Of a DNA stretch of 64,000 nucleotides, positions 1 through 64,000 are shown piece after piece. The translations under genes and the position numbers were made by a program. Below the pieces are notes generated by a model. That model saw nothing but the letters and a program-made list of their open reading frames with translations. It searched no databases and was not told the origin of the DNA. Source of the DNA: Pedobacter sp. SYSU D00535 (GTDB lineage: Bacteria; Bacteroidota; Bacteroidia; Sphingobacteriales; Sphingobacteriaceae); contig NZ_JAFEWD010000015.1 of the NCBI RefSeq assembly GCF_017355855.1, positions 1 through 64,000 of the forward strand. The letters are read 5' to 3'. Within the stretch, counting starts at the first letter, position 1. Each line of letters begins with the position of its first letter.

Positions 1-98
1 GTGACATCTGAGCCGGATCGTAAGGCTTAAAAACTACCGCTGTTGAGCGCTTTGTTCCCATGCCTCAATTTACCGAAATCTACTCCTTTATACAAGAA

Positions 99-127
99 AA
101 GAGGCTGCCCTTTTGAGACAGCCTCTT
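99..127 (-). terminator. Rho-independent terminator of the beta-helix lipoprotein gene
   Basis: A 9-bp perfect stem (AAGAGGCTG / CAGCCTCTT) with an 11-nt loop is followed on the minus strand by TTTTCTT. It lies just downstream of the stop codon of the minus-strand lipoprotein gene. A closely similar hairpin occurs at 56898-56930 in the opposite orientation, so this may belong to a dispersed repeat family. Confidence 0.8.
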
Positions 128-144
128 CTTAAGGATAAATTCGT

Positions 145-2514
145 TTACCTTTCACTTATTTTCGCCATTGAGGTGCTATATATAATTCCCTTGTTGGCCA
201 TTTCTTTTACGTTTCCGGTAGCTACCACATTTTCAAATGTGTTAGTTATCACTCCCAGCCATGCCATTCCAGCCTTGCAAACATTGCTTGTCAGATAGAT
301 GTTTCTACTTACGGGAAGGGACTCCATGCGAATACAAAAAGCGTTAGAGAAAATTGTGTTGTTCTCGACTTTCACGTTTGTAACTACCCGACGAGATCCG
401 TAAGTACCTACTACAATTCCTGACGAGTTCCCTGTTGCTGCTCTGGTGTCCACATAGTTATTTGCTACAGTAATGTCGTGCAAATCATATCTACCGTTCC
501 CCATCAAAATGCCAGAAGCATTTTGGCCCTTAGATTTTACTGTATTGTTCTTAATATTGATATAAGCCCCGTCTTCACCAAGCCCATGTGCAATAGCTAT
601 TAAACCGGCGCTGATCGTATTGGAGATAATATTATTCCTTACTCCGAAGATCTCTAATCCGCTACGCTGGTTACCGTTACCGCCAGTCAATACGTTATTG
701 CTCACTTCGGTATTTTTAAAATATCCAGAGATGCCATTACCGCCCAAATTCTTAGGGTCGTTCAATCTGTTATTGGAGATCTTTGAATCAACTACATAGG
801 CAGCAGCACACTCGATAGCAAACTGAATTCCCATGGTATTATTAAAGGTATTCTCTGTGATTTGAACGTTTACGTTGTCCTGACTCTGAAGTTGTATTGC
901 TGGCGAATGAGGATTTTGAGATCCCCAATCAGTAAACAAACATTTGCTAATCACTACGTTACGGGTTCCCCTTAATTCAATTCCTGTCCGTCCAGACTCA
1001 GGGAACACGCAATTTACGAATCTCACGTTCGTAGTTTGCGCATGATTTAGACCCTTTATTTGCACTACGCCTCTGTCTCTTCCTCCGGCAATCGTCACAC
1101 CTTCACAGTCAATTCCATTAACCCCTTCTGTTACATAAAGAGCAACAAGGTCTGCACCAGAGTTCTGAGACTGGTTTGCATTCAATTTAAGATTTCTCAG
1201 TTTAATGTTGCTTGTTCCCTTATTAATTCTGAATACATTACGGCCCGCAGCGCTGCCACCTGTTAAGAATATTTCGGTACCTGGGCCTACACCCTCAATG
1301 CTCGTATTAGAAGGCAGGGTAATCACATTAGAAATTACATAACGGCCGGCTGGCAACCTTAAAACTGTACCTTTTGAAGCATGAGTGTTGATCAACTGCT
1401 GTAAGTTATTCCGCTGATCACCTACGTTCTGGAAAGGATAGCTAGCACTTCCTGTAGAAGGTGCAGGTGTAATTACTGGATCTAACACCGGAGCTGGTGC
1501 TGGCGCTGGTGCTGGTGCAGGAGTAACAGGTGTAGCCACTGGCTCCTCGATTGTACCTGCAGACGCTGTGGTATTATTCGAAACGACGTTTTCTGTACCT
1601 ATTAGTTCGATAGTGCTACCTGAACCAGATCCCCCAGCTAAAACGTTGTTTGATACTTCTGTTTTTGAGAAATGACCATAGATGCCGTTTCCGCCAAGAT
1701 TAAGTGCGTCGTTCAACTTGTTGCCCGAAATCTTCGAAGCCGTTACTTTAGCTCCTGCGCTTTCAATTGCAAAACGCTTACCCAAACTATTGCTAAAGGT
1801 ATTATTTACTACTTGTACTTCACTATTGTCTTGTCCTGTAAAAAGAACTGCTGGCGAATTCGCATCCTGTGAACCCCACTTTTCAAAAGTCGATTCACTC
1901 ACAATCACATTATTCGCTCCCTTAAGCACCATTGCGCTTTTTCCTGACTCAGAGAACACACAGTTCAAAAATCTTAAATTGCTACTTTCTGAACCCTCTA
2001 CCTGCACGCTAGCGCGGTCTCTTCCACCAGCGAAAACAACATTGCTAAAATATAGGTCGCTTGACCCTTCACTGATCAATACAGCTGAAAGGTTAGCCCC
2101 GGAATTTTTTGCCTGATCGGCATTGATCCTGATATTCTTTATAGTAATATTCCTACTTCCCTCAGCGATATTCAATACTGCTTGAGAAGCAGAACTGCCC
2201 GCTTGCAACACGATTTCTGTCCCATCCTCTGTACCCTCTAAGGATGTATTGGAAGGGATATTCAGAGCTCCGGAAATGACGTATTTCCCCTTATCCAAAC
2301 GAATAGCTCTGCGCTGGCGGGCATATTTGTCAATTAGTTCCTGAAGTTCTTGCTTTTTATCAGATAAACCATCGGTTCTCACTCCTGCTAGTCTGGTTGC
2401 AGACACTGCAATATCTCTAACACTGAAATTCTGGCTTTCTTCGCTGTTGTCCTTCTTACAAGAGAACACAACTAGCCCTAATAAAATTAAAAAATAACGA
2501 TTCACTTTTCTCAT
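145..2514 (-). CDS. Duplicated right-handed beta-helix surface lipoprotein
   Basis: 789-residue predicted lipoprotein. The N-terminus is a short basic segment, a hydrophobic stretch and the lipobox VFSC, with Cys at about residue 19. The mature protein holds two homologous parallel beta-helix (pectate-lyase-like) units, about residues 55-320 and 365-760. Both begin with an L-Q-x-LI helix and a GKYVIS or GRYVIS strand, then a PSNTS-EG motif, and both contain rungs rich in N-N and GGNGI. A linker of alternating Pro-Ala at about 330-345 separates them. Such folds usually bind or cleave acidic polysaccharide. I see no obvious catalytic triad, so an adhesin or glycan-binding role is equally possible. 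It is monocistronic with its own terminator, and a stable hairpin lies in the leader. The start is the first ATG giving a complete signal peptide. Confidence 0.85.
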   Translation of the reverse strand: MRKVNRYFLILLGLVVFSCKKDNSEESQNFSVRDIAVSATRLAGVRTDGLSDKKQELQELIDKYARQRRAIRLDKGKYVISGALNIPSNTSLEGTEDGTEIVLQAGSSASQAVLNIAEGSRNITIKNIRINADQAKNSGANLSAVLISEGSSDLYFSNVVFAGGRDRASVQVEGSESSNLRFLNCVFSESGKSAMVLKGANNVIVSESTFEKWGSQDANSPAVLFTGQDNSEVQVVNNTFSNSLGKRFAIESAGAKVTASKISGNKLNDALNLGGNGIYGHFSKTEVSNNVLAGGSGSGSTIELIGTENVVSNNTTASAGTIEEPVATPVTPAPAPAPAPAPVLDPVITPAPSTGSASYPFQNVGDQRNNLQQLINTHASKGTVLRLPAGRYVISNVITLPSNTSIEGVGPGTEIFLTGGSAAGRNVFRINKGTSNIKLRNLKLNANQSQNSGADLVALYVTEGVNGIDCEGVTIAGGRDRGVVQIKGLNHAQTTNVRFVNCVFPESGRTGIELRGTRNVVISKCLFTDWGSQNPHSPAIQLQSQDNVNVQITENTFNNTMGIQFAIECAAAYVVDSKISNNRLNDPKNLGGNGISGYFKNTEVSNNVLTGGNGNQRSGLEIFGVRNNIISNTISAGLIAIAHGLGEDGAYINIKNNTVKSKGQNASGILMGNGRYDLHDITVANNYVDTRAATGNSSGIVVGTYGSRRVVTNVKVENNTIFSNAFCIRMESLPVSRNIYLTSNVCKAGMAWLGVITNTFENVVATGNVKEMANKGIIYSTSMAKISER

Positions 2515-2531
2515 AACTCATTCACACTTAG

Positions 2532-2560
2532 CACCTTCTTACGCCGGGCGTCAGAAGGTG
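2532..2560 (-). promoter_or_regulatory. 5'-leader hairpin upstream of the beta-helix lipoprotein gene
   Basis: The inverted repeat CACCTTCT / AGAAGGTG closes an inner ACGC / GCGT pair and so forms one long hairpin 17 nt before the ATG. A near-consensus -7 element (AATTTTTG on the minus strand) lies directly upstream, so the hairpin would form the extreme 5' end of the mRNA. It could protect the transcript or control translation. The structure is read from the sequence; the function is inference. Confidence 0.4.
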
Positions 2561-2701
2561 TTACAAAAATTTAAAACTTAGAAAGAACGCAGTTGTTAAA
2601 GCACTCACACGCAAAACCAAGGCGAGAAACTCGTGCCAGTGAGAAAGAATTATGTAAATAGCTGATATACAGGCAGGTGATATAAAACAGAAAAAAGGGG
2701 A

Positions 2702-2720
2702 TTGTAGAACTATTCTACAA
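2702..2720. promoter_or_regulatory. Perfect inverted repeat, possible operator
   Basis: TTGTAGAA-cta-TTCTACAA is a perfect 8-bp inverted repeat with a 3-nt spacer and no T-tract. The size and symmetry suit a dimeric repressor site. No regulator gene is adjacent and I cannot name the family. Confidence 0.3.
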
Positions 2721-2860
2721 CTTGCAGAAATCTTCTACTCAAGAAAAAATTAAGGAGATTCGGGTATTTGACACTTCTACTACGCAATTGCTATACCAAC
2801 TCCACCAACCAGGTCAAAAAAATATTACAAAATTATTAAATGTTCCAACACCTAATATGT

Positions 2861-2868
2861 TACCTTTG
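2861..2868 (+). promoter_or_regulatory. Promoter -7 element for the small RNA at 2870
   Basis: TACCTTTG matches the Bacteroidota -7 consensus TAnnTTTG exactly. No good TTTG is present at the -33 position. It predicts a transcript start near 2873, immediately before the 5' palindrome of the candidate small RNA. Confidence 0.55.
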
Positions 2869-2869
2869 T

Positions 2870-2931
2870 TCCGTCACAATTGTGATAAGGTTTAGGTTAG
2901 CCCTGTCGACTCATTCGGCGGGGTTTTTTTT
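2870..2931 (+). ncRNA. Candidate small RNA, copy 1 of a two-member family
   Basis: A compact predicted transcript of about 60 nt with three parts. First comes a 12-nt palindrome TCACAATTGTGA (2874-2885), then a single-stranded linker containing TAAGGTTTAGGTT, then a 9-bp hairpin (2901-2909 / 2915-2923, with G-U pairs) and a run of eight T. A 21-nt stretch (2878-2898) is identical to 25928-25948. No plus-strand gene lies upstream (the neighbour runs the other way), so this is not the 3' end of an mRNA, and a perfect -7 promoter element sits just before it. The family is unknown to me. A base-pairing regulator using the GGTTTAGGTT segment is a guess. Confidence 0.55.
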
Positions 2932-3135
2932 ATTAAAAACCAACACCCCCCCTTTTTGGGCATCCGCCAACACTCAGGGTGACCAATTTGTTTTCGGCGT
3001 AACCTCCCTTTGGCACATACGTAAAACCTTCGTACCCTGCTGTTCTAAGTGAGATCTGTCCAGTAGATTATACAGATTGGTAGTTAAAAGTTGTTAAAAA
3101 GAGACATAAATCCTTTTTTTAGTGGTTTTAATTTC

Positions 3136-3143
3136 TACTTTTG
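3136..3143 (+). promoter_or_regulatory. Promoter -7 element of the NlpC/P60 gene
   Basis: TACTTTTG matches TAnnTTTG perfectly and lies 75 nt before the ATG. A T-rich stretch, not a clear TTTG, occupies the -33 position. A leader of about 65 nt is predicted. Confidence 0.5.
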
Positions 3144-3217
3144 CACTGCTCGCACCTAAAAAGGTAAAGAGGGCGTTTATAAGTACTTGTTGTTTAACTG
3201 ATAAACGAGTTTAAAAA

Positions 3218-3748
3218 ATGGGAAAAAAAGTAATAGCGGCGTTGCTGCTAGTGTTAGGAACTGTGTCTTCCCAGGCACAAACAACGAAAAAAACTGAAGA
3301 TCCAGATAATCTTGCAAAGGATTACTTCTCGCAGATAATGGGTTTAGCCGTTTCAGCTACCGAAAATGTTAAACTTTACGAATTTGTATACGACTGGTTG
3401 GGTACGCCTTATCGCTTGGGAGGCGATACCAAAAGAGGCATTGACTGTTCGGGATTCGCTTATCAGCTCTATGAAAAAGTATTCAACACCGTAATCGGAA
3501 ATAATTCGCGGAATATTTTCAGCATGGTCAACCCAATTAACAAGGAAGAATTGCAAGAGGGAGACCTGGTTTTTTTCAAAATAAATAGCAGAGCCATCTC
3601 TCACGTCGGCGTCTACCTGGGGAACAATAAGTTTGCTCATGCATCCAGTAGTCGGGGTGTCATGATTAGTAACCTGAATGAATCGTACTGGAAAAGGTAT
3701 TATTATAAGGGTGGCCGTTTGATTGAATCGTTAAGAGAAAAACTATAA
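3218..3748 (+). CDS. Exported NlpC/P60 cell-wall peptidase
   Basis: 176-residue protein with a signal peptide (about residues 1-20, SSQAQ cleavage region) and one NlpC/P60 domain (about 50-165). The catalytic Cys77 lies in DCSGF, His129 in SHVGVYL and the third polar residue, His141, in FAHASS. The spacing is typical of the family, which cleaves gamma-D-glutamyl-diaminopimelate bonds in peptidoglycan stem peptides in the periplasm. There is no SH3b or LysM binding domain, so this is a minimal single-domain enzyme. It has its own promoter and terminator and appears monocistronic. Family assignment is firm; the exact cleavage site is inferred. Confidence 0.9.
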   Translation: MGKKVIAALLLVLGTVSSQAQTTKKTEDPDNLAKDYFSQIMGLAVSATENVKLYEFVYDWLGTPYRLGGDTKRGIDCSGFAYQLYEKVFNTVIGNNSRNIFSMVNPINKEELQEGDLVFFKINSRAISHVGVYLGNNKFAHASSSRGVMISNLNESYWKRYYYKGGRLIESLREKL

Positions 3749-3754
3749 GCTCTA

Positions 3755-3778
3755 AGCCGCATCAAGCGGCTTTTTCTT
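3755..3778 (+). terminator. Terminator after the NlpC/P60 gene
   Basis: AGCCGC-atcaa-GCGGCT stem followed by TTTTCTTTTT, 7 nt after the stop codon. Confidence 0.8.
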
Positions 3779-3873
3779 TTTAAAGCCCATCTACCTCCTC
3801 CGCCTGCAACAGGCAAGCTTCCAACACCTTGGATTTTAAAAAAATAATACCTAATATTATTAGCTTTTTCATT

Positions 3874-3881
3874 TAAGTTTG
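3874..3881 (+). promoter_or_regulatory. Promoter -7 element of the hybrid kinase gene
   Basis: TAAGTTTG fits TAnnTTTG and lies 32 nt before the ATG. The -33 element is not recognisable. Confidence 0.45.
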
Positions 3882-3912
3882 ATAATAAACACCTTTTCAC
3901 ATTGAAATACTG

Positions 3913-6114
3913 ATGAATTCGAAAAGTCGACTGAGTATAGTTGGTGTTATTATCCTGCTTTCTGTTGTTCTGTTCTCATCCTTGCTTGTTAAAACTAACT
4001 ACCAGATCTTCACCAACACACAAGTGGTACTGAAGGCACAGGATACAAACTCAGAGTATTTACGGGCTAGCTCGGCTCTCGGCAATGTCCAAGAAAACTT
4101 TAAATCCTTTGTACTAGCTCCGAACGGGCAAAATAGAGACAAGGTACTACAAAGTGCTAAAGTGTTTCAAAAGGCTCTACACGCTTTGAGCCAGGCCGTT
4201 GGCAGCGATAGCACCCTTCGCGCAAGCGTTGATTCACTAAGTTTCTATTTCAAATTAAAACAAGGGGCAATGCTAAGTCAATTAAGCAGGTTAGCAGCTC
4301 CTCTGGACGGAACAGAAACGCTTCGGTTCTTTGAAGAGAATAACTCGGATTTTAACATCCTCTGGCTTCAACTAGAGGAGATAAACACTCAGCAGAAAAA
4401 GCTATTAGCGACAGCATCATTCGACACACAGAAATCGAGTTTAATTTCGCTATGGACCGCCCTAGTCGGGTCCATATTTATTATCAGTGTATTCCTCTGG
4501 GGCTTCTTGGCGCTTTCACAAACTTTCAAAAACCAGCTAGCAGCTCAACGGAAAGAGCAAGAAAGCAACATTGAACGAAGAAAACACGAACAGTTACTAC
4601 AATTGCTCATAAACAATAACCCTTCGGTGATCTATATTAAAGATACTACGGGTCGCTATACACTGGTAAACGACCGCTTCAGGCAGTTAATGAACCTTCG
4701 AAACAATCAGATCATTGGAAAGCACCATTCCGAGCTCGTGTCGGGGAACTATGTCCAGTACGACCAGCAAGATGAAACAGAAATATTATCTAAGGGGCAG
4801 CCGGCTGAAGCTTTGGAGCGCGTTGTAATCTACAGGGAAAAGAGGGATTTTCTAACTTACAAGTTTCCTCTTCGCGATGAGGAAGGTCTGATATTCGGTA
4901 TTGCCGCTATCGCTACGGATGTTACTGACAGGAAGAGATACGAAGACGAGCTTAAGAAAGCCCGGCATCTGGCCGAGGAAGCCAAGGTTCATCAGGAAAG
5001 ATTCCTTGCCAATATGAGCCACGAAATACGCACTCCTGTGAATAATGTGATCGGAATTACTAATCTGCTTGACCTTACGACGCTGAACAAGGAGCAACAA
5101 GAATATGTCTCGATCATTCGCCAATCCTCTAACCTACTTATTGCTATTGTTAATGACATTTTGGATCTCTCAAAAATAAGATCGGGCCTCCTCGATGTTG
5201 AAAGGATTTCAATTGATGTTAGCTCGATGGTGCGGCAGCTATTGCTCAGTTTCCGCCCACTTGCAGAGGAAAAAAGGGTGATGCTCAAACTTGACCTTGA
5301 TCCTACATTACCCGGCAGAGTATTGGGTGATCCAACTCGACTAAGCCAAATAATCTCTAATCTGCTTAGTAACGCCATTAAGTTTACGGGGCAGGGTGGT
5401 ATCGTCGAACTTCTTATGCGAAGCCAGTATAAAGAAAAGGAGCGATTCTACATTAGTTTTATGGTCCGTGATACTGGCATCGGCATTCCTAAAAACAAGC
5501 TGGAAGCAATTTTCGAAAGCTTTACACAAAGTAGCGCGAGCATTACCAGAGAATATGGAGGAACGGGGCTCGGTCTTACCATCGTAAAAGAGCTGGTAGA
5601 TTTACTGGCTGGAACCATCACTGTAGAAAGTGAACCGGGAAAGGGAAGTACGTTTGAAGTAAAAATTCCATTTACTATCACCACCCAGCCAATTGCAGAA
5701 AACATGGAAGAAGAAACTTCTTCATTTGATCTCTGTCTGTCCGGAAAAAAGATTTTAGTGGTAGAAGATAATTTGTTGAACCAAAGCGTGGTAAGACAAA
5801 CGCTTCAAAAAGCTGGTGTCGAAGTTGAAGTGGCAGACAATGGGTTTGTAGCCCTGTTCCTTTTAAAACAAAAGAAGTTCGACCTTGTGCTTATGGATAT
5901 GCAAATGGACGATATGGACGGCTTGGAGACTACGCGGCAGATTCGTAAAGATTTGAAATTGTCTACTCCGGTAATTGCGCTAACCGCCTCAGCAATGATT
6001 GAGGACGAGAAATTGTGTTATCTGGCAGGTATGAACGAATTTATTACTAAACCCTTTGTTGCCGACGATCTGCTCCGAAAAATCAACAATGTGTTGAACA
6101 GTCGAAATAATTAG
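3913..6114 (+). CDS. Hybrid sensor histidine kinase/response regulator
   Basis: 733-residue membrane sensor. Order: TM1 (about 9-26), a periplasmic helical sensor (27-175), TM2 (about 180-202), a coiled linker, a PAS domain (about 228-340), a HisKA domain with phospho-acceptor His370 (SHEIRTP), and a HATPase_c domain with the N box (NLLSNAIKF, about 483), G1 (DTGIGIP, 520) and G2 (GGTGLGL, 549). A C-terminal receiver domain follows (about 612-730) with acceptor Asp662 and Lys713. All key phosphorelay residues are present. The final output is not encoded here: there is no DNA-binding domain and no adjacent HPt protein. The stimulus is unknown. The stop overlaps the convergent LutC-like gene by 4 bp. 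Confidence 0.92.
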   Translation: MNSKSRLSIVGVIILLSVVLFSSLLVKTNYQIFTNTQVVLKAQDTNSEYLRASSALGNVQENFKSFVLAPNGQNRDKVLQSAKVFQKALHALSQAVGSDSTLRASVDSLSFYFKLKQGAMLSQLSRLAAPLDGTETLRFFEENNSDFNILWLQLEEINTQQKKLLATASFDTQKSSLISLWTALVGSIFIISVFLWGFLALSQTFKNQLAAQRKEQESNIERRKHEQLLQLLINNNPSVIYIKDTTGRYTLVNDRFRQLMNLRNNQIIGKHHSELVSGNYVQYDQQDETEILSKGQPAEALERVVIYREKRDFLTYKFPLRDEEGLIFGIAAIATDVTDRKRYEDELKKARHLAEEAKVHQERFLANMSHEIRTPVNNVIGITNLLDLTTLNKEQQEYVSIIRQSSNLLIAIVNDILDLSKIRSGLLDVERISIDVSSMVRQLLLSFRPLAEEKRVMLKLDLDPTLPGRVLGDPTRLSQIISNLLSNAIKFTGQGGIVELLMRSQYKEKERFYISFMVRDTGIGIPKNKLEAIFESFTQSSASITREYGGTGLGLTIVKELVDLLAGTITVESEPGKGSTFEVKIPFTITTQPIAENMEEETSSFDLCLSGKKILVVEDNLLNQSVVRQTLQKAGVEVEVADNGFVALFLLKQKKFDLVLMDMQMDDMDGLETTRQIRKDLKLSTPVIALTASAMIEDEKLCYLAGMNEFITKPFVADDLLRKINNVLNSRNN

Positions 6115-6746
6115 CCTTCAAGGAGGAACACGATCAGCTCCTTGGGGCCATGAGCACCAAGAACCAAGGTTTTCTCTATATCGGCAGTCCGGCTGGGTCC
6201 GGTAACCGTCGTTAGCATACTAGGGAGGCGATCCCCATACTTGCTCTTCACCTTCTTTAGCGCGTCTTTTAAATCAAGAACCAGCTGTGAGGTGTAGGCT
6301 ACCACTATATGATAGTGAGGAAATATACTTAGCCGACGCCCACTCTCATTGCCGTTAGAAATTAATATGCTTCCGTTTCTGGCTATTAACGACTCGCAAC
6401 CTGTAATGCCCACCTCGGCCTGACTGAAGTCGGTATCAGTGCTGTAAAATGGGAACTCATAGGTCTGAAGAAGCTTTTGTAGTGAGGGCTCCCAGCAGTA
6501 GATTTTTCGCCAGCCCTTCTCATCAGCGAGCAATAAAAGGTTTTCGACAAATTGAATTTGGTCTTCACAAAACACAAATTTGCCAGCAACTAAACTTAAT
6601 TGTTCGGCAAAAAGTATTTCCAGGAAGTCGTCGTAAGCAGGATACAAGGGAGCTTCTTCCAGATTAGGATAAGGGTTATCGCGCTTCTCGAGCAAAGCCT
6701 TCCTAATCTTCTTCAGCATTTTTTCTTTTGAAGTTGTTTCTTTCAT
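6111..6746 (-). CDS. LUD-domain protein, LutC/YkgG family
   Basis: 211-residue cytoplasmic protein with one LUD domain. The diagnostic C-terminal motif GPSRTADIEKTLVLGAHGP (about 183-201) and the preceding T-D-x-G/ES region are intact. In other bacteria LutC acts with LutA and LutB in L-lactate oxidation. Neither partner is present here, so this solitary copy may serve a different role. It lies downstream of rsfS-ftsH on the same strand but behind a strong terminator at 6805, so it is probably transcribed from its own promoter or by read-through. Its 3' end overlaps the hybrid kinase gene by 4 bp tail to tail. Confidence 0.8.
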   Translation of the reverse strand: MKETTSKEKMLKKIRKALLEKRDNPYPNLEEAPLYPAYDDFLEILFAEQLSLVAGKFVFCEDQIQFVENLLLLADEKGWRKIYCWEPSLQKLLQTYEFPFYSTDTDFSQAEVGITGCESLIARNGSILISNGNESGRRLSIFPHYHIVVAYTSQLVLDLKDALKKVKSKYGDRLPSMLTTVTGPSRTADIEKTLVLGAHGPKELIVFLLEG

Positions 6747-6804
6747 TATCCTGCCTCTATAAAACTGCGCAAAAATCGGTTATCAAAACCTTAGTTCAAA
6801 GAAA

Positions 6805-6825
6805 AGCCCCGGAAATTCCGGGGCT
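6805..6825 (-). terminator. Terminator of rsfS-ftsH
   Basis: GC-rich near-palindrome AGCCCCGGAA-a-TTCCGGGGCT. On the minus strand it is followed by TTTTCTTTG. It begins 9 nt past the ftsH stop codon. Confidence 0.85.
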
Positions 6826-6833
6826 AACTTCAT

Positions 6834-8918
6834 TTAAACGTTTCCTTGCTCTGAACTTTTCAATGGGTCGGATGTATCACCAACCGGCTCCGGATGCAGA
6901 TTTTCTGCTACGGGACGCTGGTTCCCACTGTCATCATCTCCATTCACATATTCATCGTAAGTAGTACGATGACTGAAAGGACGCTTTCCTAAAATTTCTT
7001 CCAGATCGCTTTGGAATAAGATCTCTTTCTCCAAAAGCTTCTGAGCAAGCTTCTCTAGCCCCTCTTGTTTATCCGTTAACAGCTGCTTAGTACGGCTATA
7101 CACTGAACCAATCAAGTTTCTAACCTCCTCATCAATAAGCTCTGCTGTTTTTTCGGAATAAGGTCTATTGAATTGCTCCTGCTGCTCGTTAAAGGAAATA
7201 TTCCCCACTTTAGGATTCATCCCGTAAAGTGTAATCATCGCGTAGGACAATTTAGTAATGCGCTCCAGGTCGTTTTGTGCACCGGTAGAAATTTTGCCGA
7301 AGATGATATCTTCTGCAACTCTTCCTCCCATCGTCATGCACATCCCATCAATTAGCTGCTCAGTTGTATATAAAAACTGTTCCTTCGGCAGATATTGCGC
7401 ATACCCCAACGCAGCAACACCACGTGGCACGATAGAAACCTTAACCAATGGATCTGCATGCTCCAAAAACCATCCGGCAATGGCATGCCCTGCCTCGTGG
7501 TAAGCCACGATCCTTTTCTCTTCTGGTGAAATAATTTTATTTTTTTTCTCAAGACCACCAATAACCCTGTCAATTGCGTCCTGAAAATCCTGCATATCAA
7601 CTGACTCCTTGTTCTTCCGGGCGGCAATCAGGGCAGCTTCATTACATACGTTGGCGATCTCCGCTCCTGCAAACCCTGGAGTTTGTGCTGATAGTTTCTT
7701 TGGATCCACCTCTTCGGATAACTTAATCGGCGCAAGGTGAACCTTAAATATTTGCTCTCGACCTACCAAGTCTGGTTTGTCGATAGAAATTTGTCTGTCA
7801 AAACGTCCGGGACGAAGCAATGCAGAGTCAAGAACGTCAGGTCGGTTAGTAGCAGCCATGATAATAATACCAGAATCAGTACCAAAACCATCCATCTCAA
7901 CAAGTAGCTGGTTCAGCGTATTCTCACGTTCGTCATTACCTCCGACAATATTATTCTTACCGCGAGCGCGGCCGATAGCATCGATCTCATCGATGAAAAT
8001 AATACAAGGGGCTTTGTCTTTCGCCTGACGGAATAAATCGCGGACACGAGACGCACCCACCCCCACAAACATCTCAACAAAGTCAGAGCCCGAGAGTGAG
8101 AAGAATGGCACTTGCGCTTCCCCAGCCACCGCCTTTGCAAGCAGGGTTTTTCCTGTTCCAGGAGATCCTACCAACAAAGCTCCTTTAGGGATTTTACCCC
8201 CAAGGTTGGTATATTTCTGAGGGTTCTTTAAGAAATCTACAATTTCCATGACTTCCTGCTTCGCCTCTTCCAACCCGGCCACATCATTAAACGTAACGTT
8301 CACCTGAGACTCTTTATCGAACAGCGTGGCTTTAGATTTCCCAATATTGAAAATCTGGCCGCCAGCACCGCCGCCTGCTCCACCACCCATTCTGCGCATG
8401 ATGAAGATCCAGAAACCGATAAGCAAGAGCACGGGCAGAATAATAGACATGAACCAACTAGCCCAAAAGTTCTCACGCGAATCGAACACTAACGGAGTGC
8501 GTTGCTCAGCCGGCAGCTCCTTTTCAGCTTCGTTTAGCTTCGCGGTAAGGGCATCGAACGATCCGTAGGTGAAAAAATATTGAGGATTGTTCCCCGACAT
8601 ATTGAACGATTCATTGCCACGAACATCCTTGTACTTCGGCTGATTTAGTTTATTCTGCTTGATATAAACTTCTGCTGTAATCAGATCATTGCTTTTGAAA
8701 GCTACAATTTTTTCAACGTCACCAGGACGAAGCATCTGCGTTTCAAACTGCTGATAACTAATCTTTTTGGCGTTGTTATCATTAAAAAGATATTGAACCA
8801 CAAACAGGCCAATAATGATAGCGGCATACAGCCACATTATATTGAACTTTGGCGGCTTCGGAACGATCTTCTTGGAACCTCGTTTTTTCAGGTTTTTTTT
8901 ATAATTGTCGTTTTTCAC
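6834..8918 (-). CDS. ftsH: ATP-dependent zinc metalloprotease FtsH
   Basis: 694-residue inner-membrane AAA+ protease that degrades misfolded membrane proteins and regulatory substrates. TM1 is at about 27-44, a periplasmic loop at 45-150, and TM2 at about 155-174, followed by a Gly-rich segment. The AAA module has Walker A GSPGTGKT (251-258), Walker B IIFIDE (306-311) and the second region of homology with RPGRFDR (369-375). The zinc protease site is HEAGH (474-478), with Asp550 as the likely third ligand. The C-terminal tail is acidic and polar. It is cotranscribed after rsfS with a gap of about 31 nt. All catalytic residues are intact. Confidence 0.97.
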
Positions 8919-8949
8919 TTTCTTATTTATTTAAGCGTTTCAGCCCCAA

Positions 8950-9324
8950 TCAGGCACTTTTAAAATACTTCATCTCGGCATCGCCCCAAAGCTCTTCGAT
9001 TCCGTAAAACTCGCGCTTATCCGTTTTGAAAATATGTACAACTACATCAACGTAATCCAATATGATCCACTCGGCATGTTCTAGTCCCTCCATGCGAGCA
9101 GGGGACTGCTGCGAAGCCTTATAAACCTCCTCTTCAACACTTGATGCGATCGCCCGGACCTGGGTAGAGGATTCAGCATGACAAACCACGAAATAGTCTG
9201 CTACTGAGCTATGTATATTTCTTAAATCAAGTCTAACAATTTCATTTCCCTTTTTCTCCTGAATACCGTGTATTACTAGTTCAGAAACATAAGTAGATTC
9301 ATTAATTGCTTTGTGTTTTACCAT
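8950..9324 (-). CDS. rsfS: Ribosome silencing factor RsfS (Iojap)
   Basis: 124-residue protein of usual family length. It carries the Iojap core: the DYFVVCHAESSTQVRAIAS segment, the EGLEHAEWIILDY segment and the VVVHIF strand. RsfS binds ribosomal protein L14 and blocks 30S/50S joining during starvation. It is the first gene of the rsfS-ftsH unit and is divergent from birA, with about 45 nt between the most likely start codons. Confidence 0.93.
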   Translation of the reverse strand: MVKHKAINESTYVSELVIHGIQEKKGNEIVRLDLRNIHSSVADYFVVCHAESSTQVRAIASSVEEEVYKASQQSPARMEGLEHAEWIILDYVDVVVHIFKTDKREFYGIEELWGDAEMKYFKSA

Positions 9325-9342
9325 TAAAAAAATTTAGTTTTG
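9310..9342 (+). promoter_or_regulatory. Promoter of birA; decides its start codon
   Basis: TTTG (9310-9313), a 21-nt spacer, then TAGTTTTG (9335-9342) is a full match to the Bacteroidota promoter. The upstream TTG at 9340 lies inside the -7 box and so cannot be in the mRNA. That favours the TTG at 9370 as the start of birA. Confidence 0.65.
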
Positions 9343-9369
9343 GATGAATTTAATTACTACTCCGCTATT

Positions 9370-10137
9370 TTGCAAAATAACACTTTTTCAGGATTATTTG
9401 TTGGACAAAATATTGTCTCCTTACGACAAGTAGATTCTACTAATACCTATTTAAAGAACTTATTGTCAAAAGGCGAGCCACTAGCAGAAGGCACTGTAAT
9501 AATGGCAGAAGAACAATTTGCCGGGCGGGGACAGGTAAATAATACCTGGGTATCAGAACCAGGTATGAACCTTACTTTCAGTATACTACTTTGTCCCTCT
9601 TTTCTTTTACCTGAAAATCAATTTCAACTTAATCTCGCAGTTAGCTTAGCTATTAACGACGCCCTGACCCCTATTATTGGACGTGATCTGAAAATTAAAT
9701 GGCCTAATGACATTTATGTTAAAAATCAAAAATTAGGCGGGGTTTTGATTGAAAACATCGTGCAGGGAACGAGCTGGAAATACGCAATAGTAGGTATTGG
9801 GATAAATGTAAACCAGGTTAATTTTCCAGCCGGTATTACCAATGTTACGTCCCTTAAGAAAATCTTACATCAGGATTATGATTTACAAAATGTCTTAAAG
9901 GAAATTTGCGATAAAGTGTCCATTCGTTACCAGCAGCTGAAGAGCGACAGAAGTTCCCTAATGGCCGAGTACGTTACAAACCTCTATAAGTTAAATACGC
10001 CGTCCAGGTTTCGGATAGGAAACAAAGAAGTTGAAGGAGTGATTACAGGTGTAACGGAGCAAGGATTTCTGAGGCTTAAAATTGCGGACGAGGAGAATAC
10101 GTATGGATTTAAAGAGTTATCTTATATAATTCCTTGA
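9370..10137 (+). CDS. birA: Biotin--[acetyl-CoA-carboxylase] ligase BirA
   Basis: Cytoplasmic enzyme that activates biotin with ATP and attaches it to the biotin carrier protein of acyl-CoA carboxylases. Catalytic-domain motifs are present: the QVDSTNTYL substrate loop, FAGRGQ (biotinyl-AMP binding), KWPNDIYV and KLGGVLIE. There is no N-terminal helix-turn-helix, so it is a monofunctional ligase and not a repressor. No in-frame ATG precedes the GRGQ motif, so the start must be non-ATG. I chose the TTG at 9370 (protein then begins with residues QNNTFSGLF after Met) because the alternative TTG at 9340 lies within the promoter. dsbD starts 2 nt after the stop. Confidence 0.9.
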   Translation: MQNNTFSGLFVGQNIVSLRQVDSTNTYLKNLLSKGEPLAEGTVIMAEEQFAGRGQVNNTWVSEPGMNLTFSILLCPSFLLPENQFQLNLAVSLAINDALTPIIGRDLKIKWPNDIYVKNQKLGGVLIENIVQGTSWKYAIVGIGINVNQVNFPAGITNVTSLKKILHQDYDLQNVLKEICDKVSIRYQQLKSDRSSLMAEYVTNLYKLNTPSRFRIGNKEVEGVITGVTEQGFLRLKIADEENTYGFKELSYIIP

Positions 10138-10139
10138 CA

Positions 10140-12188
10140 ATGAAAAAATCTCTTTTACTACTAACGCTGGTGCTTTTGTTTGGAAAGTCGCAGGCTCAAA
10201 TGATTGAAAATCCTGTGAAATGGTCTTTTGCATCAAAGCAAGTAGCAGAAGATGAAGCCGAAGTAACCGCTACTGCCCAGATCGAGCCAGGGTGGCATGT
10301 TTACTCTCAGTTTATCCAAGAAGGAGGCCCCGTTCCTACAACCTTCAAATTTGCTTCTTCGCCCGACTACTCGTTGATAAATAAAGTCTCAGAAACACCG
10401 AAAGCAATTAGTGCTCACGATAAAACTTTCGACATGCCCATCGCCTGGCATGAAAAGAAAGTTATATTTACTCAGCGGGTAAAACTTAAAAGGCCACAAA
10501 CGAGGGTGACAGGTACACTGGAGTTTATGGTATGTAACGATCAGCGGTGCCTTCCTCCGGAGGAAGTAGAATTTGCGATTCCTGTAGCCTTAAAAAAACC
10601 GGTCACGACCTCCTCTCCTTCAGGAACTATCGCTCCTGCTGTTAATTCCTCTACTGTTCCACTACCCGATACTGCTTCTCTTACTGCCGCCTCTCCCATC
10701 ATAGATACGAGCAAAGCGGAGGTTACCAACATTGAAAATACTGTTGTTGCCGCAGCAAAGAAAGACCCGGAAAAGAATACGCTATGGGGAATTTTTCTGG
10801 CAGGCTTTGCTGGTGGCCTGCTGGCTTTTTTTATGCCCTGTATTTACCCCATGATTCCGCTAACCGTGTCATTTTTCACTAAAAGAGCGGGATCTAGATC
10901 GAAAGGAATACAAAGCGCTGCTATTTACGGCTTATCTATCATCCTGATTTATGTGGCCCTCGGCTTATTAGTTACTGTAATCTTTGGCGCCTCAGCCCTA
11001 AATGAAGCAGCGAGCAGCGCAACGTTTAACCTTATTTTCTTTGCTGTACTCATCATCTTTGGGGCATCATTTCTGGGGGCCTTTGAAATAACCCTACCAT
11101 CAGCTCTGGTAAATAAGATGGATGAAAAATCGAGCCGCGGCGGATTTATCGGCCTTTTTTTCATGGCCTTTACTTTGGCTCTTGTTTCATTTTCGTGTAC
11201 CGGACCTATTATTGGAACGCTGCTGGTAGAAACAGTAGCCAAGGGAGAGCTACTTGGACCGGCAGCTGGAATGCTAGGCTTTTCAACTGCTCTTGCCGTC
11301 CCTTTTACCCTTTTTGCAATTTTTCCATCCTGGTTAAAGGAAATGCCGAAATCGGGTGGTTGGATGAACGTAATTAAGGTCTCTCTTGGATTTTTGGAAT
11401 TGGCCCTCGCGTTCAAGTTCCTATCGAATGTAGATTTAGCCTACCACTGGGGACTTTTAAATCGCGACATTTTTCTGATAATATGGATTGTCATATTCTT
11501 CATCTGGGGATTCTATTTACTCGGAAAAATCAGACTTGCTCACGATTCTCCGGTAGAGTTTATCTCTCTTACTAGACTATTCTTTGCCATGCTCGTTCTC
11601 GGCTTTGCTTTTTACCTTGTGCCGGGACTTTGGGGAGCGCCATTAAAAAGTCTGAGCGCCTGGCTTCCACCCCGAGCTACTCAAGACTTCATTGTCGGGA
11701 GCAACTCAGAAGAAAATTCACTGACCGTAAAAAAATACATGGGGCTTTTTGAAGCTCCGCATGGAATCGATGCTTTTTACGATTTTGACGAAGGACTAGC
11801 ACACGCTAAGAAGGTAAACAAACCGGTTCTGATTGATTTTACAGGACATTCCTGTGCAAATTGTCGAAAAATGGAGGAATCAGTGTGGTCTGAACCAGAG
11901 GTGTTGAAAAGGTTGAAAAACGATTACGTATTAATATCACTTTATGTAGATGACCGCACCGAGTTACCCGAGAGCGAAAAATTTATTTCGAAAAGCGGTA
12001 AAAAAATTAAGAATTTAGGCCAGAAATGGAGCCATTTACAAACCGAAAAGTTCGGCACAAACTCTCAGCCCTATTATGTGGTTGTAGATACCGACGGGAA
12101 TACAATAGTTCCGCCACAAGCATTTAATTTAGACGTTAAGAATTATATTCAATTTTTAGACAGCGGCAAAGCTGCTTTTTATAAGTAA
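10140..12188 (+). CDS. dsbD: Thiol:disulfide interchange protein DsbD
   Basis: Membrane protein that passes electrons from cytoplasmic thioredoxin to periplasmic thiol-reducing pathways. It has a signal peptide (to about SQAQ), an N-terminal DsbD-alpha domain (about 22-150) with the Cys pair in CNDQRC, and a Ser/Thr/Pro-rich linker. The eight-helix core (about 210-510) contains membrane Cys residues in MPCIYPM and SFSCTGP. The C-terminal thioredoxin-like domain carries CANC (about residues 572-575). All three redox pairs are present. The ATG at 10140 is 2 nt after birA and gives a proper signal peptide. pfkA follows after 1 nt, so birA-dsbD-pfkA-gmhA is probably one operon. Confidence 0.94.
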   Translation: MKKSLLLLTLVLLFGKSQAQMIENPVKWSFASKQVAEDEAEVTATAQIEPGWHVYSQFIQEGGPVPTTFKFASSPDYSLINKVSETPKAISAHDKTFDMPIAWHEKKVIFTQRVKLKRPQTRVTGTLEFMVCNDQRCLPPEEVEFAIPVALKKPVTTSSPSGTIAPAVNSSTVPLPDTASLTAASPIIDTSKAEVTNIENTVVAAAKKDPEKNTLWGIFLAGFAGGLLAFFMPCIYPMIPLTVSFFTKRAGSRSKGIQSAAIYGLSIILIYVALGLLVTVIFGASALNEAASSATFNLIFFAVLIIFGASFLGAFEITLPSALVNKMDEKSSRGGFIGLFFMAFTLALVSFSCTGPIIGTLLVETVAKGELLGPAAGMLGFSTALAVPFTLFAIFPSWLKEMPKSGGWMNVIKVSLGFLELALAFKFLSNVDLAYHWGLLNRDIFLIIWIVIFFIWGFYLLGKIRLAHDSPVEFISLTRLFFAMLVLGFAFYLVPGLWGAPLKSLSAWLPPRATQDFIVGSNSEENSLTVKKYMGLFEAPHGIDAFYDFDEGLAHAKKVNKPVLIDFTGHSCANCRKMEESVWSEPEVLKRLKNDYVLISLYVDDRTELPESEKFISKSGKKIKNLGQKWSHLQTEKFGTNSQPYYVVVDTDGNTIVPPQAFNLDVKNYIQFLDSGKAAFYK

Positions 12189-12189
12189 A

Positions 12190-13164
12190 ATGGAATCAAT
12201 AAGAAAAATTGGTGTATATACTTCAGGAGGAGACGCTCCGGGAATGAACGCCGCTATTCGTGCAGTTGTAAGAACCGCCTTATATCATAATTTGGAAGTT
12301 ACGGGCATCATGAGGGGTTATGAAGGTATGATTGCCGGGGAATTTATTCCAATGAACCGAAAATCAGTAGCCAATATCATTCAGCGGGGGGGAACAATAT
12401 TAAAAACCACACGAAGCGAAGAATTTAAAACGCCGGAGGGCCGGATGAAAGCGTTTGAGCACCTTAAAAAGCATAAAATCGATGCATTGGTTGCCATCGG
12501 TGGAGAGGGAACATTTACCGGAGCAAACGTGTTCCTCCAGGAACACGGAGTTCCCGTTATCGGACTTCCGGGAACCATCGATAACGACCTGATTGGTACA
12601 GATTTTACTATTGGATATGATACCGCTATCAATAATGTTGTAAATGCGGTAGATAGAATACGCGACACCGCCGAATCTCATGACCGTGTTTTCATCGTAG
12701 AAGTGATGGGACGGGATTCAGGGTTGATCGCTTTAAGAAGCGGAATTGGAGCTGGCGCAGAAGCGATTTTGATACCAGAATCAGAGACAGATATTGAGGC
12801 ACTTTTCCGCAGACTTGAGGAAGGAAGACGGGATAAGGCATCGCGTATTATCATGGTAGCCGAAGGCCGGCACGCTGGCGGATTTGAGGTTGCTGAAAAA
12901 GTCAAAGCGCGCTTCCCGCACTTCGACACCCGACTTTCCATTTTAGGGCATATTCAGAGAGGCGGTCGTCCAACTTGTATGGACCGGGTTCTGGCGAGTC
13001 GACTAGGAGTTGCAGCGGTAGAAGCTCTGATCCAGGGACGAAAAGGTGAGATGGCAGGTATCGTAAACAACAACATTCATTTTACACCTTTCCATAATGC
13101 TATAAAGCACATCTCGGAAATTAATCCTAATCTTCTTCGTATTGTTGATATCCTTTCCCTGTAG
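12190..13164 (+). CDS. pfkA: 6-phosphofructokinase
   Basis: 324-residue glycolytic enzyme phosphorylating fructose 6-phosphate. Motifs: [13 protein letters not shown] near the N-terminus (nucleotide binding), PGTIDNDL with the catalytic Asp, [13 protein letters not shown] (sugar-phosphate binding) and GHIQRGG. Length and motifs match the bacterial allosteric PfkA type. One oddity: the usual GGDGS/T metal-phosphate loop reads GGEGT, a conservative Asp-to-Glu change at a position that normally contacts Mg-ATP. The start is 1 nt after the dsbD stop. Confidence 0.94.
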
Positions 13165-13181
13165 CACTGAAAGAACTGCAG

Positions 13182-13748
13182 ATGAATACTATAAAACAGC
13201 ATTTTTTAGAAGCGCAGGACGTCCTTTCCGAGTTTTTAGCCGACGAGAAAAATTTTGACAAGATTTCGAAAGCCGGAACACTCTTGGTACAAGCCTTTGC
13301 CGCTGGCAAAAAAGTTATTTCCTGTGGGAATGGTGGTTCTATGTGTGACGCGATGCATTTTGCAGAAGAGCTTTCAGGGCGCTATAGAAACGATCGTCCT
13401 GCATTAGCTGCCATTTCCATTTCAGATCCTTCTCACATTTCCTGCGTTGCCAACGACTACGGTTATTCCTCTGTATTTTCGAGGATGGTAGAAGCGATCG
13501 GGCAGGAAGGCGATGTGTTACTTGCAATAAGCACAAGCGGAAATTCAGAAAATATACTAAAAGCTATTACGGCTGCCAGGACAAAGAATATAAAGGTAAT
13601 CGGGCTAACCGGTAGAGATGGGGGACAAATGGCGCAACTGTGTGATGTAGAGATCAGAGCTCCAAGATCCCCATTCGCAGATCGTGCACAAGAAATTCAC
13701 ATAAAAGTGATCCATTCCCTTATTGATTTCGTGGAACGGCATATTTAA
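13182..13748 (+). CDS. gmhA: D-sedoheptulose 7-phosphate isomerase
   Basis: 188-residue SIS-domain enzyme of the heptose branch of lipopolysaccharide synthesis. It converts sedoheptulose 7-phosphate to D-glycero-D-manno-heptose 7-phosphate. Visible motifs are [18 protein letters not shown] with the catalytic Glu (about 63), ISTSGNSEN (phosphate binding) and [11 protein letters not shown] with the second catalytic residue, His173. It resembles the enterobacterial GmhA closely over its whole length. No other heptose gene is nearby. It lies 17 nt after pfkA; its 3' end overlaps the convergent PAS-protein gene by 29 bp. Confidence 0.93.
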
Positions 13749-15105
13749 CTTTGTTCTCCTGCTGCAAGAGGTACGTCTTGTCTACCAGCGTATGGATCAC
13801 CTCGTCGAGTTGGCTGGTAAGTTCCTGAACATGCTTAATAATTTCTGCATTAAAAGGATCCGCATAATTGCGTGTATTGAAAACGTTAGTAAGCCCCAAA
13901 AGCGAGGCAACTGGGCCACGAAGCTCATGCGAAGCTATAGAAAGGAGCTCCAATAAGAGTTTATTCTGTTCTACCATTTTTCTTTCGCCCTCGATCCTTG
14001 CACTTATATTACTGGAAATACAAGAAACCCCAATCACCTCCTCCCTATTTCTGATCGGGCTCATCTTGGTCTCCAGATAATACTTCTTCCCTGGTCCAAA
14101 GTCCGAAACAGAGACAAATGAGAAAGATTCTCCCTTAAGTGCCCGCTCATAGCACTGTTTCCATTCCAATATCAGGTTAGGTGGAAGTTCTGGGAAGAAT
14201 ATCGATTCGCCATGCACTATTTCCCTTCCTATAATTGTTTTTACAACTTCCTTGAAGGCATCATTTGAAGAGATGATTTTGTAAGTAGAGTCGATAGACC
14301 AAATTTCGTCGTTAATGTTGTTGATTAAGGCGTTAAGATTTCTTCGAGCGAGCGCAATCTTTTTACGGCTTTCCACCTCTTTAGTGATATCATGCGCCAT
14401 CACTATCTCCGCTTCCCGACCTCGGTATTTCAGTCCATGTCCGGAGATGTCGACATAGATCATTTCGCCATTCTTTTTTATATGACGCCAGTATTTCCCG
14501 GAATTATAGTAAGAGTCACCAACAGCATTTACGCTGTCGAGCAGAGACTGCACATCCTCCTCCGGCCGGATATCAGCAATAGTCATTGACAGAAACTCCC
14601 GCTCAGAATATCCGTACTTAACAACTGCTGCATGGTTAATCGCTAAAAACTTCAGCGTTGCGCGGTCATAAATCCAGAGCGGATTCGGATTGTTTATGAA
14701 GAGATACCTGAAGGTCTTCTCCGTCTCACTAAACGTAATCTCGTCTTGCTTCTTCCTTGTTATATCTGATACAATTCCGGTTACCAGAACTGGCTGGCCA
14801 GCATCGTCAAATAGCACCGAAATCTTATTCTGAACCCACTTAACCTTTCCGCCCACCAATAACCGGTGCTCCAACTCCACGTTTTTCCCAAGAAAGGCGC
14901 TTTCCGCCTCAATCTTTACAAAATCGTAGTCATCCGGATAAACGAAGTCAATAAAAAAGAAAGGATCCTTCTTTTGAATGGTATCAACAGAAACGCCAAA
15001 TAGCTCCTGAATGCGATCGTTTGTATAGGCAAACTTCTGTTCGCCCAGATCAAATGACCACACAGCATCATTAATAGAGGACAAGATTTTAGAAAGTCCC
15101 TGCAT
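13720..15105 (-). CDS. Triple-PAS protein with HisKA segment but no ATPase domain
   Basis: 461-residue soluble protein. Three PAS domains (about 1-118, 125-245 and 252-370) are followed by a histidine-kinase dimerisation helix with the phospho-acceptor motif ASHELRGP (His393). The reading frame stops at 461, about 60 residues after the histidine, with no N, G1 or G2 boxes. It therefore cannot be a self-sufficient kinase. It could dimerise with another kinase, be phosphorylated by one, or be the remnant of a longer gene. No HATPase coding continues downstream, because gmhA is on the other strand. No transmembrane segments are seen. Confidence 0.8.
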
Positions 15106-15265
15106 TTAAAATACCCCTCATGAATTATTACCGAAAAACGTAAGTGAAAGCGTTCTTAAACTGCTAATACTATTGGTTAGTTAAGTATTGTTTTCTAAAG
15201 GTAATAAAGGAATTCATTTATACAAACGCGGATACTGCTTTAGTACTAGAAAAGAGGTAATTGTA

Positions 15266-15295
15266 TTTGAAGAAACAATAAATTTATTATCTTTG
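15266..15295 (+). promoter_or_regulatory. Promoter of rpsP
   Basis: TTTG (15266-15269), an 18-nt spacer and TATCTTTG (15288-15295) match both consensus elements. The predicted start near 15302 leaves a leader of about 50 nt before the ATG. Confidence 0.75.
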
Positions 15296-15354
15296 CAGCC
15301 CCGCAGCATGAAGCTCCGGGAACTATGTTGAATACATAAATATAAATTTTAAAA

Positions 15355-15894
15355 ATGGCAACTAAAATCAGATTGCAAAGACACGGTAAAAAAGGGAAGC
15401 CTTTTTACTACGTAGTGGTGGCAGATTCACGTGCTCCAAGAGATGGAAAATTTATTGAGCGTTTAGGTTCTTACAACCCAAACACCAACCCTGCAACTAT
15501 TGACATCAATTTCGATAAAGCTTTAGACTGGGTAAACAAAGGAGCTCAGCCTACTGATACTGCCCGTGCTATCCTTTCTTACAAAGGCGTGCTTTACAAA
15601 AAACACCTGGAAGGTGGCGTTAAAAAAGGAGCTTTAACTGCAGAACAAGCAGAAGCAAAGTTCAACGAGTGGCTTCAGTCAAAAGATGCTAAAATCCAAG
15701 GCAAGAAAGAAGGATTAACTTCAAGCAAGGAAGAAGCAAGAAAAGCTGCCCTGGCTGCTGAGGCTAAGAAGAAAGAAGAAAGAGCTGCTGCGATTGCTGC
15801 AAAAAATACACCTCCGGCAGAAGAAGAGCCTGCTACTGAAGAAGGTGCTGCAGAAGGTGCAACAGAAGAAACTCCAGCAGAAAACGCAGAGTAA
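15355..15894 (+). CDS. rpsP: 30S ribosomal protein S16 with acidic C-terminal extension
   Basis: The S16 core (about residues 1-85: [36 protein letters not shown]) is a small-subunit assembly protein. It is followed by an extension of about 95 residues that turns into an Ala/Glu/Lys helix and ends in a Glu/Ala/Pro/Thr-rich acidic tail. Most bacterial S16 proteins are about 80-90 residues. It starts the rpsP-rimM-trmD-rplS cluster, with a terminator after it that probably reduces transcription into rimM. Confidence 0.96.
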
Positions 15895-15914
15895 TATTCT
15901 ATAAACTTACTTTT

Positions 15915-15947
15915 AGCCATTGTGATATCTCTCGCAATGGCTTTTTT
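15915..15947 (+). terminator. Intra-operon terminator between rpsP and rimM
   Basis: AGCCATTG / CAATGGCT, an 8-bp stem with a 12-nt loop, is followed by TTTTTTATTTTT. It lies 20 nt past the rpsP stop and 12 nt before rimM, so it probably sets a high S16:RimM ratio. Confidence 0.7.
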
Positions 15948-15958
15948 ATTTTTGGACC

Positions 15959-16486
15959 ATGAAGATCGAAGACTGCTTCTATATAGGATATATCACAAAA
16001 ACAAAAGGACTGAAGGGTGAGGTGCAAATTTATTTTGAATTTGATGACTATCAGGATCTCGAGCTCGATACAGTATTCATTGAAATCAACGGAAAACTTA
16101 TTCCCTATTTCACTGCTGCAGTAAAATTGCAAACAAACAAAACGGGATATATATATTTTGAAGATGTGCCTACTATTGAAGTTGCGGAGAAGCTATTGAA
16201 AAAAAGCGTCTTCCTGCCCAATACTAAAAAACCCGAACGAGAAGATGACGAGTTCTATTATACGGATTTGAAAGGGTTTATCGCAATAGACGAACAGCAC
16301 GGTGAACTTGGAGAAATTATAGAGGTACACGAATATCCTCAGCAATTCATTGCTGTAGTCGCCTATAAATTCCAGGAAATAATGTTCCCTCTTAACGAGG
16401 AAATTATCAGATCAATTGACGATGATGAGGGTGTTGTTCAGGTTAGATTACCAGACGGACTGCTTGATGTCTATTTAAATGAATGA
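15959..16486 (+). CDS. rimM: 16S rRNA processing protein RimM
   Basis: 175-residue protein with an N-terminal RimM barrel ([15 protein letters not shown], about 8-90) and a C-terminal PRC-barrel (YYTDLKGF..., about 98-172, ending LLDVYLNE). RimM helps mature the 3' domain of 16S rRNA in the 30S subunit and binds S19. It sits between rpsP and trmD as in most bacteria. Confidence 0.94.
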
Positions 16487-16529
16487 GACGATCTCATGGC
16501 CACCTTCTATAAACTTCAGCTTTAAAGAT

Positions 16530-17204
16530 ATGAGATTTGACATAATTACGGTGCTCCCCGGCTTACTCGAAAGTCCTTTCGCGCACTCCATCTTACAACG
16601 TGCACAAAAAAAAGGCCTGACAGAGATTGTGGTTCATAACCTCAGGGACTATTCCACCAACAAACATAAAAGCGTTGATGACTATCCATACGGGGGTGGC
16701 AGCGGCATGGTAATGATGGTCGAACCTTTTGCATTGTGTATTGAGAAACTCCAATCGGAAAGGACCTATGATGAAGTAATTTTTATGACGCCCGATGGTC
16801 AGACCTTGAATCAAACCATTGCCAACCACCTTTCCTCAAAAAAAAATATTATAATACTGTGTGGTCACTATAAAGGAATCGATCAGCGCATTAGAGATTT
16901 GTACGTAACTAAAGAGCTGTCGATTGGAGATTATGTTTTATCTGGCGGAGAGCTTCCCGCCGCCGTGCTGGTAGATGCGATCGTAAGGCTGATTCCAGGC
17001 GTATTATCGGATGAGACCTCGGCCCTTTCTGATTCCTTTCAGGGGGAATTACTCGACGCTCCTGTTTACACCCGGCCAGCGGATTGGAGGGGTAATAAAG
17101 TCCCTGACATTTTATTAAGCGGTAACCAGGCAAAGATCGACGAATGGCGGGACGAGCAGGCGCTACAACGCACAAAAGAGCGGAGACCAGATCTTCTAAG
17201 ATAG
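16530..17204 (+). CDS. trmD: tRNA (guanine-N1)-methyltransferase TrmD
   Basis: SPOUT-class enzyme that methylates G37 of tRNAs using S-adenosylmethionine and prevents frameshifting. Motifs: [11 protein letters not shown] start, [11 protein letters not shown], the [12 protein letters not shown] knot and [14 protein letters not shown]. The ATG at 16530 is preferred over the upstream one at 16479 because it gives the family's usual N-terminus and a 224-residue protein; the upstream start would overlap rimM by 8 bp. Confidence 0.94.
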
Positions 17205-17214
17205 TTTTTGTTCC

Positions 17215-17241
17215 AAATGTGGATTTCGGAATAAATGTGGA
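17215..17241. repeat. Paired AAATGTGGA direct repeats upstream of rplS
   Basis: AAATGTGGA occurs at 17215-17223 and 17233-17241, with starts 18 bp apart. On the opposite strand these read TCCACATTT. The second extends to TTTTCCACA, one mismatch from a DnaA box. They could be a protein-binding pair upstream of the rplS promoter. Function is unknown. Confidence 0.3.
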
Positions 17242-17280
17242 AAAAATAAAATTATCCTTTTATTCCTCAAGAAAAATTCC

Positions 17281-17316
17281 TAATATTGCAATCCGATTTT
17301 TACGGGATAAAAATCG
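17281..17316 (+). promoter_or_regulatory. rplS promoter -7 and 5'-end leader hairpin
   Basis: TAATATTG (17281-17288) is one mismatch from the -7 consensus. It is followed by a perfect 9-bp hairpin CGATTTTTA-cggga-TAAAAATCG (17294-17316), which would be the extreme 5' end of the rplS mRNA, 20 nt before the ATG. Ribosomal protein mRNAs often carry autoregulatory leaders, so this is a candidate L19-binding or stability element. Confidence 0.5.
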
Positions 17317-17335
17317 TTGTTAAGAGCTTAAAATC

Positions 17336-17683
17336 ATGGATTTAGTAAAATTTGTTGAAGAGCAGGCAGTTGTAAAGAAAGAAATTCCTGCATTCAAATC
17401 TGGAGATACCGTTAGTGTTCACTATAAAATCCGCGAAGGAAATAAGGAACGTATCCAGATTTACCAGGGAGTAGTTATTCAACGTAATGGCGTTGGTGCT
17501 ACAGAAACATTTACTGTTCGTAAGGTATCAAATGGTGTGGGAGTTGAGCGTATTTTCCCTGTTAATTCACCTAATATCGAAAAGGTTGAAGTAAACAGCT
17601 ACGGTAAAGTTCGCAGAGCTAAATTATTCTACCTACGTGCACTTACTGGTAAAGCTGCTCGTATCAAATCAAAAAGAGTATAA
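17336..17683 (+). CDS. rplS: 50S ribosomal protein L19
   Basis: 115-residue large-subunit protein at the 30S/50S interface. Hallmarks are [50 protein letters not shown] and the basic C-terminus [10 protein letters not shown]. It is the last member of the rpsP cluster but has its own promoter and leader hairpin. A terminator follows 30 nt after the stop. Confidence 0.97.
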
Positions 17684-17713
17684 GTTTAAGCTTAAAAAGC
17701 TAACTGCTGATAT

Positions 17714-17739
17714 AAAAGCTCCTTTCGAGGAGCTTTTTC
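17714..17739 (+). terminator. Terminator of rplS
   Basis: AAAAGCTCC-tttcga-GGAGCTTTT, a 9-bp stem running into T residues. Confidence 0.85.
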
Positions 17740-17827
17740 TATTTCTAGTCTACCGGGCCTTGTGTCCATAACAGGTCCACCTTTTACCTCTCTTCCACTT
17801 CGCGTTGAGTAAGGCTTTAAAACAAAA

Positions 17828-17859
17828 ATGGCTCAGATAGCTATCGCCATCTGAGCCAT
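17828..17859 (-). terminator. Terminator of the Prc protease gene
   Basis: ATGGCTCAGAT / ATCTGAGCCAT, an 11-bp perfect stem followed on the minus strand by TTTTTG. It lies 20 nt after the prc stop. Confidence 0.85.
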
Positions 17860-17879
17860 TACAATCTTTGAATCTCTAA

Positions 17880-20000
17880 TTAGTACTTCAGGCTAAATTG
17901 ACCGTTCTCATTCAACTTAATGAAGTCGGCCATCACCTGCAAACTTTCGTCCTGTATAAAGTCACTGTCCTCCTTAGGTTTCACTTCACCTTTTTTAAGC
18001 GGAGGCAAGCCCTGAAGAGCACGACGAGCGTTGTCCCTAGCAAGAGCACGTGCGTCTTGCTCTTCTCGCTCCTTCTTCAGCTGCTGCTCATTGAGAGTAA
18101 CAGAGGTCTCAGCTTCGCGCTTACGGAACAAGTTAATATCTTCCATTAAATACTTATATTCAGGTGATCCCTTCATTCGCTGATCATGCTGTTTCTCGAG
18201 TTGCCCCCTAATTGAAGCAAGGTTCGCAACCGGGGAGTATTTTGCAGGTCTGATTGAATCAAAAGGAAGTGCTGAAGGCTCAGAACTCTCTCCATATGTA
18301 TCAGCCGGGAATACCATAGGAAACTGAATATCAGGAATAACGCCCTTATGCTGAGTACTACTACCGTTTATCCGATAAAACTTTGCCATCGTCAAATTTA
18401 TCTGTCCGAACTTCGGTGCCGTCCCAGCGGTAGAAGTTTTGGATCCTTGCGCTTTCAATAGCAGATCATCCACTGTACTTATGAACCTGGACATATCGAT
18501 CGCTGACTGCACTGTACCCTTTCCATAGGTTTGAGTGCCCACAACAATTCCTCGATTGTAATCCTGCACCGCCGCAGCAAAAATTTCTGATGCAGAGGCA
18601 CTAAAACGATCAACCATTACTCCTAGTGGACCTGTCCAAGCGATAGAAGGATCTTCGTCCTCATTCACCTCTGTTCTGCGTGCATCTTTAACCTGCACTA
18701 CGGGACCTGACTTAATAAAAAGGCCTGTCAATTCGATTGCTTCCATCAGCGAGCCTCCACCATTTTGTCTCAGATCAATCATGATACCATCAACATTTTC
18801 ACGCTTTAAAGTATCTATGATTCGGCGGACATCACGAGTGGTACTTTTATAATTAGGATCTCCCGCTTGGTATGCTTTGAAGTCAACATAAAACCCAGGG
18901 ATATCAATTACACCGATCTTATAGGTTTTATTTCCTGACTTGATAGTTTTTATCGATTTCTTAGCCGACTGCTCCTCTAATACCACCTTCTCCCTTACCA
19001 GGTTTATGATTTTAGGTTGAGCCGTAAGCTCTTGTCCAGCTGGAATAATTTTCAATCTCACTACTGTTCCACGTGGACCTTTAATTTTGGATACTGTATT
19101 ATCCAATCTCCATCCAATTACATCTACAAACTCACCATCTTTTCCCTGGGCCACAGCAATAATCCTGTCACCTGCCTGAAGTGTTTTTGCTTTGAAGGCA
19201 GGACCCCCAGGGATAATTTCAGCTACTTTTACAACCTCATTTTCAAGCTGTAAGCGGGCACCTATTCCTTCGAAAGTTCGAGCCATCTCCTCATTAAACT
19301 CTTGAGCCCGCTGAGGAACGAAATAATTGGTATGTGGATCAATTGCCTCGGTGAAAGCATCCATCATGGTTTGGAATGCATCCTGCGAATTGGTTTTCTC
19401 AATTTGGGAAAGAAGGTTTTGGTACCGTTGTTTCAGCGTTTCCGCGTTTTTCTGTTCATCCGTTCCGGTAAGGCGCAAATTAAGAAGGTCATACTTAACT
19501 CGTTTTTTCCAAAGATCATCCGCTTCCTGAACAGACGCTAACCACGGAAGTTTTTCCCGGTTATAGGTATAAGTATCACTTTTGTTGAAATCAAACTTAG
19601 TATTTACCTGAGAAATAGAATAGCGAAGGCGGTCTTCATACCGTTTATGGAACACATTGAACATCCTGAAGAATGCACTCAAATCTCCTTCCCGCAGGTA
19701 GTCGTCTAGTTCATACCTATATTGTTCAAACTCTTTGATATCACTTGCAAGAAGATAATTTCTACCCTCATCCATTCTTTTTAAATAACGATCAAAAATC
19801 ACCGAAGAAATCGAATCATTAACTTTAACTTTTTTATAGTGATAATTTTCAATAGCCTTCACAAGTTCCTTTGCAACTAACATTTGTTGCGGCTCAGGTT
19901 TCAGATTATTGGATCCGTCGACGTTTGTGTTTACCCTTAAATTTGCCTTGCACGCTATTGCTGCTACTACAAATAATGACAGAAATATTTTTTTAAGCAT
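17880..20000 (-). CDS. prc: Tail-specific (C-terminal processing) protease Prc, lipoprotein form
   Basis: Periplasmic serine protease of family S41 that trims C-termini of exported proteins. From the ATG at 20000 it has a signal peptide ending in AAIAC, a plausible lipobox, so the protein may be lipid-anchored. Next comes the N-terminal helical domain, a PDZ domain (about 240-330) and the S41 catalytic core. The core has the Ser within FSASASE (about 466-471) and Lys at about 494 in TYGKGT. A charged C-terminal region (DUF3340 type) follows. The ATG 24 nt upstream would put extra charged residues before the signal, so the later start is preferred. Followed by its own terminator. Confidence 0.93.
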   Translation of the reverse strand: MLKKIFLSLFVVAAIACKANLRVNTNVDGSNNLKPEPQQMLVAKELVKAIENYHYKKVKVNDSISSVIFDRYLKRMDEGRNYLLASDIKEFEQYRYELDDYLREGDLSAFFRMFNVFHKRYEDRLRYSISQVNTKFDFNKSDTYTYNREKLPWLASVQEADDLWKKRVKYDLLNLRLTGTDEQKNAETLKQRYQNLLSQIEKTNSQDAFQTMMDAFTEAIDPHTNYFVPQRAQEFNEEMARTFEGIGARLQLENEVVKVAEIIPGGPAFKAKTLQAGDRIIAVAQGKDGEFVDVIGWRLDNTVSKIKGPRGTVVRLKIIPAGQELTAQPKIINLVREKVVLEEQSAKKSIKTIKSGNKTYKIGVIDIPGFYVDFKAYQAGDPNYKSTTRDVRRIIDTLKRENVDGIMIDLRQNGGGSLMEAIELTGLFIKSGPVVQVKDARRTEVNEDEDPSIAWTGPLGVMVDRFSASASEIFAAAVQDYNRGIVVGTQTYGKGTVQSAIDMSRFISTVDDLLLKAQGSKTSTAGTAPKFGQINLTMAKFYRINGSSTQHKGVIPDIQFPMVFPADTYGESSEPSALPFDSIRPAKYSPVANLASIRGQLEKQHDQRMKGSPEYKYLMEDINLFRKREAETSVTLNEQQLKKEREEQDARALARDNARRALQGLPPLKKGEVKPKEDSDFIQDESLQVMADFIKLNENGQFSLKY

Positions 20001-20074
20001 TTCTCTAAAAGATTTATAATCCATTCTAGATATTATTATCTAAATCTATACCACGTTTTTAATTAAATAAAAAA

Positions 20075-20096
20075 GAGGCAGTTTTGTTACTGCCTC
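20075..20096 (-). terminator. Terminator of the TPR protein gene
   Basis: GAGGCAGT-tttgtt-ACTGCCTC with TTTTTTATTTAAT following on the minus strand. It lies between the TPR gene stop and the prc start. Confidence 0.8.
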
Positions 20097-20167
20097 CTTA
20101 AACATCTTAGAGCCAAAAATAGTATTATTTGTGACGTCGCAAATAAAAATATTACAATGTGACCGCT

Positions 20168-21247
20168 TTACAAGTTGGCCATCTCCGGGATATTCTTCCT
20201 TAGATTACTGTACTCTTCGAAAGCGAGCCCTGCTGCCAGGTAGTTGCCCATCTCCCGGTAAACCTCCCCTAAACTGCCCTTTATCTGCACGAGTTTCACC
20301 AAACTCTTTTTGTTTATAGCAAGGATTTCCGCTTTTCGGTAATCGCCGAGCGCTAATTCGTTTTCTCCCAGCGCATACTTCACCTCTGCCAGGCCGATAA
20401 GATTGGAAATCTTACTTTCAGTATCTCCGATCTTATCCGCCATCATATTGGCTTGGATGTAAAACCACTTCGCTTCTGAGAATTTTCCATCCAAATAATA
20501 TAAATGCCCGAGCGTCTCAAAGGATCGCATTCGTCCTACCTTATTTCCTACGCGCCGAAAAAGCGGTAGCGACTTTTGTAGGATGATCGATTCTGCCTCA
20601 CGGTAGTGACCCTGTAAGATCTTATTTTGAGCGACCAGCAAATAACCACCAGCTGTTTCAGCTGACCGTTTTAAACTACTGTTCACCTTGATGTTGGTAC
20701 GCGCCTGAAGGATAGAGGCATCAAATTTACCCAGAGCTTTATAAAGCAGCGCAAGATTTTCTGCGGTTCGGGCTATTCCCTGCTTATCTTGTAGAGACTC
20801 CTTTAATCTTAAAGCCTGAGAGAAATACCCAACTGCTTTATTCAGATCGCCGCTTTTCCCGTAATACAGCCCGTAGCTTATTAAAATATCTGCCTGACCC
20901 CTTGTATCATCTGCTTCAGCATAAATACGATTCAGGTCATCAAGCACGTGAAGAGTAGTAGCTGTTGCAGCTGTACCCGCCGGATCCGCCAATGCCAACC
21001 TTAAATATTGCTTATCCTGTAAATCCCGCAGCTTGCCGGCCTCCGCTATTTTCAGCCGGAAATATTGATCGACCTTTAGTTTCCTCAAAGTGGTAGAATC
21101 CATCAAATCTTCCGGAACTAAATTGCGGGGACCGATCCTAACCTCTTTACTTATGGTATTAGTCCCCAGAGAATCGATCGCCTGTGCCTGACTAAAGTTG
21201 GTAAGGAACAGCAGTGCTCCTACAAATAACGGTAAATTAACCCTCAT
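20168..21247 (-). CDS. Exported tetratricopeptide-repeat protein
   Basis: 359-residue protein with a signal peptide (about 1-22, FSQAQA). About five TPR units follow between residues 110 and 350, recognisable by the repeated pattern of YG or LG, A/Y and F at helix packing positions (for example GDLNKAVGYFSQALRLKE and GKFSEAKWFYIQAN). Such domains scaffold protein contacts. The N-terminal 100 residues are charged and match nothing I recognise. There is no kinase or DNA-binding part. It resembles the sensor half of Bacteroidota TPR histidine kinases but lacks a membrane anchor and kinase. Function unknown. Confidence 0.75.
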   Translation of the reverse strand: MRVNLPLFVGALLFLTNFSQAQAIDSLGTNTISKEVRIGPRNLVPEDLMDSTTLRKLKVDQYFRLKIAEAGKLRDLQDKQYLRLALADPAGTAATATTLHVLDDLNRIYAEADDTRGQADILISYGLYYGKSGDLNKAVGYFSQALRLKESLQDKQGIARTAENLALLYKALGKFDASILQARTNIKVNSSLKRSAETAGGYLLVAQNKILQGHYREAESIILQKSLPLFRRVGNKVGRMRSFETLGHLYYLDGKFSEAKWFYIQANMMADKIGDTESKISNLIGLAEVKYALGENELALGDYRKAEILAINKKSLVKLVQIKGSLGEVYREMGNYLAAGLAFEEYSNLRKNIPEMANL

Positions 21248-21349
21248 AAATTTGCGACAAATATAGCATTAACTATCTGTGTGTGTGCTATATTCATTGT
21301 GACTGAGAAGGAAACGTTAGTCTGCTGCGAAAAGTATTGGCAGTTGCTG

Positions 21350-22198
21350 CTATTGAAACACTTCCAGAGTATCAGAGTAAGAGGCCCAAACCATAAACGG
21401 ATGAGAATCTACCTTGAAAATTTCGCCTGTTGAAGAAATTCCTATTACACCTGCAAAGCCATCAAATTCTTTAAGCTCCTGCATCGACTTGTTACAGGCA
21501 TCTTCGAGAGAAAGACCATCGGTAACCCGTGTTACTATTTTTGCTGCAAGGGCTGCCCGGACAATATCCTCTCCCACCCCAGTACAGGATATCGCTGCAA
21601 AATCGTTAGCGTAATTTCCGGCTACCGTTGCCGAATCACTCACTCTACCCGGAAGTTCAAATCCTTTACCACCGGTAGAAGTAGCAGCGGCCAGTTTACC
21701 GTTCCTATCCAAAGCCACACAACCAACTGTACCTACACCCGCCGACTCCGCCAGTTTTTTTACATAGGCCTGTTTCCTGCTGGATGTTTCGGGATTGAAA
21801 TATGAAAAGCCGTGTTGTCTTGCAAAGGAAAGCGCCTCTGGCCCACTCAGTACAGAATCTTCAAAACTCATCAACTTCTCTGCTACGAACACTGGGTTTT
21901 TAACATCCTCGATATTAATAACCCCTGAAAATTTTTTCGATTCTCCGTCCATAATTGAAGCGCTCATGCGGATTTTCCCATCGCTCTGGATCTGGGAGCC
22001 GAGTCCCGCATTGAAAAGGTCACAGTCTTCCAACAAAGAAACAGCGTAGACAGCTGCGTCCATAGCCGAATGAGTTTTAAGGAATTCAAAAGCCTCCTTA
22101 ACAATGTTTGCGAGAGCATTTTGCTTTGCTACTTTTACTTCTTCCGAATCAGATGATTCGCTAAAGAATCCTCCATGAATGATGATCTTTTCCTGCAT
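21350..22198 (-). CDS. iaaA: Isoaspartyl peptidase/L-asparaginase (Ntn hydrolase)
   Basis: 282-residue plant-type asparaginase family member. The zymogen self-cleaves before the catalytic Thr157 in GVGTVGCVALD, giving alpha and beta subunits. HGG near the N-terminus, the AATSTGG motif and the beta-subunit GEDI segment support the assignment. Here its likely job is to hydrolyse beta-aspartyl-arginine dipeptides released by cyanophycinase, because its ATG overlaps the stop of the cphB gene by 1 nt (TAATG), implying translational coupling. It could also act on general isoaspartyl damage. Confidence 0.88.
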   Translation of the reverse strand: MQEKIIIHGGFFSESSDSEEVKVAKQNALANIVKEAFEFLKTHSAMDAAVYAVSLLEDCDLFNAGLGSQIQSDGKIRMSASIMDGESKKFSGVINIEDVKNPVFVAEKLMSFEDSVLSGPEALSFARQHGFSYFNPETSSRKQAYVKKLAESAGVGTVGCVALDRNGKLAAATSTGGKGFELPGRVSDSATVAGNYANDFAAISCTGVGEDIVRAALAAKIVTRVTDGLSLEDACNKSMQELKEFDGFAGVIGISSTGEIFKVDSHPFMVWASYSDTLEVFQ

Positions 22199-23106
22199 TA
22201 GTCGTAGTCTTTTACTTTCAGATACACGTCTTCTTGTACCTTTATGGCGTTATTAATCCTAAGTTCATGCTTGTGTAAATCGTATTTATCAAAAATTGAT
22301 AAAACATGCACTCGCAAATTATCTATAGATACCGGCGACCCCACATCTACATCATAAATATTCGTTTCGCTTATATATCGGCCATCAACTAAAATAGTAA
22401 GTCCCGACCCAATAGCTTCCAGGCAGAACCCTTCTGTGATTAGTAATCCCGCATCTTCGCCCAAACCCACGCCCAACATTCCCGGATTACTGGCAACGGC
22501 GTAGAAAAGCCGTCCAATTCGGCCTCGTTGGACAAAGTGCGTGTCAATGATTACGTCATCAATGAAACCGAGCCCCCCCGTAATTTGAACTTCACCCTTA
22601 ATTAAAGCCTCGCTACTACTGCCCCGATAGATCATGTTCACCGAAGCCGCCGCTGCTCCTGCAGAAGTGCCGGCTACTATAAAGTTCTCCTCTTCGTATC
22701 GCTTTTTTAATATCCTTAGAAATTCAGTGCCTCCAAAAATTGAGCTAAGTCTTAGTTGATCGCCGCCGGAAAACATCACTACATCGGCCTTTCTTGCTCT
22801 TTCCAAAGCTTCTTCAGTGTTTGCCTCTTCCCTTGTCCGGATATCGAGCACATGTACATTGTTCACCTGGAGTTGGTTGAACGATTTAATATATTCCACC
22901 CCCACTATTTCCGGGATTTTAGAAGCAGTGGTGATCACTTCCACAACAGAATTCTCCTTCTTTGATGATTCCGTTATTATTCTGCGAAGTATTCCCCTCT
23001 CAAAAAATTTTATATAATGAGGATGACTAATATTTTCGTTATAGCTCAATGAACTTCCCAGATCAACTGCACCACCTATAATTACCAGCTTCCCTTTTGG
23101 AATCAT
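22198..23106 (-). CDS. cphB: Cyanophycinase
   Basis: Peptidase S51 family enzyme that cuts the multi-L-arginyl-poly-aspartate polymer to beta-Asp-Arg dipeptides. The core has GGAVD, SGGDQLRL, the nucleophile Ser in AGTSAGA (about residue 148 from this start) and DTHFVQRGRIGRL with the catalytic-site His. I prefer the ATG at 23106 (begins IPKGKLVIIGG after Met), as in the family. A longer start at 23181 adds 25 residues. It is divergent from cphA and translationally coupled to the isoaspartyl peptidase gene. Confidence 0.9.
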   Translation of the reverse strand: MIPKGKLVIIGGAVDLGSSLSYNENISHPHYIKFFERGILRRIITESSKKENSVVEVITTASKIPEIVGVEYIKSFNQLQVNNVHVLDIRTREEANTEEALERARKADVVMFSGGDQLRLSSIFGGTEFLRILKKRYEEENFIVAGTSAGAAAASVNMIYRGSSSEALIKGEVQITGGLGFIDDVIIDTHFVQRGRIGRLFYAVASNPGMLGVGLGEDAGLLITEGFCLEAIGSGLTILVDGRYISETNIYDVDVGSPVSIDNLRVHVLSIFDKYDLHKHELRINNAIKVQEDVYLKVKDYD

Positions 23107-23229
23107 ATTATCGCGTATTACCTTTTTTATATATAATAATATATCAATTCTATGTCCAATAAGTTTTTCATCCCCGTCCAAAAAACTTTATAAAACCTGT
23201 CTGGTTATCTAATTCACTTAACGGATAGT

Positions 23230-25857
23230 ATGAAAATTCTAAATATTCAAGTGCTTCGTGGACCCAACATTTGGTCTATAAAAAAAACGAAGCTAATCCA
23301 GATGCGCCTGGATCTGGAGGAGTTGGAACACAGACCAAGTAATGAAATCCCAGGATTTAAGGAGCGCCTGGAAAAGTTGATCCCAAGCTTATACACACAC
23401 TACTGTTCCCCCGGATATGAAGGAGGCTTTTTCGAGCGGGTGGAAGAAGGCACCTGGATGGGCCATATTATAGAGCATATCGCCCTCGAAATCCAAACCC
23501 TTGCGGGGATGGATGTCGGGTTCGGAAGAACCAGGAGTACCAAGACAGAGGGTGTATACAACGTTGTCTTCTCTTATGTGGAAGAAAGTGTGGGAGAATT
23601 TGCGGCGCAGGCCGCTGTTAGGATTGCAGAAGCGCTGATAAACGGCCGAGAGTATAACCTGGAGGAAGATATCACGAAGATGCGTCAGATGCGCGATCAG
23701 GAACGCTTTGGGCCTACCACCGGGGCCATTGTTGATGAAGCTGTATCCAGAGATATTCCGTACATCCGCCTAAATAAGTCGTCGCTGGTACAGCTTGGCT
23801 TTGGGAAAAACCAGATCCGCTTCCAGGCCAGCCTAACCGATAAAACCAGCAGCATCGCGGTGGACATTGCTGGCGATAAAGAAGAAACTAAACGTATTCT
23901 GAAGGAGCAAGCAATTCCGGTTGCCGAGGGGACCACTGTATCGAGTGAGTCAGACTTGAAATCGGCAATTGCTGAAATCGGCTTTCCACTCGTTTTGAAG
24001 CCTTTGAACGGCAACCATGGTAAGGGTGCCTCTATAAATTTAAAAACGGAGGAGGAGGTGATTGCCGCCTTTGCACATGCGCAAAAATACTCAGAGGTAG
24101 TAATCGTCGAAAAATTCATCTCTGGCTACGACTTTAGGGTTTTAGTCATCGACAATAAGATGATCGCTGCAGCGCAGAGAGTACCTGCTCATGTGACAGG
24201 AGACGGTATACATAGTGTGCAACAGTTGATTGAGATCGAGAATGAAGATCCGCGAAGAGGCTATGGACATGAGAATGTGTTGACAGAAATAACGGTGGAT
24301 AGAGATACGCTTGATATCCTCCAAAAGATGGGATATACCCTGGAGACCGTTCCTTCGAAAGATGAAGTGGTTTATTTGAAATCTACTGCGAATTTAAGCA
24401 CAGGAGGAACATCAATAGACGTAACCGATATGGTTCACCCTCACAATGTTTTTGTGTGTGAGCGTATCGCTAAAGTAGTAGGTCTGGATATTTGCGGCAT
24501 CGACATTATGGCCCAAAATCTGCATCAACCCCTCGAAGAAACCGGTGGAGTTGTGCTTGAAGTGAATGCGGCCCCCGGTCTTCGAATGCACCTTGCACCA
24601 AGTGAAGGAAAACCGAGGAATGTGGCAGCACCTATCATCGACATGCTGTTTCCTCCCGGAAAAAACGCCCGCATCCCAATTATCGCTATAACCGGCACTA
24701 ATGGAAAAACCACTACTACCCGTCTCATATCTCACATCATTAAAAATAACGGCTACCGTGTAGGATATACCACATCCGACGGCATCTACATCCAGAACTC
24801 GATGATGCTGAAGGGAGATACTACCGGGCCTGCCAGCGCAGAGTTTGTGTTGAAAGATCCGACCGTAGAATTTGCAATTCTGGAGTGCGCAAGGGGAGGG
24901 ATCTTAAGAGCCGGGCTAGGCTTTAATCGTTGCGACATTGCGGTTCTTACTAATATTCAGGAAGACCATTTAGGCATAGCGGACATTCACAACCTTGATG
25001 ACTTAACCCGGGTTAAGCAAGTCGTTGTTGAGTCGGTAAAGCAGGATGGATGGGCAGTTTTAAATGCAGACAATGAATACTGTGTAAGGGTTGGCGAAGA
25101 AACCACGCATTGTAATGTGGCTTACTTCAGCATGAACGAAAATAATCCCGTGGTAGAAAAGCATTGCCGTGAAGGCGGGGTTGCTGCAATCTGCGAAAAT
25201 GGATTCCTTACTATAAAAAAAGGTGAATGGAAGATACGGGTCGCTAAAATAACCCATATTCCCATTACCTTCAACGGTACCGTCACTTTCATGACTCAGA
25301 ACGCTATGGCAGCGAGTCTGGCGACTTTCCTTTGGGGATTCAAGATTGAAGATATCCGCACAGCGCTTGAGACATTTGTACCCTCGGCAGCGCATACGCC
25401 AGGTAGGATGAACGTGTTTGACTTCCGGGAGTTTAAAATCTTGGTTGACTATGCTCATAATCCTGACGGCTTGCGTGGAATCCAGTCCTTTTTACAACAT
25501 TCGGATGCTACCTACCATACCGGTGTCATATCCGGAACGGGCGATCGCCGGGATGACGACATCCGGGAAATTGGGCGACTGTCGGCTCAGATGTTTAACG
25601 ATATTGTAATATGCCAGGAGAAATACTTCCGGGGACGCACCTATGAAGACATGATTCGTTTATTATCCGAGGGTGTTCGGGAGATAAAACCAGAGCTGGA
25701 CATAAAAATAATTCCGAACAGTGAGGAGGCTTGGAAATATATTATTGGAAAAGTCCGCCCGGGAGAGCTTATCACCATCATTAGTGACTCGATTGCAGAC
25801 GCGTACAACACTGTTAAACGCTACCAGGATAGTGAACTTATTGCAGATAAAGTTTAA
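23230..25857 (+). CDS. cphA: Cyanophycin synthetase
   Basis: 875-residue enzyme polymerising aspartate and arginine into cyanophycin with ATP. It has an N-terminal domain (about 1-215), an ATP-grasp domain adding Asp (about 216-485, with LKPLNGNHGKG and EVNAAPGLRMH), and a Mur-ligase-like domain adding Arg, with P-loop GTNGKTTT (489-496) and DYAHNPDG. All three modules are complete and the length is typical. It is head to head with cphB, so synthesis and degradation are probably controlled from one intergenic region. Cyanophycin stores nitrogen; it is best known from cyanobacteria but occurs in scattered heterotrophs. Confidence 0.95.
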   Translation: MKILNIQVLRGPNIWSIKKTKLIQMRLDLEELEHRPSNEIPGFKERLEKLIPSLYTHYCSPGYEGGFFERVEEGTWMGHIIEHIALEIQTLAGMDVGFGRTRSTKTEGVYNVVFSYVEESVGEFAAQAAVRIAEALINGREYNLEEDITKMRQMRDQERFGPTTGAIVDEAVSRDIPYIRLNKSSLVQLGFGKNQIRFQASLTDKTSSIAVDIAGDKEETKRILKEQAIPVAEGTTVSSESDLKSAIAEIGFPLVLKPLNGNHGKGASINLKTEEEVIAAFAHAQKYSEVVIVEKFISGYDFRVLVIDNKMIAAAQRVPAHVTGDGIHSVQQLIEIENEDPRRGYGHENVLTEITVDRDTLDILQKMGYTLETVPSKDEVVYLKSTANLSTGGTSIDVTDMVHPHNVFVCERIAKVVGLDICGIDIMAQNLHQPLEETGGVVLEVNAAPGLRMHLAPSEGKPRNVAAPIIDMLFPPGKNARIPIIAITGTNGKTTTTRLISHIIKNNGYRVGYTTSDGIYIQNSMMLKGDTTGPASAEFVLKDPTVEFAILECARGGILRAGLGFNRCDIAVLTNIQEDHLGIADIHNLDDLTRVKQVVVESVKQDGWAVLNADNEYCVRVGEETTHCNVAYFSMNENNPVVEKHCREGGVAAICENGFLTIKKGEWKIRVAKITHIPITFNGTVTFMTQNAMAASLATFLWGFKIEDIRTALETFVPSAAHTPGRMNVFDFREFKILVDYAHNPDGLRGIQSFLQHSDATYHTGVISGTGDRRDDDIREIGRLSAQMFNDIVICQEKYFRGRTYEDMIRLLSEGVREIKPELDIKIIPNSEEAWKYIIGKVRPGELITIISDSIADAYNTVKRYQDSELIADKV

Positions 25858-25904
25858 GAAAATTTAATATTCACAAAACATTTGGCAAGTAGTGCCGTTT
25901 CTAT

Positions 25905-25985
25905 TTATAACCAGCGAGAGTTGGTTTAATTGTGATAAGGTTTAGGTTGAAGCGTCCCGGCAATGTTCGGGACGCTTTATTTTTT
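25905..25985 (+). ncRNA. Candidate small RNA, copy 2; also the likely 3' end of cphA
   Basis: It has the same architecture as the candidate at 2870-2931: a 5' stem (AACCA / TGGTT around 25909-25926), the identical 21-nt core (25928-25948) containing GTGATAAGGTTTAGGTT, and a strong terminator with a 10-bp stem AAGCGTCCCG / CGGGACGCTT (25950-25977) and T-run. No perfect -7 element is seen upstream. This copy may be released from the 3' UTR of cphA, whose stop is 50 nt upstream, rather than have its own promoter. Boundaries are approximate. Confidence 0.5.
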
Positions 25986-25991
25986 ATACAT

Positions 25992-26180
25992 CTATAGATT
26001 CCTGTTTTTGCTGCCATTAACGACCACGTTAACATAGAATGCCGCTGTTAAAAGCCCAAATATAGATCCGGCAAAAGCCCATAGTATCGATTCAGTAACT
26101 ACCCAGCCTGTTAATACTCCAAAGATTACTGCAAGGATATAGTAAAGCCCGTCCTGATTTTCTTTCTCTTGTAGTTTCAT
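25992..26180 (-). CDS. Small two-helix membrane protein
   Basis: 62-residue protein with a charged N-terminus, two hydrophobic helices (about 12-32 and 36-54) separated by a short turn, and a basic tail. It contains several Gly residues. It is convergent with cphA. A perfect -7 box (TACTTTTG, 26194-26201) just upstream and a plausible ATG support it being real. I do not recognise a family. Confidence 0.6.
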   Translation of the reverse strand: MKLQEKENQDGLYYILAVIFGVLTGWVVTESILWAFAGSIFGLLTAAFYVNVVVNGSKNRNL

Positions 26181-26193
26181 ATCATTTTTTTTT

Positions 26194-26201
26194 CAAAAGT
26201 A
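26194..26201 (-). promoter_or_regulatory. Promoter -7 element of the small membrane protein gene
   Basis: On the minus strand this reads TACTTTTG. The predicted start leaves a very short leader (about 8-10 nt) before the ATG at 26180. It lies downstream of the terminator at 26247-26275, so the two transcripts are separate. Confidence 0.5.
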
Positions 26202-26239
26202 ATTATTCGTATAGTATTTAAGCTAAATTAATTAAAGCA

Positions 26240-26376
26240 TAAAAAAACCGTTGTATGGTCTATTCATACAACGGTATCCCAAAATTAACAATTAAAAACC
26301 TTACCCTTAAAGCCTCCGCTCAATAACGAGCTAATCCTTGGGAGAAAATTTTTCGAGCTTCAAGGCGGTTAACCTT
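26240..26376 (-). ncRNA. Candidate structured RNA of about 135 nt with terminator
   Basis: The minus-strand transcript would begin after a near-consensus -7 element (TATTTTAG, 26381-26388). A closing helix pairs the 5' CTTTAAG with a 3' CTTTAAG (6 of 7 pairs). Inside are CCGC / GCGG, a CTTG / CAAG stem with a large A/T-rich loop, and a small hairpin GCTC-gttatt-GAGC. It ends in an 11-bp terminator hairpin (26247-26275) with seven T. No open reading frame lies within. The size and long imperfect rod suggest a housekeeping-type RNA such as a 6S-like RNA, or a leader. Identity is unproven. Confidence 0.45.
26247..26275 (-). terminator. Terminator of the structured RNA candidate
   Basis: ACCGTTGTATG-aatagac-CATACAACGGT, an 11-bp perfect stem followed by TTTTTTT on the minus strand. 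It lies 200 nt beyond the ahpD-like stop, which is unusually far for that gene's terminator. Confidence 0.85.
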
Positions 26377-26478
26377 AAAGCTAAAATACGAAAGTTTGCT
26401 GGTTTAAAAAAAATGTTATAACGGCTTTTTTACCTTTTTCAATTTTAGCTTTAAATTCACTCAACCGCTGAAATTTTA

Positions 26479-27063
26479 TTAAAAAATTAGTTTTCCTGTT
26501 GCCGTTATTAGGGATGCAATTCTCACCGCATCAAAGATCCTCTCTTCCGTAGTGCCAAGCTTAATCAGGGAATCCTCATGGGCATTCACACACATCTCGC
26601 AACCATTAACCGCAGATATAGCAAGGCTCATCAGTTCAAAAAATTCTTTACCGGTAACGGGCTTCATCATAATTTGCATGCGGATACGAGCAGGAATCTG
26701 GGTATACTTCTCCTTCTGTGTGAAGTGCCTAAAACGGTAAAAAATGTTGTTGGAAGCCAACAGAGATGCACAGGCAGCTGCTTCTGCTATTTCTTCTGCT
26801 GTAGCACCGTTACTTTCTGCAAAGTTTGTAAAAAACGATAGCAGAGGCTTATTATGATTATTAACAGCTATGCTCGCACCTATTAGACCGATCTCCTTTG
26901 CTGATAAATGATCGGAGGTAAGGGTACTGCTAAAATTCACTTTCAAATCCCGCACGTATCGCGACTCACCCTTTTCAAGTAGTTCCAAACTATTGGTCCG
27001 ATACTCGGCTGGGAGGTTAATACTTTCTAATAATTCTTTGATTACTTCTGTAGTTTCGCTCAT
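26479..27063 (-). CDS. AhpD-like alkylhydroperoxidase (carboxymuconolactone decarboxylase family)
   Basis: 194-residue all-helical protein with the redox motif CEMC-VNAH (Cys155, Cys158, His162) and an upstream Glu-rich helix, as in AhpD. In mycobacteria AhpD reduces AhpC through this CxxC. Its position directly downstream of ahpC, whose C-terminus has the matching CPC, supports a working pair. A terminator separates the two genes, so expression may depend partly on read-through. Confidence 0.88.
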   Translation of the reverse strand: MSETTEVIKELLESINLPAEYRTNSLELLEKGESRYVRDLKVNFSSTLTSDHLSAKEIGLIGASIAVNNHNKPLLSFFTNFAESNGATAEEIAEAAACASLLASNNIFYRFRHFTQKEKYTQIPARIRMQIMMKPVTGKEFFELMSLAISAVNGCEMCVNAHEDSLIKLGTTEERIFDAVRIASLITATGKLIF

Positions 27064-27091
27064 TATTTTAATAATTAGTCGACAAAAAAAA

Positions 27092-27108
27092 TCCCCGATA
27101 AACGGGGA
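27092..27108 (-). terminator. Terminator between ahpC and the ahpD-like gene
   Basis: TCCCCG / CGGGGA stem with a 5-nt loop followed by TTTTTTTT on the minus strand, about 20 nt after the ahpC stop. Confidence 0.75.
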
Positions 27109-27129
27109 CTAATAATCTGTTATTTTCAA

Positions 27130-27675
27130 TTACGCGCTCAATGTCTCCTGACCTTTTTCCCAGTTACATGGGCAAAGCTCATCAGTTTGTAAACCATCAA
27201 GAACACGTAGAACTTCTTTCACGTTACGACCAACGCTCAAATCGTTCACACATACCCAACGAACGATTCCTTGAGGATCGATGATGAAAGTAGCGCGATA
27301 AGCGATCTTCTCGTTTGGTTCAAGAATACCTAAATCTTCTGCTAGTGATTTAGAAGTATCAGCCAACATAGGGAATTTAAGATCGCGTAAATCGTCATGA
27401 TCTTTTCTCCAAGCAAGGTGAACAAACTCAGAATCAGTAGAAGCACCAATTAAACGTGCATCACGATCACGGAACTCACCGAAAGCTTTGTTGAACTCAG
27501 CAATTTCTGTCGGGCAAACGAAAGTGAAGTCTTTTGGCCACCAAAACATTACGGTCCAAACGTTATCCTCATTGGCCAAGTACTCAGAAGTCAGCGTTTC
27601 GAATTCTTTACCTTTTTCAAGACTTACTACTGCCTTTTTCTCAAACGATGGGAATTTTTGTCCTATAGTTATCAT
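27130..27675 (-). CDS. ahpC: Peroxiredoxin, AhpC type with C-terminal CPC motif
   Basis: 181-residue thiol peroxidase. The peroxidatic Cys54 is in FTFVCPTE. The C-terminus reads DELCPCNW (Cys168, Cys170), the three-cysteine arrangement known from actinobacterial AhpC, which is recycled by AhpD instead of AhpF. It removes hydrogen and organic peroxides. A strong promoter lies 25 nt upstream. Confidence 0.93.
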   Translation of the reverse strand: MITIGQKFPSFEKKAVVSLEKGKEFETLTSEYLANEDNVWTVMFWWPKDFTFVCPTEIAEFNKAFGEFRDRDARLIGASTDSEFVHLAWRKDHDDLRDLKFPMLADTSKSLAEDLGILEPNEKIAYRATFIIDPQGIVRWVCVNDLSVGRNVKEVLRVLDGLQTDELCPCNWEKGQETLSA

Positions 27676-27699
27676 TATTTACTTCTTTAAAATTTTCTG

Positions 27700-27707
27700 C
27701 AAAGATA
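27700..27707 (-). promoter_or_regulatory. Promoter of ahpC
   Basis: TATCTTTG on the minus strand is a perfect -7 element. A TTGC lies 18 nt upstream of it at the -33 position. No clear OxyR or PerR palindrome is visible. Confidence 0.65.
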
Positions 27708-27780
27708 CTAATGGGAGCGCTTGAAGCAAGACAATTGGCATTGCATTTTTCTATACGCTATAGATACAATCTATGAGGAC

Positions 27781-29109
27781 TCAAAAAGATATAGCACTCT
27801 GAGGTATTGTTAATTTGAAGGCGGTGCCTTTACCTACGGCTGATTCTACGGAAATAGTATAACCATGGTATTGTACGATGCTTTGAACTATGGAAAGTCC
27901 CAATCCATAACCGCCGCCCTCAGATAGGTTTGACTTCTTGAAGCGATTGAAAATAGTGGGCAAATCATCTTGTGGGATGCCAATTCCAGTATCAGCGATC
28001 ATTATCGTGTAGAACCTTGGATCAGTAATATTATCAGTGACCGATATACTTCCCTGCGGCTTGTTATATTTTATAGCATTATTGATAAGGTTGTAAACCA
28101 ATTGGAAAAGCAGGTCCCGGTTACAGTTTTTCAGCAACACGTTGCTTAACTGCATTTGGAAGCGAATTTCATGCTCCTCCAGCCGATGCGAAATATCTTC
28201 CATTACATCTTCAAACAGTTCATTTACGACTACTTCATCGCCTCGAGTAAATTGTTCATTATCGATCCGGGATATCAGCAAGAGGGAGCTTACGATCTTT
28301 TTGAGCCTGTTTAAGGTCCGGTGCATTTCGACCAAACGTTGTTGTACCTGAGGAGTTACCTCTGCATCAGCCATTAAATTTTCGATCTTATTCTGAAGAA
28401 TACTAATGGGTGTCATTAGTTCATGGGAAGCATTTGCAGTGAACTCCCTTTCCTTCTCAAACGCTTCGTGAATCTGATCCATCAGCAGAATCAGCGATTT
28501 GTCTAGATATTGGAAATCTGATGTGCTGGTTTGAATCGGCACCGGATCTTCGTTAAAGGGGAATTTACGATCCACCAGCTTACTTTTGATAACCAGTTCC
28601 AGCGGACGCAGAAGAAAGCGTGTGTAAAACAGGTCGATAATTGTTGTCAGTAGAATTAAGGCAACAAGGACATAGGAGGCAATTCGCTGAAGCGGTCGGT
28701 TATACTGATTGATTGTGGCCGTCGTTTTTCCAATCTCCAGCAAATAATTGCTGTTACCGGCGTTAAAAGTATGACTAAGCAATCGGTACTCTAACGTGTC
28801 TGTCCCTTCAAACACGCGTTGCGTAGTCTCTATGGTATCAAGGTTAAACCCGGCATTTACTTCTTCGAGAGAAATGTACTCTTCCTTCAGCATCGTATAA
28901 CTACCGTAGCTGTCTTCACCCTGCAGGTAGTAATCAATGCCATCTTTGGCGATTACCTGCATTACCTTCTTCTTTTGCTCCTGCAAATAATTGTTTGTGT
29001 AGGTAAAAGCTATTTCCTCTACCAGGTACGGCAACATCAAAACAAACAGTAATACAACTGCCAATTTCGATAAAGTAATGAAGAGTGTAAGCTTGGTACG
29101 TAATCTCAA
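27781..29109 (-). CDS. Membrane sensor histidine kinase
   Basis: 442-residue kinase with TM1 (about 8-29), a periplasmic sensor of about 115 residues, TM2 (about 145-164) and a HAMP-like linker. The HisKA domain has His229 in ASHELMTP. The HATPase domain has YNLINNAIKY, DTGIGIP and GGYGLGLS. All kinase boxes are intact. It overlaps the preceding response-regulator gene by 4 nt (ATGA), so the two proteins are surely cognate. Stimulus unknown; the linked outer-membrane and exported proteins hint at an envelope signal. Confidence 0.93.
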   Translation of the reverse strand: MRLRTKLTLFITLSKLAVVLLFVLMLPYLVEEIAFTYTNNYLQEQKKKVMQVIAKDGIDYYLQGEDSYGSYTMLKEEYISLEEVNAGFNLDTIETTQRVFEGTDTLEYRLLSHTFNAGNSNYLLEIGKTTATINQYNRPLQRIASYVLVALILLTTIIDLFYTRFLLRPLELVIKSKLVDRKFPFNEDPVPIQTSTSDFQYLDKSLILLMDQIHEAFEKEREFTANASHELMTPISILQNKIENLMADAEVTPQVQQRLVEMHRTLNRLKKIVSSLLLISRIDNEQFTRGDEVVVNELFEDVMEDISHRLEEHEIRFQMQLSNVLLKNCNRDLLFQLVYNLINNAIKYNKPQGSISVTDNITDPRFYTIMIADTGIGIPQDDLPTIFNRFKKSNLSEGGGYGLGLSIVQSIVQYHGYTISVESAVGKGTAFKLTIPQSAISF

Positions 29110-29786
29110 TCCTGTTTTTTAATTTTATATCCAACCCCTCTCACTGTCTCCAACCAATCAACTGAAGCATGAGCGCTTAGCTTTTTCCGAATGTTCTTGA
29201 TGTGAACGTCGATATAGTTCGAATCATAATCATCATCTACAAAACTTCCCCAAATGTGTTCGCTTAGCTGAATACGGGTAAGAACGCGATTCTTATGCAA
29301 AAGCATATAACTCAGCAAATCAAACTCCTTCCGGGTCAGTTCAACCTCAGTCGTATCGCGTAACACCACGCGCTTCTGCAAGTCGACAGAAAAATCTCCT
29401 AACTTAATTGCCTGATCTTTAATCCCAAATTTTCTGCGCGCTATCGCCTGCATCCTTGATTGAAGCTCAAGCAACGAAAAGGGTTTTGGGAGATAATCAT
29501 CAGCACCTAAATCAAGTCCCTTAACCCGATCTTCAATATTCCCCCGCGCTGTAAGTATAATGAATGCAGCTTCTGAATTTTGCTTTTTAGCTTGTTCTAA
29601 GACGATCAACCCATCTTTATCAGGCAAGCCCAAATCGAGGAGGATAAAATCGTACTGATTCAGATCTATCATTTCTAACGCCTGGTGGGCATTATGGGCC
29701 AAATCACACACATAAAAGGCTTTCTTAAGAAATGCCTCTACTTCGTATGCAAGCGTTTTTTCGTCTTCTACAATTAGTACTTTCAA
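29106..29786 (-). CDS. OmpR/PhoB-family response regulator
   Basis: 226-residue DNA-binding regulator. The receiver domain (1-115) has acidic Asp8/Glu9, phospho-acceptor Asp51 in LLDLGLPD and Lys101 in LPKPF. The winged-helix domain (about 128-224) has ELTRKEFDLLSYM, the RVLTRIQLSEHIWG segment and the VDVHIKNIRKKL recognition helix. It starts 7 nt after the outer-membrane protein gene and overlaps its kinase. Confidence 0.94.
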   Translation of the reverse strand: MKVLIVEDEKTLAYEVEAFLKKAFYVCDLAHNAHQALEMIDLNQYDFILLDLGLPDKDGLIVLEQAKKQNSEAAFIILTARGNIEDRVKGLDLGADDYLPKPFSLLELQSRMQAIARRKFGIKDQAIKLGDFSVDLQKRVVLRDTTEVELTRKEFDLLSYMLLHKNRVLTRIQLSEHIWGSFVDDDYDSNYIDVHIKNIRKKLSAHASVDWLETVRGVGYKIKKQD

Positions 29787-29793
29787 CAGCGTA

Positions 29794-30702
29794 TTAGTAA
29801 AAGGAATAGTAAAAACCTAAAGTAAAAAATGAGCGAACCTTTTGATCAATACCGTCAAAGTTCTTATTCGGCAGAGAAAGCTGGTAAGCTGCCTCTATCG
29901 AGTAGTTAGACCGATTATATGCTAAAGGAAGTCTGACATTCGTATTTAGTAGGCTTAATTGGTTGTAAGAGTTAACGGTTGTAACGTCGTCGCTGCCTAA
30001 AAGGCCGTTCTTCGGTCCCGGCAACTTCTTTTTATCTTTCAGAGGCTTTTTACCTCCAGTTAAATCATCCAAGATGCTCCCGCCACTTTCATTGTTGTCC
30101 GAGCCAGATTCAGTAGTTTCATATCCTACCACCTGTGTAGCTCCTGTCAAGCTGATAGAGGGTTCAATGGTGATATAATCTGATTTACTGAAAAGACTTC
30201 CAAGGTCAAACAGCTTTGAATTACTTAGGGTAAGATAATAATCACTCCCTTGGCTGCCAAATACGTAATCGCCATAGCCAGCAGTTTCAAGAAACCAGGA
30301 ATACTTCAATCCTGCGCTAGCTGTATTTGGATTTATAGATTGTGGCAAGGGTGAATCTTTAGGAAAGAAGAACCTTGTATAGCTAAGTGACCCGGAAAGA
30401 TTCCGTAAGATATCAAAATCATATCCTGCAGCTATATCTACTTCCGATATTCCATCGGCTGTGTTCTTAAACTTCAGCGTGGTACCCGAAAGCCATAAAC
30501 CGGATTTATGACTGTAGGAAACATCGAAGGACCCGTAAGGCAGCTTAGCCGCAGTAGTTTGTCCGTAATAATTGGCGGTATTTCCGGCACTAGCTCCGAC
30601 AGTAAAAATCGAGAACTTGCTCGAATCCGCGCTGTCCTGAGCTGAAGCAGCACCAGCCAACATGGTAAACATCATCGCTAAAAGAGAATAAGTATTTTTC
30701 AT
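29794..30702 (-). CDS. Predicted outer-membrane beta-barrel protein
   Basis: 302-residue protein with a signal peptide (about 1-21, ASAQ). Many alternating amphipathic strands follow, and it ends with alternating aromatics to a final Tyr (FFTLGFYYSFY), the usual sorting signal of outer-membrane barrels. Residues of about 205-240 form an acidic then lysine/proline-rich loop, probably surface exposed. I do not recognise a named family. It is cotranscribed with the downstream two-component genes, which may respond to or control it. Confidence 0.75.
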   Translation of the reverse strand: MKNTYSLLAMMFTMLAGAASAQDSADSSKFSIFTVGASAGNTANYYGQTTAAKLPYGSFDVSYSHKSGLWLSGTTLKFKNTADGISEVDIAAGYDFDILRNLSGSLSYTRFFFPKDSPLPQSINPNTASAGLKYSWFLETAGYGDYVFGSQGSDYYLTLSNSKLFDLGSLFSKSDYITIEPSISLTGATQVVGYETTESGSDNNESGGSILDDLTGGKKPLKDKKKLPGPKNGLLGSDDVTTVNSYNQLSLLNTNVRLPLAYNRSNYSIEAAYQLSLPNKNFDGIDQKVRSFFTLGFYYSFY

Positions 30703-30726
30703 GTATACTGGATTAGTCGATTTCTA

Positions 30727-31092
30727 TTAATGTCGCTTGATCAACTTAGGGCGTTGAACCTTCACAGGCGGTCGCTTTACTTTTACCCGGTCAGTGACAG
30801 CGGTTGGTTTAGGAAGCCGGCGCGACTTTGGAACTTCCTTAACTTCTGGCTTACGGCTATCCGGTTTCCGATCATCGGAGGGTGTACTTTCGCCCTTTTT
30901 AGGCTTCTTTTCCTGCTTAGGGTCCTCTTGCCTCGGTTCCTCCTGAAAACTTTGATCGCTTTGGAATTCCCGTAAAGCACCGGAATCTTCGATAAGCTCA
31001 TTTTTAAAGCCCAGTTCTTTTGCCACTCCCCCGAAAGGCAGCGCCAGCATCATACTCCCTAAAATCAGTCTATATATCAATGGCGCCTTCAT
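30727..31092 (-). CDS. Small exported Pro/Lys/Arg-rich protein
   Basis: 121-residue protein with a hydrophobic signal (about 5-24), an acidic segment, then a very basic, proline-rich tail with repeated KRP/RPK. It looks like a low-complexity, disordered periplasmic or surface polypeptide that could bind polyanions. It is the first gene of the unit with the barrel protein and the two-component system; gaps are 24 nt and 7 nt. No known domain. Confidence 0.6.
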   Translation of the reverse strand: MKAPLIYRLILGSMMLALPFGGVAKELGFKNELIEDSGALREFQSDQSFQEEPRQEDPKQEKKPKKGESTPSDDRKPDSRKPEVKEVPKSRRLPKPTAVTDRVKVKRPPVKVQRPKLIKRH

Positions 31093-31110
31093 AAAAAATA
31101 AAATTAAAAA

Positions 31111-31134
31111 GTTTGCCTCAATTATGAGGCAAAC
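31111..31134 (-). terminator. Terminator of the Ala/Glu-rich protein gene
   Basis: GTTTGCCTCA-atta-TGAGGCAAAC, a 10-bp perfect stem followed by TTTTTAATTTTATTTTTT on the minus strand. The T-rich end overlaps the likely promoter area of the next gene. Confidence 0.8.
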
Positions 31135-31165
31135 AAAGTAAAGTGTGTGTTTATATTAGGAAGCC

Positions 31166-31843
31166 TTACAAGTGTAAGCGAGTTGCTGCACCAACCCTAC
31201 CTGATACACCTGCTCGGCGAAGTTGCACTTTTGTTGCAGATTTAACGCCTGCATCAACTCTCGCGGCTTTCACCCGTTTTTTAGCACTATTTTTTACTTC
31301 AGCCCCCACAGTTGAAGTAGCGTCTACTGCTGCATTTGCACGAGCTTTTGCTTTAACTTCTGCACTTCGCTCTTCCAGGGCAGCCTTCTGTTCTGCTTTT
31401 GCTGCAGCAACTTCAGCTTTACCCGCTTCTAAGCCCTCTTTACGAGCTTCGAGCTCAGCTCTGAGTTCTGCTTTCGCAGTAGCATTTTTTTCTCTAGCCG
31501 ACTCTTTTGCCTCGCTGGAACGATCAAATGCAAATTCTTTCCTCGCTTCAAGCTCTGATTCCAGGCTAGCTTTAGCCTCAGCCTTTTTAGAACGGGCTAA
31601 CGCTTTGGTTTCTTCTTTTCTTTCTGCTTTATCTAAAGTGTGTGTGTTAGCGGCAGAAACTGATGCTTGTGATTTTGAAGATGCAATAGCACTAACGTTT
31701 TCCCCCTTGTTAGTACTTACTTCTGTGTGTGATTTAGCAGCCGAACTTACTTTTACCCCATGTTCATTTTTCGGTTCTGATGTTTGCGCCCCAGCTGCCC
31801 CAGCTATAAAAAGGGCGGTAGCAAATAATCCTATTCTTTTCAT
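31166..31843 (-). CDS. Exported Ala/Glu/Lys-rich helical repeat protein
   Basis: From the ATG at 31843 this is a 225-residue protein with a clean signal peptide (IGLFATALFIAGAAGAQ). The rest is about one-quarter Ala with Glu and Lys, and contains loose repeats of the type AELEARKE and KAEAKASLE, so it should form long charged helices. The C-terminal 50 residues turn Arg/Val/Ala-rich and basic. Family unknown. The longer start at 31900 would bury the signal and is rejected. It has its own terminator. Confidence 0.65.
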   Translation of the reverse strand: MKRIGLFATALFIAGAAGAQTSEPKNEHGVKVSSAAKSHTEVSTNKGENVSAIASSKSQASVSAANTHTLDKAERKEETKALARSKKAEAKASLESELEARKEFAFDRSSEAKESAREKNATAKAELRAELEARKEGLEAGKAEVAAAKAEQKAALEERSAEVKAKARANAAVDATSTVGAEVKNSAKKRVKAARVDAGVKSATKVQLRRAGVSGRVGAATRLHL

Positions 31844-31956
31844 GTTGTTCGTTTTTAAGTGAATCTTTGTGTGATTTCTTATACAAAGCAACAATGGCAA
31901 GATGAAGGGAAAATGAATTTGAAAAATTTTTTGAAAAAAGTTTAAAGAACCGCCTT

Positions 31957-32763
31957 TCAGTACTTTCTAACGAGATTTTGAATAACCATCTTATTGCTAT
32001 CCGTGAGTACAGGTGTTAAATCACTCTGGATAAAATGAAGTTTGAATGCTTTAATAGCAGCAACGCTATCCTTAGTATCATACCCAATCATCCGAAGACC
32101 ATGTATGGAGTTGAAATTAGCAGGCACAGAGTCTAAAACTGCATCAGGCCAATAGCCAAAGCCTTGCTCTGATAACTTTTTCCAGGGGAAAAAAGCATTA
32201 GGGTCTACCTTACGGGATGGAGCTATATCAGAGTGACCGATAAAATTTGCTTGTGGTATATTATAATCCTTCTTCAGTTTTCCCAGCAATCGTACAAGAC
32301 TTTGTATCTGGGATTCTGGAAAAACCTCCGAACCGTTATTATCCAACTCAATTCCAATAGATGCTGAGTTAACATCTGTCAGGTTACCCCATTTTCCCAC
32401 TCCTGCATGCCAGGCTCTGAAATAGTCATTTAACATATGATGAATTGTGCCATCCTTACAAATTACATAATGCGCGCTCACTTGTGTTTTTGTAAGCATA
32501 AAAGTCTTTAGCGTTTGCTCACAGGCACTTTGGGCGGTATGATGGATAACAACGTAATTTGGTTTGCGAAGGTTGAAATTTACTGTCCCTGCAGGATGAG
32601 TGGCTGGCATACCCACTGTGCTAACCGGGGGAACTTCTCGCAAAGACTTGGTCAATTCTTTAGCTTGCCGCCTGTAAATCTTATTTGCGGGTGCGTAGGG
32701 ATTAGATGAACAGGAATAAATAAAGGCAGAGATAAATATGATTTGAATGAGTGTTTTTTTCAT
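31957..32763 (-). CDS. N-acetylmuramoyl-L-alanine amidase (Amidase_2), lipoprotein
   Basis: 268-residue lipoprotein (lipobox IYSC, Cys at about 18). An Amidase_2/PGRP-like domain (about 65-205) has zinc ligands in VIHHTAQ and in GHSDIAPSRKVDP, plus the IGIELDNNG strand. It cleaves between MurNAc and L-Ala in peptidoglycan or recycled muropeptides in the periplasm. A C-terminal helical tail of about 60 residues follows. Its promoter is back to back with that of the divergent aldose-epimerase-like gene. Confidence 0.9.
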   Translation of the reverse strand: MKKTLIQIIFISAFIYSCSSNPYAPANKIYRRQAKELTKSLREVPPVSTVGMPATHPAGTVNFNLRKPNYVVIHHTAQSACEQTLKTFMLTKTQVSAHYVICKDGTIHHMLNDYFRAWHAGVGKWGNLTDVNSASIGIELDNNGSEVFPESQIQSLVRLLGKLKKDYNIPQANFIGHSDIAPSRKVDPNAFFPWKKLSEQGFGYWPDAVLDSVPANFNSIHGLRMIGYDTKDSVAAIKAFKLHFIQSDLTPVLTDSNKMVIQNLVRKY

Positions 32764-32786
32764 AAAAATGAGAATACTAGCGCTGG

Positions 32787-32794
32787 CAAAAATA
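32787..32794 (-). promoter_or_regulatory. Promoter -7 element of the amidase gene
   Basis: TATTTTTG on the minus strand. The adjoining 32795-32802 reads TATCTTTA on the plus strand (one mismatch from consensus), so the two divergent -7 elements abut. Confidence 0.5.
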
Positions 32795-32847
32795 TATCTT
32801 TAAACGGTTCAAACACTTTTACGTTTTATCTAAATACCTGAGTGAAA

Positions 32848-33711
32848 ATGATCGTCCTGGAAAACGCCTTTATAAAAGCTCTGGTGAGCCCGCAAGGAGC
32901 AGAACTACAGAGCTTTTTTAACAAAGAGAACAACCTTGAGTATCTATGGAACGGAGACGAGCGCTATTGGCCGCGACATTCTCCCGTTTTATTTCCAATC
33001 GTTGGCGGATTGCTTAACGACACCTACCACTACAAAAATAAGGAATACAGGATGAGCAAGCATGGTTTTGCCCGCGACATGCAGTTCGAGGTGGAGGCAT
33101 CGTTCGGTGACTCAGTATCATTCATCCTCAGAAGTTCTAATGAGACTCTGGATATTTACCCATTTGAATTTCTACTTAGAATTAAGTATCAATTGAATGG
33201 TAATAGCGTATCTATCCGCTACGAGGTAGAAAACCTGTCGAATGATATCATGCCTTTTTCAATTGGTGCTCACCCGGCCTTCAACATTCCTCTAGTTAAG
33301 GGAACGAGCTATGAGGACTACTATCTGGAGTTCAGTGAAGAGGAGAACTCAGACAGGTTAACACTGAAGGGCAATCTTCTGACTGGCTCTATTCCTTATT
33401 TACACTATCAAAGCCAATTGCAGTTGAAAGAAAGCCTTTTTTATGAAGACGCGCTCATCTTTAAAGATCTGAAATCTAAGCGCATCTCCATTTGCAGTGA
33501 TAAAACTGCCCACGGACTGCATTACGACTTCAAGGGATTCCCATACTTGGGCATTTGGGCCGCCAGAAACGCCCCGTTTGTTTGTATTGAGCCCTGGTTT
33601 GGACTACCGGACAGGGAAAATCATAATCAAAATATTGAGGAGAAGGACGGGATCGTCAAGCTAAGCCAGTCACAAAAATGGACAGCAGTGTGGAGTCTTA
33701 GCTGCTTTTAG
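32848..33711 (+). CDS. Aldose 1-epimerase family protein (LacX-like)
   Basis: The ATG at 32848 gives a 287-residue protein; a GTG lies 6 nt earlier. Galactose-mutarotase fold: YLWNGDERYWPRHSPVLFP, KHGFARDM, the SIGAHPAFNIP motif with the catalytic-type His, and CIEPWFG with the Glu base. The subfamily acts on hexoses or hexose 6-phosphates; the substrate cannot be told from sequence. It is a stand-alone gene. Confidence 0.85.
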   Translation: MIVLENAFIKALVSPQGAELQSFFNKENNLEYLWNGDERYWPRHSPVLFPIVGGLLNDTYHYKNKEYRMSKHGFARDMQFEVEASFGDSVSFILRSSNETLDIYPFEFLLRIKYQLNGNSVSIRYEVENLSNDIMPFSIGAHPAFNIPLVKGTSYEDYYLEFSEEENSDRLTLKGNLLTGSIPYLHYQSQLQLKESLFYEDALIFKDLKSKRISICSDKTAHGLHYDFKGFPYLGIWAARNAPFVCIEPWFGLPDRENHNQNIEEKDGIVKLSQSQKWTAVWSLSCF

Positions 33712-33728
33712 TTAGTAGAAATAGTTAA

Positions 33729-33756
33729 GTCATGCGCAGCTCTGCCCGCGCACGAC
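33729..33756. terminator. Possible bidirectional terminator hairpin
   Basis: GTCATGCGC / GCGCACGAC forms a 9-bp stem with one wobble or mismatch, between two convergent genes. It lacks a strong T-run on either side, so efficiency is doubtful. Confidence 0.35.
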
Positions 33757-33768
33757 TCATTTCAGAAA

Positions 33769-35283
33769 TTACTTAAAGGCTTGAAGGGCCTTATTGATTC
33801 TGCTGATTGTTTCATCTTTACCAAGAAGAACAGCGATATCAAAAACGGTCGGTCCGAACTTTCCACCCACCAACATGATTCGGAAAGGTAACATTACGTC
33901 GCCTATTTTAAATCCTTTCTCCTGCGCCAATGTTTTAAATTCTGCTTCGAGATCCGCGGCAGCAAAATTCTGAGCACTACCTATACTGTCGGCAAAACTC
34001 TTAAAGAATTCCTCCTTCTGCTCATTCCATTTTGGAGTAACTGCTCCCAAATCGTACTCCTGAGGTGCGCGAAAGAAGTAAGATGCCTGGGCTACAAAGT
34101 CAGTTAACAGCGTACAACGGTCTTTTACCAAATCTATCACTTGCAACAGTCTATCCTCGTCTGAAACCTCGATCCCTTCTTTTTGCAGGATGGTTAAAAT
34201 TTCGGGTTTCAGCCGCTCGGCAGGAAGCCTTTTAATCCATTCAGCGTTGAACCACTTCGCCTTTTCAAAGTCGAACTTCGCACCAGATTTGCTTACGCGT
34301 TCCAGAGAGAACTTCTCTATCAGCTCGTCAATGCCAAAAATCTCCTGATCTGTCCCATCATTCCAGCCAAGCATCGCCAGCAAATTGTTGAAGGCTTCGG
34401 GCAGAAATCCTATTTCACGGAAACCTGGAGTCACATCACCAGTAGCTGGGTCTGTCCAAGTCATAGCATAAACAGGAAATCCTAAACGAGCCCCGTCCCT
34501 CTTGCTTAATTTGCCGTTTCCATCGGGTTTCAGGATTAATGGCAAATGGGCCCACTGAGGCATTTGCTCTTCCCAGCCTAAATATCGCCAAAGCAACAGG
34601 TGAACTGGTGCCGAAGGCAGCCACTCTTCTCCCCTAAAAGCATGCGTTATCTTCATCAAATAATCGTCTACCACAACTGCCAGGTGATAGGTAGGCATTC
34701 CGTCGGCCTTTAGCAGAACTTTATCATCTACCAAAGTAGTATCAAAGCTAACTTCTCCGCGGATAAGATCATCAAATCGGATGGTTTCCTCGGAAGGCAT
34801 GTTGATCCGGATAACGTATCTCTCGCCAGCATCAAGAAGTCGCTTTACCTCTTCTGCCGGAAGGGTGAGCGAGTTTTTCAACTGCATGCGATGGGTATGT
34901 CCGTACTGGAAATTGGGAATCTCAGCCCGCTTTTCCTCAAGCTCTTCCGGGGTATCAAAGGCGTAGTATGCTTTGCCATCTGCTACCAGTTGCTCGGCGT
35001 ATTTTCTATAAATCTCTTTCCGCTCACTTTGCCTGTAGGGACCGTAGGCTCCTCCAGCCTCAGTTCCTTCGTCAGGGTTTAAGCCACACCATTTCAAACA
35101 TTCGATGATGTATTCTTCTGCTCCGGGCACAAATCTCGTCTGGTCGGTATCTTCAATCCGGAGGATGAAATCTCCTCCATTTTGTTTAGCAAAAAGATAG
35201 TTGAACAACACTGTCCTTACCCCCCCAAGGTGCAATCCACCAGTGGGACTCGGGGCAAAACGAACGCGTACTTTCTCTGACAT
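33769..35283 (-). CDS. gltX: Glutamate--tRNA ligase
   Basis: 504-residue class I aminoacyl-tRNA synthetase. The HIGH-type motif is PTGGLHLGG near the N-terminus, followed by RIEDTDQTR (glutamate and ATP site), the KLSKRDG loop (KMSKS type) at about 265, and a C-terminal anticodon-binding domain. Length and motifs are typical of the discriminating or non-discriminating bacterial enzyme; these cannot be separated here. Confidence 0.96.
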   Translation of the reverse strand: MSEKVRVRFAPSPTGGLHLGGVRTVLFNYLFAKQNGGDFILRIEDTDQTRFVPGAEEYIIECLKWCGLNPDEGTEAGGAYGPYRQSERKEIYRKYAEQLVADGKAYYAFDTPEELEEKRAEIPNFQYGHTHRMQLKNSLTLPAEEVKRLLDAGERYVIRINMPSEETIRFDDLIRGEVSFDTTLVDDKVLLKADGMPTYHLAVVVDDYLMKITHAFRGEEWLPSAPVHLLLWRYLGWEEQMPQWAHLPLILKPDGNGKLSKRDGARLGFPVYAMTWTDPATGDVTPGFREIGFLPEAFNNLLAMLGWNDGTDQEIFGIDELIEKFSLERVSKSGAKFDFEKAKWFNAEWIKRLPAERLKPEILTILQKEGIEVSDEDRLLQVIDLVKDRCTLLTDFVAQASYFFRAPQEYDLGAVTPKWNEQKEEFFKSFADSIGSAQNFAAADLEAEFKTLAQEKGFKIGDVMLPFRIMLVGGKFGPTVFDIAVLLGKDETISRINKALQAFK

Positions 35284-35307
35284 AAGGCAATTATTTTAGT
35301 GACGGGC

Positions 35308-35315
35308 CAAAGATA
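35308..35315 (-). promoter_or_regulatory. Promoter -7 element of gltX
   Basis: TATCTTTG on the minus strand, 25 nt before the gltX ATG. The -33 element is weak. Confidence 0.5.
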
Positions 35316-35386
35316 AGCTTCCTGTAAAAATATAGCTCTTCTGCTTTAAAGATTACCTCTTGATGATCCTAAATTAAAATTGATCC

Positions 35387-35416
35387 TTTGTAAGTCGCTA
35401 ATTCTGTGTATTTTTG
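35387..35416 (+). promoter_or_regulatory. Promoter of the cysH-cysD-cysN operon
   Basis: TTTG (35387-35390), an 18-nt spacer and TATTTTTG (35409-35416) match both elements. A TTG start codon at 35414 lies within the -7 box and so is excluded. The leader runs from about 35422 to the ATG at 35474. Confidence 0.75.
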
Positions 35417-35473
35417 CCTACTTTTTCTATAGACTATACATTAGTTCCTAGAAAAGCAATTCAAATTATTACG

Positions 35474-36193
35474 ATGACAGCAGACATCCTGAAACAAAAA
35501 ATGGCAGATCTATCTGCTAAAGTAACGAGCATGCCTCCGCAAGAAGCGCTTGCCTTGCTCGCTCAGGAATTTGAAGGGAAAATAATCCTTTCAACCAGCT
35601 TTAGTTGGGAAGATCAGGTGATATCCCACATGGTTTTATCACAAAATTTGCCCATTAAGATTTTCACGTTAGATACCGGCCGTTTGTTTGGTGAAACATA
35701 TTATGTATGGAGCCGCACGAACGAGATGTATAATACCCACATTGAGGCCTTCTATCCGAACGCAACCCTCCTGGAAGAGTTTGTAACCGAAAAAGGACCG
35801 AATGCCTTTTACGACTCAGTGGAGAACAGAAAAAGCTGCTGCTATATTCGAAAAGTAGAGCCATTGCAGCGGGCACTCTCTGGAAATGAGCTTTGGATTA
35901 CCGGCCTTCGTGCCGAACACTCGCCGGAAAGAAGCGACCTTCCAATGATCGAATTCGACGAAACAAACAGTATCATCAAATTTCATCCACTTCTTCACTG
36001 GAGCACCGACGACCTGAGAGCATTTATTAACCAGAATGGTATTCCATATAATACCCTGCATGATAAAGGATTTGTAAGTATTGGTTGCGCCCCATGTACC
36101 AGGGCGATTATGCCTGGAGACGATTTCCGTGCCGGCCGGTGGTGGTGGGAAGATAAAACGAGTAAAGAGTGCGGACTGCACGCACATTCATAA
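35474..36193 (+). CDS. cysH: Assimilatory adenylyl-sulfate (APS) reductase, FeS type
   Basis: 239 residues from the ATG at 35474. It reduces activated sulfate to sulfite for cysteine synthesis. It carries the PAPS/APS reductase fold (STSFSWEDQVI, the FTLDTGR loop), the two cysteine pairs KSCCYIRK and GCAPC that bind a [4Fe-4S] cluster, and the C-terminal ECGLH catalytic Cys. The cluster-bearing type uses APS (sometimes also PAPS), in contrast to the enterobacterial PAPS-only enzyme, which lacks the CC pairs. No APS kinase (cysC) is seen here, consistent with direct APS reduction. First gene of the operon. Confidence 0.92.
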   Translation: MTADILKQKMADLSAKVTSMPPQEALALLAQEFEGKIILSTSFSWEDQVISHMVLSQNLPIKIFTLDTGRLFGETYYVWSRTNEMYNTHIEAFYPNATLLEEFVTEKGPNAFYDSVENRKSCCYIRKVEPLQRALSGNELWITGLRAEHSPERSDLPMIEFDETNSIIKFHPLLHWSTDDLRAFINQNGIPYNTLHDKGFVSIGCAPCTRAIMPGDDFRAGRWWWEDKTSKECGLHAHS

Positions 36194-36211
36194 ATATTGG
36201 AAAAAATAGCT

Positions 36212-37117
36212 ATGCCATCTAAATTAGATTACCTGGATCTGCTTGAAGCTGAATCGATACACATTATGCGTGAAGTAGCAGGTCAGTTTGAGCGTCCCGC
36301 CCTTTTGTTTTCGGGAGGTAAGGATTCCATTACACTTGTTCAATTAGCATTAAAAGCATTTAAACCGGGAAAAATTCCCTTTCCCCTGGTTCATATTGAC
36401 ACTGGACATAATTTTCCGGAAGCACTTGAATACCGGGATCGTCTGGCAGAAGAAACTGGCGCGAAGCTGATTGTTCGGAAAGTAGAAGACACGATCAAAG
36501 CTAAAGGGTTGAAAGAACCGGGAGGTAAGTTTGCTTCCAGAAATGCGCTGCAGTCTTACACGCTGTTAGATACTATCGAAGAGTTTGGATTTGATGCTTG
36601 TATTGGTGGCGCGCGCCGTGATGAAGAGAAAGCCAGAGCGAAAGAGCGGATATTTTCTGTAAGAGATGAGTTCGGTCAGTGGGACCCTAAAAAACAACGT
36701 CCTGAACTTTGGAACCTTTACAACGGTAAAATTGCTAAAGGGGAGAACGTGCGTGTGTTCCCTATTTCCAATTGGGTGGAGCTGGACGTATGGAACTATA
36801 TCAAACGCGAAGGGGTTGAACTTCCGTCAATTTACTTCACTCATGAGCGGGAAGTGCTAGTACACGGAGAGTTCCTGGTGGCTAATTCGCCTTACATCCG
36901 GATCGATGAAGGAGATATCATTGAGAAGCGTAACGTTAGGTATCGTACCGTTGGAGATATGACCTGTACTGCGGCAGTTGAATCTACTGCATCTAACATC
37001 GACGATATTATAGCAGAAATCAACAGAACTAATATCAGCGAGCGTGGAGAAACCCGTATCGACGATCAGGTATCTGAAGCTGCAATGGAAGACAGAAAGA
37101 AAAACGGGTATTTTTAA
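36212..37117 (+). CDS. cysD: Sulfate adenylyltransferase subunit 2
   Basis: Small catalytic subunit of heterodimeric ATP sulfurylase. It has the PP-loop SGGKDSI, HIDTGHNFPEAL, GGARRDEEKARAKER and the IYFTHER motif. With CysN it makes APS from sulfate and ATP. The ATG at 36212 is preferred over a TTG at 36197. It lies 18 nt after cysH. Confidence 0.95.
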   Translation: MPSKLDYLDLLEAESIHIMREVAGQFERPALLFSGGKDSITLVQLALKAFKPGKIPFPLVHIDTGHNFPEALEYRDRLAEETGAKLIVRKVEDTIKAKGLKEPGGKFASRNALQSYTLLDTIEEFGFDACIGGARRDEEKARAKERIFSVRDEFGQWDPKKQRPELWNLYNGKIAKGENVRVFPISNWVELDVWNYIKREGVELPSIYFTHEREVLVHGEFLVANSPYIRIDEGDIIEKRNVRYRTVGDMTCTAAVESTASNIDDIIAEINRTNISERGETRIDDQVSEAAMEDRKKNGYF

Positions 37118-37190
37118 AAAGGCATAACAAAACTAGTACTGGCAGGAAAAGTATTGACCTTCATACTTAAATCCTCATACTTATATAAAC

Positions 37191-38432
37191 ATGGATTTAC
37201 TTCGATTTATAACTGCAGGTAGTGTTGATGATGGTAAAAGTACCTTAATCGGCCGCCTTTTATATGATACAGATTCTATTAAGGTTGACCAGCTGGCAAC
37301 CATCCAAAAGCAAAGTAAGAATAAAGGAGAGGGTGAAATTGACCTTGCTTTATTTACGGATGGTCTTCGTGCTGAACGTGAACAGGGAATCACTATTGAC
37401 GTAGCGTACAAGTACTTTAATACCGAAAAAAGAAAATTCATTATCGCTGACGCTCCTGGTCACATCCAGTATACCCGGAATATGGTTACCGGTGCTTCAA
37501 ACTCTGACTTGATTATCATCCTGATCGATGCTCGTCTGGGTGTTATCGAGCAAACACGCCGTCATAGTATTATTGCTTCACTCCTGCAAATTCCGCATGT
37601 AGTTGTGACCATTAATAAGATGGACATGGTGGGATATTCTGAAGAAGTGTACAATAATATCGTCATTGAGTATTCAAAGATCGCACAGCAGCTAAACATA
37701 AAGGACGTTACTTTCATCCCTATTTCTGCCCTGCAGGGGGATAATATTGTGAATCCTTCTGAAAATACACCATGGTACAAGGGAGAAACCCTATTGCACT
37801 TGCTCGAAAACATAGACGTTGCCCATGATGTAAATTACACTGATCCCCGTTTCCCTGTGCAGTATGTAATTCGACCACAGGTAGACGAACTCCATGATTA
37901 CCGGGGCTATGCAGGAAAGGTGATCAGTGGAACATACAAAAAGGGAGATGCTGTTACTGTTCTTCCTGACGGAATAGATTCAGTGATTGAGGCGGTAGAA
38001 GTTCACGGAGAAGAAGTTGAAGAAGCTTTTGCTCCCCAAAGTGCAGTAATACGCTTAAAGGACGATATCGATATCAACCGGGGCGATGTAATTGTAACTA
38101 AAAGCAGTTCGCCCAAAGTTTCGCAGGATATTGAAGCTACCCTATGCTGGATGGATACTCGTCCTTTGATTCCTGGCAACAAGTACCTTTTGCAGGTTCA
38201 GAGTAAAAGAGTTCGTTGCATCGTAAAGGAAATCAATTACAAGCTCGATGTTAACACACTTGAAAAGATTGAAAACATCGATCAGGCTGGCTTGAATGAC
38301 GTAGTACATGTTACTATCAAGACCGCTGCTCCTGTAGTGTTCGATAGCTATAACAAACTAAGAGCGAACGGCGGAGCAATTTTGATTGACGAGACCGCTC
38401 ACACTACTGTTGGTGCTTGCATGTTGATCTAA
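37191..38432 (+). CDS. cysN: Sulfate adenylyltransferase subunit 1 (GTPase)
   Basis: 413-residue EF-Tu-like GTPase that drives ATP sulfurylase. G motifs: GSVDDGKST (G1), DAPGH (G3) and NKMD (G4), followed by two beta-barrel domains. No APS kinase is fused at the C-terminus, unlike CysNC of some bacteria. Last gene of the cysHDN operon, followed by a terminator. Confidence 0.95.
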   Translation: MDLLRFITAGSVDDGKSTLIGRLLYDTDSIKVDQLATIQKQSKNKGEGEIDLALFTDGLRAEREQGITIDVAYKYFNTEKRKFIIADAPGHIQYTRNMVTGASNSDLIIILIDARLGVIEQTRRHSIIASLLQIPHVVVTINKMDMVGYSEEVYNNIVIEYSKIAQQLNIKDVTFIPISALQGDNIVNPSENTPWYKGETLLHLLENIDVAHDVNYTDPRFPVQYVIRPQVDELHDYRGYAGKVISGTYKKGDAVTVLPDGIDSVIEAVEVHGEEVEEAFAPQSAVIRLKDDIDINRGDVIVTKSSSPKVSQDIEATLCWMDTRPLIPGNKYLLQVQSKRVRCIVKEINYKLDVNTLEKIENIDQAGLNDVVHVTIKTAAPVVFDSYNKLRANGGAILIDETAHTTVGACMLI

Positions 38433-38478
38433 CGGTTCGTATAAGACCAGTACTTCACGCTGGGAAGTGATATATAAA

Positions 38479-38506
38479 AAGTTCGGGCTGGCACCGAACT
38501 TTTTTA
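38479..38506 (+). terminator. Terminator of the cysHDN operon
   Basis: AAGTTCGG / CCGAACTT with a 7-nt loop, followed by TTTTATTT. Confidence 0.85.
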
Positions 38507-38623
38507 TTTCTATACTGTTGGCTTTCGTATCTCACCTCCCACTCTAAGAGCGGACGTAATCTATTATTACAATACGATTTCCTGACAAAAAATCGTTAAC
38601 TTCATAATTTGGACAGCACTGTT

Positions 38624-41600
38624 ATGAGAACTTCTACCGATAATTACTCTTATCTCCTATCTAAAATAGATGAGTTTATCCGGAAGTACTACTTCAATAT
38701 GGTAGTGCGGGGGTGCTTCTACCTTCTTGCTTCATTTTTTGCCAGCTACGTTCTGGTTGCTTTGGCAGAATATTTTGGAAATTTCTCTTCTTTGGTCCGT
38801 ACACTACTCTTTTACGGGTTTCTTTTCCTTAACGGGATAATTTTATCGAAATGGATTATTATCCCTTTGCTCTCCTATTACAAACTCGGAAACACGATCT
38901 CCCATGAAAAGGCTTCAGCCATTATAGGGCAACACTTCGCCGACGTAAAAGACAAGTTATTAAACACTCTGCAGTTAAAAAAACTTGCGGAAGAGAATCC
39001 GGAGCAGAGAGAGTTGATTGAGGCGAGTATCGACCAAAAAATTATAGAGCTGAGACCGGTACCCTTTAGCTCAGCAATCAAAATTAAAGAGAACCGCAAA
39101 TACCTAAGGTTCGTCCTCCCTCCCCTTGCCATCTTACTGTTTATTGGAGCCACTGCACCCTCTATTCTGAGCGAAAGCACCAGAAGGCTACTTAAACACG
39201 ATCAAAAATTTGTCAAGAAGGCTCCCTTTCAATTCAATATTGTGAATAGAAACCTTTCGGCACTGCAGGGAGATGACTTTGTGTTGGAGGTAAAAATGAC
39301 CGGGAACGAAATCCCCCAGGATATTTACCTGGAGGACGGAGTCAACAGTTTCAAGTTGGAAAAGGAGAACATAGTTAATTTTAATTATACATTTCGAAAT
39401 ATTCAGAACAGTAAGGAAATACGTCTAGTAGCCGGAGAGTTCTCCTCAGAACCCTGTCTTATTAAAGTAAAAAAGAAACCGTCTCTTCTGAACTTCGATA
39501 TATTCCTCCAATATCCGGCATATACGGGTAAAAGAAACGAGACACTCAGTAATATTGGCGACTTAAAAGTTCCTGCTGGCACCAGAGTCAACTGGCGATT
39601 CAAAACGGGAAATACCAGCGCTATGGCAGTAACGATGGGCAACAGAAGCCATAACATCAAACCGAGCGAAGATAACACCTTCAATTTCTCCTATCGCGCC
39701 CTGCAAAGTACCGAAGTTGCGATTAAGCCATTGAATGAGGACGCTAGCTCAAATGAAGGTGTTTCTTATAAGCTGGAGGTAATTGCAGACTTATCGCCTA
39801 CTATTCAAGTCAATGAGCGCGCTGACTCTCTAAACAGCAAAATGCTTTACTTTGTAGGTCAGGTGAACGATGATTACGGCTTTTCGGCCTTGCGCTTCAA
39901 TTACAAAGTCTTGGACAAGGGCAAGGTCTTTAAAACTATCAGTAAACAACTTTCTGTCGGCAGGAATGCAGTACAAAGTAATTTTTTCCATGTATGGAAC
40001 CTCAAGGACGCAGCCTTGAACCCTGGAGAACAGATTGAGTACTATTTCGAAATAGTCGACAACGATGCAGTTAATGGACCCAAGACTACCAGATCTGAAA
40101 TTAAAACATACCGACTCCCCTCCGAAACGGAAACTGAAAAGAAAATAGAACAAACGAGCCGTGCAATTGAACACAAGATGGAGCAAGCCATCCGGCAGGC
40201 TTCGCATGTGGAGCGGGAAGCTAAAAAGCTCCACCAAGAACTTCTTAACAAGAAAAACCTTTCCTTCGACGAGAAAAAACAGGTAGAGCAACTACTACAA
40301 AAACAAAAAGACCTGGAGAGACTCGTGAATGAGGTAAAACAAGAGAACAAACAGAATCAGCTCGAGCGCCAGGACTTACGAGAACAAAACAAGGAAATCC
40401 TTGAGAAGCAGAAACAAATTGAAGACTTGCTCAACAATGTATTAGACGAGAAAACAAAAGAGCTACTGAAAAACATAGAAAAATTGTTAGAGCAAAATAA
40501 CAAGACTCAAACGCAGCAGGAACTTTCTAAAATGCAGGCAGATAATAAGACGTTACAGAAGGAACTTGACCGCATTTTGGAGCTGTATAAGCAATTGGAG
40601 TTTGATCAGAAACTCGCCGAAACAGCCAATAAGTTGGAAGATCTGGCAAAGAAACAGGAAGTACTGAAAAATAAAACTGATAACGCTGCTGCCCAGAGCG
40701 GCATGCAGCAGCTAAAAAACGAGCAGCAAGAAATTAATGAGCAGTTCCAGGACGTGAAGGATGATCTAAAAGAGCTCGAAGAAAAAAATCAAGAGCTTGA
40801 AAAAAAGAACGATTTTGAAAATCCTAAAGAGGAACAGAATCAAATCGAAAACCAACTAGAACAAAGCGAGAAAAACCTCCAAAGCAAGAACTCTAAAAAA
40901 GCGGCTGATAATCAAAAAAATGCTGCTCAGCAGATGCGACAGCTTTCGAAAAAATTGGAGCAAATGCAGCAGGAGAATGAACAGGAGGAAAATCAGGTTA
41001 ACATGCAAAACCTCCGGGAGATTCTGGATAATCTTCTAACCTCATCTTTTGATCAGGAGAAAGTTATGCAGGAATTAAGGGGTATTTCAGCTAACGACCC
41101 AAATTATGTTCGTCTTACTCAAAAACAAAAAGACATTAAAGATAATTTAAGAACAGTACAGGACAGCCTGTATGCGCTTAGTAAAAAAGCACCGCAGATT
41201 GAATCTGTAATAAATAAAGAGATTCAGGCAATCAACCAGAATATAGATGCGGCCCTTACACACTTGGGAGAAAGACGTACTTCGGAGGCGAACAGAAATC
41301 AGCAATATGCGATGACTTCTATTAATAATCTCGCGCTGATGCTAAGCGAGGTGCAGGAGCAACTGCAACGAATGATGCAAAATGCGCAACAGGGAGGAAA
41401 AGGCAAGCAAAAAAGTCTGTCGCAACTAAGCAAAATGCAGGAAGAACTGAACAAGAACATGCAGAGGGCAAGACAGCAAATGCAACAGCAGGGTCAGCAA
41501 CAGGGTCAGCAATCTGCACAACGGGCACAAGGCAAAGGTCCTATGAGTGAACAACTTGCGAAAATGGCAAGAGAACAGCAAATGATCAGGCAGGCGCTGC

Positions 41601-41971
41601 AGGAAATTAACAGAGATCTAAACAAAGATGGCAAAGCAGGGTTAGGTAATTTAGATAAGCTGGCTAAAGAAATGGAACAAAGTGAGGCTGATCTCGTACA
41701 CAAGAAAATTCAGCAGGAAACGTTAATAAGGCAGCAAGAAATTTTAACAAAATTACTTGAAGCTGAAAAAGCTGATCGGGAACGCGAGCTAGATACGCAG
41801 CGGGAGAGCAATCAGGGCCGAGATCAAGCCCCAAATTATAAAATAGTTCTTGAAGAGTTTAAAAAACTCAAGCAAGGTGAGGTGGAATTGTTAAAAACTG
41901 TACCCCCTTCGTTAAATTCATTTTATAAATTGAAAGTAGGCGATTATTTTAGACTTTTAAATACTAAATAA
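38624..41971 (+). CDS. DUF4175-family giant membrane coiled-coil protein
   Basis: About 1115 residues from the ATG at 38624. The N-terminus has two to three membrane segments (about 25-85 and 150-175). A beta-rich extracytoplasmic part follows (about 185-510, several Ig-like stretches). Then comes a region of about 500 residues that is extremely Gln/Glu/Lys-rich and clearly coiled coil (KQKDLERLVNEVKQEN and many similar heptads), including an MQQQGQQQGQQ tract near 960. A short globular C-terminus ends the protein. It matches the Bacteroidota DUF4175 type, whose function is unknown; the layout suggests a periplasmic mechanical or scaffolding role. It is followed 4 nt later by an RsbW-like ATPase gene and then ybeY. 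Confidence 0.8.
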   Translation: MRTSTDNYSYLLSKIDEFIRKYYFNMVVRGCFYLLASFFASYVLVALAEYFGNFSSLVRTLLFYGFLFLNGIILSKWIIIPLLSYYKLGNTISHEKASAIIGQHFADVKDKLLNTLQLKKLAEENPEQRELIEASIDQKIIELRPVPFSSAIKIKENRKYLRFVLPPLAILLFIGATAPSILSESTRRLLKHDQKFVKKAPFQFNIVNRNLSALQGDDFVLEVKMTGNEIPQDIYLEDGVNSFKLEKENIVNFNYTFRNIQNSKEIRLVAGEFSSEPCLIKVKKKPSLLNFDIFLQYPAYTGKRNETLSNIGDLKVPAGTRVNWRFKTGNTSAMAVTMGNRSHNIKPSEDNTFNFSYRALQSTEVAIKPLNEDASSNEGVSYKLEVIADLSPTIQVNERADSLNSKMLYFVGQVNDDYGFSALRFNYKVLDKGKVFKTISKQLSVGRNAVQSNFFHVWNLKDAALNPGEQIEYYFEIVDNDAVNGPKTTRSEIKTYRLPSETETEKKIEQTSRAIEHKMEQAIRQASHVEREAKKLHQELLNKKNLSFDEKKQVEQLLQKQKDLERLVNEVKQENKQNQLERQDLREQNKEILEKQKQIEDLLNNVLDEKTKELLKNIEKLLEQNNKTQTQQELSKMQADNKTLQKELDRILELYKQLEFDQKLAETANKLEDLAKKQEVLKNKTDNAAAQSGMQQLKNEQQEINEQFQDVKDDLKELEEKNQELEKKNDFENPKEEQNQIENQLEQSEKNLQSKNSKKAADNQKNAAQQMRQLSKKLEQMQQENEQEENQVNMQNLREILDNLLTSSFDQEKVMQELRGISANDPNYVRLTQKQKDIKDNLRTVQDSLYALSKKAPQIESVINKEIQAINQNIDAALTHLGERRTSEANRNQQYAMTSINNLALMLSEVQEQLQRMMQNAQQGGKGKQKSLSQLSKMQEELNKNMQRARQQMQQQGQQQGQQSAQRAQGKGPMSEQLAKMAREQQMIRQALQEINRDLNKDGKAGLGNLDKLAKEMEQSEADLVHKKIQQETLIRQQEILTKLLEAEKADRERELDTQRESNQGRDQAPNYKIVLEEFKKLKQGEVELLKTVPPSLNSFYKLKVGDYFRLLNTK

Positions 41972-41975
41972 TATT

Positions 41976-42407
41976 ATGACAACTAACCGGGTAGACACAG
42001 AAGACACTGTATTATACACGTTGCAATTGCCGTCAAAAATTGAAAGCATTACCACGGTTGAGAACTTTATAGACAACTTAAAAGAGGAATACAGGCTGGA
42101 GGATGATACCTACGCCAATATGCTTACTTGCTTAAGTGAAGCAACTATCAATGCTATCATTCACGGAAATAAACAAGACGAGAACAAAAAGGTCTATATC
42201 AATCTTGAAGTTCATCACGGAAAAAGAATGCAGTTTACTGTAGCTGACGAGGGAGATGGATTTGATTACAACCGACTACCAGACCCTACTGCACCGGAGA
42301 ACTTAGAGAATCTTACAGGAAGAGGTGTCTTTATAATCAAGCACTTGGCGGATCAATGTATATTTAACCTTAAAGGAAATGAGGTAGAACTACATTTCAA
42401 GGTTTAA
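41976..42407 (+). CDS. Anti-sigma-factor-like ATP-binding protein (RsbW type)
   Basis: 143-residue GHKL ATPase (HATPase_c_2). The N box ATINAIIHGNK, the G1-like VADEGDGFD and the G2-like TGRGVFIIK loop are all present. The family includes serine kinases that switch anti-anti-sigma proteins, but no STAS protein is encoded nearby, so the partner is unknown. It lies 4 nt after the DUF4175 gene, and its stop overlaps the ybeY start (TAATG). Confidence 0.85.
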   Translation: MTTNRVDTEDTVLYTLQLPSKIESITTVENFIDNLKEEYRLEDDTYANMLTCLSEATINAIIHGNKQDENKKVYINLEVHHGKRMQFTVADEGDGFDYNRLPDPTAPENLENLTGRGVFIIKHLADQCIFNLKGNEVELHFKV

Positions 42408-42832
42408 TGGGCAAGATTAACTTTTTCACAGAAGACCTAACCTTAAGAATCAAAGATAAAATTAAGCTAAAATCCTGGATCAGGGACACCATCAACAGAG
42501 AAGGTAAATCTCTTGGCGAGCTTAATTTTATTTTCTGCAGCGACGAGTATTTGCTACGCATCAATCAGGAATACTTAAATCACGATACCCTTACTGACAT
42601 CATCACTTTTGACAATTCCGACGCAGTAAATTTGATAGTAGGCGATGTGTTTATAAGCTATGAACGAGTTCATGAGAATGCTGATCGGTTTGAAGTGAAT
42701 ATTGTAGACGAACTTCATAGGGTAATTATTCATGGAACTCTGCACCTTTTGGGATATAAAGACAAGTCAAAGGATCAAAAAGCTCTTATGACTCAGAAAG
42801 AAGATCAATACCTAGCTCTTCGGGAGTTCTAA
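42407..42832 (+). CDS. ybeY: Endoribonuclease YbeY
   Basis: 141-residue metal-dependent RNase of 16S rRNA maturation and ribosome quality control. The active-site motif reads HGTLHLLGYKDKS: His109 and His113 are present, but the usual third His is replaced by Lys-Asp (Asp119), so the metal may be held by His, His and Asp. It shares one nucleotide with the upstream stop, implying coupling. Confidence 0.9.
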   Translation: MGKINFFTEDLTLRIKDKIKLKSWIRDTINREGKSLGELNFIFCSDEYLLRINQEYLNHDTLTDIITFDNSDAVNLIVGDVFISYERVHENADRFEVNIVDELHRVIIHGTLHLLGYKDKSKDQKALMTQKEDQYLALREF

Positions 42833-42935
42833 GACAATCACATTATCTAAATTCTTTTATTATCTACACTGAATCTTTCGAATTATCTTACAGATAGATG
42901 TTTAAACATCAAAATATAATAGCCTTATTTTATTG

Positions 42936-42943
42936 TATTTTTG
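42936..42943 (+). promoter_or_regulatory. Promoter -7 element before the NAD(P)-binding protein gene
   Basis: TATTTTTG, a perfect -7 element. It predicts a 12-nt leader to the TTG start at 42962, which supports that non-ATG start. Confidence 0.5.
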
Positions 42944-42961
42944 TGTCCCTAATAATTTGAA

Positions 42962-43615
42962 TTGAAAAAAGTAGTAATAGCCGGCGCATCTGGACTGGTA
43001 GGCAGTCACCTTCTGAGACTTCTAAATGAGCAGCCTGAAGTAACGGAGATTGTGCTATTGGTTAGAACGTTAATTCCCGGGCTATCGACCAAAGTGAAAC
43101 AGATCATGATAAACTTTGACAAGCTCTCCTCCTACGGTCGGGAAATTACAGGAGATGCCGTCTACTGTTGCCTGGGAACGACCAGAAAGAAAACTCCTGA
43201 TCTAAACACATATTATAAAATAGACCACGACTACCCGGTTGAGCTAGCAAAGCTTGCTTCTCGGAACGGTATAAACCAGTATCATTTGATATCAGCTATG
43301 GGAGCGAACGCCAACTCCTCAATTTTCTACAACAGGGTTAAAGGAGAGACAGAGCGAGATATCGGAGCAGTCAACCTGCCTTCCACCCTGATATACCGAC
43401 CATCGCTGATAACGGGCAATAGATTAGAATCAAGACCGTTTGAAAAAGTGGCAGCGGCCTTTATGAGCACTATTAATCCTTTTTTATGGGGGCCGCTAGA
43501 AAAATACAAAAGCATTGAAGCTGAAACCATCGCACAGGCGATGGTAAATCAGACATTTTATAACAAACTGGGGATACAAATCTTCCCTTCAAATATTATC
43601 AAGCGATTAGCATGA
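42962..43615 (+). CDS. NAD(P)-binding Rossmann protein, HTATIP2/TIP30-like
   Basis: 217-residue short-chain-type oxidoreductase. The N-terminal nucleotide loop is GASGLVGSHLL, with CCLGTT after strand 4 and the active-site-like pair Tyr and Lys in YNRVKGETE. The substrate is unknown. The start is TTG with a strong promoter just upstream; no ATG lies before the Rossmann motif. The stop overlaps the start of the ABC-F gene (ATGA). Confidence 0.82.
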   Translation: MKKVVIAGASGLVGSHLLRLLNEQPEVTEIVLLVRTLIPGLSTKVKQIMINFDKLSSYGREITGDAVYCCLGTTRKKTPDLNTYYKIDHDYPVELAKLASRNGINQYHLISAMGANANSSIFYNRVKGETERDIGAVNLPSTLIYRPSLITGNRLESRPFEKVAAAFMSTINPFLWGPLEKYKSIEAETIAQAMVNQTFYNKLGIQIFPSNIIKRLA

Positions 43616-45477
43616 GCATTCTATCAGGAGAACAATTAGGTCATTCCTTTAACGATAATTGGTTATTTAAAGATGTTACCGTGGGTTTTGCGCGCGGACA
43701 GCGAGTAGCACTTGTTGGGATTAATGGATCAGGCAAAACGACGCTTATGCGAATTCTAGCCGGAAAAATTGCCCCAACAGAAGGCAAAGTAGTTAAAGAA
43801 AAGGATCTAAATATAGGATACCTGGAACAGGATCCCAACTTCGGAGGGCAGCGAACTGTTGCTGATTACATCTATAGTCTAGAAAATCCTCAGCAGCAGT
43901 TAATAAGGAAATACGAAAAGTTACTAGCCTCTCCCTCCTACGAAGAAGACGAACTAAATAGATTGATAAACGAACTTAGTGAGTTAAATGCATGGGAGTA
44001 TGAACACGAGATTAAAACAATTTTACAACGGCTTTCCATCTACAATCCCGATCAAGAAATTGAAAGTCTTTCAGGTGGTCAGAGAAAAAGGCTGGCGCTT
44101 GCGAAGCTTCTAATAGACAACTCCGACGTATTCATTCTTGATGAGCCAACTAATCACTTGGATATAGAAATGATTGAGTGGCTAGAGAACTATCTTACTA
44201 CTGGAAACAAGACTATTATCATGGTAACACACGACAGGTATTTTCTGGACAATGTGTGTAACCATATAATAGAGCTCGAAAACAAGAAACTATATAACTA
44301 CCATGGTAAATACAGCTACTTCCTAGAAAAAAAAGCTGCTAGAGAAGCAGAAGAAGCTTCGACACTTCAGAAAAACAGAAATCTTCTACAAAAGGAGCTG
44401 GAATGGATGAGAAGGATGCCTAAGGCCAGAACGACAAAATCAAAATCAAGAATTGATGCTTTTTATGATTTAGAACAAAAAACAAGAGGCCAAAAAATCA
44501 ATCAAAAGGTAGAATTAGCCACGAAGGTTTCAAGACAAGGGAATAAGATTCTGGAACTGCATAACGTGTCTCACGCATATCAGGAAAAGCAGATTTTCAA
44601 CAATTTCAGTTATACCTTCAAAAAGGGAGATAAGATAGGTGTAGCAGGACGAAATGGAACCGGAAAAAGTACCTTATTAAATATTCTAACAGGAACGCTT
44701 AAACCTGCTCAAGGCGAAGTCATTATCGGCGAAACAACAGTGTTTGGATACTATCGTCAGGATGGATTGACAATAAAAGAGGATGAGCGTGTAATTGATG
44801 TAGTTAAAAACGTGGCTGAATACATTACTATGAGCGATGGAAAAACACTGACAGCTTCTCAAGTACTTACTCACTTCCTCTTTCCTCCCGCCAAACAACA
44901 TACCTTCGTAAATAAACTGAGCGGTGGAGAAAGAAAGCGCTTGCAATTAATGAGGGTATTAATGACCAACCCAAACTTTTTAATACTTGACGAGCCTACT
45001 AACGATTTAGACATTGATACCCTCAATGTACTAGAAGAGTTTTTAGAGAACTACAATGGCGTCCTCCTCTTGGTCTCCCACGACCGCTACTTGATGGATA
45101 AGTTGACCAATCAGCTCTTTATCCTTGATGGGAGTGTATATATTAGGATTTATTCAGGAAATTACACAGAATATCGCCTCGACAAAGAAGAGGAAGATCA
45201 GCAAAATAAAAACAGGGCGAAGGAAGCCAAAGTTGAGAAAGTGACTGAGTCGTCACCAAAAAGCAAACTAAGTTTTAAAGAAGAGCGAGAATTAGAGAGC
45301 CTTGAATCGAGTATAACAGACACAGAATTGGTAATCGAGAAGCTAACAAGATCTTTGAATGACACTCAAGATCCGGAGGAGCTAGCTAAAATCGCTACTG
45401 AAATAGAAAACAAAAAACGGTCGCTTGAAGAGTTTACACTTCGGTGGATGGAACTTGTAGAAATTAAAGAAAGTTAA
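43612..45477 (+). CDS. uup: ABC-F family ATPase (Uup-like)
   Basis: 621-residue cytoplasmic protein with two ABC domains and no membrane segments. Walker A motifs are GINGSGKT and GRNGTGKS; signatures are LSGGQRKR and LSGGERKR; both Walker B strands end in DEPTN. A short interdomain linker and a C-terminal coiled coil of about 80 charged residues fit Uup more than EttA. ABC-F proteins act on ribosomes or DNA intermediates. Downstream is the parS-like cluster. Confidence 0.88.
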
Positions 45478-45481
45478 AAAA

Positions 45482-45525
45482 GAACGTTTTTCTTTTGTTC
45501 CACGTGGAACAAAAGAAAAACGTTC
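45482..45525. repeat. 44-bp perfect palindrome
   Basis: Bases 45482-45503 are the exact reverse complement of 45504-45525, centred on CAC|GTG. The centre is a parS-like site, and the right arm runs into a second one. It lies 4 nt after the ABC-F stop. It could also fold as a 22-bp hairpin in RNA and so act as a terminator, although no T-run follows. Confidence 0.9.
45496..45511. other. parS-like ParB binding site 1
   Basis: TGTTCCACGTGGAACA is a perfect 16-bp palindrome. It agrees with the widely conserved chromosomal parS core TGTTnCACGTGnAACA at every defined position. ParB/Spo0J binds such sites near the replication origin. Together with the second copy 25 bp away and mnmG (gidA) next to it, this suggests an origin-proximal location. 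Confidence 0.65.
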
Positions 45526-45536
45526 CACGTGGAACA
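45521..45536. other. parS-like ParB binding site 2
   Basis: CGTTCCACGTGGAACA differs from site 1 only at the first base. It lies 7 nt before the mnmG ATG, within the mRNA leader. Confidence 0.6.
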
Positions 45537-45542
45537 AAAGGA

Positions 45543-47405
45543 ATGTTTAAAGAATACGATATAATTGTTGTTGGAGCAGGACACGCGGGTTGTGAAGCTG
45601 CTGCTGCTGCCGCAAATCTTGGATCTTCTGTTTTGCTCATTACTATGAACATGGGGACGATCGCTCAAATGAGCTGCAATCCGGCGATGGGAGGAGTAGC
45701 AAAAGGTCAGATTGTAAGGGAGATTGACGCTATGGGCGGTTACTCGGGAATAGTTACTGACAAGTCGATGATTCAGTTTCGAATGCTTAACAGATCTAAG
45801 GGACCAGCTATGTGGAGTCCTCGAGCTCAAAACGATCGCATGCGCTTCGCAGAAGAATGGCGCCTAATTTTGGAACAAACGCCAAATGTCGACTTCTGGC
45901 AAGATATGGTTAAGAGCCTTCTGGTGAAGAACGAGACAGTCTGCGGAGTTGTTACTTCCTTAGGTATAGAGATTAAATCGAAAGCTGTAGTCCTCACCAA
46001 TGGAACATTTCTTAACGGTATAATACATATCGGTGAGAAAAAAATGGGCGGTGGAAGGACTGCTGAAAAGGCTGCAACAGGAATAACTGAACAGCTTGTA
46101 GAGCTGGGATTTGAAGCAGGTAGAATGAAGACAGGCACTCCCCCAAGGGTTGATGGAAGAAGTCTGGATTACGCGAAGATGGAAGAACAATGGGGCGACG
46201 AAGAACGAGGCCGCTTCTCTTATACCGAGGTAGAGCTTCCGACTGAACAACGTTGCTGTTGGATAACATACACCAACGACAAAGTTCACGAAACCCTAAA
46301 AGAGGGATTTGAAAAATCGCCTATGTTCACTGGCCGGATTAAGGGCCTAGGCCCCCGGTACTGTCCCTCTATAGAAGACAAAATAAATCGCTTTGCAGAG
46401 CGAGAGCGGCACCAAATATTTGTTGAGCCTGAAGGCTGGAATACTGTTGAGATCTATGTTAACGGCTTCTCTACTTCCCTGCCCGAAGACGTTCAATACA
46501 AGGCGTTAACGTTGATTCCAGGATTTGAAAAAGCAAAGATGTTTCGCCCGGGATATGCTATTGAGTACGACTACTTCCCTCCTACTCAACTGAGTCTAAC
46601 GTTAGAAACAAAGCGCATTAGTAATTTATTTTTTGCAGGTCAAATCAATGGCACAACAGGTTACGAGGAAGCTGCGAGTCAAGGATTCATCGCAGGCCTA
46701 AACGCTCACCAAAAAATTAACGATAGACATGAGCTAATTATGAAAAGGTCTGAGTCGTACATCGGTGTACTAATCGACGACCTGGTAACGAAAGGAACTG
46801 AAGAACCTTATCGAATGTTTACTTCCCGAGCTGAACATCGTCTTCTACTTCGTCAGGATAATGCTGACATTCGGTTAACACCAATTGGTCATCAGCTTGG
46901 CTTAATTAACGAGGACCGTATGGAAAAGGTAAAAAGAAAAATTAATGAGTCAGATGAAATCGTCCGCTTCCTGAAAAACACTTCTGTTGAAGCGCCAGAG
47001 GTGAACGGATTGCTGGAGGAACTGGGAACTTCTCCCCTTTCTCAAAATGTAAAAATGTTCCAGCTTCTCACCCGCCCCCAGGTAGCGCTTTCTGATTTAC
47101 GAAAGATGAACAACGCCTTCGACAATCTCCTAAAAAACTATCCTAAGGAAACTATTGAGCAGGCCGAAATAAAGGTTAAGTACGAAAGCTATTTCGAAAA
47201 GGAGATGGAGATCGTTGGGAAAATGAGAAAAATGGAAGATCAGGAAATTAACCCTGATTTTGACTATCATAAGTTGGTGTCCCTTTCTAAAGAGGCCAGG
47301 GAAAAATTGGTAAAGATAAAACCACGAACTCTGGGGCAAGCCTCACGTATTTCTGGGGTTTCACCATCCGATATATCAGTTTTAATGGTTCATCTATCCA
47401 AATAA
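45543..47405 (+). CDS. mnmG: tRNA uridine 5-carboxymethylaminomethyl modification enzyme MnmG (GidA)
   Basis: 620 residues from the ATG at 45543. It is an FAD protein that, with MnmE, modifies the wobble uridine of certain tRNAs. FAD-binding [12 protein letters not shown] is at the N-terminus, followed by SCNPAMGG, the GTFLNG segment, [14 protein letters not shown] and the C-terminal helical domain ([15 protein letters not shown]). An upstream ATG at 45495 would translate across the parS-like repeats and is rejected. Its neighbourhood often lies near oriC in bacteria. Confidence 0.95.
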
Positions 47406-47535
47406 GAGTAAATTACTGATATACAGGAAGTTACATTTTAAATAAATGACTCGATTTAAACCCATATAAAAGAAGATCTCTAAAATCGAATGATAATATT
47501 CCAAAAACGAGTAAAATCGCTTAAAACGCCTAAAA

Positions 47536-49170
47536 ATGACTAATAACAGAAAACAGCATATTTGGCTCGTTTTTATAAAGCAGATTTTTGCTTTTTTTCT
47601 GCTTTCTGGCTGTGCTAGTATTCAAGCTCCTACTGGTGGGCCAAAAGACACGACCCCTCCTAAGATCCTTGAGGAGTCACCTAAGAATTTTACCGTCAAT
47701 TTTAAAGCTGACGAAATCAACATCGTGTTTGATGAGTTTTTTAAACTTAATGAAGCTTTTAAAGAAATCAGTCTTTCACCAGCGGTTGATAAAATACCAG
47801 AATACAGAATTAGAAAGAAAACGTTAAATATCCGACTTCAGGACACGCTCGAAAGAAATACAACTTATACGATCAATTTTGGTAGAGCGATTGGCGACTA
47901 CAACGAAAATAACATTCTGAAAAATTATGTCTATGTTTTCTCTACAGGAGCTAAAATAGACTCATTGTCAATAAGCGGTACTGTTACCAATGCGGTTACA
48001 AAAAAACCCGAACTAGACGCAACGGTGTTTCTGCTTCCCTTAAGTCAAGATACCATTTTCGGAAAGAGACGCCCAAATATATTTACCACTACCGACTCTT
48101 CTGGTAACTTCAAGCTAAGCTATCTTCGGGAGAATACTTACCGTATATACGCGCTTAAAGAACAAGGAGGAGGAGATAAAATTTACAACTCTGCTAACGA
48201 GGCAATAGCGTTTTTAAATAATCCTATTGCACTTACTAAAGATACAGCAGACATAAAGCTCGAGATATTCCAGGAGGAACCTGCAAACTTCCGGATTACA
48301 GACCGCAAAATTGAAAACAGCGGTCGCATTGTCTATGCCTTTAATAAACAGCTTGAACAGCCTTCTATCAAAATCTTAAACCCAGCAGCTCTTGACCGAA
48401 ACAAAGTTGTTGAGTTTAGCAAAAAAAGAGATACAGCCTATGTTTGGACAGAGAACATGAACTTTGACTCTATCACGGTAGCTATCCAAAATATGGGTAA
48501 AAACCTCGACACTACTGTCATAAGAAGGAGCAAACGAGATACCTATAACCAGACATTAGCAGCAACTGACAACACATCAGGCGGCAGGATTAAACCCGGT
48601 ACCGACCTAACGATCAGCTTTTCAGGCCCTGTTGCCAGTATCGATCCAAAAAAGATAAGCCTTCTGCAAGATTCCGTTCCCGTAACCGGCTTACGAATAA
48701 TACCGGATAGCAGTTCGACAAGGCGTTTTGCGTTCCGTTATCCTTGGCGGAAGGAACGACAATATATATTAAATATTGACGATAACGCTGTTACGGGCTT
48801 GTTTGGAGGAAAAAATAAGCTTTTCAACAAGCAATATCTAAGAGACGATGAAGAGAACTATGGTAATCTCACATTAAAAGTAACAGTACCGCCAAAATCA
48901 GGAAATTACGTTATTGAGCTTCTCGATGCTGAAGATGAAGTGATGCAAACTGATGCTATCACTTCTAACACTACGCTTAATTACCAAATGTTTTCCCTCG
49001 GAAAATACACCTTCAGGGTAATATACGATGAAAACAAAAATCAGAAATGGGATACAGGGAACGTTAAAGAGGGAAAACAGCCAGAAAAGATCTGGAATAG
49101 TGGTAAGGAAATAACGTTAAGGGCCAACTGGGACTTAGAGGAAGAATTAACTATTCCTCCTCTTCCGTAA
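47536..49170 (+). CDS. Ig-like (SbsA/Big_5) domain lipoprotein
   Basis: 544-residue lipoprotein: basic N-terminus, hydrophobic core and lipobox LLSGC (Cys at about 26). The mature start APTGGPKDTTPPKI and the block to about residue 140 match the Bacteroidota Ig-like domain, including YTINFGRAIGDYNE. A carboxypeptidase-regulatory-like beta sandwich follows (SLSISGTV...). The rest is beta-rich. Probably a surface or periplasmic structural protein; substrate unknown. Its 3' end overlaps the convergent gene by 20 bp. Confidence 0.82.
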   Translation: MTNNRKQHIWLVFIKQIFAFFLLSGCASIQAPTGGPKDTTPPKILEESPKNFTVNFKADEINIVFDEFFKLNEAFKEISLSPAVDKIPEYRIRKKTLNIRLQDTLERNTTYTINFGRAIGDYNENNILKNYVYVFSTGAKIDSLSISGTVTNAVTKKPELDATVFLLPLSQDTIFGKRRPNIFTTTDSSGNFKLSYLRENTYRIYALKEQGGGDKIYNSANEAIAFLNNPIALTKDTADIKLEIFQEEPANFRITDRKIENSGRIVYAFNKQLEQPSIKILNPAALDRNKVVEFSKKRDTAYVWTENMNFDSITVAIQNMGKNLDTTVIRRSKRDTYNQTLAATDNTSGGRIKPGTDLTISFSGPVASIDPKKISLLQDSVPVTGLRIIPDSSSTRRFAFRYPWRKERQYILNIDDNAVTGLFGGKNKLFNKQYLRDDEENYGNLTLKVTVPPKSGNYVIELLDAEDEVMQTDAITSNTTLNYQMFSLGKYTFRVIYDENKNQKWDTGNVKEGKQPEKIWNSGKEITLRANWDLEEELTIPPLP

Positions 49171-49672
49171 ACCAGCTTGAGTACATTACATAGTTTTTAG
49201 GCAATTGCTCCAACATCTGTCGTTGTTGTTCAGTAATTGCCTTCACCTTCTTTGCAGGGCTGCCTGCATATATAAAACCAGATTCGCAAACTGTATTCTC
49301 CAGTACCACTGAGCCAGCCGCTATTATAGTAAATTCCTCTACCACAGCATTGTCCATAACAATGGCTCCCATTCCTATTAGCGTGTTACGTTGTAGAGTA
49401 CAGCCGTGAACTAAGGCATTATGACCTATGGAGACGTTATCGGCGATAGTAGTTCCAGCTTTCTGGTACGTACAGTGAATAACTACTCCGTCCTGTATAT
49501 TCACGTTGTTCCCAATCTTAATAAAATTAACATCTCCCCTAACCACCGCATTAAACCAAACTGAGCAATTGTTGCCCATTACTACATCGCCAACAAGGGT
49601 ACTGTTCTCCGCTATGAAGCAGTTCTGGCCCCAAGCGGGCGACTTTCCTTTTACTGGTAATATTAATGCCAT
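49151..49672 (-). CDS. Gamma-carbonic-anhydrase-like hexapeptide-repeat protein
   Basis: 173-residue left-handed beta-helix protein of the YrdA/PaaY group. The three zinc-binding His positions of gamma-carbonic anhydrases are present, in VIHCTY and GHNALVHG. It begins with the typical ALILPVKGKSPAWG strand. Enzyme activity (carbonic anhydrase or acyl transfer) cannot be decided from sequence. Confidence 0.85.
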   Translation of the reverse strand: MALILPVKGKSPAWGQNCFIAENSTLVGDVVMGNNCSVWFNAVVRGDVNFIKIGNNVNIQDGVVIHCTYQKAGTTIADNVSIGHNALVHGCTLQRNTLIGMGAIVMDNAVVEEFTIIAAGSVVLENTVCESGFIYAGSPAKKVKAITEQQRQMLEQLPKNYVMYSSWFTEEEE

Positions 49673-49691
49673 CTGTAGGATTCTTAAAATA

Positions 49692-51278
49692 TTAAAACAC
49701 GGTGTCGGTAGGATTTTTTAAATGCTTGGGATAGTCAGTTGTATAATGCAGACCGCGGCTTTCCTTACGGATCATAGCAGACTTAATAACAATGTAGGCG
49801 CACTGAATCACATTTCGCAATTCACATAATTTTACTGAAAGCTTTGTCTTTTTGTAAAAGTCCTCCGTCTCTTCATACAGCAATCCTAGCCTTCTGAAAG
49901 CACGGTCAAGACGAAAATCCGAGCGCACAATTCCTACATAGTCACTCATTATCTTCTGTGTTTCCCGCAGATTGTGAGTCACGAGGATATCTTCGTTTGA
50001 AAGTTTAGTGTTTGTATCGTCCCACTCGGGAATATCCTCAGGAATGATATTTTTGTTAAACTCCTCCATAGCTGCGAGATAAATCCGATGAGCAAAAACG
50101 GTTGCCTCTAACAAAGAGTTGGAAGCCAAACGATTAGCACCATGAAGCCCAGTAGAGGAACATTCGCCGCAAGCGTATAAGCGCTGGATAGAAGAGCGAC
50201 CAAATTCATCAACCAAAATTCCCCCGCACATATAGTGACAAGCTGGCGTAACCGGAATAAGATCTTTGGTCATGTCCAGACCGATACTTAAGCACTTAGC
50301 ATAAATATTAGGAAAATGTGAAAGAATGTCGTCTTTCGAGCGATGACGAATGTCCAGATAAACGAAATCGTCTCCCGACTTTTTCATCTCCGAATCTATA
50401 GCGCGGGCGACAATATCCCTTGGGGCTAATGAACCGCGCTCGTCGTAATTCTGCATAAACTCATTTCCATTTCGATCACGCAAAACCCCACCAAATCCCC
50501 GAACAGCTTCAGATATCAAGAAAGACGGATACTCCCCCGGATTATATAAAGCAGTGGGGTGAAACTGAATAAACTCCATGTTTCGCACCTTTCCCTTCGC
50601 CCGGTACACCATAGCAATACCGTCACCGGTGGCAATAGTTGGATTTGTAGTATTCGAATAAATGTGTCCCGCACCTCCCGTTGCCATCACTGTAACCTTC
50701 GAAAGGAACTTTTCCACAGTATTAGTATGCGTGTTCAATGCATAAATTCCGTAGCAAGTTATATTATCAGAGCGTCTACCCACAAACTCACCTAAATGGT
50801 GCTGAGTGATGATTTCAACAGCAAAATAATGCGTGAGAATCTCAATGTTCGGATTCTGATGTATTTGCTCTAGCAGCGCCCTTTCTATTTCAAATCCTGT
50901 GATATCCTTATAATGTAAAATACGATGCTCTGAATGGCCTCCTTCCTTTGCCAGATCGTATGAACCGGGCTTTGTCTGGTCAAAATTAGTCCCATAATCA
51001 ATGATCTCCTGAATGCGCTCTGGACCCTCCTTCACTACGATTTCCACAATGGCCGGATCACATAAACCATCCCCTGCGATCAGGGTATCTTCTATATGTT
51101 TGTCGAAAGAATCTGTTTTATCCACAACTACGGCAACTCCACCTTGAGCATACTTAGTGTTTGATTCGTCTTCATTCGCTTTCGTAACTATCAGAACTTT
51201 ACCATGTTTGGCGGCCTTAAGTGCAAAACTTAAACCAGCAATACCAGAACCAACAACTAAGAAATCAACATTCTTCAT
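49692..51278 (-). CDS. nadB: L-aspartate oxidase
   Basis: 528-residue FAD enzyme that oxidises aspartate to iminoaspartate, the first step of de novo NAD synthesis. It has the GSGIAGLSFAL dinucleotide fold, TKYAQGGVAVV, the ATGGAGHIYSNTTNP segment, the RHRSKDDI and HGANRLASNSLLEA motifs and a C-terminal helical domain. Divergent from nadA across a 413-bp region. Confidence 0.95.
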   Translation of the reverse strand: MKNVDFLVVGSGIAGLSFALKAAKHGKVLIVTKANEDESNTKYAQGGVAVVVDKTDSFDKHIEDTLIAGDGLCDPAIVEIVVKEGPERIQEIIDYGTNFDQTKPGSYDLAKEGGHSEHRILHYKDITGFEIERALLEQIHQNPNIEILTHYFAVEIITQHHLGEFVGRRSDNITCYGIYALNTHTNTVEKFLSKVTVMATGGAGHIYSNTTNPTIATGDGIAMVYRAKGKVRNMEFIQFHPTALYNPGEYPSFLISEAVRGFGGVLRDRNGNEFMQNYDERGSLAPRDIVARAIDSEMKKSGDDFVYLDIRHRSKDDILSHFPNIYAKCLSIGLDMTKDLIPVTPACHYMCGGILVDEFGRSSIQRLYACGECSSTGLHGANRLASNSLLEATVFAHRIYLAAMEEFNKNIIPEDIPEWDDTNTKLSNEDILVTHNLRETQKIMSDYVGIVRSDFRLDRAFRRLGLLYEETEDFYKKTKLSVKLCELRNVIQCAYIVIKSAMIRKESRGLHYTTDYPKHLKNPTDTVF

Positions 51279-51691
51279 CTAATAAATAATTTGCTAATTG
51301 TAATCTTACCGTGCTTATGTGGATAAACACTGTAAAGATGTTAATTTTGTACAAAAAGAAGTTTAATATTTTCTAACAAGAAAAACTTGACGGTATTAAA
51401 GTGTTAAAACCGCCGTATTTTAAGAAAGTTTTCAGCAGAAGAAATGGGAGTTCTTAACGTTTTACTTACTGAAAGAAATTCACTGTAAAAATCCAGCCAG
51501 AAAAATTTTAGAAATTCAAAAACTTAGAAACCAAGCGATTGTATAGTCCACAGTGTTAGTAATATGTTGAAAAGTAGTAGAAAACAAAAAAATCAAAAAT
51601 TAGTTTCACATCTTCTTCACATAACTAACACCCTAATAAACCATAAGAATATCTTTTAAAAGAATAATTGTATTTTATTGAAGTGTCAGAA
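51279..51691. other. AT-rich nadB-nadA intergenic region with a consensus DnaA box
   Basis: No gene is seen. Bases 51318-51326 read TGTGGATAA, the exact reverse complement of the DnaA box TTATCCACA. A weaker box (TAGTCCACA, 51544-51552) is also present. The stretch is strongly AT-rich. It could be a regulatory region for the divergent NAD genes or part of an origin. No NAD-type riboswitch is recognisable. Confidence 0.35.
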
Positions 51692-52684
51692 ATGGATATT
51701 TTTGAAGAAATAAATATCAAGGGTTTTGTCGACGAACCTATTGATCCCACTCTAGATCTTTTTGAAGAAATAGAGAAATTAAAAAAAGAAAAGAATGCAG
51801 TGATCCTGGCGCATTATTACCAGGAGCCGGACATTCAGGATATAGCTGATTATATCGGGGACAGCCTTGGTTTATCGCAGGAAGCAGCTAAAACAGATGC
51901 TGATATTATTGTCTTTGCTGGCGTGCATTTTATGGCAGAGACGGCAAAAATATTATCACCAACGAAAAAGGTACTGCTGCCGGATTTAAAAGCCGGATGT
52001 TCTTTATCGGATAGTTGTCCGCCGCATTTGTTCTCGAAGTTTAAAGAGAAATATCCTGATCACCTGGTGATTACGTACGTAAATTGCTCTGCTGAGCTGA
52101 AAGCACTAAGTGATATTGTTTGTACGTCTTCAAATGCGGTTCAGATTGTCGAGAGCCTACCGAAAGATCAGAAGATCATATTTGGTCCCGACAGAAACTT
52201 GGGTACTTACGTAGCGAAGAAAACGGGAAGAGACTTAGTGTTGTGGAATGGTGCTTGCATGGTTCATGAGATATTTTCGATGCAGCGGATAGCGAAGCTA
52301 AGAGCTCAGCATCCTGAGGCAAAGTTTATAGCTCACCCTGAATGTGAAGATGCCATCTTAAAAACAGCAGACTATATCGGGTCTACTACAGGATTGTTAA
52401 AATACACAATGAACAGCGAGGCGAAAGAGTTCATTGTAGCAACAGAAAGCGGAATTATTCATCAAATGGAGAAGGCAAATCCGGGAAAAGTGTTCATTCC
52501 TGCCCCTCCAAATAATACTTGTGCATGTAATGATTGTCCGCACATGAAGAGAAATACACTGGAGAAGCTGTATTTGTGTATGAAAAATGAATTGCCTGAA
52601 GTATCTGTTCCTATGGACGTGATAGAAAAAGCAAGGTTACCAATTGAACGGATGCTGGAAATTTCAGCGAGACTTGGATTGTAA
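51692..52684 (+). CDS. nadA: Quinolinate synthase
   Basis: 330 residues from the ATG at 51692. It condenses iminoaspartate with dihydroxyacetone phosphate to quinolinate using a [4Fe-4S] cluster. The three cluster cysteines are likely those in [16 protein letters not shown] and the C-terminal [21 protein letters not shown] and [11 protein letters not shown] are family motifs. The upstream TTG at 51668 is less likely. Confidence 0.95.
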
Positions 52685-52757
52685 ATAATTCATCTTCTAT
52701 CAGTTACCTGCGCTAGTTGTTCAAATTGGCAAAATTTAATTTTTAATTTTAATTTCT

Positions 52758-53801
52758 GTGTTTGAAAATAAAGAAAGAACCGATATTGGTACGCTGGGGG
52801 AATTTGGTCTAATAGATCATCTTACGAAAAACATCGAATTAAGAAATCCTTCGACCAATAAAGGTGCTGGTGATGATGCCGCCGTACTGGATTTTAGTGG
52901 TAAGAAAATGTTGGTTTCGACCGATTTGCTGCTTGAGGGCATCCATTTCGACTTAGCGTATACCCCATTGAGGCATCTTGGCTATAAAGCGGTTCAGGTT
53001 AATTTGAGTGATATTTATGCCATGAATGGGACGGCTACACAGATAACCGTGTCACTTGGGTTGTCAAGCAAGTTCCCGCTAGAAGCGATAGAAGAGCTTT
53101 ATGAAGGGATATTGATAGCCTGCAAAAAGTACAATATCGACTTGGTTGGAGGTGATACGAGCTCTTCAAAACAGGGCTTAGTAATCAGTGTAACGAGTAT
53201 CGGTTACGCAGACGTAGAGGAGATTTGTTATAGAAATACTGCCGGGGAAGGAGATTTGATCTGTGTTTCCGGTGATTTAGGAGCGGCTTATATTGGATTG
53301 CAACTACTGGAACGGGAAAAGCGGATTTTCCTTGAGAACCCAAACATTCAACCCGATTTGGAAGGGAAAGACTATATCGTCGAAAGACAGTTGAAGCCGG
53401 AAGCGAGGAAAGACATCATAGAAATACTCCGCGATTTAGGAGTGAAACCAACTTCCATGATTGACGTTTCTGATGGGCTTTCTTCTGAAGTTATTCACAT
53501 CTGTACACAATCAGAAAAGGGTTGCAATTTGTATGAGGATAAGATACCTATTGATCCGATGACTTATGAAACAGCTCGCGATTTTAACCTTGACCCGACA
53601 ATCTGTGCGTTAAGCGGAGGTGAAGACTATGAGTTGCTATTCACAATCAAGCAGTCGGATTATGAGAAGATAAAATTCAGTCCTGATATCAGTGTTATCG
53701 GTCATATCACCGAAAAAAGTGCGGGGATGAATATTGTTTCCAAGTCGGGAAATGTGCATCCCTTGAAAGCGCAGGGCTGGAATTCCTTCAAAAAAGATTA
53801 G
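52758..53801 (+). CDS. thiL: Thiamine-monophosphate kinase
   Basis: 347-residue AIR-synthase-fold kinase that makes thiamine pyrophosphate, the last step of thiamine cofactor synthesis. It has GAGDDAAVL (ATP/Mg), STDLLLEGIHFD, AVQVNLSDI, GGDTSSSKQG and SGGEDYELLF. The start is GTG; family members begin with a similar short N-terminus (LGEFGLID), so it is credible. Confidence 0.93.
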   Translation: MFENKERTDIGTLGEFGLIDHLTKNIELRNPSTNKGAGDDAAVLDFSGKKMLVSTDLLLEGIHFDLAYTPLRHLGYKAVQVNLSDIYAMNGTATQITVSLGLSSKFPLEAIEELYEGILIACKKYNIDLVGGDTSSSKQGLVISVTSIGYADVEEICYRNTAGEGDLICVSGDLGAAYIGLQLLEREKRIFLENPNIQPDLEGKDYIVERQLKPEARKDIIEILRDLGVKPTSMIDVSDGLSSEVIHICTQSEKGCNLYEDKIPIDPMTYETARDFNLDPTICALSGGEDYELLFTIKQSDYEKIKFSPDISVIGHITEKSAGMNIVSKSGNVHPLKAQGWNSFKKD

Positions 53802-53805
53802 TCTT

Positions 53806-53821
53806 AGTTCCACGAGGAACA
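53806..53821. other. Degenerate parS-like site
   Basis: AGTTCCACGAGGAACA matches the site at 45496 at 14 of 16 positions and keeps the GTTCC / GGAAC symmetry. It lies just after the thiL stop, between convergent genes. A weaker ParB site is possible. Confidence 0.35.
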
Positions 53822-53838
53822 GGAGGAGAAGTGGTGAT

Positions 53839-55149
53839 TCACTCGTTGTTTAACAACTTTTCTTCCAATACTTTAGATGTTTTTGCACCTAGTTTGCGTA
53901 GGTTTTCCACCCTACCCACCAAGTTACCTGAACCGGTGCTCAGCTTATTGAAAGCTTCTGAATAAGAATCTCGGGCTTTATCTAAACTAGATCCGATTTT
54001 CTGCAAATCGCTTACAAAGCCAACAAATTTATCATATAAGGCGCCAGCTTTTGTAGCAATGTCGATGGCGTTCCGTGTTTGTTGCTCCTGTTTCCAGATA
54101 GATGCAATAGTTTTTAAAGTAGCCAGCAAGGTCGAAGGAGTAACCACTACTACCCGTTTCTGCCAGGCAAATTCAAACAGCTCGACATCGTGCTGAACAG
54201 CTATCGAAAACGAGGACTCGATTGGAATAAAAAGTAAGACAAAATCTGGTGAATTTATCCCATACAAGTCACAGTAATTCTTTGAACTCAGGTTTTTGAT
54301 GTGATTTTTAATAGAGAAAAGATGATCATTTAAGTAAATAATTTTGTCATCGTCCGTCTCGCAGTTAACCAGTCGCTCATAAGCCAGGAGAGAAACTTTA
54401 GAGTCAATAACCAAATGCTTGTTATCAGGGAGCGAAATAAGTACATCAGGCTGATAGCGGTTTCCAATTTCGTCCGTAAAGCTATTTTGCTTTTGATAGC
54501 TTTCCCCCGCTATTAAACCCGATGCTTCCAATATCCGATCAAGTACCACCTCACCCCAGTTCCCTTGTTTTTTTGAGTCTGCTTTTAAGGCTCTGGTAAG
54601 ATTATGAGCCTCCTGACTTATCTGCTTGTTCAGCTCGATCAATTTGGAAATTTCGCCTTTCAGAACGTTTCTTTCGTCCGATTCAGACTTGTATACTTTT
54701 TCTACTCTTTCTTCAAACGACTTAATTTTATCCTTTAATGGATTAAGCAAAGAATCGAGGTTACTTTTATTAGTCTCTGTGAAGCGGACCGATTTTTCCT
54801 CCAGTATTTTTCCTGCTATCAATTCAAACTCCTTGTTGAATTTCTCCTGCAGTCGTTCAATTTCTAGTTTCTGTTCAGCAATTTTCTCTTGCTGAGCACG
54901 GAAATACGACCGGGTACTTTCGTAAGATTGATTAATTTCTAATAATTTCTGACGTTCCTGTTTCAATTCATCTTCTATCCGTTCTTTTTCTGATTTAAAA
55001 AAATTAGCTTTTTCTTCTGACCGTGCCAGTTCAACTCTCAGGTTTTGGTTCTCCTGTTCTTTAGCGCGGAGAGAACTGTTCTTTAGCAGTGATAGGAATA
55101 GTAGAACAACTAATAAAATTATTATTGCCAGAAGTATTTGTATGTACAT
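53839..55149 (-). CDS. rmuC: DNA recombination protein RmuC
   Basis: 436 residues from the ATG at 55149. An N-terminal membrane helix (about 3-23) leads to a long coiled coil (about 30-170), then the RmuC nuclease-like domain (about 190-400) with GNWGEVVLDRILEASGL, RYQPDVLISLPD, LVIDSKVS and FVLLFIPIESSF. RmuC limits inversions at short inverted repeats. A TTG at 55167 is the only longer start. Confidence 0.9.
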   Translation of the reverse strand: MYIQILLAIIILLVVLLFLSLLKNSSLRAKEQENQNLRVELARSEEKANFFKSEKERIEDELKQERQKLLEINQSYESTRSYFRAQQEKIAEQKLEIERLQEKFNKEFELIAGKILEEKSVRFTETNKSNLDSLLNPLKDKIKSFEERVEKVYKSESDERNVLKGEISKLIELNKQISQEAHNLTRALKADSKKQGNWGEVVLDRILEASGLIAGESYQKQNSFTDEIGNRYQPDVLISLPDNKHLVIDSKVSLLAYERLVNCETDDDKIIYLNDHLFSIKNHIKNLSSKNYCDLYGINSPDFVLLFIPIESSFSIAVQHDVELFEFAWQKRVVVVTPSTLLATLKTIASIWKQEQQTRNAIDIATKAGALYDKFVGFVSDLQKIGSSLDKARDSYSEAFNKLSTGSGNLVGRVENLRKLGAKTSKVLEEKLLNNE

Positions 55150-55349
55150 TGCTAAAAATTTTATCAAAAATAATGATTATAACAGAAGGAATGAAAGAAG
55201 AGGCGAGGGAAATCTGGACGATCGAAAACTGCAGAAATGTCAGCAGAGAGCATATTTTTTCTGACGTTAATTCGTTTAAAATTTATAAAATCCTTTAAAT
55301 TTAGCAGGGAACACTTTTTGATAACATATAAGCATAAAAACATAACACT

Positions 55350-56042
55350 ATGGGTTTGATATTATTTATTGGTATCGCAATAATCAGTTTTATTGTCCAG
55401 GCCAGATTTAAAAGTAAGTTTAGAAAATATTCAGAAACGCCACTACATGCTGGCTTAACAGGTAGAGATATTGCTGAAAAAATGCTTCATGACAACGGAA
55501 TTTATGACGTTCAGATCCGTTCTGTAGAAGGTTCTTTGTCTGATCACTATAATCCGGGTGACAGAACGGTAAATCTGAGCCCGGAAGTTTATCATGGACG
55601 TAGTATTGCAGCGGCCGCGGTAGCAGCACATGAGTGCGGTCATGCTGTTCAGCATGCTAAAGCATATTCCTGGTTGCAATTCCGTTCAGCAATGGTTCCG
55701 GTAGTGAATATTGCTTCCAATCTGCTTCAATGGGTCTTTATGTTGGGAATCATCTTATTTGCTTCCGGTATAGGCCACACGTTATTACTGGTCGCCTTCG
55801 GAGCAATGATTGTTGTTACCTTATTTAGCGTGGTAACACTGCCCGTGGAGTTTGATGCAAGCAACAGAGCGTTAGCCTGGCTGCAGACGAACCGTGGAAT
55901 TATGCAAACAAGCACAGAACATACACAAGCGAAAGATGCACTATGGTGGGCTGCCATGACCTACGTGGTTGCGGCGCTTGGATCAGTAGCGCAATTGCTT
56001 TATTTAGCAATGATGCTATTTGGTGGCAGAAGTGACGATTAG
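55350..56042 (+). CDS. Membrane zinc metallopeptidase (YugP family)
   Basis: 230-residue membrane protein: an N-terminal TM helix, zinc motif HECGH (about 92-96) within AAAVAAHECGHAVQHA, then three further hydrophobic segments. It matches the Zn-dependent peptidase_M48-related family PF04298. The substrate is unknown; a role in membrane-protein turnover is likely. A strong terminator follows. Confidence 0.87.
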   Translation: MGLILFIGIAIISFIVQARFKSKFRKYSETPLHAGLTGRDIAEKMLHDNGIYDVQIRSVEGSLSDHYNPGDRTVNLSPEVYHGRSIAAAAVAAHECGHAVQHAKAYSWLQFRSAMVPVVNIASNLLQWVFMLGIILFASGIGHTLLLVAFGAMIVVTLFSVVTLPVEFDASNRALAWLQTNRGIMQTSTEHTQAKDALWWAAMTYVVAALGSVAQLLYLAMMLFGGRSDD

Positions 56043-56068
56043 TAAAGATTGAAGGCTAATTAGAAAAA

Positions 56069-56107
56069 AAGGCGTCTCATAAGTGAATTATGAGGCGCCT
56101 TCTTTTT
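56069..56107 (+). terminator. Terminator of the YugP-like gene
   Basis: AAGGCGTCTCATAA / TTATGAGGCGCCTT, a 14-bp stem with one wobble and a 5-nt loop, followed by TCTTTTTA. Confidence 0.88.
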
Positions 56108-56487
56108 ATGGCCTGCCGAGCCCGATATTATTTAGAGGGAAGATTTAGCTTTTGTTATCAGGAGAAGGCTTTTCAAACAGGTTATTGCTTCTGTCAGCGA
56201 CTACGAGAAGAACACGCTTGCTTTTCTACTTTCTCTTTGAAGGATCGAAAGCAACCCAATCTCCACCTTGGTTATCCCCGAAACAGAGCGCTTGCAAGCA
56301 TAATTGCTTTTTATATTTCCGAAGACCAGTTAGACACTAACAAATCTTTGCTCGCAGTAGTTGGTACTCTGCTCGCCTGTTTGTATGGGCTTCCTTTTTT
56401 TGTTCCTTTGTAAAGGGTTAAAGGCCCCTGTTTATAAATTCCTCGAGGACCCATCTTATTCGTAAATACGGTGAAGAATGGCACAAA
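56108..56487. other. Gene-free stretch
   Basis: Apart from an open frame of 107 codons (56090-56413) that begins inside the terminator and resembles nothing, I see no gene, no RNA motif and no inverted repeats of note. The composition is ordinary. It could be a decayed gene or element, but I cannot identify a parent. Confidence 0.3.
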
Positions 56488-56604
56488 AAGTACTGCGCTA
56501 ATGTACCAGCACGGCTCTTGTGCGCTTTACATTGCTTTTGAGTGCACGGTGAGTGCACGTTGCTAGCACCTTAAGTGCAGGTTTTGCCGGAAAAACCTGC
56601 ACTT
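56488..56604. repeat. Degenerate GCAC-type short repeats followed by a 14-bp hairpin
   Basis: About nine units of 10-14 nt end in GCAC, TGCAC, GTGC or GCGC (for example GGTGAGTGCAC, GTTGCTAGCAC, CTTAAGTGCAG). They lead into a perfect 14-bp inverted repeat TAAGTGCAGGTTTT-gccgga-AAAACCTGCACTTA (56571-56604). The hairpin is not followed by a T-run. There is no open frame. The function is unknown. Confidence 0.55.
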
Positions 56605-56897
56605 ATTATCTACTTGTTACCTTGTGACTATTCTTACACTTACACTCAATACTGGTAGTCAGGGCTTCCTTGCTCCTCTTCTTCTTAACTTAAGCTTTTA
56701 TATCAACCTCCATTACATGTTTTTAACGGGTAAATCCCTTTCCGCACCAGTTTGCAATAGGAAAGTTGGTAACTGCGTGATAAGAACGTAGTCCAAACGT
56801 GCCGTAGGATGCTGTACTGAATAATTTAGAATAACTGCTGCCGAGTGCTAATCTACAGCTTGTAAGGGGTTTTAAGCGCTGGCGCTTTTATATAGAA
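56605..56897. other. Gene-free stretch
   Basis: No open frame or recognisable RNA; a short GCGC inverted repeat occurs near 56877-56888. It lies upstream of the bidirectional hairpin and the apaG 3' end. Confidence 0.3.
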
Positions 56898-56934
56898 AGA
56901 GAGGCTGTCCCAAAAAGTGGCAGCCTCTCTTTTT
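56898..56934 (-). terminator. Terminator of apaG, able to work in both directions
   Basis: AGAGAGGCTG / CAGCCTCTCT, a 10-bp stem with T-rich sequence on both sides, 20 nt after the apaG stop. In plus orientation it resembles the terminator at 99-127 read on the minus strand (shared GAGGCTGTC-CAAAA-GCAGCCTCT). Confidence 0.75.
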
Positions 56935-56951
56935 ATGGGGTACAAACAAGT

Positions 56952-57338
56952 TTAATTCAGTTTATATGGGGCAACCATATAAAATTCAGGAATTTGAACA
57001 TCAAATTCCTCGTCATCAACAAGGCGTCTCATCTCATATGTACCCTTCATGCTTCCCATGTCAGTTTTCAAATTACATCCCGATACGTACTCATGGTAAC
57101 TACCTGGCTCAATGACTGGTTGTTGCCCAACTACTCCTTCTCCCTCTACTTCCCTGTGTGTACCATTCGAGTCAAATATGTACCAATGGCGGCGCATTAA
57201 CTGGACACTGTAATCTGTCAAATTTTCTATGGTGATTTTATAGGCAAACATATAATGATCGTTTGCCGGATTGGAATATTCAGGCTGGTAGACAGTATCT
57301 ACCGATATTTTAACGCCTTCAGTAATTTGTGTTACCAT
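56952..57338 (-). CDS. apaG: ApaG domain protein
   Basis: 128-residue single Ig-like beta-sandwich protein of the ApaG family (YMFAYKITIENLTDYSVQLMRRHWYI, EGVVGQQPVIEPGSYHEYVSGC, GSMKGTYEM). It is of normal length. The exact function is unclear; it is linked to Co/Mg resistance in enterobacteria. Downstream of dusB on the same strand, with 46 nt between. Confidence 0.92.
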   Translation of the reverse strand: MVTQITEGVKISVDTVYQPEYSNPANDHYMFAYKITIENLTDYSVQLMRRHWYIFDSNGTHREVEGEGVVGQQPVIEPGSYHEYVSGCNLKTDMGSMKGTYEMRRLVDDEEFDVQIPEFYMVAPYKLN

Positions 57339-57384
57339 AGCTTTCTCGGGTTTAAGATAAAGATGTAGTTCTCAATTTCAAAAA

Positions 57385-58377
57385 TCAAGCCATCTCAATT
57401 TCAAAATTCAATTTTATCTCATCCAACAAGTTAAAAATAGTTTCGAGATTGTCTGAAGACACTAATTTCATCCGATATTCCTTGAAGTTTGGAATGCCCT
57501 TAAAATAATTTGCATAATGCCTTCGCATCTCAAAAATACCTGTTTTGGGACCCTTCCAGGCAATTGACTTTTCCAGATGAGTTCTGCAGACTTCTACCCG
57601 TTCAGAAATTGTGGGGCCAGGCAAAATTTCTCCTGTTTTAAAAAAATGTTTTACCTCTCTAAAGATCCATGGGTAACCAATTGATGCTCTTCCAATCATG
57701 ATGCCGTCTACTTCATACTCCAATCTCCAATTAGCAGCCTTCTCAACAGAGTCCACATCACCATTTCCAAAGATTGGAATTTGAATTCTTGGATTTCTTT
57801 TTATCTCGCGGATCAATGTCCAGTCGGCATGTCCCTTATACATTTGCGCGCGGGTTCGACCATGGATGGTTAAGGCCTTTATTCCCACGTCCTGCAATCG
57901 CTCTGCAACTTCGTAAACGTTTTTGGTGTTATCGTCCCAGCCGAGGCGCGTTTTTACTGTAACCGGTAGATGCGTGGATTCAACAACGGCTTTTGTCATT
58001 CTGACCATTTTGTCGATATCCTGTAAAAGGCTTGCACCTGCACCGCGACAAGCAACGTTTTTTACCGGACAACCGTAGTTGATATCGATAAGATCGGGAT
58101 TGGCTCTGGTAGCAATTTGAGTGGCTCCCCTCATGGTATCAATATCACTTCCGAAGATCTGAATCCCGATGGGTCTTTCGTACTCAAAAATATCCAGCTT
58201 TTGAAGACTCTTCGCTGCGTCCCTTATCAAACCCTCGGAGGAAATGAACTCTGTGTACATCATGTCCACACCATTTTGCTTACAAACAAAACGGAAAGGT
58301 GGATCACTCACGTCTTCCATTGGAGCCAACAACAACGGAAACTCACCTAAATCAATATTTCCAATTTTTACCGACAT
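57385..58377 (-). CDS. dusB: tRNA-dihydrouridine synthase (DusB family)
   Basis: 330-residue FMN enzyme reducing uridine to dihydrouridine in tRNA. TIM-barrel motifs are LLLAPMEDVSDPPFR, INYGCPVKNV with catalytic Cys103, TVKTRLGWD, TIHGRTRAQMY, GNGDVDS and GIMIGRASIGYPW. The C-terminal helical domain is present. The subclass (B rather than A or C) is inferred from motif spelling. Confidence 0.9.
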   Translation of the reverse strand: MSVKIGNIDLGEFPLLLAPMEDVSDPPFRFVCKQNGVDMMYTEFISSEGLIRDAAKSLQKLDIFEYERPIGIQIFGSDIDTMRGATQIATRANPDLIDINYGCPVKNVACRGAGASLLQDIDKMVRMTKAVVESTHLPVTVKTRLGWDDNTKNVYEVAERLQDVGIKALTIHGRTRAQMYKGHADWTLIREIKRNPRIQIPIFGNGDVDSVEKAANWRLEYEVDGIMIGRASIGYPWIFREVKHFFKTGEILPGPTISERVEVCRTHLEKSIAWKGPKTGIFEMRRHYANYFKGIPNFKEYRMKLVSSDNLETIFNLLDEIKLNFEIEMA

Positions 58378-58396
58378 CAGCTTTGATTAATACGAT

Positions 58397-58404
58397 TATC
58401 TTTG
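58397..58404 (+). promoter_or_regulatory. Promoter -7 element of the CPBP-cdsA operon
   Basis: TATCTTTG perfect -7 element, 42 nt before the CPBP ATG, with no clear -33. Confidence 0.5.
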
Positions 58405-58445
58405 TCTGTTTTAAAAATCACAAAATTACAAATAAATAGCTGATC

Positions 58446-59366
58446 ATGACTGAATACGGGTCAGAAGACCGTCATCCTTTCACCTCGCTTCTGTACCTCC
58501 TGTTTTTCTGCGTCATTGGTTCGATAGCCTTTACTTTTATCGCAGTTATTGTTTGTTTTATGATCTATGGAGATGATGCACTTACTGCCATAACCGGCGG
58601 AAGTACTGACACGAGTATTCTTAAAATCATTCAGGCCTTTACTTCAGTAGGCACATTTATTCTTCCTTCTATATTTTTTGCAAGACATCAAAGTTCATCA
58701 GTAAAAGCTTACCTGAAGTTTAATCAAACAGTAGATCTAAAACCAATAATATTAGCTGCTGCCATTGTCTTCGCTGCTTCGCCCTTCATTGAGTGGACGA
58801 TTTACTTGAATCAAATGATGAAGCTTCCCAGCTTTTTAAAAGGTATTGAAGTTTGGATGAAGGCACAGGAGCTGAAACTTGAGGGGCTGACAAAACAATT
58901 GCTGTTAATGAAAACGCCGACAGACCTATTGGGTAACCTGCTTGTCATTGCAATTATTCCTGCTATCGGCGAGGAGCTACTTTTTAGAGGATGCCTTCAG
59001 AAGATTTTGATTAAGTGGACCGCGCATTATCATGTAGGAATTTGGGTGGCAGCTGTAATTTTCAGTGCCATTCACGTACAATTTTACGGGTTTCTACCGA
59101 GGATGGTCTTAGGCGCTTTATTTGGCTATCTGTTTTTCTGGAGTAAAAATATCTGGGTTCCTATTGTTGCTCATTTTATAAACAACGGCACTGCTGTAGT
59201 GGGCGCCTATATATATCAACAACGGGGCGAGTCGCTGGATCTGATAGGTAAGCAGGAAGATATAAGTCTCGCATCCACTATTTTTAGTGTGATTTTAACC
59301 GGTATTTTGGGTGTTGTCTTCTACAGATCGGTAAATAAGAGAAAAGATTTAAGCGATGAATACTGA
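58446..59366 (+). CDS. CPBP-family intramembrane metalloprotease
   Basis: 306-residue protein with about eight hydrophobic segments. The CAAX/Abi catalytic motifs are EELLFRG (Glu176, Glu177, Arg181), His210 in SAIHVQF and HFINN (His243). Bacterial members cleave membrane substrates or provide self-immunity to bacteriocins; no bacteriocin gene is nearby. First gene of a run CPBP-DUF2007-cdsA-tonB with overlaps of 11 and 4 nt. Confidence 0.88.
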   Translation: MTEYGSEDRHPFTSLLYLLFFCVIGSIAFTFIAVIVCFMIYGDDALTAITGGSTDTSILKIIQAFTSVGTFILPSIFFARHQSSSVKAYLKFNQTVDLKPIILAAAIVFAASPFIEWTIYLNQMMKLPSFLKGIEVWMKAQELKLEGLTKQLLLMKTPTDLLGNLLVIAIIPAIGEELLFRGCLQKILIKWTAHYHVGIWVAAVIFSAIHVQFYGFLPRMVLGALFGYLFFWSKNIWVPIVAHFINNGTAVVGAYIYQQRGESLDLIGKQEDISLASTIFSVILTGILGVVFYRSVNKRKDLSDEY

Positions 59367-59562
59367 ATGGATAAAAGTATATAGCTCAAACGATTTTTAT
59401 AAGTCGGAGCTGGTGAGGCAAGTCTTGGTGGATCATGAAATAGAAGCGGTTTTACTTGATAAGCAAGGTTATCCTTACAAAGTGTTCGGGTATGTCGAGG
59501 TTCATGTATCGCCGGCTAATGCCGAAAAAGCATTGGAGATTATCAATACGAATGAGCTATGA
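59356..59562 (+). CDS. DUF2007 small protein
   Basis: 68-residue soluble protein. The pattern W-KVYSSNDFYKSELVRQVL...VHVSPANAEKALEII is that of DUF2007, an alpha/beta fold proposed to be a signal transducing or ligand-binding domain. It overlaps CPBP by 11 nt and cdsA by 4 nt, so it is tightly co-expressed. Confidence 0.8.
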   Translation: MNTEWIKVYSSNDFYKSELVRQVLVDHEIEAVLLDKQGYPYKVFGYVEVHVSPANAEKALEIINTNEL

Positions 59563-60362
59563 AGACAAGAGCAATAACTGGTTTTTTCTTCGTGCTGGTT
59601 ATGCTGGCTTCGGTAATTTTTAGTCAGTATGCCTTTGCTATCTTTTTTACAATTCTAAGCTTATTATCACTTTACGAGTTTTATCAACTGGTAGAGGCCG
59701 ATGATACCAAGCCCCAAAAGATTACGGGTATACTAATTGGAGCCAGTATTTTTATTCCGCTGATACTTCATTTCCTGAATGATGTTCCCTTAAGGTTTGT
59801 GTCCGTTTCTATTCCATTTATTGTGATTACCTGCATTGGCGAATTGTATCGCGCAACCAGCCGACCATTTTCAAACCTCGCGTTTACTTTTTTTGGTATC
59901 CTCTACGTGGTGATACCTTTTGCCATCTTTTGCTCTACCGCTTTTTTTGAAGGAACTTTCAATTATCATATACCGCTGGGCATCTTGTTACTTCTATGGG
60001 CGAGTGACACGGGCGCCTATTTATTCGGGGTTAAATTCGGGAAGACTAAGTTATTTGAACGCCACTCTCCTAAAAAGTCCTGGGAAGGCTTTTTAGGTGG
60101 AATGTTCACGAGTTTAGTGGTTTCATTTATCCTGGGTACGCAATATCTCGAACTAGATCCAATACACTGGGCGGTCATGTCGTTCTTAATTGTAGTGGGG
60201 GGAACCTACGGAGATCTATGTGAATCTATGCTGAAGCGAAGCATGAACAAAAAGGATTCGGGAACCTTGCTTCCCGGACACGGAGGTCTTCTCGACCGTT
60301 TCGACGGCCTGTTGTTTGCTGCGCCGCTGGTTTTTGTATATTTATATCTGATCTCATCTTAA
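59559..60362 (+). CDS. cdsA: Phosphatidate cytidylyltransferase
   Basis: 267-residue integral membrane enzyme making CDP-diacylglycerol for phospholipid synthesis. About seven TM segments. The signature SMLKRSMNKKDSG...LLPGHGGLLDRFD fits the family pattern completely. The ATG overlaps the DUF2007 stop. Confidence 0.95.
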   Translation: MKTRAITGFFFVLVMLASVIFSQYAFAIFFTILSLLSLYEFYQLVEADDTKPQKITGILIGASIFIPLILHFLNDVPLRFVSVSIPFIVITCIGELYRATSRPFSNLAFTFFGILYVVIPFAIFCSTAFFEGTFNYHIPLGILLLLWASDTGAYLFGVKFGKTKLFERHSPKKSWEGFLGGMFTSLVVSFILGTQYLELDPIHWAVMSFLIVVGGTYGDLCESMLKRSMNKKDSGTLLPGHGGLLDRFDGLLFAAPLVFVYLYLISS

Positions 60363-60374
60363 CAGTAATAACGT

Positions 60375-61427
60375 ATGATGGATAAAGACCAAATTGGTTC
60401 TGAAGAAAATGAAAGCCAAACCTTAGTTCAAAAAGATCGCTCTCTACTTTATATGGGAGTGGTACTTGGCCTAATCATTTTGGTAATGGGCTACCTAACG
60501 TTGTTTGTAGACGATCCTTGGAAAATCTTCAAAAAAGAAGAGCGGCCGACTACAGTAGTTGAAGACAGTTCCGGATCTTTATTAGATGAAAGTAGTTCCA
60601 TGAGCGACGTGGAGGTAAGAACCTCTTTAACCAAATTCATCGAGGCCTTTTATTATGATCAGAGGCGGGGGTACTTTGATCCTCCTAGTTACTTTGCTAA
60701 CATAACCGAGACGTTTCACAATTATCACAACCTTACTCATTCTCGTTTGAGAGACATTTATTGGAAACGATTGGAGGATATGCAGAACCTTCGTCGCGTA
60801 TGGGTCGTCTCTTCCCTTGATTTTAAGCGGGAAGGAGAAAAATTAATTGCAACCTACTGGGCTAAAGAAAGCTATTTCAGACCTTCATTACGCCAGCAGT
60901 ATTCTGCACTGGTGAAGTATGAGATGGTGATCAACGAGCAGGGAAAGATTATATCCCTTAAAGACGTTGACGTAAAAAATGAAGAAATTTTCCAGGTGGC
61001 CCCTGATACGACTGCTGTAGAAGAATCTCCGGCTAGTCCAGGTAGCCTCGAACCTTCAGCTAATGATCCGCAAAATACTGAAAATAAAATTTTTGATGCC
61101 AGTGTGGTAGATGTTCAACCCGAGTTTCAGGGCGGACAAAAAGAGTTAGTACGGTATATATCTACCAACCTGAGATATCCTGTTGCGGCTAAACAAAATA
61201 ATATCCAGGGAAAAGTATATGTTGCCTTTGTTGTGGAGAAGGACGGGCAAATTACAGAGGTTAAAGTGAGGCAGGGAATTGGAAGCGGTGCTGATGAAGA
61301 AGCTGTAAGGCTGATTCGCAATTCGCCGAAATGGAAACCGGGAGTTTTAAAGGGCAGCCCTGTCAGGACCTACAACGTGCTCCCGATAACTTTTCAACTA
61401 GCACAGTCAGAACAAAATAAAAAGTAG
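60375..61427 (+). CDS. TonB-like energy-transducer protein with an extra central domain
   Basis: 350-residue inner-membrane protein. One TM helix (about 25-45) is followed by an acidic linker, then a central globular domain (about 80-205) with a TLTKF-type helix and curved beta strands resembling an NTF2-like fold. A short Pro/Ser linker (about 209-235) leads to a TonB C-terminal domain (about 255-342: QGKVYVAFVVEKDGQITEVKV...AVRLIRNSPKWKPG). It lacks the usual long Pro-Lys spacer. No ExbB/ExbD are nearby. The stop codon lies inside the downstream terminator stem. The NTF2-like reading is inference. Confidence 0.75.
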   Translation: MMDKDQIGSEENESQTLVQKDRSLLYMGVVLGLIILVMGYLTLFVDDPWKIFKKEERPTTVVEDSSGSLLDESSSMSDVEVRTSLTKFIEAFYYDQRRGYFDPPSYFANITETFHNYHNLTHSRLRDIYWKRLEDMQNLRRVWVVSSLDFKREGEKLIATYWAKESYFRPSLRQQYSALVKYEMVINEQGKIISLKDVDVKNEEIFQVAPDTTAVEESPASPGSLEPSANDPQNTENKIFDASVVDVQPEFQGGQKELVRYISTNLRYPVAAKQNNIQGKVYVAFVVEKDGQITEVKVRQGIGSGADEEAVRLIRNSPKWKPGVLKGSPVRTYNVLPITFQLAQSEQNKK

Positions 61428-61453
61428 ATCCTGCTTTAAGCGAATCTACTTTT
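61420..61453. terminator. Bidirectional terminator between the TonB-like gene and mfd
   Basis: AAAAGTAGAT / ATCTACTTTT, a 10-bp stem with a 14-nt loop, T-rich on both strands. The stop codon of the TonB-like gene lies within it. Confidence 0.75.
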
Positions 61454-61457
61454 ATTG

Positions 61458-64000
61458 TTAGACAGGTACGTGTACAATCTCTTCGAGCGTGGCAATTGCT
61501 TCATCCAGACTGGTAATATGATCAAAAGCGATTCTCAGCGTACTTTTTACCTCTTTTAAATTACAGCGTCTTGGATTCTCTTTGACAAACTGCAATACTT
61601 TGCTGAAAGCTTCGGTTTCAAAGTACCGCGATTGCTGATCCGAAACAAAATATCCCTTCAACGCATTCTTTTTGTAGGTGATTTTCTCAAAGCCAATCTC
61701 TTTTCCCAGCCATTGTAGTTTCAAGGTATTCAACAACTCCCGAACCTGTCGCGGCAACGGACCAAAGCGGTCCACTAGCTTAGTGCTGAACGCCTCGAGC
61801 TGCGTCTCATTTTCCAGTTTCGAAATCTCCGTGTAGAGGTTATACCGTTCGGTGATGTTGGTAACGTAGCTATCAGGAATTAGTACCTCCAGGTCGGTAT
61901 CAATTTGGGTAAAAGAAATAACAGGCCGTGGCTTCTCATCTTTAAACAGATCCTTAAATTCGTCGTCTTTTAGCTCCTGAATTGCCTCGTCCAGTATCTT
62001 ATGATACATCTCAAAGCCGATCTCCGCAATGAAGCCGCTCTGTTCCGCACCAAGTAAATTCCCGCTTCCTCGGATGTCAAGATCTCGCATAGCGACATTG
62101 AAGCCGCTCCCCAGATCTGAGAACTCTTCGATTGCGCTCAAGCGTTTGCGTGCTTCAGGCGTCAATGTTGATAAAGGGGGACTCAGAAGATAGCAGTAAG
62201 CCTTTTTATTGGAGCGGCCCACCCGGCCCCTCATCTGGTGGAGATCGCTCAAACCAAACATATGAGCATGGTTGATCAGAATGGTATTTGCGTTAGGAAT
62301 ATCTAGTCCGGCCTCAATAATGGTGGTCGCTACCAAAACATCAAATTCTCCATTGATGAACTTCAACATCACATCTTCCAGCTCATCTCCTTCTAGCTGT
62401 CCGTGTGCGATACCCACCCTCGCTTTTGGAACCAGTTTTTTTATTAGCCCACCTAATTGAGGAAGATCCTGAACACGGTTATGAATAAAGAAAACCTGAC
62501 CGTTTCGGTCTATTTCATACTCAACTGCTTCCTTAATCAGCACTTCATTAAATACATGAAGCTCGGTGACTACCGGCTGGCGGTTAGGAGGCGGAGTAGA
62601 AATGATAGAAAGATCTCTTGCTCCCATCAGGGAAAAGTGCAGTGTACGGGGGATGGGGGTAGCAGTGAGTGTGAGGGTATCTACGTTTGCGCGCAGCTGC
62701 TTTAGTTTTTCCTTCACCCCTACACCAAATTTTTGTTCCTCGTCGATAATTAATAAGCCTAGATCCTTGAATTTCACGTCTTTGCTCACGAGGCGGTGTG
62801 TACCGATGATGATGTCAATCTTGCCCTCATTCAGCTTTTGCATTGTTTCCTTGATCTGTTTGCTCGATTTAAACCGATTCACATAATCAATATTACATGG
62901 AAAGTCTTTCAACCTGGAACTAAAGGTTTTGAAGTGCTGCAGGGCAAGGATGGTGGTAGGTACCAATACTGCCACCTGCTTGCTATCGGCAACAGCCTTA
63001 AAGGCTGCTCTTACGGCAATCTCTGTTTTCCCGAAACCTACATCACCACAGACTAGCCTGTCCATAGGGTGTGGGGATTCCATGTCTTTCTTTACGTCTG
63101 CAGTTGCTTTTTCCTGATCTGGGGTATCTTCATATATAAAAGAGGCTTCCAGCTCCGTCTGCAAATAAGTATCCGGGTGAAAAGCATTACCAGTTTGTGC
63201 CTTTCTCACCGCATATAATTTGATCAGGTCCCGGGCAATGTCTTTAACTTTTTTTTTTGTCGTCCTTTTAAGTTTCTCCCAAGTATCTGTTCCCAGCTTG
63301 TTCATCTTCGGAACAGTACCTTCTTTCCCTGAGTATTTGGAAATGCGGTTAAGTGAATTGATGTTTACATAAAGAAGGTCGTTATCGGCATAGATCAGGC
63401 GGATCATCTCCTGCGTTTTACCGTTTACTTCCACCTTTTCTAATCCAGCATATTTCCCAATCCCGTGATCAATATGGGTGATATAGTCGCCGGGCTTCAA
63501 TTCCCTGAGTTCCTTCAGCGTGATGGATTGGGACCGGGAATAGCCTTTCTTTAACTTGTATTTGTAGTAACGATCAAAAATCTGATGATCAGTATAGCAG
63601 GCCAACTTTTGTCCGTAGTCGATAAAGCCCTCGCGGAGCGACAAATGAATAGGGGTAAATTTTACGGTTTTGTCAATATCCTCTACAATAGAGTAAAGCC
63701 GTTCCGCCTGCTTAGCAGAATCAGTGAAGATGAGATTGCTTATTTTTTCTGACTCATTCTGCTTAATATTATGAATCAGTAGGTTGAAATCTTTGTTGAA
63801 AGAAGGCTGGGGTTTGATATCAAAATCTACAGTAGCGGTCGGCTGGTAAAAAAACTGCTTGCCAAACTCTATAATAGAAAAATCTCTAAGCTGGTCAGCG
63901 AGCAACTTTTCATCACTGAAGTTAAATTTTGGATCAATCCATTCGGGATTTTGTTGTTTATCCGCTGCAGGTATGCCTTTCCATAAATCACCGGCTTTTT
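61458..64000 (-). CDS. mfd: Transcription-repair coupling factor Mfd (N-terminus beyond the window)
   Basis: At least 847 residues are seen of a protein usually about 1,100 long. The reading frame stays open to the window edge (through WKGIPAADKQQNPEW), so the TTG at 63905 is not the start. Domains seen, counting from the TTG: part of the N-terminal region, the RNA polymerase interacting domain (about 150-210, PGDYITHIDHGIGKYAG), the helicase core with Walker A CGDVGFGKTE and IIDEEQKFG, GTHRL, TATPIPRTL and GRSNKKAYC, and the C-terminal TRCF domain. It removes stalled polymerase at DNA lesions and recruits UvrA. Confidence 0.95.
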   Translation of the reverse strand, partial: KAGDLWKGIPAADKQQNPEWIDPKFNFSDEKLLADQLRDFSIIEFGKQFFYQPTATVDFDIKPQPSFNKDFNLLIHNIKQNESEKISNLIFTDSAKQAERLYSIVEDIDKTVKFTPIHLSLREGFIDYGQKLACYTDHQIFDRYYKYKLKKGYSRSQSITLKELRELKPGDYITHIDHGIGKYAGLEKVEVNGKTQEMIRLIYADNDLLYVNINSLNRISKYSGKEGTVPKMNKLGTDTWEKLKRTTKKKVKDIARDLIKLYAVRKAQTGNAFHPDTYLQTELEASFIYEDTPDQEKATADVKKDMESPHPMDRLVCGDVGFGKTEIAVRAAFKAVADSKQVAVLVPTTILALQHFKTFSSRLKDFPCNIDYVNRFKSSKQIKETMQKLNEGKIDIIIGTHRLVSKDVKFKDLGLLIIDEEQKFGVGVKEKLKQLRANVDTLTLTATPIPRTLHFSLMGARDLSIISTPPPNRQPVVTELHVFNEVLIKEAVEYEIDRNGQVFFIHNRVQDLPQLGGLIKKLVPKARVGIAHGQLEGDELEDVMLKFINGEFDVLVATTIIEAGLDIPNANTILINHAHMFGLSDLHQMRGRVGRSNKKAYCYLLSPPLSTLTPEARKRLSAIEEFSDLGSGFNVAMRDLDIRGSGNLLGAEQSGFIAEIGFEMYHKILDEAIQELKDDEFKDLFKDEKPRPVISFTQIDTDLEVLIPDSYVTNITERYNLYTEISKLENETQLEAFSTKLVDRFGPLPRQVRELLNTLKLQWLGKEIGFEKITYKKNALKGYFVSDQQSRYFETEAFSKVLQFVKENPRRCNLKEVKSTLRIAFDHITSLDEAIATLEEIVHVPV

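Follow-up and report, generated by a model that had tools for sequence, protein, structure and literature searches.

The window examined here (the whole 64-kb stretch of DNA that was analysed) contains two copies of a short element that share 21 identical nucleotides, at 2878-2898 and 25928-25948; a preliminary description of this DNA had claimed this identity, and re-reading both stretches shows that it is exact. The 17-mer GTGATAAGGTTTAGGTT occurs at two exact places in the window and at no others with up to 3 mismatches, while shuffled versions averaged 0.21 such matches and gave two or more, mismatched ones counted, in 2 of 100 shuffles. Copy 1 has no plus-strand gene upstream, the gene on that side (145-2514) being on the minus strand, and it carries the -7 element that had been noted there. 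Copy 2 lies between cphA, which has a match to Pfam Cyanophycin_syn and ends so that the repeat starts 70 nt past it, and a small minus-strand ORF. Both cores run with no gap into a terminator-like hairpin with a T-run, placed by the terminator scan at 2899-2925 and 25948-25979, and the two stems are unrelated, the latter as described. The short 5' stem reported ahead of both copies is present at copy 2, whereas that of copy 1 extends into the start of the core. The features are as follows:

2861-2868, plus strand: copy 1 -7 promoter element TACCTTTG, of the TAnnTTTG type (sequence; family-wide motif assignment)
2874-2885, plus strand: copy 1 5' palindrome TCACAATTGTGA, a short stem using the first core bases (sequence; partly paired in the 2870-2935 fold)
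2880-2898, plus strand: copy 1 invariant 19-nt core, the proposed seed (shared with copy 2 from 2878 on)
2899-2931, plus strand: copy 1 intrinsic terminator, a hairpin with apical pentaloop CTCAT and a T-run (terminator scan, fold)
23230-25857, plus strand: cyanophycin synthetase-like gene, cphA, which precedes copy 2 (Pfam)
25875-25879, plus strand: copy 2 ECF-like -35 element AAAAC (family-wide motif scan)
25896-25899, plus strand: copy 2 ECF-like -10 element CGTT (family-wide motif scan)
25909-25926, plus strand: copy 2 5' hairpin AACCAGC-GAGA-GTTGGTT (fold, 5' hairpin survey)
25930-25948, plus strand: copy 2 invariant 19-nt core (shared with copy 1 from 25928 on)
25949-25986, plus strand: copy 2 intrinsic terminator, a hairpin with a T-run (terminator scan, fold)

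A covariance model of the element, R1, matches the window at 2878-2931 and 25928-25984. Whole-RNA folds were predicted for these two copies. In the 66-nt fold of copy 1 (2870-2935), two segments of the core, GTGAT and GG, are paired to the 5' end and the remaining core is free, while a longer predicted fold pairs more of the core with upstream sequence; the core of copy 2 is unpaired in an 81-nt fold and partly paired with upstream sequence in a 133-nt fold. No sigma-70-type promoter was called at copy 1 by the scan rule, which covers no other promoter types. A cyanophycinase gene (22198-23181) and the cyanophycin synthetase-like gene are divergent and adjoin copy 2.

The element had been described as a two-copy family, which is correct for the window and an undercount for the genome, where the 19-nt core TTGTGATAAGGTTTAGGTT has 15 exact matches and two further places with two mismatches. 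Two of the exact loci (L005 and L009) are identical across all 3019 bases compared, leaving 14 distinct copies, and five of the genome's copies form a tandem array with spacings of 160, 157, 158 and 157. Apart from one large duplicated region and this array, homology between the paralogues of the window's genome ends at about -22 to +70 from the start of the core. The core is therefore not part of a longer mobile repeat in this genome, the possibility against which the preliminary description had wished it checked. Contigs C11 and C12 of the same genome contain regions, at about 10-91 kb and about 692-766 kb respectively, that look mutually duplicated, judging from the identical 3-kb pair L005/L009 and from SusC scores that are equal in pairs (L212/L213 and L220/L221); this may be either a real duplication or an assembly artefact.

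Further copies, sought as a check on the initial proposal, are present across the sampled genomes of the bacterial family. The core with at most one mismatch was found in 55 of 151 family genomes (a reversed-pattern control gave one match in each of two of the 151), and model R1 matches 80 of the 151 at E<=0.01, with 0-20 copies per genome and the maximum of 20 in G002. Among the matches listed, those with names are mostly from Mucilaginibacter, followed by Desertivirga, Hufsiella, Daejeonella, Olivibacter and others. A sister variant, with core TTATGATACGGTTTAGGT between a 5' hairpin and a terminator, occurs in 13 examined genomes of genera g4 and g24, usually as a single copy per genome in which the core is kept with few changes; three of these 13 have an additional, weaker second match. 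Two loci from g24 (L310 in G139 and L311 in G103) carry a second weak variant, TTTGTGATAGGTTTAGGTTGATTACC or near it, perhaps a further sub-family. A wider class extending beyond the bacterial family was considered and rejected: of 26 genomes matching the model at E<=0.01, 20 lie outside, with one or two weak matches each, and none of 16 such loci examined has the core, several having AGGTT ahead of the hairpin. The core and hairpin are also found on metagenome-assembled contigs labelled Methylococcaceae, Nomurabacteria and Chitinophagaceae (L081, L158 and L094), which are likely cases of misbinning or transfer. Rfam 15 gave no match at a family's gathering score in the window, and in seven loci only a tRNA, lying away from the copies, reached that level; the sole weak match over a copy was the rimP leader on copy 2 (E 0.39, below threshold). 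Searches of an open-access library gave no description of the family, the contents of structured-RNA candidate surveys (e.g., PMC8040213, PMC2864571) lying outside their scope.

The anatomy seen in the window recurs throughout. A strong hairpin starts 0-3 nt past the core in 173 of 178 distinct exact-core copies (150 meeting every criterion plus 23 with a hairpin at offset 0 that fail the T-count rule), and in 149 of these it starts immediately. Among copies meeting every criterion, 98 of 150 have GCRAG/T as their apical loop and 20 have CTCAT or CCCAT, compared with GCGAG in 2 and CCCAT in 3 of 258 other nearby terminators. The original claim that the core is conserved while the flanking helices differ can be put more sharply: stem sequences change and pairing is kept. 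All 14 stem pairs are changed on both sides, with a covariation of 0.619 against 0.214 after shuffling, in a set (A2) of 38 ungapped rows chosen partly by pairing and having the exact core by selection. This subset replaced a MAFFT alignment (A1) of mixed stems, which gave no consensus structure. Ahead of the core, 130 of 178 copies have a 5' hairpin, compared with 55 of 700 control places, and on inspection several copies of the window's genus have, instead of this hairpin, TCACAA facing the core's own TTGTGA. AGGTT was rejected as a general pre-terminator element, being upstream of only 5 of 165 other terminators (AAGGTT, 0 of 165), and a peptide-coding role was set aside on inspection alone. 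Five exact cores have no hairpin (L096, L090, L127, L134 and L147). Two of these, L134 and L147, share one contig.

Promoter motifs point to several kinds of transcriptional input. A sigma-54 motif, called with what we take to be its consensus (TGGYA-N6-TTG), lies 35-38 nt ahead of the core in 30 of 178 copies, where about 0.06 would be expected as calculated from the background rate; the presumed ECF-type consensus AAC-N15-17-[CG]GTT is matched 24-45 nt ahead of the core in 27 copies, and TAnnTTTG occurs within 40 nt upstream in 42, leaving 79 of the 178 with no assigned motif. A sigma-54 gene (PF04552) is present in all six genomes tested. Thirty-six copies, grouped by BLAST, follow a gene for a small membrane protein, and 28 of these 36 have the sigma-54 motif. 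In all ten such loci examined by eye, an ECF sigma-like protein is encoded ahead of the membrane protein gene, and one of these was confirmed as sigma70-ECF. The membrane protein may be an anti-sigma factor; the one example tested had no Pfam match. A cphA-related gene is upstream of 8 of 178 copies, and 7 of the 8, including copy 2 of the window, have the ECF-like motif.

Perfect 10-nt complements to the core occur between -30 and +5 in 14 of 1977 start windows, compared with 2.27 +/- 1.89 for shuffled seeds, and none of 200 shuffled seeds reached 14; reversed and sense-orientation control seeds each gave 0 in the same windows. These windows comprise three sets from RNA-bearing genomes, one of them from loci chosen for nearness to the RNA, and the first ATG of an ORF counted as its start codon, no annotation being used. 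The excess is weaker for 9-mers (21 versus 8.87, reached by 4 of 200 shuffles) and absent for 8-mers (32 of 200 shuffles as high) in the 1977 windows. Taken alone, the window's genome has 3 ten-mer matches (5 of 200 shuffles reach that) and no 9-mer enrichment (95 of 200 as high), and G118 has 5 ten-mer matches (0 of 200). An RNA-free genome, G038, has 1 in 308 windows, too few to differ clearly from 14 in 1977.

The best individual sites are a 14-nt complement in G118, located at -19 of a gene at C1:671712-672816 that is similar to the heavy-metal-binding family PRK01119, and a 17/19 complement in the window's genome 3 nt ahead of an HtpX/M48-like gene at C11:201458-203573, both names being NCBIfam matches below the curated cut-off. 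The latter site is only partly conserved, the single congener orthologue retaining just TTATCACA. Two of the hairpinless exact cores are themselves antisense to leaders, L096 lying 14 nt ahead of an ATG and L090 at about -97 to -78 of a 321-aa gene with a second partial site at -20; beside L127, L134 and L147 no gene start was found on the antisense side. By eye, the predicted targets fall into no coherent functional class, and two of the 14 ten-mer target genes are orthologues (L141 and L175). SusC was rejected as a common target, as pairing was not in excess at the 28 genes tested out of the 40 above the cut-off in the window's genome (rank 119 of 200). The proposed seed role of the core gains support from the antisense excess at start codons.

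What, then, do these copies do? The family, its anatomy, the stem covariation, the promoter motifs with their set spacing from the core, and the antisense excess are products of computation. The reading first offered, an unrecognised sRNA family with a functional core, draws support from the further copies, the position before the hairpin, the stem changes and the antisense excess. In our judgement it is close to certain that the copies constitute an RNA gene family and likely, on statistical grounds, that the family acts as pairing sRNAs. In gene structure the copies match sibling sRNAs: they are short paralogous RNA genes that have one core in common and a terminator each. We assign a probability of about 0.72 to the reading that they are sibling trans-acting sRNAs of Sphingobacteriaceae whose core binds translation-initiation regions. 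Each gene would be a self-contained unit of promoter, usually a variable 5' hairpin, invariant 19-21-nt core and terminator hairpin, often with one of the few recurring apical loops, giving a predicted RNA of about 55-90 nt. The core would serve as the seed, pairing with mRNAs mostly 8-30 nt ahead of the start codon and probably blocking ribosome entry. Promoters appear to differ by copy (ECF-type, sigma-54 or housekeeping TAnnTTTG), so that the same seed would be released by different signals. We infer transcription and pairing, and likewise the direction of regulation and any helper protein; no Hfq match was found in the six genomes searched, and the window's genome has three RRM_1 matches.

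Those RRM matches would fit another role for the core, mainly as an RNA-binding-protein site, with the copies acting as sponges or stabilised 3' ends and mRNA pairing being minor. The recurrence of a few apical pentaloops fits such a site, as does the binding of RbpB to the conserved single-stranded part of FopS in Bacteroides thetaiotaomicron, described in PMC11697453. The antisense excess at start codons is not predicted by this explanation, which we consider unlikely. Protein sites, moreover, seldom require 19 exact positions.

Perhaps the core and terminator, as a 3'-UTR or attenuator element, simply end mRNAs and work in cis. In 112 of 178 copies (overlapping-ORF cases excluded) the nearest upstream gene is on the same strand, and copies are conserved downstream of the ECF operon and cphA. 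Considering, however, that promoter motifs sit between the upstream gene and the core at set distances (though none is assigned in 79 copies), that 40 copies lie behind an opposite-strand gene, and that the core is no general terminator feature, given the rarity of AGGTT and AAGGTT upstream of other terminators, this arrangement seems improbable. Least credible is a spreading MITE- or REP-like repeat without regulatory function, which would account for the widely varying copy number among genomes and for phage-borne copies. It is difficult to reconcile with paralogue homology that ends so close to the core outside the duplication and the array, with stems that diverge compensatorily while the core persists (exact by selection in that set), and with a core that is little changed in two other genera, where the copies are usually single.

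Phage-borne copies are present too, with the core on 19 viral contigs. Among five proteins adjoining viral copies that were tested, three matched head maturation protease (not as best match), DNA polymerase and the exonuclease VIII family, and the other two matched only families of unknown function. On viral contig L194 (55-628), the RNA adjoins a cluster of five tRNAs (Tyr, Ser, Ser, Leu, Leu). At L193, L197 and L200, tRNA-like ends seem to precede the core, though ARAGORN called no tRNA there. In phage and plasmid collections no match covered 80% of the query, and a single Mucilaginibacter plasmid record matches partially. A bolder extension of the sibling-sRNA reading, which we regard as rather doubtful, makes the one invariant seed the shared output of several stress inputs, with phage copies subjecting the host to this translational control as well. 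Each promoter type (ECF, sigma-54 or housekeeping) would drive its own copies, and mRNAs with rare 19-21-nt perfect leader complements (L096 and L090) would have evolved full responsiveness.

Among known systems, the enterobacterial sigma-E-dependent sRNAs MicA and RybB link an ECF sigma factor to sRNAs that pair at start codons. They resemble the present family in that link but are not known to be multicopy with an invariant 19-nt core. LhrC1-7 and other sibling sRNAs are cases of several paralogous sRNAs in one genome; LhrC1-7, likened here by description, is similar in this respect and differs in phylum. LhrC1-7 of Listeria monocytogenes is named among sibling sRNAs in PMC11697453, which also describes FopS, a family of paralogous sRNAs associated with RbpB in B. 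thetaiotaomicron. As described there, FopS has 12-15 copies per genome of about 65-70 nt, each with an intrinsic terminator after a conserved unpaired region; its paralogues lie at several loci, the sequence also occurs in a phage, the seed pairs near start codons with SusC start regions as targets, and the family has been deposited in Rfam (PMC11697453). No FopS entry appeared among the Rfam matches of the window or the seven loci. The likeness to FopS as presented there is one of form: both are multicopy Bacteroidota families with a conserved core before an intrinsic terminator, phage occurrence and RRM proteins present (PMC11697453), and pairing near start codons is in our case predicted. 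Sequence homology was not significant, the FopS consensus GTGTTTTTCATAGTATTAGATTTAAGGTTAACAAA sharing a 7-nt match with the core that 467 of 2000 shuffles equal. Unlike FopS as characterised there, the present family has recurring pentaloops, a tandem array, sigma-54 and ECF-like motifs and usually an additional 5' hairpin, with no SusC enrichment.

If real, the family would give Mucilaginibacter and Desertivirga a large multicopy sRNA system, and would suggest that FopS-like networks arose repeatedly, or spread widely, in Bacteroidota without Hfq. With many natural copies of one seed under different promoters, it would offer a ready system for asking why bacteria keep redundant sRNAs, and also why phages carry them.
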